A stretch of DNA of 35,053 nt, taken from Anaerolineae bacterium (GTDB lineage Bacteria; Chloroflexota; Anaerolineae; JACIWR01). A program made the translations under genes and the position numbers. The notes under the pieces were generated by a model, which saw only the letters and a list, made by a program, of their open reading frames with translations, did not search any database and was not told the DNA's origin. The stretch spans positions 1-35,053 of the forward strand of contig JACIWR010000004.1 in the NCBI GenBank assembly GCA_014360845.1, given 5' to 3'. This document shows positions 1 through 35,053 of the stretch, piece after piece. The first letter of the stretch is position 1. The number at the start of each line of letters is the position of its first letter.

Positions 1-1
1 A

Positions 2-3000
2 GAGGGTTTGCTCGAGCTCTTTAATGAAATATCTCCTATCGAGAGCTTCAACGGGGTGCTCTCGCTGCACTTCCCGGCGTACCATGACCCGGTCAGCAGA
101 CAACTGGGGTTGACTTATCGCTTTGAGGAGCCCAAGTATGGGGCGCTGGAGTGTCTGGACCGCGACATGACCTATGCCGCTCCTCTGTACGTTGAAGTGG
201 ACCTGCACAACCGGGAGACCGATGAGCACATCCGCTCGGAGATATTCCTGGGAGATTTCCCGTTGATGACGGAGAATGGCACCTTCATCATCAACGGGAC
301 AGAGCGGGTGGTGGTCAGTCAGCTCATCCGCTCTCCTGGCGTCTACTTCGACGCTGAAGAGGATCGCACCACGGGACGTCTGCTCAGCCAGGCCAAGCTG
401 ATCCCAGACCGGGGCGCCTGGATGGAGTTCGAGACCCGTAAGAGCGATTATCTCACCCTGAAGTTCAACCGCAAACGCACTATCCCGGTCACCATCCTGC
501 TGCGGGCTCTTGCCGCGGTGGATGACGGGTTGGACAGCGATGTGCTGACCGAGGGCAGCGATGAGGAGTTGCTCGCCCTTTTCGCCGAGTCCGATACTCA
601 TCCTGACCATCAGTACATTGTGGGGACAATGCGCCAGGAGCCCGAATGGGAGCTCAAAGGGGATCGCACCATAGCTGAAGAGGCCCTGCTGGAGTTCTAC
701 AAGCGCATGCGACCCGGTGATCCGCCCACCCTGGACAACGCCAGAGATTACCTGGTCTCCCAGATTTTTGACCAACACCGTTACGACCTGGGGCGGGTTG
801 GCCGTTACAAACTCAATCGTCGTCTGGGACTGGATATACCCTCTCAACACCGAACCCTGACCAAGATGGACCTGGTCAAAGTGGTGGAGAGGATGATCCG
901 GGTGAATAACGGTCTGGAGGACCCGGATGACATTGACCACCTGGGCAACCGGCGGGTGAAGACGGTGGGGGAGCTCATTCAGAACAAGCTGCGCATCGGA
1001 TTGCGGCGCATGGAGCGCGTGGTGCGCGAGAGAATGAGCATTCGCGACACTGAGGAGATAACCCCCATTTCGTTGATCAACATTCGACCGGTTGTGGCTG
1101 CCGTGCGCGAATTCTTCGGCTCCAGCCAGTTGTCCCAGTTTATGGATCAGACCAACCCCCTGACTGAGCTTACCCACAAGCGCACTCTCAGCGCGTTGGG
1201 ACCGGGTGGTCTGCGCCGCGAGCGGGCCGGTTTTGATGTGCGAGACGTGCACCACTCCCACTACGGGCGCATCTGCCCCATCGAGACCCCTGAGGGTCCC
1301 AACATCGGGTTGATCGGGCGTTTGGCCAGCTATGCGCGGGTGAATGAATACGGTTTCATCGAAACGCCTTATCGCAAGGTGATACGCACGGTGCCCAACG
1401 AGGCCGATAAGTTGGTCGGGCACATCCTTCGCGAGCAGATTGTGGACCCGGAAAGCGGTGAGGTGGTGGCCGAGGCGGGTACCGAGGTGACTCCCGAACT
1501 GGCCGAGCGAATTGCTGCCTTGCCCTCGGTGGACGAGGTCAAGGTTCGTCCCATGGTGACCAATGAGATAGTTTATCTGACGGCGGACACGGAAGACCAG
1601 TTCACCATTGCCCAGGCCAACGCCAAGCTCGACGACAAGGGTCATTTCATTGACGATCGTATTTCCGTGCGGCGCAGCCAGCGCTTCCTGTTCGAAGCGC
1701 CGGAGAAAATTGATTACATGGACGTTTCCCCCAAGCAGGTGGTGGGAATATCCGCTTCGCTGATCCCGTTCCTGGAGCATGATGACGCGAACCGCGCCCT
1801 GATGGGTTCTAACATGCAGCGTCAGGCAGTGCCACTTCTCACTCCGGAGGAGCCTATCGTGGTCACGGGCATGGAGCCCAGCGCAGCGCTGGCCTCGGGA
1901 CAGGTGGTCATCGCTCAGGAGGACGGGGAGGTGGTGAGTGTCACTGGCGAGCGCATAATTGTCGCTGGCGAGAATGGGTTGCGCACCTACAAGTTGCGCA
2001 GGTTCAATCGCTCTAACCAGTCTACCTGCATTGATCAGCACCCCATCGTCAGTAAGGGGCAAAAGGTCAAAAAAGGTGACGTGTTGGCGGATTCCTCGTC
2101 CACCGACCACGGGGTGCTGGCCCTGGGGCAGAATGTGCTGGTGGCCTTCATGTCGTGGGAGGGCAACAACTACGAGGATGCCATCATCATCAGCGAAAGC
2201 CTGGTGCGAGAGGACAAGTTCACCTCCATCCACATAGAGAAGCACGAGGTGAAGGCGCGCGAGACCAAGCTCGGTCCGGAGGAAATCACTCGCGATATTC
2301 CCAACGTCGGTGAAGAGGCGCTGAAAGACCTGGACGAAAACGGCATCGTGCGCATTGGGGCCGAGGTGGGACCCAGCGACATCCTGGTCGGCAAAATCAC
2401 GCCCAAAGGCGAGAAAGAGCTGACCCCGGAGGAGAAGTTGCTGCGGGCCATTTTCGGTGAAAAAGCTCGCGAGGTTAAGGACTCCTCCCTGCGCATGCCC
2501 CATGGTGAGCGGGGCAAGGTGGTAGATGTAAGGATCTTCGACCGCGAGGAGCACCGGGATTTGCAAACGGGGGTCAATCAACTGGTGCGGGTGAGTGTGG
2601 CCCAGCAACGCAAGATCACCGAAGGGGATAAGATGGCCGGGCGCCACGGGAACAAAGGCGTCATCTCCAAGGTGGTACCTATCGAGGATATGCCGTTCTT
2701 GCCCGATGGCACGCCGGTAGAGATCATTCTGAACCCCTTGGGTGTGCCGGGCCGCATGAACATCGGTCAGATTTTGGAGACGCACCTGGGTTGGGCTGCC
2801 GACAGGTTGGGCTTCCGGGCGGTGAGCCCCGTCTTCGATGGTGCTGATGAGCAGGAAATCGAGGCCGAATTGGCCCGGGCGTGGATGATTGATGAGGCCT
2901 GGGCGGAGATAACCTCTCGCGCCTGGGAGTGGATCAAGCAACAGGGCATGGATACCGACTACTTTGATGATGATGACGATGCGCGTCTGTATTACATTGC

Positions 3001-3820
3001 GCACTGGTTTGATGAACTCGGCTGTGACTATGACGAGGAGCAGTTGGCCTATGATCGGGTCTATGCCCGGCGTGCGGTGTTACGAGAGTGGTTGAAGGAG
3101 CTGGGATACGATCCCGATAGCATTCTGATTTTTGAAGACGATCACCGCAGCGTCGCTGAGCGAGAGGCGAGCGATGCTCTGGCCATAGACGTTTGTCTGC
3201 GGCTGTGGTTGACCAAGCACGGGGAAGAAGTATCACCGGAACTGTCGGGTGAGGAGCTGCGAACCTACGCCGAGGAGGTGAGCCGGCGGATCGGGTGGCC
3301 TGTGCCCACTACTGGCAAGATAGTGCTGTACGATGGCAAGACCGGTGAGCCTTTTGACCAGCCGGTGACAGTGGGTGTGATCCACATGATGAAGTTGGCG
3401 CACCTGGTGGAGGACAAGGTGCACGCTCGCTCTACCGGGCCGTACTCCCTGGTCACTCAGCAGCCGCTGGGTGGTAAGGCTCAGTTCGGTGGTCAGCGTT
3501 TTGGAGAGATGGAGGTTTGGGCCCTGGAGGCTTATGGCGCGGCCTATACCTTGCAGGAGATGCTGACCGTCAAATCTGATGATGTGACGGGCCGCGTGAA
3601 GACCTATGAGGCTATAGTCAAGGGTGAAGAAGTGACGGAACCTGGCTTGCCAGCCTCGTTCCGCGTGCTGGTCAAAGAGTTGCAAAGCCTGGGGTTGGCT
3701 GTGGAGGCTTTGGGCGACAATGGCGAGATCATCGAGTTTGGCAAGGATGAGGAGAAGGAGAAGCTTCCACAGCTAGGCTCTGGTCTGGGATTGCTGGGCT
3801 TCGAAGGGGATACGGAATAG
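2..3820 (+). CDS. rpoB: RNA polymerase beta subunit RpoB, 5' end outside window
   Basis: Catalytic beta subunit of RNA polymerase. The frame is open to the left edge and the first residues ([13 protein letters not shown]) match the family about 40 residues in, so the TTG at 8 is not the true start. Visible family marks include the rifampicin region ([11 protein letters not shown], 1117-1230), [11 protein letters not shown], the [12 protein letters not shown] lysine region, and the C-terminal [18 protein letters not shown] block that contacts beta'. Two oddities are seen: Thr at the position of E. coli Arg529 (codon 1184-1186) and an extra acidic segment of about 130 residues (2875-3310) between VFDGA and [11 protein letters not shown]. 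Compact like Gram-positive RpoB, without the E. coli insert near residues 225-343. It is followed by rpsL rather than rpoC. Confidence 0.98.
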
Positions 3821-3823
3821 GAT

Positions 3824-3852
3824 TTGACTTTTGGAAAATTCTATGGTAGAAT
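3824..3852 (+). promoter_or_regulatory. Sigma-70-type promoter for the rpsL operon
   Basis: TTGACT at 3824-3829 and TAGAAT at 3847-3852 are separated by exactly 17 bp, each with one mismatch to consensus. The -35 box begins only 3 nt after the rpoB stop. Transcription would begin near 3859, giving a leader of about 130 nt before rpsL. It is the best promoter match I found and makes rpsL the head of a new transcription unit, though read-through from rpoB remains possible. Confidence 0.8.
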
Positions 3853-3901
3853 CTTCCTTCGTTGCCTAGCAGGTAAGCCTTTTAGAGCGCGTTAGGTTTG
3901 C

Positions 3902-3937
3902 ATGAGGCCATCGCGGCTCTTCTCACGATGGCCTCAT
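3902..3937 (+). promoter_or_regulatory. Perfect 12-bp hairpin in the rpsL leader
   Basis: ATGAGGCCATCG (3902-3913) and CGATGGCCTCAT (3926-3937) are perfect inverted repeats around a 12-nt loop. No T-run follows, so it is not a standard intrinsic terminator. It lies between the predicted promoter and the rpsL ribosome binding site, where a protein-binding or attenuation structure would be expected. Function is inferred only from position. Confidence 0.65.
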
Positions 3938-3990
3938 TCAGTGAACAGTGGAAGTTCGAGCGATTTACTAGTTTCAGGGGAGGAAGGAAT

Positions 3991-4422
<432 letters not shown>

Positions 4423-4477
4423 CTGGATTCTTGTCGGCGGTAATCGCCGCTCAATCGGAGGATCTGAGGAGTAAGGT

Positions 4478-4948
4478 ATGCCGAGACGTTATCGTCCTCC
4501 CAAGCGGGAGGTAGAACCGGATATCAAATACAATAGCGTGGTGGTGGCCAAGTTCATTAATCGCCTGATGAAGGGTGGTAAGAAAAGTACGGCGGCGCGT
4601 ATTTTGTACGATGCCTTCGATCTCATTGAAAAGCGCATGAGCCGTAATCCGTTGGAGGTTTTTGAGCAAGCCATCAAGAATGCAACTCCAATCCTGGAAG
4701 TGAAGCCTCGGCGCGTGGGTGGTGCAACTTACCAGGTGCCGGTTGAGGTGCCGCCTCACAGGCAATTGGCCCTGGCCATGCGCTGGCTGATACAATCTGC
4801 ACGAAATCGCCCTGGCAAGTCCATGGCCGAGAAGTTAGCTGCTGAGCTAATGGATGCGGCCCAGGGGGTCGGGGCGACGATCAAGAAGCGGGAAGATACC
4901 CACAAAATGGCTGAAGCGAACAAGGCTTTCGCCCATTACCGCTGGTAA
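4478..4948 (+). CDS. rpsG: 30S ribosomal protein S7
   Basis: S7, 156 aa, the primary 16S rRNA binding protein that nucleates assembly of the 30S head and lies at the E site. It starts [15 protein letters not shown] and carries the usual [12 protein letters not shown] motif, the YQVPVEV beta-hairpin region and a C-terminal AHYRW. The length is normal for non-enteric bacteria. The ATG has a GAGGAG ribosome site eight bases upstream. A small hairpin (CGGCG/CGCCG) lies in the 55-nt gap after rpsL. In E. coli S7 represses this operon translationally; no matching site is recognisable here. Confidence 0.98.
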
Positions 4949-5049
4949 GTCCCCTCTCTTCCAGGTTATTGGGTTTGCTGGGTGGTTAGCGCAGGCTCCT
5001 TGAGACTAACTGCCGAATCACTCGATTTCCTGGCTACGGAGCCATTCAG

Positions 5050-7125
<2,076 letters not shown>

Positions 7126-7140
7126 TTACTTCGCTTCTTT

Positions 7141-7228
7141 CGCCCCCTGTGGGGCGTGAGAGATAAAAACAGGGAAAAAGGAGATTTTGAGGTGGTAGCC
7201 CGCTCCCCGCCGTGGTCTACGAGGGGAG
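7141..7228 (+). other. fusA-tuf spacer with two hairpins
   Basis: The 150-nt gap between fusA and tuf holds CGCCCC-CTGT-GGGGCG (7141-7156), a perfect 6-bp stem with a tetraloop, and CTCCCC (7203-7208) pairing with GGGGAG (7223-7228). Neither is followed by a T-run. I see no convincing promoter, although EF-Tu usually needs extra expression. The tuf ribosome site AAAGGAG lies just before the gene. Confidence 0.45.
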
Positions 7229-7275
7229 AAGGGGCCTCTCCAGAAATTCGGTAATTGAGGGAAAGGAGAATTTAA

Positions 7276-8502
7276 ATGGCTAAGCAAAAGTTTGAGCGAA
7301 CAAAGCCTCATGTGAACGTGGGAACCATCGGACACATTGACCACGGCAAGACAACCTTGACAGCCGCCATCACCAAGGTATTGGCCTTGAAGGGCTTGGC
7401 ATCGTACAAGAGCTACGATGAGGTGGCCAAAGCGGACGCCAAGACCTTCCGTCGTGATGCGACGAAAATCTTGACGGTGGCCATTTCCCACGTGGAGTAC
7501 GAGACGGAGAAACGTCACTACGCTCACGTGGACTGCCCCGGACACCGCGACTACATCAAGAACATGATCACCGGTGCAGCCCAGATGGATGGGGCTATCC
7601 TGGTGGTGGATGCCTCTGAGGGGCCTATGCCTCAGACGCGCGAGCACGTGCTGCTGGCCCGCCAGGTGGAAGTGCCGAGCATGGTCATATTCTTGAACAA
7701 ATGCGACCTGATGGAGGATGAGGACTCCGAGGAGTTGCTGGAGCTGGTGGAACTGGAGCTGCGAGAGTTGCTGGACGAGTACGAGTTCCCCGGCGATGAG
7801 GTCCCGGTGGTGCGGGGTAGCGCGCTGCGGGCTCTCCAGAGCGACAGCACCGATCCGGATGCTCCCGAGTATCAGTGTATCTGGGAGCTGATGCACGCCA
7901 TAGACGATTACATCCCGACGCCGGTGCGTGAGGAGGATAAGCCCTTCCTGATGCCTATCGAGGACGTGTTCAGCATCAAGGGGCGTGGCACGGTGGTCAC
8001 CGGGCGAATCGAGCGCGGCACCATCAAGGTGGGCGACGAGGTGGAGATCGTCGGTCTGCGTGACCAGATCAAGAAGACGGTGTGCACCGGGGTGGAGATG
8101 TTCCACAAGACCCTGGATAAGGGCATTGCCGGCGACAATGTGGGCTGCCTGCTGCGCGGCATTGATCGCGACGAGGTGGAGCGCGGTATGGTGCTGGCCA
8201 AGCCGGGTAGCATCAAGCCTCACACCAAGTTCATGAGTGAGGTCTACGTCCTGCGCAAGGATGAAGGTGGTCGGCACAAGCCCTTCTTCCCCGGCTATCG
8301 TCCTCAGTTCTACATCCGCACCATGGACGTGACGGGCGAGATCACTTTGCCCGAGGGCGTGGAAATGGTCATGCCTGGGGACAACGTGAACTTGCAGGTG
8401 GAGTTGATTGTGCCGGTGGCCCTGGAGGTAGGGTCGCGCTTCGCTATTCGTGAGGGTGGTCTGACCGTTGGCGCGGGTGTGATCACCAAGATACTGGAAT
8501 AG
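7276..8502 (+). CDS. tuf: Elongation factor Tu, with divergent switch I
   Basis: EF-Tu, 408 aa, the GTPase that carries aminoacyl-tRNA to the ribosome. Standard parts are the P-loop GHIDHGKT (19-26), DCPGH (86-90), NKCD, SAL, the domain II core [14 protein letters not shown] and the domain III core. The effector loop is not standard: where nearly all EF-Tu have PEEKARGITI, this one has [16 protein letters not shown] (53-68), about five residues longer, keeping only the Mg-binding Thr (Thr67). Near the C-terminus REGGRTVGAG is [10 protein letters not shown] (Leu396, E. coli Arg381). PGHRDY replaces PGHADY. The frame is intact through these sites. A second, ordinary tuf may exist elsewhere. Confidence 0.96.
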
Positions 8503-8516
8503 TACAACGTACCTGG

Positions 8517-8555
8517 CGGGGCAGGGTGCGTCACTTTGTGCCGTACCTTGCCCCG
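8517..8555 (+). promoter_or_regulatory. Long hairpin in the rpsJ (S10) leader
   Basis: CGGGGCAGGGTGC (8517-8529) pairs with GTACCTTGCCCCG (8543-8555) over 13 bp with two G-U wobbles, and G8530-C8542 can extend it, leaving an 11-nt loop. It lies in the 81-nt gap between tuf and rpsJ with no T-run after it. It could be a processing or attenuation structure for the S10 segment; in E. coli the S10 leader is the target of L4 control, but no specific resemblance is claimed. Confidence 0.55.
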
Positions 8556-8583
8556 AAGTGTGATGTGGGATGAGAGAGGGGCT

Positions 8584-8892
8584 ATGGCCAAGCAGAAGAT
8601 CAGGATTCGACTGAAAGCTTACGATCATCGGGTTCTAGACCAGTCAGCGCGACGCATCGTGGAGACGGCGGAGCGCACGGGAGCACAGGTGGTGGGACCG
8701 GTTCCCTTGCCCACCAAGATCGAGCGCTTTACCGTGCAGCGCTCCCCTTTCGTGGACAAGGACTCCCAGGAACATTTCGAGATTCGCACTCATAAGCGAC
8801 TCATTGATGTCATTGATCCTGGGTCCAAGACCATTGATTCGCTGATGCGTCTTAATCTGCCGGCTGGGGTGGATATCGAAATCAAAATGTAA
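8584..8892 (+). CDS. rpsJ: 30S ribosomal protein S10
   Basis: S10, 102 aa, part of the 30S head and, as NusE, partner of NusB in antitermination. It begins [19 protein letters not shown] at the ATG at 8584, preceded by GAGAGAGGG; an upstream in-frame ATG at 8536 would add 16 residues without homology and starts inside the leader hairpin. The [16 protein letters not shown] and [12 protein letters not shown] motifs are conserved and the length is typical. First gene of the S10 segment, followed by a 126-nt gap to rplC. Confidence 0.98.
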
Positions 8893-8966
8893 GCCCTGGT
8901 GAGGCCCCTGATCTGGTTTCTGCGACGGTCTCTCGCAAGAACTTGTCGGGGACTCAGAAGGAGAGG

Positions 8967-9004
8967 GAACTCGAAGGAACTCGAGGGCTCTTGGGGGAAC
9001 TCGC
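8967..9004 (+). repeat. Three phased GGAACTCG repeats before rplC
   Basis: GGAACTCG occurs at 8967-8974, 8977-8984 and 8997-9004, with starts 10 and 20 bp apart, that is, on one face of the helix. It lies in the rpsJ-rplC spacer just before the rplC ribosome site. It may be a simple local duplication; no function is assigned. Confidence 0.5.
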
Positions 9005-9018
9005 CTGTGGGAGGGAAG

Positions 9019-9651
9019 ATGAAGGGTATTTTAGGCAAGAAAGTGGGCATGACGCAGATCTTTGACGAGAGTGGAGAGGTTATCCCGGTAACGGTCATCG
9101 AGGCTGGGCCCTGCTTTGTGGTGCAGAAGCGGACGGTGGAACGGGATGGCTATAGCGCGATCCAGTTGGGTTTCGAGGAGGTGAAGCCCAAGCGTCTCAC
9201 CAAAGGTCAGCTCGGCCATCTGCGTAAGAGAAATTTACCCCCTCTGCGCTACCTGCGCGAAGTTCGTGTCTCCGATCCAGAGGAGTACGAAGAGGGACAG
9301 AAGATTACGGTTGGCATATTCGATGTGGGCGAACGGGTGGATGTGGTAGGCACTTCCAAGGGGCGCGGTTTCGCGGGTACTATCAAGCGTCACGGGTTCA
9401 AACGCCAACCCAAGACCCACGGCCAGTCCGACCGCGAGCGTGCGCCGGGTTCCATTGGTTCTACGACCACGCCGGGGCGCGTGTTCAAAGGGAAGCGCAT
9501 GGCCGGACACATGGGGAACGCACGGGTCACGGCGCAGAACTTGCAGGTGGTGCTGGTGGATCCGGAGCGCAATCTGTTGGCCGTTAAGGGGACGGTGCCG
9601 GGAGCACGCAACGGGTTGCTGATTATCAAAGAGGCGAGGAAGCAAGGGTAA
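9019..9651 (+). CDS. rplC: 50S ribosomal protein L3
   Basis: L3, 210 aa, an early-assembly protein that reaches to the peptidyl transferase centre. The start is the ATG at 9019 (MKGILGKKVGMTQIFD) behind GGGAGGGAAG; upstream in-frame codons are non-homologous. The core motif GRGFAGTIKRHGFKRQPKTH and the SIGSTTTPGRVFKGKRMAGHMG loop are intact, including the Gln position that is methylated in some bacteria. Normally rplD follows within a few bases; here a secreted protease gene intervenes. Confidence 0.98.
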   Translation: MKGILGKKVGMTQIFDESGEVIPVTVIEAGPCFVVQKRTVERDGYSAIQLGFEEVKPKRLTKGQLGHLRKRNLPPLRYLREVRVSDPEEYEEGQKITVGIFDVGERVDVVGTSKGRGFAGTIKRHGFKRQPKTHGQSDRERAPGSIGSTTTPGRVFKGKRMAGHMGNARVTAQNLQVVLVDPERNLLAVKGTVPGARNGLLIIKEARKQG

Positions 9652-9674
9652 TCCTCGCTAACTGTGAGGAGGTA

Positions 9675-9701
9675 ATGCGCACAGCACATTTTATCCCGTG
9701 A
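9675..9701 (+). CDS. Eight-codon minicistron with strong ribosome site
   Basis: GAGGAGGT at 9666-9673 precedes ATG at 9675, which opens an 8-codon reading frame (MRTAHFIP) ending in TGA at 9699-9701. The stop abuts the ATG at 9702, the upstream possible start of the protease frame. It could be a leader peptide that couples protease translation to rplC, or a relic of the original rplD start. Translation is inferred from the ribosome site alone. Confidence 0.4.
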   Translation: MRTAHFIP

Positions 9702-9731
9702 ATGTGCGTGACTCTCGAAGAAGGGTTTGAG

Positions 9732-12503
9732 ATGTGCGGGAATACCAGGCAGTTGCTCAAGGTCGGGGTGTTGACCTGCGCGGTGATGGCTTTGCTCGCG
9801 TTGGCGTGGAACAACTCATGGGCTGAGCCACAGAGCCGGTGTGAACTTTCGCCGCTGTTTCAGTCGCCGCTGCCTACGCCTACCGCTCCTGCCCTCTCTA
9901 ACGCGCAGATGGCGATACAACACGTCTCGCGCACCAGGAATATATCGGCCGATCAACTATCGGTTGCTGATGAATCAACGATCGAATTCCCATTGACCGG
10001 GAAAGTGCTCCATCGGGAGCTGGTACTGGATACGAAGGGCAAAGGCCAGTTGATTTACGAGGTGATGATCGAGGGGCAGACTGGAGCGATAGCCAAGGGA
10101 AACAAACTGGATGAATTGCTGGTAGAGGAAGCCCAGGCATATCGAGCCAGGTACGAGCGTCTGGTTCTGGAATTGGCGGCTCACGGGAAGAAAACAGCCA
10201 TCGAGAATTTGCAAGTTGTCAACGACATGGTGGTCCATTATCCTTTGACCGACCGAATGTGCTGGTGGGTGAGAGTGCTGGACAGCAAAAGCCTGCTGAC
10301 CCAGGACGTGACCATTGATCTGTACGGCAAACGAGTGGACGTGAAAGCACTGGAGAAGGCGGAGTTCGAGGCACGGCGGGCCAAGTATGGCAGGTTGGAA
10401 CCAGAGTTGTACTATCTCTTGCAAACCAGGAAAGATAAAGACCTGGTGAAAGTGCTGCTGTGGGTCAAGGGGGTGGACTACGCAGGGGTAGATGCACAGT
10501 TGGTACAGAAGTACCCGCAACTTAAGGGCTTCAGGGTAATAGGCGGGCGCGTCTGCGACGAGAGAGGCGCGCCGGCGAAACTGGACAGGGAACTATCGAG
10601 GAAAGTGTTAGCCGATTACAACGATTTGTTGGACAAGGCTCATCTGGCAGCGGCACAACCCATCATTGATCTCCTGCGGGCCAGGGGCTACGAAGCCAAA
10701 GCGCTTGAGTTTATCCCCGCTGTGGTGGCCGAATTGTCCAGGAAGGCTGTGCTCGAGCTGAACGAGGCCCCGTTGGAGAACCTGGGCGCTATCTACTGGG
10801 GTGAGATGGAAATTCACCCTCAACTGGACTCGGCTGCACCGACGGTGCGTGCTACCACTGTCTGGGGACGCGGGTACACGGGCGAAGGTGTTACTATAGC
10901 CGTCGCCGAAGGCGGTGTGATTAATCCCGGCATTACCCACGGTGCTTTGCAAGGAAAGATCATAGCCGTAAATACGGCCGAGGCCACGGATTGGCACGCG
11001 GCGGCTGTGGCTGGCGTGTTGGCTGGTGACCATCCAGACTATCCACAATATCGGGGTATTGCATACGGCAGTGATTCGCTCGTCAGCGCCAGGGTAACCG
11101 GAGGCACAATAGACTATCTGGCAGATGGTCTGGAATGGGCCGTAGATCAGGGGGCATACGCCATCAATTGCAGCTTCACCACCGAAGGTAGTCGTTACAT
11201 GCAGCCGGAGGACAGAGCTCTCGACTATGTGGCCCGCTATCGTTACCCGACGATAGTGGTGGGCGCGGGCAACGATGTGGCCCAGGTCTGGCATGTTTCC
11301 AGTCCAGCCAAGGGCTACAACATTCTCACGGTGGGCGGGTTCGATGATCATAACGACTCTTCCTGGTCAGATGATGTTATGTGGGATGATTCGTGCTATG
11401 TGGATCCCTACATTGATGGCACGAGCGGATCAGGCGACAGAGAGAAGCCCGATGTGGTTGCTGTGGGAGCAAGTGTGACAACGGCCTATACTCCTTGGGG
11501 CGATGATGGGTTTCGTGCTCTAAGCGGTACCAGCCTCGCCGCTCCCCAGGTGACCGGCCTGGTCGCTCTGATTATGGACAGAAAGCCTGATTTAGGTATC
11601 TGGCCAGAGACTATCCGGGCCATCGTCATGGCTTCGGCCATCAACAATATCGAGGGTGATAGCAAACTGAGCGATCAAGATGGTGCCGGGGGCATAGACA
11701 TCTCCCTGGCCGATACGATCACGGCCAATTGGCAATGGGCCACCAGGAACATCGTGTACCCTGATGATTACGAGGATGATTGGTTGAAGGAAACCTTTAC
11801 CTTTTCTGCGACTGCTGGAGATAGAGTGCGAGTCGTTATTTGCTGGGATTCCAATCCCTCGTCCGATTTTCAGACTGAGGGCTCTGATGGCTTAGATACC
11901 GATTTGATTTTATATGTCCTGGATCCCGAACTTGTTGGGTACTCTGCCAGTCTGCACAACAGTTTCGAGATAGCGGAGTTTACCGCAACCAAGACCGGAC
12001 AATACACAATCCGTATACTCAGGGATCCAGCTACGTCTACCGAGACCTCTAACTACCTCGGCGTAGCCTGGGCCAAGGTCGCTTATAATGCCAGCTATCC
12101 CAGCCAAAGCACCCCTGGTGCCATGCTTACCGGCAGTACGAACAACTACGTAGACGTCACCGTCAAAAACACCGGCAGTCTGTACTGGCCGAGTGGGGGT
12201 GGCAATCCTGTGCGCCTGGGTTATCACTGGTATGACCAGAACTATAACCCCGTCAGTGGGTGGGCGGATTACAGGACCTATCTGCCCTACAGCATGGGTT
12301 ACGGACAGGAGGCCGGGTTGCACGCCCGCGTTGGCGCGCCATCCGGTGTGCCCGATGGGATTTACATCCTGCAATGGGATGTGGTGCGCGAGGGGATTAC
12401 TTGGTTCGCCGACCAGGGCGTGGAGACGCTGGACGTGCCCGTGCTGGTCGCCGATGAAATTCACAGCGTTTACTTACCCGTTGTGATGAAGAACTATCAG
12501 TAA
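9732..12503 (+). CDS. Secreted subtilisin-like (S8) protease inside the S10 operon
   Basis: Predicted exported serine protease, 923 aa. Start at 9732 gives a good signal peptide (MCGNTRQLLK, hydrophobic core, cleavage near SWA-EPQ); an in-frame ATG at 9702 would add ten mostly acidic residues. Numbering from 9702: a prodomain-like region to about 380, then the S8 domain with VTIAVAEGGV (Glu403 where Asp is usual), WHAAAVAG (His432), GAGN (Asn524, oxyanion) and SGTSLAAP (Ser611). After it come a beta-rich PPC-like region (about 680-800), an Ig-like NTGSLYWPSGGGNPVRLGY segment and the tail YLPVVMKNYQ. Only 12 nt separate it from rplD, so it is probably co-transcribed with ribosomal genes. One hand-counted line is less GC-rich (27/60 at 11761-11820 against 40/60 at 13681-13740 in rplB), hinting at separate origin. 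It may be active with Glu or inactive. Confidence 0.9.
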   Translation: MCGNTRQLLKVGVLTCAVMALLALAWNNSWAEPQSRCELSPLFQSPLPTPTAPALSNAQMAIQHVSRTRNISADQLSVADESTIEFPLTGKVLHRELVLDTKGKGQLIYEVMIEGQTGAIAKGNKLDELLVEEAQAYRARYERLVLELAAHGKKTAIENLQVVNDMVVHYPLTDRMCWWVRVLDSKSLLTQDVTIDLYGKRVDVKALEKAEFEARRAKYGRLEPELYYLLQTRKDKDLVKVLLWVKGVDYAGVDAQLVQKYPQLKGFRVIGGRVCDERGAPAKLDRELSRKVLADYNDLLDKAHLAAAQPIIDLLRARGYEAKALEFIPAVVAELSRKAVLELNEAPLENLGAIYWGEMEIHPQLDSAAPTVRATTVWGRGYTGEGVTIAVAEGGVINPGITHGALQGKIIAVNTAEATDWHAAAVAGVLAGDHPDYPQYRGIAYGSDSLVSARVTGGTIDYLADGLEWAVDQGAYAINCSFTTEGSRYMQPEDRALDYVARYRYPTIVVGAGNDVAQVWHVSSPAKGYNILTVGGFDDHNDSSWSDDVMWDDSCYVDPYIDGTSGSGDREKPDVVAVGASVTTAYTPWGDDGFRALSGTSLAAPQVTGLVALIMDRKPDLGIWPETIRAIVMASAINNIEGDSKLSDQDGAGGIDISLADTITANWQWATRNIVYPDDYEDDWLKETFTFSATAGDRVRVVICWDSNPSSDFQTEGSDGLDTDLILYVLDPELVGYSASLHNSFEIAEFTATKTGQYTIRILRDPATSTETSNYLGVAWAKVAYNASYPSQSTPGAMLTGSTNNYVDVTVKNTGSLYWPSGGGNPVRLGYHWYDQNYNPVSGWADYRTYLPYSMGYGQEAGLHARVGAPSGVPDGIYILQWDVVREGITWFADQGVETLDVPVLVADEIHSVYLPVVMKNYQ

Positions 12504-12515
12504 CCAGAGGTGATA

Positions 12516-13139
12516 ATGTTGCGAGTGACAGTTTACAACGCAGATGGTGAAGCAGTTGGCGAAGCCGAACTGCGCGAGGATATCTTCGGCATCGAGCCCA
12601 ACGTGGCAGTGATGCACCAGGCGCTGGTGCGGCAGTTGGCCAATGCCCGGCTGGGCACGCACAAGACCAAGTCGCGGGGCGAGGTGAGCGGCACCACGCG
12701 CAAGGTGTGGCGACAGAAGGGCACCGGTCGCGCGCGCCACAGCTCACGCAAGGTGAACTTGTGGCGAGGCGGTGGTGTCGCGCACGGACCGCGACCGCGC
12801 AGTTACCGGCAGAAGATGCCGCGCAAGATGCGGCGCCTGGCCCTGCGCTCCGCTCTCTCGGTGAAGGCCGCCGACGGGCAGATCGTCTGCCTGGACGAGT
12901 TGGAGTTGGGCGTGCCCAAAACACGAGAGATGATCAAGGTCTTGGAGAGGCTGGGCCTGGATGCCAGTGTGCTCATCCTGCTGCCGGAGCGCAACGAGAA
13001 CGTGGAGAAATCGGTGCGCAATATCCCAGACGTTTCCACTCTGCGGGCCAGCTATCTGAACGTCCGTGATCTCTTGAACTACGACTACCTCCTGATGCCC
13101 TTGGGGGCTTTGCGGGAGATTGAGCGCATTCTGGGATGA
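12516..13139 (+). CDS. rplD: 50S ribosomal protein L4
   Basis: L4, 207 aa, which lines the peptide exit tunnel with an extended loop and in E. coli also represses the S10 operon. ATG at 12516 is chosen because AGAGGTGAT lies just upstream; a GTG at 12510 in the same frame overlaps that site. The tunnel-loop motif RKVWRQKGTGRARHSSRK and GGGVAHGPRPR are conserved, and the C-terminal half is normal. It begins 12 nt after the protease stop and ends 16 nt before rplW, so translation of all three is likely linked. Confidence 0.97.
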   Translation: MLRVTVYNADGEAVGEAELREDIFGIEPNVAVMHQALVRQLANARLGTHKTKSRGEVSGTTRKVWRQKGTGRARHSSRKVNLWRGGGVAHGPRPRSYRQKMPRKMRRLALRSALSVKAADGQIVCLDELELGVPKTREMIKVLERLGLDASVLILLPERNENVEKSVRNIPDVSTLRASYLNVRDLLNYDYLLMPLGALREIERILG

Positions 13140-13155
13140 GGTGGGAGGACGAGCG

Positions 13156-13446
13156 ATGAATCCTTATGAGATTATCAAACGGCCGATTCTCACAGAGAAG
13201 AGCAGCTTTCAGGCGGATTATCTCGATCAGTACACCTTCGAGGTAGATCGCCGGGCCAACAAGCATCAGGTGAAGAAGGCCGTGGAAGAGATATTCGATG
13301 TGGACGTGGTTTCGGTCAACATCGTAAACGTCCCGGCGAAGATGGGGCGCTATGGCCGCCGGCGGGTGGTGCGCGTCCCGGCCTGGAAAAAGGCGATTGT
13401 CACCCTGGCGCCGGGGCAGAAGATCGAGATTTTTGAGGGTGTGTAA
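13156..13446 (+). CDS. rplW: 50S ribosomal protein L23
   Basis: L23, 96 aa, at the tunnel exit, where it docks trigger factor and the signal recognition particle. ATG at 13156 (MNPYEIIKRPILTEKS) has GGGAGG upstream; the frame is open before it but overlaps rplD. The conserved YTFEVDRRANKHQVKKAVE motif and the basic loop KMGRYGRRRVVRVPAWKKA are present. It is followed by an unusually long, structured 135-nt gap before rplB. Confidence 0.97.
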   Translation: MNPYEIIKRPILTEKSSFQADYLDQYTFEVDRRANKHQVKKAVEEIFDVDVVSVNIVNVPAKMGRYGRRRVVRVPAWKKAIVTLAPGQKIEIFEGV

Positions 13447-13454
13447 ATCTGAAA

Positions 13455-13545
13455 GTGGCAGGCGGCTAAGCCGCAAGCGTGGTGCGGGGATGGAATGCTC
13501 AGTATCGTCTGCCACGCCGGTGTCGGCTATCCCGGCTGGGGATAG
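13455..13545 (+). promoter_or_regulatory. Structured rplW-rplB spacer with competing stems
   Basis: GTGGCAGGCG (13455-13464) can pair with CGTCTGCCAC (13506-13515), one G-U. A local stem GCGGC-TAA-GCCGC (13462-13474) uses some of the same bases, so the two compete. A third stem CTATCCC (13527-13533) pairs perfectly with GGGATAG (13539-13545). No open frame of interest lies here. An RNA leader role for rplB is inferred. Confidence 0.45.
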
Positions 13546-13581
13546 GTGGGCGCCGGAAGCTTGCGAGATGAGGGAGTAGAG

Positions 13582-14415
13582 ATGGCAATCAAAGTGTACA
13601 AACCCACGTCGCCGGGGCGACGGGGCATGACAGCTTCCACATTCGAGGAGATAACGCGGACCGAGCCCGAGCGCTCTTTGCTGGCTCCGCTGCACAAGAA
13701 GGCCGGGCGCAATGTGCGGGGCAAGATCACCGTCCGCCATCGCGGCGGGGGACATAAGCGTCGTTACCGTCTCATTGACTTCAAACGGGATAAGGTGGGC
13801 GTGCCGGCCCGTGTGGCTTCGATTGAATACGATCCCAATCGTTCGGCGCGCATTGCCCTGCTGGTCTACGCCGATGGCGAAAAGCGTTACATCATCGCCC
13901 CTCTGGGCTTGATGGTGGGCGATACGGTGATGAGCGGGCCTGAGGCCGAGGTGCGTGTGGGTAACGCCCTGCCCATCGCCAATATCCCCACGGGTACGCT
14001 GATCCACAACATCGAGTTGCAGCCGGGTAAAGGCGGGCAATTGGTGCGGGCGGCCGGCACTTCCGCGCAGTTGATGGCCAAGGAGGGGAAGTACGCCCAT
14101 GTGCGTCTGCCCAGCGGCGAGGTGCGGCTCATTCATCAGTCGTGTATGGCCACCATTGGTCAGGTGGGCAACACCGATCACGGCAACATCAAGTTGGGTA
14201 AGGCAGGTCGCAAGCGGCATCTGGGTTGGCGACCGGCAGTGCGCGGCTCGGCCATGACCCCGCGCGATCACCCGCATGGTGGTGGAGAAGGGCGTGCACC
14301 TATTGGCATGCCCTCGCCCAAGTCGCCGTGGGGTAAGCCTACGTTGGGCAAGAAGACGCGGCGTAACAAATCCACCGATAAGTGGATAGTCCGCCGCCGG
14401 GGTAAGAAGCGATAG
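13582..14415 (+). CDS. rplB: 50S ribosomal protein L2
   Basis: L2, 277 aa, which binds 23S rRNA domain IV, bridges to the small subunit and is needed for peptidyl transfer. ATG at 13582 ([15 protein letters not shown]) follows GAGGGAG; earlier in-frame codons have no homology. The [12 protein letters not shown] motif and the nearly universal [14 protein letters not shown] loop with its essential histidine are present, and the C-terminus is the usual basic tail. Length and sequence are ordinary. Confidence 0.98.
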
Positions 14416-14478
14416 CGGCCAGGCCCTATGGTGGTTGGGCCATTAGGCAAATCGGGATTGGATACAGGAGGGTAGACG

Positions 14479-14766
14479 GTGTCGCGTTCACTGAAAAAGG
14501 GACCTTACGTAGATCCCAAGCTGTTGAAGAGAATTGAAGAGATGAACAAGCGCGGCGAGAAGCGAGTGATCAAGACTTGGTCCAGGGCATCCACGATTTT
14601 CCCGCAGATGGTGGGCCATACCATAGCCGTGCACGATGGCCGACGACATGTGCCCATCTACATCACTGAGAACATGGTGGGGCATCGGCTGGGTGAGTTC
14701 GCTCCGACGCGAACCTATCGTGGGCACGTGGTCAAAGAGAAGAAGACTCGCGCTCGACGGGCTTGA
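14479..14766 (+). CDS. rpsS: 30S ribosomal protein S19
   Basis: S19, 95 aa, in the 30S head next to S13. The start is GTG at 14479 ([12 protein letters not shown]), after AGGAGGGT, where the family always begins. The [24 protein letters not shown] core and the RTYRGHV region are conserved. A short GGCCC/GGGCC hairpin lies in the 63-nt gap after rplB. Its length is typical and the gene order rplB-rpsS-rplV is canonical. Confidence 0.98.
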
Positions 14767-14805
14767 TGAGTGGCGTGATAAGTCTGACGATAGTGGAGTG
14801 GGAAA

Positions 14806-15153
14806 ATGGCGTTTGAAGCAAGAGCAGTAGCTCGGTATGTGCGGATGTCTCCTCAGAAGGTGCGCCTTGTCGCCGATCGTGTGCGTGGTATGCGGGCGGT
14901 GGATGCTCTGACGGCCCTGCGATTCATGCCGCAGGCGGCGGCGCGTCCGATGTACAAAGTTATCAGGTCGGCCATTGCCAATGCCGAAGAGAACATCGGG
15001 CTGGACCCGGAGGATCTGTACATTGCGGAGTTGAAGGTTGATGGAGGGCCGATGATGAAGCGCTGGCGCGCTGGCGCTCGCGGTCGCTATAAGCCCATTC
15101 TCAAGCGGTCCTCCCATATCACCGTGGTATTGAGTGAGGAAGTGGAAGAGTAA
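14806..15153 (+). CDS. rplV: 50S ribosomal protein L22
   Basis: L22, 115 aa, whose long beta hairpin reaches into the exit tunnel. [28 protein letters not shown] is the standard opening (shown as positions 1-28), and the C-terminal SSHITVVL is conserved. The hairpin tip reads [17 protein letters not shown], where E. coli has KRIMPRAKGRADRILKR; the proline and one arginine of the tip are replaced, probably lineage variation in a region that macrolides contact. It is 39 nt after rpsS. Confidence 0.97.
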
Positions 15154-15215
15154 GCTTTGCCCTGAGAACTCAGGCGCTGTGCTCTACCACCAGAACCCGA
15201 AAAGGAGGGGATTCA

Positions 15216-15890
15216 TTGGGCCGAAAGGTACACCCAACTGGGTTCCGATTGGGAATCATTAAAGACTGGGATGCTCGCTGGTATGCTGAGGGGGAGGAGT
15301 ACGCGAACCTCCTGCACGAGGACCTGGCCATTCGCCATCTGATTCGAGAGAGAATGGGGCGGGCGGGTATCTCGCGCATCGAGATTGAGCGTTTCCCCAA
15401 GCAGGTGAGCATTATTATCCACACCGCCAAGCCGGGGATTATCATTGGCCGGCGGGGAGCGATGGTCAAACAATTGCGTCAGGAGCTGGAGGAGTTGACC
15501 GGGAAGCGCATTCGCGTGGATGTGAGCGAGGTAGAGCAACCGGACCTGGACGCTTCTTTGGTCGCGGAGAACATTGCTCTTCAGCTCGAACATCGCATCT
15601 CCCACAGCCGGGCGATGAAGCGCGCCGTGCGTCAGGCGATGCGCCTGGGCGCTAAAGGGGTCAAAATCGCCTGTAAAGGACGCCTGGCCGGGGCCGAGAT
15701 GGCCCGCGCCGAGTGGGTGCGCGAGGGACGGGTGCCCTTGCACACTCTGCGAGCGGATATTGACTACGGTGAGGCGGAAGCGTTGACCACTTACGGGCGA
15801 ATCGGCGTCAAGGTGTGGATTTATAAAGGCGACGTTTTGCCGGAGAAATCTTCCGAGGAAGAGCCGGTGGTCGCCGAAGCCATGGCGTAG
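15216..15890 (+). CDS. rpsC: 30S ribosomal protein S3
   Basis: S3, 224 aa, part of the mRNA entry channel and its helicase activity. The start is TTG at 15216 ([14 protein letters not shown]), preceded by AAAGGAGGGG. The KH-domain motif [16 protein letters not shown] and the C-terminal domain with [10 protein letters not shown] and [14 protein letters not shown] are present. The rare TTG start with a strong ribosome site may set expression relative to neighbours. Normal length for the phylum-level family. Confidence 0.98.
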
Positions 15891-15913
15891 CGAGGCGGAT
15901 AGACAAAAAGGAG

Positions 15914-15945
15914 CGGCAGGTCTGGGCTGCTGTGCCGGCTTGCCG
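15914..15945 (+). other. Hairpin in the rpsC-rplP spacer
   Basis: CGGCAGG (15914-15920) can pair with CTTGCCG (15939-15945), 7 bp with one G-U, in the 74-nt gap before rplP. No T-run follows. It is one of many spacer hairpins in this cluster and no role is assigned. Confidence 0.35.
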
Positions 15946-15964
15946 TTAGTGGAGGAATAGAACG

Positions 15965-16396
15965 ATGCTGATGCCAAAGAGGGTGAAATATCGCAAACAA
16001 CATCGAGGTCGGATGAAGGGGCGAGCTCGGCGCGGCGCTGAAATCACGTTTGGTGAGTACGGCCTGCAGGCGCTGGAGCCGTGCTGGATGACCAGCCGAC
16101 AGATCGAGGCGGCCCGCCGGGCCATTGTGCGGCACGTCAAGCGGCGCGGCAAGCTCTGGATTCGGGTCTTTCCCGACAAACCCGTCACCAAGAGGCCCGC
16201 GGAGACCCGTATGGGCAAGGGCAAGGGGCCTGTTGATCACTGGGTGGCCGTGGTCAAGCCGGGACGCATCATCTTCGAAATCTCCGGTGTAGAAGAGAGC
16301 ACAGCACGGGAGGCGATGCGTCTGGCGTCCCACAAGCTGCCCATCAAGACCCAGTTTGTGATGCGTCATGACTTGGCTGCAGGGAGTGAGGAATGA
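15965..16396 (+). CDS. rplP: 50S ribosomal protein L16
   Basis: L16, 143 aa, placed beside the A-site tRNA and needed for late 50S assembly. It opens [19 protein letters not shown], so two extra residues precede the usual MPKR; the ATG at 15965 has GGAGGAATAG upstream, while starting at MPKR (15971) is also possible. Conserved motifs are [16 protein letters not shown]-like [22 protein letters not shown] and GRIIFEISG. Its stop overlaps the rpmC start in an ATGA, indicating translational coupling. Confidence 0.97.
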
Positions 16397-16614
16397 TGGA
16401 GGCTCGAGAGTTGCGGGAGATGACGACGGAAGAACTCTACGCCAAGTTAGAAGAATCTTATCAGCGATTGATGACCTACCGGTTTCAATTGTCCATCAAA
16501 CAGTTGCAAGATCACAATCTGGTGAGACGCACGAAGCGAGACATTGCTCGCATCAAAACTATCTTGCGAGAGCGCGAATTGGCGCAGATGGCAAAAGAGG
16601 AGAAGGCCGAATGA
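16393..16614 (+). CDS. rpmC: 50S ribosomal protein L29
   Basis: L29, 73 aa, a small helical protein at the tunnel exit next to L23. It has the family pattern of an N-terminal [14 protein letters not shown] helix, then FQLSIKQL, and an [17 protein letters not shown] helix. Start at 16393 (overlapping the rplP stop) or the next codon at 16396; both give the same core. Its stop again overlaps the following start (ATGA at 16611-16614), so rplP-rpmC-rpsQ is a coupled trio. Confidence 0.97.
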
Positions 16615-16871
16615 GGGAACGGCGAAAGCGGCTGATCGGGCGCGTAGTGAGCAATAAAATGGATAAGACCGTTGTGGTCAAGGTGGAGCGGTTACAGCGA
16701 CATCGCCTCTACAAGAAAGTGATGCGCCGCAGCAAAAAATACAAGGCTCATGACGAGCATAACACGTGCAAAGTGGGTGATTTGGTGCGCATCGTGGAAT
16801 CACGTCCCTTAAGCCGCGAGAAGCGCTGGGTCGTCGAAGAGATTCTGGAAAGCGTAGAAGAAACGAGCTAG
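16611..16871 (+). CDS. rpsQ: 30S ribosomal protein S17
   Basis: S17, 86 aa, an early-binding OB-fold protein of the 30S body. ATG at 16611 gives [20 protein letters not shown], the normal opening; a longer in-frame stretch upstream overlaps rplP and rpmC and lacks homology. [13 protein letters not shown] and the [24 protein letters not shown] region (positions 47-70) match the family. It begins within the rpmC stop codon. Confidence 0.97.
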
Positions 16872-16907
16872 ACGGCCACAGAATAACCAGCGTGGGAGGA
16901 CAAAGGG

Positions 16908-17279
16908 ATGATTCAGCAAGAAAGCAGATTACGAGTAGCCGATAACACCGGGGCTAAAGAGATCATGTGCATCCGTGTTCTGGGTGGCTCTAAACGACGT
17001 TACGGCCATGTGGGGGATGTGATCGTGGCCTCCGTGAAGCAGGCTACACCTACCAGTTCGCTCAAGAAAGGGGACATCGTGCGAGCGGTCATCGTGCGCA
17101 CGGCCAAGGAGTATGGCCGCAGCGACGGGTCCTATATCCGCTTTGACGATAACGCGGCGGTGATCCTCGACGGCACCAGCACCAATCCCAAAGGCACGCG
17201 CATCTTTGGGCCGGTGGCTCGTGAGCTGCGCGATAAAGGCTTTATGAAAATTATCTCGCTGGCGCCAGAGGTGCTGTAG
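16908..17279 (+). CDS. rplN: 50S ribosomal protein L14
   Basis: L14, 123 aa, at the subunit interface where it forms bridges and binds the silencing factor Rsf[19 protein letters not shown] is the family opening, with the [19 protein letters not shown] core, [13 protein letters not shown] and the C-terminal [23 protein letters not shown] (positions 101-123). ATG follows GTGGGAGGACAAAGGG. Standard length; first gene of the spc segment, 36 nt after rpsQ. Confidence 0.98.
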
Positions 17280-17334
17280 CCAGCCGTGACACGGGGTCTA
17301 TTGGGACCTCAGCACGAGGGGGAGATAGGTTCTG

Positions 17335-17655
17335 ATGAAGATCAAGAAGGGTGATACAGTAGAAGTAATCACGGGTAATGACCGCGAGAAGAGAGGAACG
17401 GTGCAGCGGGTGATCCCCAAGCAAAACCGGGTGGTGGTCTCGGGGGTGAACTTGGTGAAGAAGCATCAACGCCCCAGACCCACAGGGGGACGAACCCAGA
17501 CTCAGCCTGGAATTATCGAATTTGAGGCACCGATTCACATATCCAACGTTATGTTGGTTTGCCCAACCTGCAAACAGCGAACCAGGGTGGGATATGAGAT
17601 GAGTGGCGGGACGAAAGTACGCATTTGCAAGCGTTGCCGGGCGACGATAGACTAA
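17335..17655 (+). CDS. rplX: 50S ribosomal protein L24, four-cysteine form
   Basis: L24, 106 aa, an assembly-initiator protein with an N-terminal KOW domain (MKIKKGDTVEVITGND). The C-terminal part holds Cys76-x2-Cys79 and Cys98-x2-Cys101, a likely zinc ribbon seen in many bacterial L24. The ATG at 17335 has GGGGGAGATAGG upstream. Length is typical and the place between rplN and rplE is canonical. Confidence 0.97.
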   Translation: MKIKKGDTVEVITGNDREKRGTVQRVIPKQNRVVVSGVNLVKKHQRPRPTGGRTQTQPGIIEFEAPIHISNVMLVCPTCKQRTRVGYEMSGGTKVRICKRCRATID

Positions 17656-17688
17656 GCCACGCCTGGTCCCGCGAGTGGAGGATAGAAG

Positions 17689-18231
17689 ATGCCGAGGTTG
17701 AAGGAGCGATATAAAGAACAGGTTGTCCCGGCGATGATGGACGCCTTTGGCTACCGGAATGTGATGCAGGTCCCCCGTCTGGAGAAGATCGTGGTCAACA
17801 TAGGGTTAGGGGAAGCATTGCAGGACGCCAAGGCCCTGGATCACGCCGTGCAGGACATTGCTACCATCACCGGTCAGCGCCCGATCGTTACCCGGGCCAA
17901 GAAGTCCATCGCCGGCTTCAAGCTGCGAGAAGGGCGCGCCATCGGGGTCAAAGTGACCCTGCGGGGTGATCGGATGTGGGACTTTCTCGATCGGCTGTGT
18001 AACGTAGCGCTACCCAGAAAACGAGACTTTCGCGGCGTTTCGCCAAACTCTTTCGATGGCCGGGGCAATTATACTCTGGGGTTGGAAGAGCAGTTGGTGT
18101 GGCCGGAGATTGATTACGACTCCATTGACAAAGTGCGTGGGATGGAGATCACTATCGTGACCACCGCCAAGACCGACGAAGAGGGACGAGAGTTGTTGTC
18201 TCTGCTGGGCATGCCGTTTCGGAGAGGTTAA
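17689..18231 (+). CDS. rplE: 50S ribosomal protein L5
   Basis: L5, 180 aa, which holds 5S rRNA in the central protuberance and touches P-site tRNA. Conserved segments are the [16 protein letters not shown] strand, [21 protein letters not shown], the [15 protein letters not shown] motif, RDFRGV and [15 protein letters not shown]. Start ATG at 17689 follows GTGGAGGATAG. Normal length; 18 nt before rpsN. Confidence 0.98.
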
Positions 18232-18249
18232 ACGCATTAAGGAGGAACA

Positions 18250-18432
18250 GTGGCTAAGAAGTGCATGATGTACCGTGAGCAGCGACGAAAGTACAAAGTG
18301 CGAGTGCGTAACAGGTGTCAGCGATGTGGTCGTCCCCGCGGATTCATTCGTCGTTTCAAACTGTGTCGTATCTGCTTCCGCGAGTTGGCTTCGGCGGGGA
18401 AGATCCCCGGCGTTGTGAAATCGAGTTGGTAG
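18250..18432 (+). CDS. rpsN: 30S ribosomal protein S14, zinc-binding short form
   Basis: S14 of the short type (often called rpsZ), 60 aa. The start is GTG at 18250 after AAGGAGGAAC. Cys23-x2-Cys26 and Cys39-x2-Cys42 form the zinc knuckle that replaces the longer zinc-free form, and the C-terminus ends PGVVKSSW as usual. Located between rplE and rpsH as expected. A zinc-free paralogue might exist elsewhere, but none is in the window. Confidence 0.97.
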
Positions 18433-18534
18433 CTGTGTAATGTCCACGCTGCCCCGCGCTAAGGCTGCGGTACGAGCGGCCTGGCCCCGCGGGACGCGCG
18501 GACGAACGGCGAAATCGGACGAGGAGAATGATTA

Positions 18535-18942
18535 ATGACTATGACCGATCCAATTGCTGACATGCTGACCCGCATCAGAAACGCCTCCCAGGCGGGGCAT
18601 AGCTATGTGGCCGTGCCCAGTTCCAAGACCAAGATAGCCATCGCGCGGATTCTGAAAGAAGAGGGCTACATTCAAGATTTCGCGGTGACGCGCGAGCGCC
18701 CGCAGCCGATGATCCGCATTTGGCTCAAGTACGTGGGGGATCGCCGGCAGCGACGCCCCATGATTACCGGTCTGAAGCGGGTGAGCAAGCCGGGCTGCCG
18801 GGTTTACGTGAAGAGGGACAGGATTCCCTGGGTGCTGAGTGGTATGGGTATTGCCATTCTGTCCACCTCCAAGGGAGTGATGACCGGGCAGCAGGCGCGC
18901 CGATTACGGGTAGGCGGCGAATTGCTGTGCTACGTCTGGTAA
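18535..18942 (+). CDS. rpsH: 30S ribosomal protein S8
   Basis: S8, 135 aa, binds helix 21 of 16S rRNA and in E. coli represses the spc operon. The ATG at 18535 ([17 protein letters not shown]) lies 8 nt after GAGGAG; the ATG two codons later (18541) matches the usual MTDPIADML but is 14 nt from that site, so the earlier one is chosen. [12 protein letters not shown] and [15 protein letters not shown] are conserved. A 102-nt GC-rich spacer containing a CCCGCGGG palindrome separates it from rpsN. Confidence 0.97.
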
Positions 18943-18981
18943 TGGCGGTCGGCAAACAATAAGCAGGTGGGAGGTTTTCCA

Positions 18982-19533
18982 GTGTCACGAATTGGCAAGA
19001 TGCCTATTCCTATACCGCAAGGGGTACAAGTCAATATTGAGGGCAGTCGGGTGACGGTACGCGGTCCCAAAGGGGAGTTGACCCGCACTTTTCACCCGGA
19101 CATGAAGGTGACAGTGCAGGATGGTCAACTGGTGGTCACGCGCCCCACCGATCAGCGACATCACCGTGCCCTCCACGGATTGACCCGCGCCCTCCTGGCA
19201 AATATGGTGACCGGTGTGAGTCAGGGATTCCAGAAAGTGCTGCAGATTGAGGGGGTTGGATACCGGGCCGAATTGCAGGGGAACAACAAGCTGGTCCTCA
19301 GCTTGGGTTTCTCGCATCCGGTGGAATTTGTGGCCCCGGAAGGAATCACCTTTCAGGTAGAGCAGCGAGCCCGACTCATCACCGTAGAAGGTGTGGACAA
19401 GGAGTTGGTGGGCGAGGTAGCGGCGCGTCTTCGGCGCATTCGCCCCCCGGAACCGTACAAGGGCAAGGGGATACGCTATCAGGGCGAGTACATTCGCCGC
19501 AAAGCCGGTAAGGCCGGAAAGATCGGCGCGTAG
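18982..19533 (+). CDS. rplF: 50S ribosomal protein L6
   Basis: L6, 183 aa, at the base of the L7/L12 stalk near the factor-binding site. The start is GTG at 18982 ([15 protein letters not shown]), 7 nt after GGGAGGT; an ATG-less extension upstream is non-homologous. Two repeated L6 domains are visible, the second ending [19 protein letters not shown]. Normal length. rplF-rplR-rpsE order is canonical. Confidence 0.97.
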
Positions 19534-19569
19534 TGGCGGAAAGGCCCTGTTTGCTCGGAATATAAAATC

Positions 19570-19591
19570 CCACGTCGCGGTGACGATGTGG
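19570..19591 (+). other. Hairpin before rplR
   Basis: CCACGTCG (19570-19577) pairs with CGATGTGG (19584-19591) over 8 bp with one G-U and a 6-nt loop, in the 88-nt rplF-rplR spacer. No T-run follows, so it is not an intrinsic terminator. Role unknown. Confidence 0.4.
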
Positions 19592-19621
19592 ATAGACTGG
19601 TTTTGAGGGAAGGAAAGCGTG

Positions 19622-19984
19622 ATGAGTGAGAAAAGCAGACTGGCACGGGAACGTCGGCATCGGCGTGTGCGGAAGAAAATCAAGGGCACGAGTGAGCGCC
19701 CACGGCTGAATGTGTTCCGCAGCCTGAAACACATCTATGCCCAAATCATAGACGACGGCCAGGGACATACTCTGGTTTCTGCTTCCTCGTTGGACCCGGA
19801 GTTGCGAGAAAGGTTGCAGGGTCTGAGCAAAACCGAGCAGGCCAGGGTGGTCGGACAGGTGCTGGCTGAGCGAGCTCTGGCTCGTGGTGTCCGAAGAGTG
19901 GTATTCGATCGCGGTGGTTACCTGTATCATGGCCGGGTGAAAGCTCTGGCCGATGGGTCTCGTGAAGGCGGGTTGGAGTTTTAG
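19622..19984 (+). CDS. rplR: 50S ribosomal protein L18
   Basis: L18, 120 aa, binds 5S rRNA with L5. ATG at 19622 is preferred over the GTG immediately before it (19619) given the GAGGGAAGG ribosome site. The basic N-terminus ([15 protein letters not shown]), the [20 protein letters not shown] strand pair and the C-terminal [20 protein letters not shown]-type sequence ending EGGLEF are the family signature. Length is typical. Confidence 0.97.
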
Positions 19985-20028
19985 CCTGGAGCGATCAGGT
20001 TTCTACGCTTGTTTCCCCCTAGTGAGGC

Positions 20029-20047
20029 GTCGGACACCACGTCCGAC
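20029..20047 (+). other. Hairpin before rpsE
   Basis: GTCGGAC (20029-20035) and GTCCGAC (20041-20047) are perfect 7-bp arms around a 5-nt loop in the 94-nt rplR-rpsE spacer. The rpsE ribosome site GAGGAGG lies about 20 nt further on. No T-run. Confidence 0.4.
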
Positions 20048-20078
20048 CAAGGCTGAGCAGCCAGTTTGAGGAGGACGA

Positions 20079-20603
20079 ATGGTAAGAGAAGAATTCGAGG
20101 AACGCGAGGAACTAGACGAGCGAGTAGTATACATTACCCGTGTGGCCAAAGTGATCAAAGGCGGTCGGCGGTTCGGATTCCGCGCTGTGGTGGTGGTGGG
20201 TGATAACCAGGGCAGCGTCGGCGTGGGCGTGGGCAAAGCACGGGCGGTGCCGGACGCCATCCGCAAGGGCGCTGAGCGAGCTCGCCGCAACATGAAGCGT
20301 ATCGCCATGGTGGGTACTACCATACCCCACGAGGTGATCTCCGAGTTCGGCGGGGCGAAGGTGCTGCTCAAACCCGCTTCGCCAGGTACCGGAGTGGTGG
20401 CCGGAGGTGGGGTGCGAGCGGTGGTCGAAGCAGCGGGCATCAAGGATATTCTGACCAAGTCTTTGGGTAGCTCTAACGTGCTGAACATAGTGCGGGCTAC
20501 CATGCGCGGCCTGGAACAGCTCAAAGATCCGGCGGAGGAAGCGAAGCTGCGAGGCAAGCCCATCCGTGAGGTTAGTCCTTTCTGGAGTCGTGGTAATGTC
20601 TAA
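20079..20603 (+). CDS. rpsE: 30S ribosomal protein S5
   Basis: S5, 174 aa, contributes to decoding fidelity and the mRNA entry channel. Start ATG at 20079 follows GAGGAGGACGA. The acidic N-terminus leads into the [13 protein letters not shown] double-stranded RNA-binding domain, VGVGVGKA, and the [19 protein letters not shown] loop. The frequently seen GDGxGxVG appears as GDNQGSVG. Its last 8 bases overlap rpmD, indicating coupled translation. Confidence 0.97.
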
Positions 20604-20805
20604 GGCAAAGAGCAAAGGCAAGCAGAAGAAACTGCGGATAACCTACGTCAAAAGTAGCATCGGATATTCTGCACGACAGAAGGCTACCATTCGAGCCCTG
20701 GGACTGCGCCGTCTGGGTGATGTGGTGGAACAGGATGATACACCTGTGATCCGCGGGATGATTCAGAAAGTGCAGCACCTGGTGCAGGCCGAGGAGATTG
20801 ATTAG
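20596..20805 (+). CDS. rpmD: 50S ribosomal protein L30
   Basis: L30, 69 aa, a small 50S protein. ATG at 20596 ([20 protein letters not shown]) overlaps the end of rpsE by 8 nt. The [27 protein letters not shown] motif (positions 14-40) and [13 protein letters not shown] are conserved. The N-terminus is extended by about ten basic residues compared with the usual 58-60 residue proteins. Upstream in-frame starts lie inside rpsE and are less likely. Confidence 0.95.
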
Positions 20806-20840
20806 GTAGCTGGTCATTGTGCATTGTGGAGGGGATGTTG

Positions 20841-21320
20841 ATGAAGTTGCACGAGTTGCGTCCCCCGGAAGGGGCGAAAAAGAAGCGTAAGCGCGTGGGC
20901 AGAGGCATCTCGGCCGGCCAGGGGAAGACGGCCGGGCGCGGTACGAAAGGTCAGGGAGCTCGTGCCGGGGGAGGCAAAGGCCCTTATTTCGAAGGTGGAC
21001 AGTTGCCCCTGGTGCGGCGGCTGCCCTATAAGCGCGGCTTCACGAATATCTGGAAAGTGAATTACACACCGGTGAACTTGGACCGGCTGAGCGGGTTCCC
21101 GGCGGGCGCGGAGATCTCCCCGGAGACTTTGGCGGAGGCGGGAATCATCAAGCGCGCCGATGAGGCGGTGGTGATCCTGGGTCAGGGCGATGTGAATCAA
21201 CCCCTCACCGTCAAGGCCCATCGTTTCTCGGCCAGTGCTCGGGCTAAGATCGAAGCTGCCGGTGGTGCTGTTGAGGTATTGCCTGTCAGACGCAAATGGA
21301 TGCGGGTCAAGGAATCGTGA
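20841..21320 (+). CDS. rplO: 50S ribosomal protein L15
   Basis: L15, 159 aa, organises 23S rRNA domain II. ATG at 20841 ([20 protein letters not shown]) sits 6 nt after GGAGGGG; the in-frame ATG at 20835 touches the ribosome site and is less likely. [19 protein letters not shown] and the GFEGGQ-like [19 protein letters not shown] region match the family. Normal length; 55 nt before secY. Confidence 0.97.
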
Positions 21321-21375
21321 TGTTGTCTGGCCCTGAGGAGCGAGCTGTGGCTCGGATAGTGGTTGGAGGGAGGGG

Positions 21376-22674
21376 ATGATACAAGCGCTGCGTAACGCTT
21401 TCCGCCTGCCGGATTTGAGACGGCGGATGCTGATCACTGCTCTGATTCTGGTCATCTACCGGCTGGCGGCGCACGTACCGGTGCCAAACATCAAGGCTGA
21501 TCTTTTGGCCCAGGTGTTTGCTCAAAACCAGTTGCTCAACTTGCTGGATATGTTCTCCGGCGGTGCCATGTCCAACTTCTCGGTGATGGCCATGGGAGTG
21601 TATCCCTACATCACGGCCACCATTGTCATCCAGCTTCTGCAGCCCATCATCCCTGCCCTCGAGGAGTTGGCCAAAGAGGGGGAGGCAGGAAGGAACAAGC
21701 TTAACCAGTACACCTACTTGCTGACCATTCCCCTCTGTATGATGCAGGCTTTTGCTCTGGGAGTGCAGTTGCAGAGCCAGGGAGTGGTCACCAATTTCGG
21801 TCTGTCGGGCTCGGCTTTGCTGCCCACTTTGACCACTATCCTGACCATGACGGCGGGCACCATGTTCGCCATCTGGCTGGGCGAGCTGATCACCGAGCAG
21901 GGCATCGGGCAGGGACTTTCGATTATCATTCTGGGCGGCATCGTGGCCCGTATTCCCCAGCGAGTGGGGGCCATGCTGGCCACCGATGTGCGAGGTTTGA
22001 TCGCTTTCCTGATTATCACCGCGGTGACGGTGGCCGTCATCGTCATCGTTCAGGAAGGACAGCGCCGCATCCCGGTGCAATACGGCAAGCGAGTGCTGGC
22101 CATGCGCGGCAATCGCCTGCGCATCGCCGGCGGCCAGGGAACGCATATCCCCTTGCGGGTGAACTCGGCAGGGATGATTCCCCTGATCTTCGCCCAGTCC
22201 TTTATGATGTTGCCCGGTGTCATCTCTTACTATTTTCTCAATGCCGGGACTCCCTGGGTGAAGAGCACGGCGACGGCCATCTACAACCTGTTCAACGCCC
22301 AGAGCAACTTTTACTGGATTCTGTACTTTTTCCTGGTCGTAGGTTTTACCTACTTCTATACGGACATCATCTTTCAGCAGCAAGACCTGGCCGGGAATCT
22401 CAAGCGCCAGGGCGGGTTTATCCCTGGCATTCGACCGGGTAAGCGCACTGAGGATTACCTGAACAAAGTGCTGCGTCGCATTACCCTGGTGGGGGCTATC
22501 TTCCTGGGCGCGGTGGCCATCTTGCCCTGGCTGGCTCAGGGCGTAACCGAGACATCAACCATGCTTATCACCAGCTCGGGCTTGCTCATCGTAGTGGGTG
22601 TGGTATTAGACACCATGCGCCAGCTTGAGGCTCAGCTCCTCATGCGTCACTACGAGGGATTCATCAAGACATAG
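21376..22674 (+). CDS. secY: Protein translocase channel subunit SecY
   Basis: SecY, 432 aa, pore of the Sec translocon in the cytoplasmic membrane. About ten hydrophobic segments are evident, with YRLAAHVPVPNI at helix 1, the plug-proximal MFSGGAMSNFSVMAMGVYPYI, the SPREE-like cytoplasmic loop around RRIPVQYGKR, RVNSAGMIPLIFA at helix 7, and GFIPGIRPGKRTEDYL before helix 9. ATG at 21376 has GGAGGGAGGGG. It would export the protease encoded in the same cluster. A CGAGC/GCTCG stem lies in the spacer before it. Confidence 0.98.
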   Translation: MIQALRNAFRLPDLRRRMLITALILVIYRLAAHVPVPNIKADLLAQVFAQNQLLNLLDMFSGGAMSNFSVMAMGVYPYITATIVIQLLQPIIPALEELAKEGEAGRNKLNQYTYLLTIPLCMMQAFALGVQLQSQGVVTNFGLSGSALLPTLTTILTMTAGTMFAIWLGELITEQGIGQGLSIIILGGIVARIPQRVGAMLATDVRGLIAFLIITAVTVAVIVIVQEGQRRIPVQYGKRVLAMRGNRLRIAGGQGTHIPLRVNSAGMIPLIFAQSFMMLPGVISYYFLNAGTPWVKSTATAIYNLFNAQSNFYWILYFFLVVGFTYFYTDIIFQQQDLAGNLKRQGGFIPGIRPGKRTEDYLNKVLRRITLVGAIFLGAVAILPWLAQGVTETSTMLITSSGLLIVVGVVLDTMRQLEAQLLMRHYEGFIKT

Positions 22675-22703
22675 TATCGCAGCAGAGGAGCAGGTGCTCG
22701 GCA

Positions 22704-23387
22704 ATGGGAAGCGAAGCACAGTCTAAAGCCAAATTTATCGTCCTGCTGGGAGCGCCGGGGGCGGGTAAAGGCACGCAGGCCACTTATCTGGAAGAGGAGT
22801 TGGGCATTCCTCACGTTTCCAGCGGAGACCTTTTCCGCGAGAATCTGCGGGAAGAGACCGAGTTAGGGAAATTGGCCCGCACTTACATGGACCGGGGCGA
22901 GTTGGTGCCCGATGAGGTGACCATCGCCATGGTCAAGGAGCGGTTGGCGCGGCCCGATTGCGCCGAGGGGGTCATCCTGGATGGATTCCCGCGCACCATC
23001 GCCCAGGCCCAGGCGCTGGACGGCATCCTGGCCGAGAAAGGGCACAAGATAGGAGTTGTGCCCTACATCAAAGTAGCCGATGAGGTGTTGCTGGCCCGTC
23101 TGGCCGGGCGGTGGACGTGTCGTCAATGTGGGGCCATTTATCATCAGCTTTTTAGCCCGCCTAAGGTGGCGGGGCGCTGCGATGAGTGCGGCGGAGAGCT
23201 GTATCAACGGGCGGACGATACGCCGGAGACTCAGCGCCGTCGCATCGAGGTATACTTTCAGCAGACCACGCCCCTGATCGAGCACTATCGGGAGCGGGGG
23301 CTGCTGGTGGAGATTGACGGGGAGCAACCCATAGAGCGTGTGCGTGCTGATCTGTTGGCTGCCATCCGGGCCAATGGCCGGAGCTGA
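22704..23387 (+). CDS. adk: Adenylate kinase, zinc-lid type
   Basis: Adenylate kinase (ATP + AMP = 2 ADP), 227 aa. The P-loop GAPGAGKGT is at residues 16-24, the AMP-binding SSGDLFRENL follows, GFPRT is at 94-98, and the long lid carries Cys139, Cys142, Cys159 and Cys162, the zinc-binding form found in Gram-positives and many thermophiles. ATG at 22704; the nearby AGGAGCAGG is the ribosome site. N-terminal residues 1-8 are an extension. secY-adk-map is a widespread arrangement. Confidence 0.97.
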   Translation: MGSEAQSKAKFIVLLGAPGAGKGTQATYLEEELGIPHVSSGDLFRENLREETELGKLARTYMDRGELVPDEVTIAMVKERLARPDCAEGVILDGFPRTIAQAQALDGILAEKGHKIGVVPYIKVADEVLLARLAGRWTCRQCGAIYHQLFSPPKVAGRCDECGGELYQRADDTPETQRRRIEVYFQQTTPLIEHYRERGLLVEIDGEQPIERVRADLLAAIRANGRS

Positions 23388-23401
23388 GGGAAGGCTTATA
23401 G

Positions 23402-24148
23402 ATGATTACGTTGAAATCACCCTCTGAGCTGGCGCGCATGCGCGAAGCTGGCCGCATAGTCGCCATCGTTCTGGACCTTTTAAGGGAAAAAATCGCGCCA
23501 GGGGTCACCACTGGCGAGCTGGACATTCTGGCTGAGGAGACCATTCGCAAGTACGGAGCGGTGCCCTCTTTCAAGGGGTATCGCGGTTATCCGGCGGCGT
23601 TGTGTGTTTCCATCAACGAGGAAGTGGTGCACGGCATCCCCGGTGCGCGGGTGATTCAAGAGGGCGACATTGTCAGCGTAGATGTGGGCACGATTTACAA
23701 AGGGTTCCAGGGGGACGCGGCCATCACCGTGGCGGTGGGGGAGGTATCTCCTCAGGCACGTCGTCTACTGGAGGTCACCGCCGGCGCTTTGGAAGCCGGG
23801 ATCGCTCAGTGCGTGGCCGGCAATCGCCTGGGGGATATTTCGGCGGCCATTCAGAGTTACGCCGAGTCGCGGGGCTTCTCCGTGATCCGTGAGTACACCG
23901 GACACGGCATTGGGCAGCAGATGCACGAGGACCCGCAGGTGCCCAACTTCGGCGAGCCGGGGCGGGGCGTGATTCTCAAATCGGGGATGACTTTCGCTCT
24001 GGAGCCCATGGTGGCCATGGGCACATGGCACACCAGGGTCCTCGACGATGGCTGGACGGTGGTGACTTTGGATGGTCAGCTCTCGGCTCATTTTGAGCAC
24101 ACCATCGCTGTCACGGATGGACAGCCAGAGATATTGACTCGATTATAA
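23402..24148 (+). CDS. map: Type I methionine aminopeptidase
   Basis: Removes the initiator methionine from nascent proteins; 248 aa, type Ia without the N-terminal zinc extension. All five dimetal ligands can be seen: Asp94, Asp105, His168, Glu201 and Glu232, with His77 in the substrate pocket (VVHGIP). TGHGIGQQMHEDPQVPN is characteristic. ATG at 23402, 14 nt after adk, with GAGGGAAGG upstream. In most bacteria infA follows; here rpmJ comes directly. Confidence 0.97.
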   Translation: MITLKSPSELARMREAGRIVAIVLDLLREKIAPGVTTGELDILAEETIRKYGAVPSFKGYRGYPAALCVSINEEVVHGIPGARVIQEGDIVSVDVGTIYKGFQGDAAITVAVGEVSPQARRLLEVTAGALEAGIAQCVAGNRLGDISAAIQSYAESRGFSVIREYTGHGIGQQMHEDPQVPNFGEPGRGVILKSGMTFALEPMVAMGTWHTRVLDDGWTVVTLDGQLSAHFEHTIAVTDGQPEILTRL

Positions 24149-24181
24149 TTCATCGCGTGGTGAGACGGAGGTAAGGGGATA

Positions 24182-24295
24182 ATGAAAGTTTCAGCTTCGG
24201 TCAAGAGACGGTGTCCTAAATGCAAGATCATCCGGCGACGGGGCGTCGTGCGGGTTATCTGTGAGAATCCAAGGCATAAGCAGCGACAGGGATAG
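24182..24295 (+). CDS. rpmJ: 50S ribosomal protein L36, zinc form
   Basis: L36, 37 aa, the smallest ribosomal protein, binding 23S rRNA late in assembly. The product starts [20 protein letters not shown] and carries Cys11, Cys14, Cys27 and His32, the zinc-binding pattern. ATG at 24182 follows GGAGGTAAGGGG. It lies between map and rpsM, where it normally follows infA. Confidence 0.96.
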
Positions 24296-24344
24296 CGCTG
24301 CCTGGATGCATTCACTGTGTCCGTGGAGTGAGAGGAGGAATTAA

Positions 24345-24734
24345 ATGGCGCGAATTGCGGGCGTGGATTTGCCGCGCAACAAGCGAGTCGAAGTTGCTCT
24401 GACCTATATTTATGGCATCGGTCGGTCCACCAGCAAGGAGATTCTACAGACCGCCGGAGTGAACCCGGATACACGGGTGAAAGACCTGGCGGAGTCGGAG
24501 ATCAACCTGTTGCGGGAGATCATCGCCCGCAATTACAGGGTGGAGGGTGATCTGCGCCGTGAGGTGCAGATGAACATCAAACGCCTGATGGACATCGGTT
24601 GCTACCGCGGACTGCGGCACCGCATGAATCTGCCGGTACGCGGACAGCGCACGCGCACCAACGCGCGCACCAAGCGCGGTCCTCGGAAGACGGTCCCCGG
24701 GCGTGGCCGGCGCCGTGGAATGAAGAAGAAGTAG
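24345..24734 (+). CDS. rpsM: 30S ribosomal protein S13
   Basis: S13, 129 aa, in the 30S head contacting P-site tRNA through its C-terminal tail. [26 protein letters not shown] is the usual opening (positions 1-26), with a helix-two-turn-helix region and the [20 protein letters not shown] motif followed by a basic tail. ATG at 24345 after GAGAGGAGGAA. It is followed by a 153-nt structured gap before rpsK. Confidence 0.98.
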
Positions 24735-24755
24735 TTAACGGAGCTTATCCGGTTC

Positions 24756-24848
24756 GTGGTGGGAAAGGCGTAGCGACGGGCAGCCCTGCCCCGACTCTCA
24801 CCTTTCACCCAGGGCGCAGTAGCGGTCGGTCGCTACGCTTAACACCAC
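24756..24848 (+). promoter_or_regulatory. rpsM-rpsK spacer RNA with two exclusive folds
   Basis: GTGGTG (24756-24761) and GCGTAGCGAC (24768-24777) can pair with CACCAC (24843-24848) and GTCGCTACGC (24829-24838), all perfect, closing a domain of about 93 nt. Alternatively GTAGCG (24819-24824) forms a local hairpin with CGCTAC (24831-24836), which uses the same bases as the long stem. Such competition is typical of switching leaders. Ligand and effect are unknown; an r-protein such as S4 is one possibility. Confidence 0.5.
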
Positions 24849-24887
24849 AAGCTATATTCAAGAAAGTTGTTGTTGGAGGAATAAAGT

Positions 24888-25292
24888 ATGGGGCGACCAG
24901 CGAGAAGAGGCAGTAGAAGGGGTAAAGTCCGGCGGCAAAAACGCAACGTGCCGTACGGTCACGCACACATTCAGGCGACGTTCAACAATACCATCGTGAC
25001 GCTGACCGATCCTCAGGGCAACGTGATCACCTGGGGAAGTGCAGGGACGGCGGGTTTCAAGGGCTCGCGGAAGAGCACTCCTTACGCGGCACGCCTGGCC
25101 GCTCAGCAGGCGGCTGAATCGGCTATGGAACAGGGGTTGCGGGAAGTGGATATTTTTGTCAAGGGCCCGGGGCCTGGTCGGGAGGCGGCGATTCGTGCCC
25201 TCCAGGCGGCGGGCTTGAAGATACGCTCCATTACCGATGTCACTCCCATTCCTCATAATGGGTGCCGCCCGCCCAAGAAGAGAAGGGTCTAG
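24888..25292 (+). CDS. rpsK: 30S ribosomal protein S11
   Basis: S11, 134 aa, on the 30S platform beside the mRNA exit. [54 protein letters not shown] and the C-terminal [18 protein letters not shown] (shown in parts of the family-conserved blocks) are all present. The asparagine-glycine in PHNG, a site of isoaspartate formation in E. coli, is retained. ATG at 24888 has TTGGAGGAATAAAGT upstream. Confidence 0.98.
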
Positions 25293-25361
25293 CGCGGGCA
25301 AAGCTATAGCGGTCAACCAGGCCCGCTGATATGGCGTCCCTCGCTGAAATCAGGAGGTTCA

Positions 25362-26000
25362 ATGGCAAGGTATCTAGGTCCAGTTTGTAGATTGTGTAGA
25401 CGAGAAGGCGAGAAACTGTTTCTCAAAGGCGAGCGCTGCTTCAGCACCAAGTGCGCTATGGAACGGCGTCCTTATCCGCCGGGAGCCCGGGGACGGGAGA
25501 GCCAGTTCCGACGCCGGCGCGCTTCGGACTATGCTCTGCAGCTCCGCGAGAAGCAGAAAGTGCGCCGCATGTATGGCGTTTTGGAACGACAATTCCGCCG
25601 CTATTATAAAGAAGCCCTGCGACGGAAGGGGCTGACAGGGGAAAACTTACTGATCATCCTGGAGAGCCGGCTGGATAACATCGTCTATCGGCTGGGGTTT
25701 GCCAGCTCGCGGGCCCAGGCTCGCCAGTTGGTGCGACATGGTCATTTCTATGTCAATGGCCGACGGGCTACCATCCCCTCCATGCTGCTTAAGCCGGGTG
25801 ATGAGCTGTCGGTGCGTCCCCAGAGTCGGCAACGCAAATACTTCAAAGACTTGGCGCAGGTGTTGGACGAGAAGGACGTGCCTAACTGGTTAAGTCTCGA
25901 CCCTCTGAACATGACCGGGCGCGTGTTGAACTTGCCCACCCGCGAGGAAATCGCCCCTTCGATCCAAGAGCAACTGATTGTGGAGTATTACAGTCGCTAA
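25362..26000 (+). CDS. rpsD: 30S ribosomal protein S4, zinc form
   Basis: S4, 212 aa, a primary 16S rRNA binder and in several bacteria a translational repressor of its own or the alpha operon. The N-terminus has Cys9, Cys12, Cys26 and Cys31, a zinc site; the S4 RNA-binding motif [20 protein letters not shown] is at about 107-126, with the C-terminal [15 protein letters not shown] at 25362 follows CAGGAGGTTC. The stop codon leads straight into two large hairpins before rpoA. Confidence 0.98.
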
Positions 26001-26125
26001 ACTTTGGCAAGCTCTTAGGCCCGCCAACTCCGTTGCGGGCCCCAAAGTTGCTAACTGAAGTCTGGCGCAATGGACAGAGTCTACAGGTGGTGAAGAGCGA
26101 AACATCTCGCTATCACCACCTGTGG
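26000..26125 (+). promoter_or_regulatory. Two strong hairpins in the rpsD-rpoA spacer
   Basis: Hairpin A: AACTTTGG (26000-26007) with CCAAAGTT (26042-26049), enclosing GGCCCGC (26018-26024) with GCGGGCC (26035-26041). Hairpin B: ACAGGTGGTGA (26083-26093) with TCACCACCTGT (26113-26123), extendable by two pairs, enclosing AGCGA (26096-26100) with TCGCT (26107-26111). All arms are perfect. Neither has a T-run. The remaining 170 nt up to rpoA show no gene. This 297-nt gap is the longest of the cluster and probably an RNA control or processing region for alpha-subunit synthesis. Confidence 0.65.
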
Positions 26126-26297
26126 ACGAGAGAAATTATCCTTTAATGAACTAAAGAACGCCAGGGTCCGGTTACCAAGTCCCAACGGGGGCTTGTCAAA
26201 GATGCAAGGGAGTAGAATGCCTCGGGGTTTGGAACTTGATGAGATGGATGTGGTTTCCGTCTCCGGTTGCTGGACCCGAGGGGAGGGAGAGTAACCT

Positions 26298-27254
26298 GTG
26301 TCCAATATAGTTTTACCTAAGATTGAAACCGATGCCGTGACCCAGGGTTACGGACGATTTATCATTAGCCCGCTGGAGAGCGGATATGGCATCACATTGG
26401 GGAATGCTCTGCGGCGGGTTTTGCTGGCTTCGTTGCCGGGAGCTGCGGTGACTTCCATTCGCCTCAGTGACGTCTATCACGAGTTCTCGCCCATTCCAGG
26501 GGTCAAAGAGGACATGACGGCCCTGATTCTCAACATCAAGCAGCTCCGCCTGAAGATGTACACCGATGAGCCAACTTACATGCGCCTGGCAGTGCATGGG
26601 GAGGGCATTGTCACTGCGGGTGATATAGAGGCTCCCCCCTCGGTGGAGATCATGAACCCCGACTTGCACCTGCTGACGGTTGACTCCGACGACGTGGATT
26701 TGGAGATCGAATTCCAGGTGGAGAAAGGGCGGGGCTACTCCCCGGCCAGCGAAAGGGGACAGTCGCCCATCGGGGAGTTGCCGGTGGATGCGATCTTCAG
26801 CCCGGTGCGCAAGGCCAACTACACGGTGGAACGCACTCGTGTGGGCCAGATGACCAACTACGACCGGCTCATCATGGAGATATGGACCGATGGCACCATG
26901 CGTCCGCTGGATGCCCTGCGAGAGGCGGCGCGGATTCTGGTGCAGCACTTCTCCCTGGTGGCCGGTGTGGAAGAAGCGCCGCCGGAGGAAGAGGAAGTCG
27001 TGGAGGAGGGCATCCCCTCGCGGATTTATGACACTCCCATTGAGGAATTGGACCTCAGTGTGCGCGTGTATAACTGCTTGAAGCGGACGGGCATCACCAA
27101 GGTGGGCGAGGTGTTGGAGAAGCTGGCCGAGGGTGATGATGAGATGCTCACCATCCGCAACTTCGGCACCAAATCTCTGGTGGAGCTGAAGGAGAAGTTG
27201 GCGGCGAAGGGCTTTCTGGGAGTGGGCGTGACGAGCGAAGCAGCAGCGGACTAA
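26298..27254 (+). CDS. rpoA: RNA polymerase alpha subunit
   Basis: Alpha subunit, 318 aa, which dimerises to start RNA polymerase assembly. The start is GTG at 26298 behind GGGAGGGAGAG. The N-terminal domain has GYGITLGNALRRVLLASLPG, and the C-terminal DNA-binding domain has LDLSVRVYNCLKRTGI and NFGTKSLVELKEKL, retaining the arginine that contacts UP elements. An acidic linker (EEAPPEEEEVVEEG) joins the two. Length is normal. Confidence 0.98.
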   Translation: MSNIVLPKIETDAVTQGYGRFIISPLESGYGITLGNALRRVLLASLPGAAVTSIRLSDVYHEFSPIPGVKEDMTALILNIKQLRLKMYTDEPTYMRLAVHGEGIVTAGDIEAPPSVEIMNPDLHLLTVDSDDVDLEIEFQVEKGRGYSPASERGQSPIGELPVDAIFSPVRKANYTVERTRVGQMTNYDRLIMEIWTDGTMRPLDALREAARILVQHFSLVAGVEEAPPEEEEVVEEGIPSRIYDTPIEELDLSVRVYNCLKRTGITKVGEVLEKLAEGDDEMLTIRNFGTKSLVELKEKLAAKGFLGVGVTSEAAAD

Positions 27255-27312
27255 GAAGCTAGGATAGCTGTCGGATCAATACAAACAAGCGGAAGATGAG
27301 GAGAGTGGGATA

Positions 27313-27693
27313 ATGAGGCATCGTAAGGCTGGCCGCAAGCTGGGCCGCAACACTGGTCAGCGGCGAGCTCTATATAGAACAATGATCACTCAGTTGTTCC
27401 TCCATGAGCGGATTCAGACAACTGAGGCCAAAGCGAAAGCGATCCGGGGGCGGGCGGAGCGGCTGATCACCCTGGCCAAACGGGGTAACAACGCCGAGGA
27501 CCCGGCGCGTCGGGTGCATGCCCGGCGTCTGGCCGCCGCGCGCCTGAACGGCCCGGAGGTGGTGCGCAAGCTTTTCGATGAGATTGCCCCGCGCTATGCG
27601 GAACGGCCCGGTGGCTATACCCGCATTCTCAAACTGGGGCAACGGCAGGGCGATGGGGCCCGCATGGCCTTGATTGAGCTGGTTGAGGAGTGA
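27313..27693 (+). CDS. rplQ: 50S ribosomal protein L17
   Basis: L17, 126 aa, near the tunnel exit. [20 protein letters not shown] is the standard opening, with [23 protein letters not shown] (positions 37-59) and [24 protein letters not shown] (100-123). ATG at 27313 follows GAGGAGAGTGGG. The stop is 4 nt before truA, indicating coupled expression. Confidence 0.98.
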
Positions 27694-27697
27694 GAGG

Positions 27698-28489
27698 ATG
27701 TCCGAGAACGGAGGCCGGACGCCCGGAGCTGACGCTCAGCAGCCGGCATCTGGCATCCGTTACGTGAGGGCCACGGTCGAGTACGACGGCACGGATTACT
27801 GCGGTTTTCAGTGGCAGGCCGACCAGCCTACCGTACAGGGCGAACTGGAACGAGCTCTGGCGAAGGTCACTCAGGAGGACATCCGTATCACCGCTGCCGG
27901 GCGCACCGACGCCGGCGTCCATGCCCGCGGTCAGGTCATCGCTTTCCATACCGGCTGGCGACATCCTCTGAGCGAGCTGGAACGCGCTCTCAACGCCGTC
28001 CTGGCCGAGGATGTGGTCGTGTGGGAGCTGCAACCGGCGGAGGAGGAGTTTCACCCTCGTTTTAGCGCGCGCAGTCGGGAGTACCGCTACACCATTTTCA
28101 ACCAGCCCAGGCGCTCACCTTTGGCGCGGCGGTTCGCCTATCATTGGCCTCATGCCCTGGATGTGGAAGCCATGAGGCAGGCGGCGCATAAGCTCATCGG
28201 CACGCACGACTTCGCCACTTTCGGGCAGCCGCCGCAGGGGGAGAACACCGTGCGCCAGGTGCTGCGGGCTGAGTTTACTTGTGAGGGGCCTTTCATCCAC
28301 TTCGACATCGAGGCCAATGCTTTTTTGCAGCGCATGGTGCGCAGCATTGTGGGCACGCTGCTCCAGGTGGGGAGCGGCAAACTGTCGTCGGCGGATTTCG
28401 AGGAGATTCTGCGCGCGGCAGACCGGAGTCTGGCCGGACCCACAGCCCCGCCTCATGGTTTATGCCTGATGCGGGTGAATTACGAATGA
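27698..28489 (+). CDS. truA: tRNA pseudouridine(38-40) synthase TruA
   Basis: Converts uridines 38-40 of the tRNA anticodon arm to pseudouridine; 263 aa. The catalytic Asp71 lies in GRTDAGVHA, and the family motifs YDGTDYCGFQWQ, RSREYRYTI and FLQRMVRSIVGTLLQVG are present. The chosen ATG at 27698 has GAGGAG and GAGAGG upstream; the in-frame extension overlaps rplQ. An N-terminal stretch of about 20 residues precedes the conserved domain. truA between rplQ and rplM is also seen in Firmicutes and other phyla. Confidence 0.96.
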   Translation: MSENGGRTPGADAQQPASGIRYVRATVEYDGTDYCGFQWQADQPTVQGELERALAKVTQEDIRITAAGRTDAGVHARGQVIAFHTGWRHPLSELERALNAVLAEDVVVWELQPAEEEFHPRFSARSREYRYTIFNQPRRSPLARRFAYHWPHALDVEAMRQAAHKLIGTHDFATFGQPPQGENTVRQVLRAEFTCEGPFIHFDIEANAFLQRMVRSIVGTLLQVGSGKLSSADFEEILRAADRSLAGPTAPPHGLCLMRVNYE

Positions 28490-28533
28490 CCTTGACAATC
28501 TGTAGTCTCCGTACCGGCGTGGACGCTTTTTCT

Positions 28534-28596
28534 CCACCGCAGGGTCGCAGAGTGATGGAAATTTATCCGCTTGTGTCCTCGGCGTCTCTGCGGAGG
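28534..28596 (+). repeat. Imperfect inverted repeat in the truA-rplM spacer
   Basis: CCACCGCAGGGTCGCAGAG (28534-28552) and CTCGGCGTCTCTGCGGAGG (28578-28596) are 19-nt arms matching at 15 of 19 positions around a 25-nt loop. The CACCGCAGAG/CTCTGCGG style resembles a degenerate intergenic hairpin repeat I have seen in many bacterial genomes. The 189-nt spacer holds nothing else convincing apart from the rplM ribosome site AAGGAG. Confidence 0.45.
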
Positions 28597-28678
28597 AAAC
28601 TGAACCGCGTCTACGTCACACCCTGGTTAAGGGAGGCTACTGACAGTCTGAGTTGTAATTTCTCAAGGAGTTGAAGCC

Positions 28679-29107
28679 GTGAAGACGTATGCAGTGAGAG
28701 CGAGCGAAATTAAGCGTGAGTGGTTTGTAGTGGATGCCGAGGGCAAAACTCTGGGGCGTCTCGCTTCGGAGATTGCCAAAATCCTCAAGGGCAAGCACAA
28801 GCCCATCTACAGCCCCCACCTGGATGTGGGTGATTTCGTCATCGTGATTAATGCGGACAAGATTCATGTCACCGGGCGCAAGCGGGATCAGAAATTTTAC
28901 TATCGTCATTCAGGGTACCCTGGTGGCCTGAAGAAGATCAGCCTCAGGGATCAGTTGGCCAAGCATCCCACGCGCGTGTTGGAGGCAGCGGTGCGGGGAA
29001 TGTTGCCCAAGAACAGGCTGGGCAGACGCATGATCAAAAAGCTGAAAGTGTACGCCGGTCCTGAGCATCCCCATCAGGCCCAACAGCCCAAGAAATTGGT
29101 TCTGTAG
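28679..29107 (+). CDS. rplM: 50S ribosomal protein L13
   Basis: L13, 142 aa, an early 50S assembly protein. The start is GTG at 28679 ([20 protein letters not shown]), 9 nt after AAGGAG. Conserved features are [45 protein letters not shown] and the [31 protein letters not shown] block (positions 108-137). Followed by rpsI after 16 nt, a pairing kept in nearly all bacteria. Confidence 0.98.
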
Positions 29108-29123
29108 AGAGGAGAGGGAGTAG

Positions 29124-29519
29124 ATGTCGAGTGTGTATTACGAAGGGGTAGGCAGAAGGAAGACTTCCACGGCCCGGGTGCGACTTTTCCCCGGGGGTAA
29201 GGGCAATATTCTTGTCAATGACAAGCCGGCGGAGGAGTATTTCTTCCGCAAGGAGGATTTGGCTCACTTCCTGGCCCCGTTAGAGGCGGTGGGCATGAGG
29301 GACGCCTTCGATGTCAGCGTACATGTGAAGGGCGGCGGCGTGTCCGGCCAAGCGGGGGCAGTGCGGATGGGTATTGCCCGTGCCCTGCTCAAGGCCAATC
29401 CCGACCTGCGTCCCGTGTTGCGAGCCGGTGGTTTCCTGACCCGTGACGCGCGCATGAAGGAGCGCAAGAAGCCCGGACTCAAGCGCGCGCGCAAGGCACC
29501 GACTTACACCAAGCGCTAA
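29124..29519 (+). CDS. rpsI: 30S ribosomal protein S9
   Basis: S9, 131 aa, whose C-terminal tail reaches the P-site tRNA anticodon. GVGRRKTSTARVRLFPG, GGGVSGQAGAVRMGIARAL and the terminal RARKAPTYTKR are all typical; the essential last arginine is present. ATG at 29124 after GGAGAGGGAG. It is the last gene of the superoperon and is followed 27 nt later by a terminator. Confidence 0.98.
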   Translation: MSSVYYEGVGRRKTSTARVRLFPGGKGNILVNDKPAEEYFFRKEDLAHFLAPLEAVGMRDAFDVSVHVKGGGVSGQAGAVRMGIARALLKANPDLRPVLRAGGFLTRDARMKERKKPGLKRARKAPTYTKR

Positions 29520-29546
29520 GTCCATACTTTGTTCGCATCAAATACA

Positions 29547-29585
29547 GGCGCAGACCCGCTGATGCTGGCGGGTCTTGCGCCTTTT
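29547..29585 (+). terminator. Rho-independent terminator of the ribosomal superoperon
   Basis: GGCGCAGACCCGC (29547-29559) pairs with GCGGGTCTTGCGCC (29568-29581) with a single bulged T, an 8-nt loop, and TTTT immediately after (29582-29585). It lies 27 nt beyond the rpsI stop. Confidence 0.85.
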
Positions 29586-29590
29586 GCATT

Positions 29591-29619
29591 CCAGCGCCGC
29601 CGGTTCACGGCGGCGCTGG
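29591..29619 (-). repeat. GC-rich hairpin, copy 1, after the permease gene
   Basis: CCAGCGCCGCCG (29591-29602) and CGGCGGCGCTGG (29608-29619) are perfect 12-bp arms with a 5-nt loop. On the - strand it directly follows the permease stop, so it may terminate or protect that transcript; no T-run follows. A copy differing at one base of the first 25 lies at 31076-31100, again just after a - strand gene. Confidence 0.6.
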
Positions 29620-29622
29620 GGG

Positions 29623-30114
29623 TCACATCATCTCGACGAGTAGATTGCTCGCCAGTCCTGCCAGGGGAGGTACCGCAAAAGTGACGATGTAACGGGTGAT
29701 CGCTACCTGGGGATCAATGAGCGCCGCTTCCAGGGGCAAGCGCGTCACTGACCATAGCGACCAGGCTGATAAAAAGCCCACTACTGCTCCTGTACTAGCC
29801 CCGGCGCGATATAACGCTCCTACCAGGGGAAAGACAGCATAGGGAGAGCCGGGCATCAATCCACCGACCACACAGGCTATCAAAACGCCCTTGATTCCGG
29901 CTTGAGTACCTAGCCAGCGGGAGATCACTTCCCCAGGGATGAGAACCTGGACTAGGCCCGCGATTAGAAATCCCAGCAGCAGTACGAGCAGATTGCGCCA
30001 CAGCATTCGTCCGGCGGCGATCATACCGGACACAGGCAAGTCGCGTCCTCGCCAGCATGCGATGGCGAACAGCCCTCCCGCAATGACTACGAAGATCAAC
30101 GTCGTCATATCCAT
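29623..30114 (-). CDS. Small membrane permease, YraQ/ArsP-like
   Basis: Integral membrane protein of 163 aa with four to five hydrophobic segments. The GGLMPGSPYAVFPLVGALY segment and overall pattern resemble part of the YraQ/ArsP (DUF318) permease family, some of which export organoarsenicals, but it is about half their size, so it may be a half-size member or act as a dimer. Start ATG at 30114 (MDMTTLIF) is chosen because AGAGGAG lies 10 nt upstream; an ATG at 30141 would place that site inside the gene. A 14-bp palindrome lies about 50 nt upstream. Substrate unknown. Confidence 0.6.
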   Translation of the reverse strand: MDMTTLIFVVIAGGLFAIACWRGRDLPVSGMIAAGRMLWRNLLVLLLGFLIAGLVQVLIPGEVISRWLGTQAGIKGVLIACVVGGLMPGSPYAVFPLVGALYRAGASTGAVVGFLSAWSLWSVTRLPLEAALIDPQVAITRYIVTFAVPPLAGLASNLLVEMM

Positions 30115-30163
30115 GGATATGCGTCTCCTCTGTTGGCTCATTCTACATCCTCGTTGGGCTAGA

Positions 30164-30177
30164 CGACCGGCCGGTCG
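30164..30177. promoter_or_regulatory. Perfect 14-bp palindrome upstream of the permease
   Basis: CGACCGGCCGGTCG is a perfect palindrome 50 nt upstream of the chosen permease start, in the 123-nt gap after the tspO-like gene. Its form is like operators bound by TetR-type repressors. No such regulator is encoded in the window, and no promoter is clear, so operator function is inference. Confidence 0.4.
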
Positions 30178-30237
30178 CTCTCCTGCGCTCTTCGGCCCGG
30201 TAACGTCGTACTTGATGCGCGAGGCAGGCCTCCCGTA

Positions 30238-31008
30238 CTACATCGCAAGGCGCGGCGCGCGCCGTTTCCTCAGTAGACTCACCCCCAGCATCAGGACAGC
30301 TAATGCCGTCGTCACCCAGGCGGCTATGGATACCACTGGCGTGCCCGCGTGCTTGATGGCGATGCCCGCAAAGGCCCAGACGATGACCAGCACGTAGGCG
30401 ACATCCCCCCGGGTGAAGCTCACCGCTGAAGCGATGCCCACCCCCACGAGCAACATGATCACCGTCCACGCCTCAGGGCTTATACCCCAGCCGTTCCAGT
30501 TCAGATAATCCAGAACCGAGGTCACGTTGGCGACGGTGGCCACGGTAATCCAACCCAGGTAGATGCTGAAAGGCATGTGCACCAGCCACTTCTCCGCGGG
30601 GGAAACGTGGGCGCGTCCGATCTCCAGACGCAGGTAGATAGCGATCAGCAACAACAGCAGGGCGAACATGACCACCAGGGTCAGCAGAAAGAACTCGTAA
30701 TGCCACAGGAAAAGCCAGGCGATGTTGGCCACACAGCTCAGGGCGGCCAGGTAACCGGCACGGCGCAGGCGGGGATTCTCTCGCTGAGCAGGCAGCGCCT
30801 GGTAGACGGCGAAGACGATCAAGCCCACGTAGATCAGGCCCCAGATGGAGAACACATAACCGGCCGGCACGAAGTAGACCTGGAAACGGTCCGAGATTTC
30901 GCCGGTGGTTTGCCCGTTGAGGGGAAGCGCGTTCGCCAGGCCGTTGACCACCAGGGCCGCTATCACCGCCAACACATTGACCACCTGCCTTACAGTATCT
31001 CGTTTCAT
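30238..31008 (-). CDS. Tryptophan-rich sensory protein, TspO/MBR-related
   Basis: Membrane protein of 256 aa with seven to eight hydrophobic segments and many tryptophans near their ends (SIWGLIY, IAWLFLWHYEF, FSIYLGWITVATVANV, LNWNGWGISPEAW). The pattern matches the long variant of the TspO/MBR family commonly annotated as tryptophan-rich sensory protein; classic TspO proteins are about 160 aa with five helices and bind porphyrins. ATG at 31008 has GGGAGGT 8 nt upstream. Ends in a basic RKRRAPRLAM tail. Ligand and role here are unknown. It lies 98 nt downstream of the GH3 gene on the same strand. Confidence 0.7.
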   Translation of the reverse strand: MKRDTVRQVVNVLAVIAALVVNGLANALPLNGQTTGEISDRFQVYFVPAGYVFSIWGLIYVGLIVFAVYQALPAQRENPRLRRAGYLAALSCVANIAWLFLWHYEFFLLTLVVMFALLLLLIAIYLRLEIGRAHVSPAEKWLVHMPFSIYLGWITVATVANVTSVLDYLNWNGWGISPEAWTVIMLLVGVGIASAVSFTRGDVAYVLVIVWAFAGIAIKHAGTPVVSIAAWVTTALAVLMLGVSLLRKRRAPRLAM

Positions 31009-31075
31009 TTTCTCAAACCTCCCTTAACTTCTGGCTGGGCTCCCCGCGGAGCTACCTGTCGGCAGCAGGATTTAC

Positions 31076-31105
31076 CCAGCGCCGCCGGTTTACGGCGGCG
31101 TAAAC
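31076..31105 (-). repeat. GC-rich hairpin, copy 2, after the GH3 gene
   Basis: Bases 31076-31100 match copy 1 (29591-29615) except for one loop base. Arms CGCCGCCG and CGGCGGCG pair; an alternative perfect stem GTTTACG (31088-31094) with CGTAAAC (31099-31105) competes with it. On the - strand it starts 1 nt past the GH3 stop. Probably a mobile or recurrent 3' hairpin element with terminator-like placement. Confidence 0.6.
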
Positions 31106-31106
31106 A

Positions 31107-33914
31107 TTATCTACGGGCGCGCCAGGAGGCCAGCCTTGCACTGAGCTTAGCCGAAGTGCTGGCCAGCAGGCGCTGCAAGTTCAGCTTCGGCGGGGCCGGC
31201 AGCTCCGATGCGGCCACGGGCGAGAGCTGTGCCAGGTCCTCGGCGATGGCCTGCATCACCTCAGGGGTGAACACGTCCGGCGCGAAGCTCGCCACCTGCT
31301 CCAGGGTAAACCCCAGGGCCATGCTCAACTGCGGCGCGTCCAGAAGGCCAGGAAGATGCTTGTTCAGAATGGCCCGCGCTTCCTCGTTGGCCAGCAGCAA
31401 CTGCAGGGTACTGTCCAGCCCCAGGCGGACGCCTCCCTTTTCGGGACCGCCGAAGCGACTGGTGGTCTTGAGGGTGAAGCGGGCCGAGGCGTGAATATCC
31501 CGTGACGAACTGCCGACCAGGACCTCGAATTCTCCAGCTTCGGCTACCCATTGTTGTGCCAGGTCGTCGTAATAGGCCAGGGATTCGCGGTTGAGCGTCA
31601 GGGTGACGGTCTTGGTCTCGCCCGGTTCCAGGAACACTTTGGCGAAGCCCTTCAATTCCTTTTCCGGGCGCATCAGTGAGGCTGCCACGTCGCGGACGTA
31701 AAGTTGCACCACCTCCTGCCCCGCCCGTGTCCCGGTGTTCTCCACCTCCACGGAGACCTGTAACTCCTCATCCGCGTCTATCTCGGAGGCGCTGAGACGC
31801 AGGTTGTGATAAGCAAAGGTGGTGTACGACAGGCCATAGCCGAAGGGGAACAGGGGCTCGATCTTCTTTTTGTCATAGTAGCGATAGCCGACGAAGATGC
31901 CCTCGCCGTAGTAGACCTTGCCGTTTTCGCCGGGATAGTTGATGTAGGCGGGATTGTCCTCCAGCCGTTTGGGGAAGGTCAGGGGCAGCCGGCCGGAGGG
32001 GTTCACGTCGCCGAAGAGGACATCAGCGATGGCATTGCCGCATTCCTGGCCGGGATACCAGGCCTGCACTACGGCGGCCACCTTGTCCAGCCAGTTCATG
32101 GTGATTGGCGAACCGGTGTTCAGCACCACGATGGTGTTCTTGTTGGCCGCCGCTACTTTTTCGATCAGTGCCACCTGATCTCCGACCAACTCCATGTCTG
32201 GCCGGTCGAAGCCCTCGCTCTCCCACTCGTCGCTCAGGCCGACGAAGACCAGGGCCACGTCCGAGGCGGCGGCCAGCGCTGCGGCGCGGTCTATGGCGTC
32301 CTCCGGCATAGGGGGTAGACAGCCCAGGCGAAGGCTGGCCAGCGGGGTGGTGCTTGGCTTGCTGTATTCCGCTCTCAGCTCGCAGGACTGCCCGGCGGCC
32401 ATGTCCAGGGTGAAGGTCAGTTCGGCGGGGCCGCTATCGGTGGAGCTGCTCCAGCGGTCAATGACTTGCCGGCCGTCAATGAAGAGTCGGCTCGGACCGG
32501 CGCTGCTCAAACCGAAGGTGTAGCGGCCCGTTTCCGGCGCGGTGAAGCGGCCCGTCAGCCGGGCGGAGAACTGGGCGGGATTGACCTCGGGGTCAAACTC
32601 GCCGAACCAGGTCTGCTCACTGGTTTCTACCACCGTAGTCTTGACGGGCGGGCCGGAACAATCGGGGCTGTTGAAGTATTCGAGGGTGAGACCCCTCTCC
32701 GCCTGAGCACCGGACGGGGTCAGCCAGGCCGGGTTGATGGGGGGCAGCAGTTTGTGATTGGTGCATCCCATTTCATAGCCTATCTCCACGGCGTCGCCTA
32801 CCTTGCTGAGGATGCCCTCGAAGGGAGTGATGGCGTAGTGAGGGTTCACCTGGGAGCTGCCCCCGCCCATGATGCGCGCCACCTTGGCGTTGGGGCCGAT
32901 AATGGCCAGGGACTTGATCCTCTCGATGTTCAGGGGCAGGATGCTGTCCTCGTTCTTGAGCAGCACCATCCCTTCTGCCGCGGCCTGGCGGGCCAGAGCG
33001 CGATGCTCCGGCTTGTCCACGGCCTGTTCTGGGCGGTCCTCTGGGTTCTCAAAAGCACCAGACTTGGCGATGATGCGCAACAGGCGGCGCACACTCCGGT
33101 CAATGGTCGCCTCGTCCACTTCCCCGGCGCGGAAAGCTTGTAGCAACTTCTCGCCGCGCCACACGGGTGGCCCTGGCATCTCCAGGTCGAGGCCAGCCTT
33201 CACCGCGGCGGCGGTGCTCTTGGTGCCGAACCAGTCGGACATGACTAGGCCCTCGAATCCCCACTCATTCCTCAAGATGTCGGTCAGGAGAGAGGGGTTC
33301 TCGCTGGCGTAGGTGCCGTTGACCTTGTTGTAAGAAGCCATCACCGCCCAGGCGTAGGCTTCTTGTACGGCGGCCTTGAAAGGCGGCAGGTATATCTCTC
33401 GCAGGGCGCGCTCCCGGACCTCGGAGCTGATGGTGGTGCGTTGGAACTCGGAATCGTTGCAGACGTAGTGTTTGACCGCGGTGCCCACGTTCTGACTTTG
33501 CACTCCCTTGATGTAGGCCACGGCCAGGCGAGCCGAGAGGTAGGGGTCTTCCGAAAAGCACTCGAAGTTGCGGCCGGCCAGGGGCGAGCGGTGGATGTTG
33601 ACCGTGGGGGCCAGGAGGATGTGTGCTCCTTTGGTCTTGGCCTCCTCGCCCAATGCCTGCCCGACCCGCTGCACCAGGTCGGTGTTCCAGGTGGCGGCCA
33701 GGGCCACGCTCACCGGGAAGCAGGCCGCCGTGGGTCCTCCAGCAGCGAAGCTGCTCCGTCCGCCCCGTGCCCCGTAGGGGCCATCGGTCACTTTGATGGC
33801 CGGAATGCCCAGCCGGGGAACGGGAGTGGTGTACCACATCGCCGATCCGGCCAGCATGGACACCTTTTCCTCGATGGTCATTTGACTGAGTAGTTCTTCG
33901 ATTTTGTCTTCCAT
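31107..33914 (-). CDS. Family GH3 beta-glucosidase with PA14 insert
   Basis: Predicted exo-acting beta-glycosidase, 935 aa, cytoplasmic since no signal peptide is visible. The TIM-barrel domain (1-310) has KVTDGPYGARGG, VKHYVCND and the nucleophile Asp227 in GLVMSDWFGT. The second alpha/beta domain is split by a PA14-like carbohydrate-binding module (about 406-530: LEYFNSPDCSG, GRFTAPETGRYTFGL, RLFIDGRQVIDRW) and then has the acid/base segment SDEWESEGFDRPD (561-573). A fibronectin III-like domain (about 705-800) follows, then an unusual helical C-terminal extension (819-935). ATG at 33914 has GGAGGGAGA upstream. Substrate is probably a beta-linked oligosaccharide, not further resolvable. Confidence 0.93.
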   Translation of the reverse strand: MEDKIEELLSQMTIEEKVSMLAGSAMWYTTPVPRLGIPAIKVTDGPYGARGGRSSFAAGGPTAACFPVSVALAATWNTDLVQRVGQALGEEAKTKGAHILLAPTVNIHRSPLAGRNFECFSEDPYLSARLAVAYIKGVQSQNVGTAVKHYVCNDSEFQRTTISSEVRERALREIYLPPFKAAVQEAYAWAVMASYNKVNGTYASENPSLLTDILRNEWGFEGLVMSDWFGTKSTAAAVKAGLDLEMPGPPVWRGEKLLQAFRAGEVDEATIDRSVRRLLRIIAKSGAFENPEDRPEQAVDKPEHRALARQAAAEGMVLLKNEDSILPLNIERIKSLAIIGPNAKVARIMGGGSSQVNPHYAITPFEGILSKVGDAVEIGYEMGCTNHKLLPPINPAWLTPSGAQAERGLTLEYFNSPDCSGPPVKTTVVETSEQTWFGEFDPEVNPAQFSARLTGRFTAPETGRYTFGLSSAGPSRLFIDGRQVIDRWSSSTDSGPAELTFTLDMAAGQSCELRAEYSKPSTTPLASLRLGCLPPMPEDAIDRAAALAAASDVALVFVGLSDEWESEGFDRPDMELVGDQVALIEKVAAANKNTIVVLNTGSPITMNWLDKVAAVVQAWYPGQECGNAIADVLFGDVNPSGRLPLTFPKRLEDNPAYINYPGENGKVYYGEGIFVGYRYYDKKKIEPLFPFGYGLSYTTFAYHNLRLSASEIDADEELQVSVEVENTGTRAGQEVVQLYVRDVAASLMRPEKELKGFAKVFLEPGETKTVTLTLNRESLAYYDDLAQQWVAEAGEFEVLVGSSSRDIHASARFTLKTTSRFGGPEKGGVRLGLDSTLQLLLANEEARAILNKHLPGLLDAPQLSMALGFTLEQVASFAPDVFTPEVMQAIAEDLAQLSPVAASELPAPPKLNLQRLLASTSAKLSARLASWRARR

Positions 33915-33933
33915 TCTCCCTCCATGTTATAGA

Positions 33934-33965
33934 CCCTCCCGCGGGGACAAGAACCTGCGGGAGGG
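33934..33965 (-). promoter_or_regulatory. Hairpin in the GH3 upstream region
   Basis: CCCTCCCGC (33934-33942) and GCGGGAGGG (33957-33965) are perfect 9-bp arms around a 14-nt loop, 20 nt upstream of the GH3 start on the - strand and downstream of the membrane protein gene. It may be a terminator without U-tract or a leader structure. The rest of the 184-bp gap shows no gene and no clear promoter. Confidence 0.4.
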
Positions 33966-34098
33966 GAAATGTGAAAAAGGGGTTGGCTACATGTGGCGCA
34001 GGCTGGAAAGGAACGAGCTGGAAAGCCCGGCCTACGGCCTGCCCGGTTGCAGCCACGCAAATTCTGGCACCAGGTGGACAGGTGGCTTAAGAGTCAGC

Positions 34099-35053
34099 CT
34101 ATTCGCCGAGGCGCTGCTGCCATCGCGCCGTTCGTGATGCTCTGAAGATGGCCGAAAGCAGATAATAGACCACGATGACCAGCAGCAGGATAATGTAGAT
34201 GACGTCGGATGTGCTGGCCGGCTCGGTGAGACTCACCCCCCAGAAGATGCCGCCCAAGAGAATCACCAGAATACCGCTGAAGGCTGCATCGAACGCCGAG
34301 TCGAAGATACCGCCGGAAGCCAGGGCTGCGACGTAATCGCTGAAGGCGTAGCCCTGGAATAGGCCGTATATGGTCACGACCACCGCTACAATGCCCATGC
34401 CAATGGCAAGAGCTTGCTTACAACATCTGGCGCGGGCCAGTGCCCCTTCGATGAGTTCGGAGAGAACTAAACCGCCCATGAACGCCATCGCGATGAAGGG
34501 GGTCCAACTGAGAATAACGGCATAAATCGGCACTGCCCCAGACATCAGCGAGGCTAGCACAGTGGTGATCGCATAGTCCAGGACCCCGATCATTGTCCCT
34601 ATCGCGGCGGAACCGAGCACCACACTGCCTAAAGCCAGCAGTGTGTGCTGACAGCCGCCTTGCTGGACGGTTAGACCAAACCTGGTGCGAATGGCTTGCA
34701 AGCGGTCGTGGATTGCCTGATCGTTGTGGAATTGCAGGCTGGCTTCGAGGCAGCGCACAGCCCCTGCGGCATCTTGTTGCTGGAGCTTGTGTTCAGCAAG
34801 CGCCTGGAGCATCTCCGAGTTGAGATCGGCAGGTTGATCGCCACCACGCGCTAACTTGAACAACGCTATGGGGGTCCACAGCAATCCATAGGGAATGCCT
34901 ATCCAACCGAGGACTGCCGTTATCAGGCTGGCGAGGAGCAACCGGATTCGGCGGTGTTTCCGGCACCATATCCCGGCAAAGGCTCGCCGGAAGGTCACTA
35001 TGACCAAGCTGAAAACGTAAGGGTAGACGACAACACGTAAGGTCTCATCCTGG
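34099..35053 (-). CDS. Uncharacterised membrane protein, 5' end outside window
   Basis: The frame stays open to the right edge (codons ending at 35052 read QDETLRVVVYPYVFSLVIVTFRR), so the TTG at 35007 is unlikely to be the start and the N-terminus is missing. The visible part has a soluble stretch at about residues 55-110 (from 35007) with a possible TPR-like pattern (LAEHKLQQQDAAGAVRCLEA), flanked by hydrophobic segments: one pair near the N-terminus (LLLASLITAVLGWIGIPYG) and about five later. I do not recognise the family; the opening resembles Chloroflexota membrane proteins with a GWWGIPWG-type motif, from memory only. No function is proposed. Confidence 0.7.
   Translation of the reverse strand, partial: QDETLRVVVYPYVFSLVIVTFRRAFAGIWCRKHRRIRLLLASLITAVLGWIGIPYGLLWTPIALFKLARGGDQPADLNSEMLQALAEHKLQQQDAAGAVRCLEASLQFHNDQAIHDRLQAIRTRFGLTVQQGGCQHTLLALGSVVLGSAAIGTMIGVLDYAITTVLASLMSGAVPIYAVILSWTPFIAMAFMGGLVLSELIEGALARARCCKQALAIGMGIVAVVVTIYGLFQGYAFSDYVAALASGGIFDSAFDAAFSGILVILLGGIFWGVSLTEPASTSDVIYIILLLVIVVYYLLSAIFRASRTARWQQRLGE

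Follow-up and report, generated by a model that had tools for sequence, protein, structure and literature searches.

A rare insertion of a gene for a predicted exported Glu-type subtilase between rplC and rplD in an Anaerolineae genome

Introduction

Few gene orders in bacteria are as conserved as rplC-rplD. An unrelated and intact 2.8-kb gene at this place, deleted again in a sister species, would therefore be a clean natural example of how a core operon gains and loses a gene. Insertions in ribosomal operons were also sought in the open literature, where a limited search returned nothing on point. The gene described here encodes a homologue of the subtilases (family S8), whose canonical members carry an Asp-His-Ser triad. 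Among solved structures its best relative is Tk-SP (PDB 3AFG) from Thermococcus kodakarensis; this S8 subtilase has both a pro-domain and a C-terminal beta domain. A Glu in the active site is known from the sedolisins (MEROPS S53), which share the subtilisin-like fold; there the Glu stands at the His position, and the oxyanion hole contains an Asp. Glu-His-Ser triads also occur in other hydrolases, acetylcholinesterase being an example. A similarly limited literature search for a subtilase clade with Glu at the catalytic Asp position found no description.

In this study we analyzed a stretch of 35,053 nucleotides (the window), which is one contig of a 4.36 Mb Chloroflexota draft genome in 578 contigs. 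We show that a protease gene in this window is a real and rare insertion in a core ribosomal operon.

Results

Gene layout and rarity of the arrangement

Genes in the region follow the order rpoB, rpsL, rpsG, fusA, tuf, rpsJ, rplC, protease ORF, rplD and then rplB onward, and on either side of the protease the order is that of the S10 operon of relatives, rpsJ-rplC-rplD-rplW-rplB and onward. The protease ORF is intact, lies on the same strand as rplC and rplD, and is adjoined by these two genes only. A preliminary description of this DNA had reported a 923-aa exported protease between rplC and rplD, 12 nt ahead of the latter; ORF and translation bear out its coordinates, length and gap. An alternative in-frame ATG at 9702 would extend the protein from 923 aa (ATG 9732) to 933 aa. 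The features are as follows:

9019..9651, + strand: rplC (ribosomal protein L3), upstream neighbour; ORF, 90% identical to the rplC of the sister genome of the same genus
9652..9731, + strand: spacer between rplC and protease, 80 nt; strong RNA hairpins are predicted to cover the two possible starts (9702, 9732)
9732..12503, + strand: predicted exported Glu-type subtilase, 923 aa; ORF, best solved relative Tk-SP 3AFG
9732..9824, + strand: signal-peptide-like N-terminus (MCGNTRQLLKVGVLTCAVMALLALAWNNSWA); hydrophobic stretch read off the sequence, helix 5-27 in the structure model
10884..11690, + strand: Peptidase S8 catalytic domain (PF00082, 107 bits in the DNA search, 104 bits in the protein search)
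10908..10910, + strand: Glu codon at the catalytic Asp position (VAEGG), Glu 393 counted from ATG 9732; from an alignment of nine Glu-type and seven Asp-type subtilases
10995..10997, + strand: catalytic His codon, His 422; same alignment
11271..11273, + strand: oxyanion Asn codon, Asn 514; same alignment
11532..11534, + strand: catalytic Ser codon, Ser 601; same alignment
11793..12017, + strand: PPC (pre-peptidase C-terminal) domain (PF04151, 30.8 bits)
12081..12452, + strand: C-terminal domain without a Pfam name; matches to query residues 794-917
12471..12503, + strand: C-terminal tail VYLPVVMKNYQ and stop; its last 22 nt survive in the sister genome
12504..12515, + strand: 12-nt gap with the rplD ribosome-binding site (AGAGGTGAT), read off the sequence; same site in the sister genome
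12516..13139, + strand: rplD (ribosomal protein L4), downstream neighbour, ATG 12516; 89% identical to the rplD of the sister genome of the same genus

On the 3' side of the ribosomal genes, the window also encodes a protein of 935 aa (31107-33914, minus strand) that belongs to glycoside hydrolase family 3 and contains a PA14 insert.

We located rplC and rplD by tblastn in 160 genomes of the class. Both were present in 150 of them, always on the same contig and strand. Between the tblastn ends the window has a spacer of 2873 nt, while across the 150 genomes the next largest spacer is 293 nt and the median is 41 nt. The near-universal adjacency of the two genes that had been claimed is thus upheld by all 149 other class genomes (spacer ≤293 nt). 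The spacer also measures ≤112 nt in 110 further loci, which are partly redundant and come from several phyla including Actinomycetota and Bacillota. Related genomes were the place where the preliminary description had proposed to look for the same arrangement. Among the genomes and loci compared it is intact only in the window; none of the 149 other genomes of the class has a protease between rplC and rplD, and a sister genome contains a remnant only. When the contigs of GTDB r220 were searched with the protease, no relative was found. As a side observation, a low-coverage contig labelled Chromatiales (JAPSGG01) has an rplD 56% identical to that of the window, in the range of many Chloroflexota, and is possibly mis-binned.

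Composition and borders

A lower GC content than that of the neighbours had been taken as a sign of insertion. The whole-gene GC of the protease is 55.6% (GC3 64%), which is indeed below rplC (58.8%) and rplD (62.7%) but above rpsG (54.4%) and rpsJ (54.0%), and so within the range of its neighbours (54-63%). As a sign of insertion the value does not hold, since it falls within this range and the insertion appears to predate a species split. In codon usage the protease is no more distant from the ribosomal set than other non-ribosomal genes of the same genome are. A foreign origin deduced from GC and codon usage was rejected, the differences being too small. We found neither border-spanning direct repeats nor inverted repeats at the protease. 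Insertion by a mobile element was rejected on this ground, and also because rplC and rplD, and no transposase or integrase, adjoin the gene.

A remnant of the gene in the sister genome

The sister genome belongs to the same genus and was the sole other genome of the order compared, so that two genomes of the order are considered in all. Its rplC and rplD are 90% and 89% identical to those of the window, and the protease is absent between them. In blastn the window aligns with the sister from position 1 to 9650 and again from 12482 on, that is, 22 nt inside the protease ORF. Within the sister genome, the insert region has a single strong DNA match, 12482-12530 (94%, E=4.8e-13), besides a weak 87-nt match on another contig. 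The last 22 coding nucleotides of the protease (12482-12503) are kept in the sister at 21 of 22 positions, the single difference being a silent AAC/AAT. This remnant encodes VMKNYQ and a stop, followed by the rplD ribosome site. We found no match to it within 3 mismatches elsewhere in 1.48 Mb of loci. For the 5' end of the protease, the best match in the sister spacer was not above shuffled sequences (25 of 500 as good).

Might the metagenomic assembly have placed the protease in the ribosomal operon by mistake? The draft is split into 578 contigs and the arrangement is present in one assembly only, which would fit such a chimera. However, the sister was assembled independently, and there too the rplD ribosome site is joined at this position to the end of such a gene; moreover, the ORF is intact with a codon usage that fits the genome. 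Because the sister genome has a remnant there, the protease-rplD junction does not appear to be an assembly error, and the risk of a chimera at the 3' junction seems largely removed. This independent support is limited to the protease-rplD junction; the rplC-protease junction is without it. Altogether we consider a chimera very improbable.

The tail of the protease, VYLPVVMKNYQ, resembles that of a Glu-type protease which the sister encodes elsewhere (VYLPAVMRNYP, L147 3511-3543). Three further ORFs of the two genomes end in YLPIVLKNH, YLPLVLKNY and YLPLVLKNY. Since the tail matches the endings of other ORFs in both genomes, the remnant is most simply read as the end of a protein gene. By the same reasoning, loss of the gene in the sister is most likely, and the insertion most likely dates from before the species split. 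This history is derived from one genome comparison, for which insertion followed by deletion would be the simplest account. A reversed order of events is conceivable as well: the 22 nt could be ancestral spacer, and the protease could have been inserted upstream of it in the lineage of the window alone, borrowing its last codons. One event would then suffice with no deletion, and a single sister genome was compared. Yet the stretch encodes VMKNYQ-stop, much like the VMRNYP-stop of the homologous protease and the YLPxVxKN tails in both genomes, and random spacer would rarely yield such an ending in frame with a stop. The reversed order therefore appears quite unlikely to us, and we prefer loss of the gene in the sister.

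A YLPxVxKN(Y/H) tail ends several otherwise different ORFs in the genus and in a few genomes of the class (loci include L167, L168 and L169), and it may serve in sorting or anchoring. Under the strict pattern YLPxVxKNY-stop there were 5 exact matches in the 160 genomes (0 in a reversed control), too sparse for a class-wide sorting signal, which was rejected in this form. The domain of about 125 aa at 12081-12452 recurs with about 40-50% identity, often in tandem; many large ORFs across the class contain it.

Expression and a spacer with predicted structure

In a consensus scan, promoter-like and terminator-like sites were not above shuffled sequences, and none lay at either junction on the + strand. 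This agrees with the earlier statement that the gene has neither promoter nor terminator. The gene shows neither a promoter nor a terminator, and the rplD ribosome site directly follows its stop, so that the protease is likely co-transcribed with the ribosomal genes. It shares the strand of the S10 operon with no internal promoter or terminator seen; its position is not conserved in relatives.

The spacer between rplC and the protease appears to be structured. The predicted RNA fold of 9645-9745 has a z of -3.57 (0 of 200 shuffles as good, single sequence), ranging from -2.6 to -3.9 with the borders, which we chose ourselves, and 8 of 400 tiled windows in the region (~2%) reach a z of -3.5. 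The ATGs at 9702 and 9732, either of which could be the start, both fall in predicted stems. Such a structure may damp translation and so speak against an output at the level of ribosomal proteins. None of the Rfam families was found in the window. A short ORF (9675-9701, MRTAHFIP) ends directly before ATG 9702 within this hairpin-rich spacer; we do not claim it as a real gene, as a ribosome site lies too near its start.

The preliminary description had suggested that expression at the pace of the ribosomal proteins could couple extracellular proteolysis with growth rate, and the gene may have been kept for this reason; its position is the sole support for such a coupling. The shared strand, the short gaps and the lack of a terminator or promoter above chance would fit selection for coupling, as would the fact that the ORF has apparently not decayed in the time since the two species parted. 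On the other hand, the sister lost the gene at rplC-rplD, no other genome has the arrangement, and the structured spacer may keep translation low. As the sister does without the gene at this site, the coupling is not required across the genus, and the insertion appears dispensable. Selected coupling thus seems doubtful, and we favour an ordinary secreted protease whose place in a growth-expressed operon is incidental and which would not be part of the ribosome system.

A Glu-type active site

PF00082 matches the protease with E=1.2e-29 and 104 bits against a cut-off of 21.8, which establishes S8 homology. The AlphaFold2 model reaches a moderate confidence (pLDDT 61.8). It matches 3AFG, KP-43 and subtilisins with a probability of 1.00, as expected for a subtilisin fold, and places Glu393 in a strand (388-394), His422 at the start of a helix (422-431) and Ser601 in a helix (600-617), which is the order of subtilisin.

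The catalytic Asp is replaced by Glu, a point unmentioned in the first reading of this DNA. With Glu at the Asp position and His and Ser present, the protein departs from the Asp-His-Ser triad, and we class it by homology with a Glu-type branch within S8 and not among the canonical Asp-His-Ser subtilases. A profile built from three relatives was run over 400 Chloroflexota genomes and yielded further Glu-type members in four other genomes. The clade thus occurs in few genomes, about 5 of the 400 sampled and two others (the loci are the window, L147, L149, L151-L154, L162 and L163), and as far as seen none is ribosome-linked elsewhere. In the alignment Glu occurs in 9 of 9 members, all with His, Asn and Ser retained, whereas all 7 Asp-type comparators have Asp. 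A tree that also included thirteen Asp-type subtilases from the phylum, and that has several long branches and an arbitrary root, puts the nine Glu-type sequences on one side of a 99/97 branch. An additional, frame-broken relative reads IVEPG at the catalytic Asp position. The sister's own Glu-type subtilase (L147 1357-3543) lies at another locus, is 39% identical and has a frame-broken N-terminal part, through assembly error or decay.

Our preferred reading is a Glu-His-Ser protease, and its main rival is a pseudoprotease, a subtilase homologue without activity that could, for instance, serve as a binding protein. The catalytic Asp is replaced in 9 of 9 members and the HGT motif after the His is changed in most, both of which might indicate lost activity. 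However, the replacement is always the acid Glu, the remaining catalytic residues are kept throughout, and triads of the acetylcholinesterase kind show that Glu-His-Ser can be catalytic. We regard an inactive product as rather unlikely, though as the most serious competitor of an active Glu-His-Ser protease.

Discussion

The reported arrangement is confirmed, and its earlier interpretation is borne out in part. Taken together, the observations are probably best explained as follows. An exported subtilase gene would have entered rplC-rplD in the ancestor of an Anaerolineae genus; the window's species kept it, and the sister species deleted it and left its last codons behind. Translation would be damped by the structured spacer, so that the output need not match that of the ribosomal proteins. 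The product would be exported, lose its pro-region and cleave extracellular protein, with catalysis by Glu-His-Ser and the oxyanion Asn in place of Asp-His-Ser. A still stronger interpretation, which we put forward as a long shot, is that certain exported subtilases of Chloroflexota form a clade whose natural triad is Glu-His-Ser, and that in one lineage such a gene has become part of the core ribosomal-protein operon, with an extracellular enzyme expressed along with ribosome synthesis. If confirmed, the clade would put the strictness of the subtilisin triad to the test.

How does the protease compare with known systems? The match to Tk-SP (profile E=8.5e-27, fold E=2.1e-24) covers the pro-region, the catalytic domain and the C-terminal beta domain, at about 20% identity, but Tk-SP has Asp (IIDTG) where the window protease has Glu (AVAEGG). 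Asp-His-Ser subtilases of Chloroflexota (e.g. L001, L155-L161) share PF00082, the oxyanion Asn and the GTS nucleophile motif with it; they differ by their Asp, an intact HGTH and their place on the other side of the 99/97 branch, and none lies between rplC and rplD. Identity as a sedolisin was rejected, since His and the oxyanion Asn are present and searches match S8 with no S53 family match. Unlike the sedolisins, the window protease has its Glu at the Asp position and retains both His and Asn.
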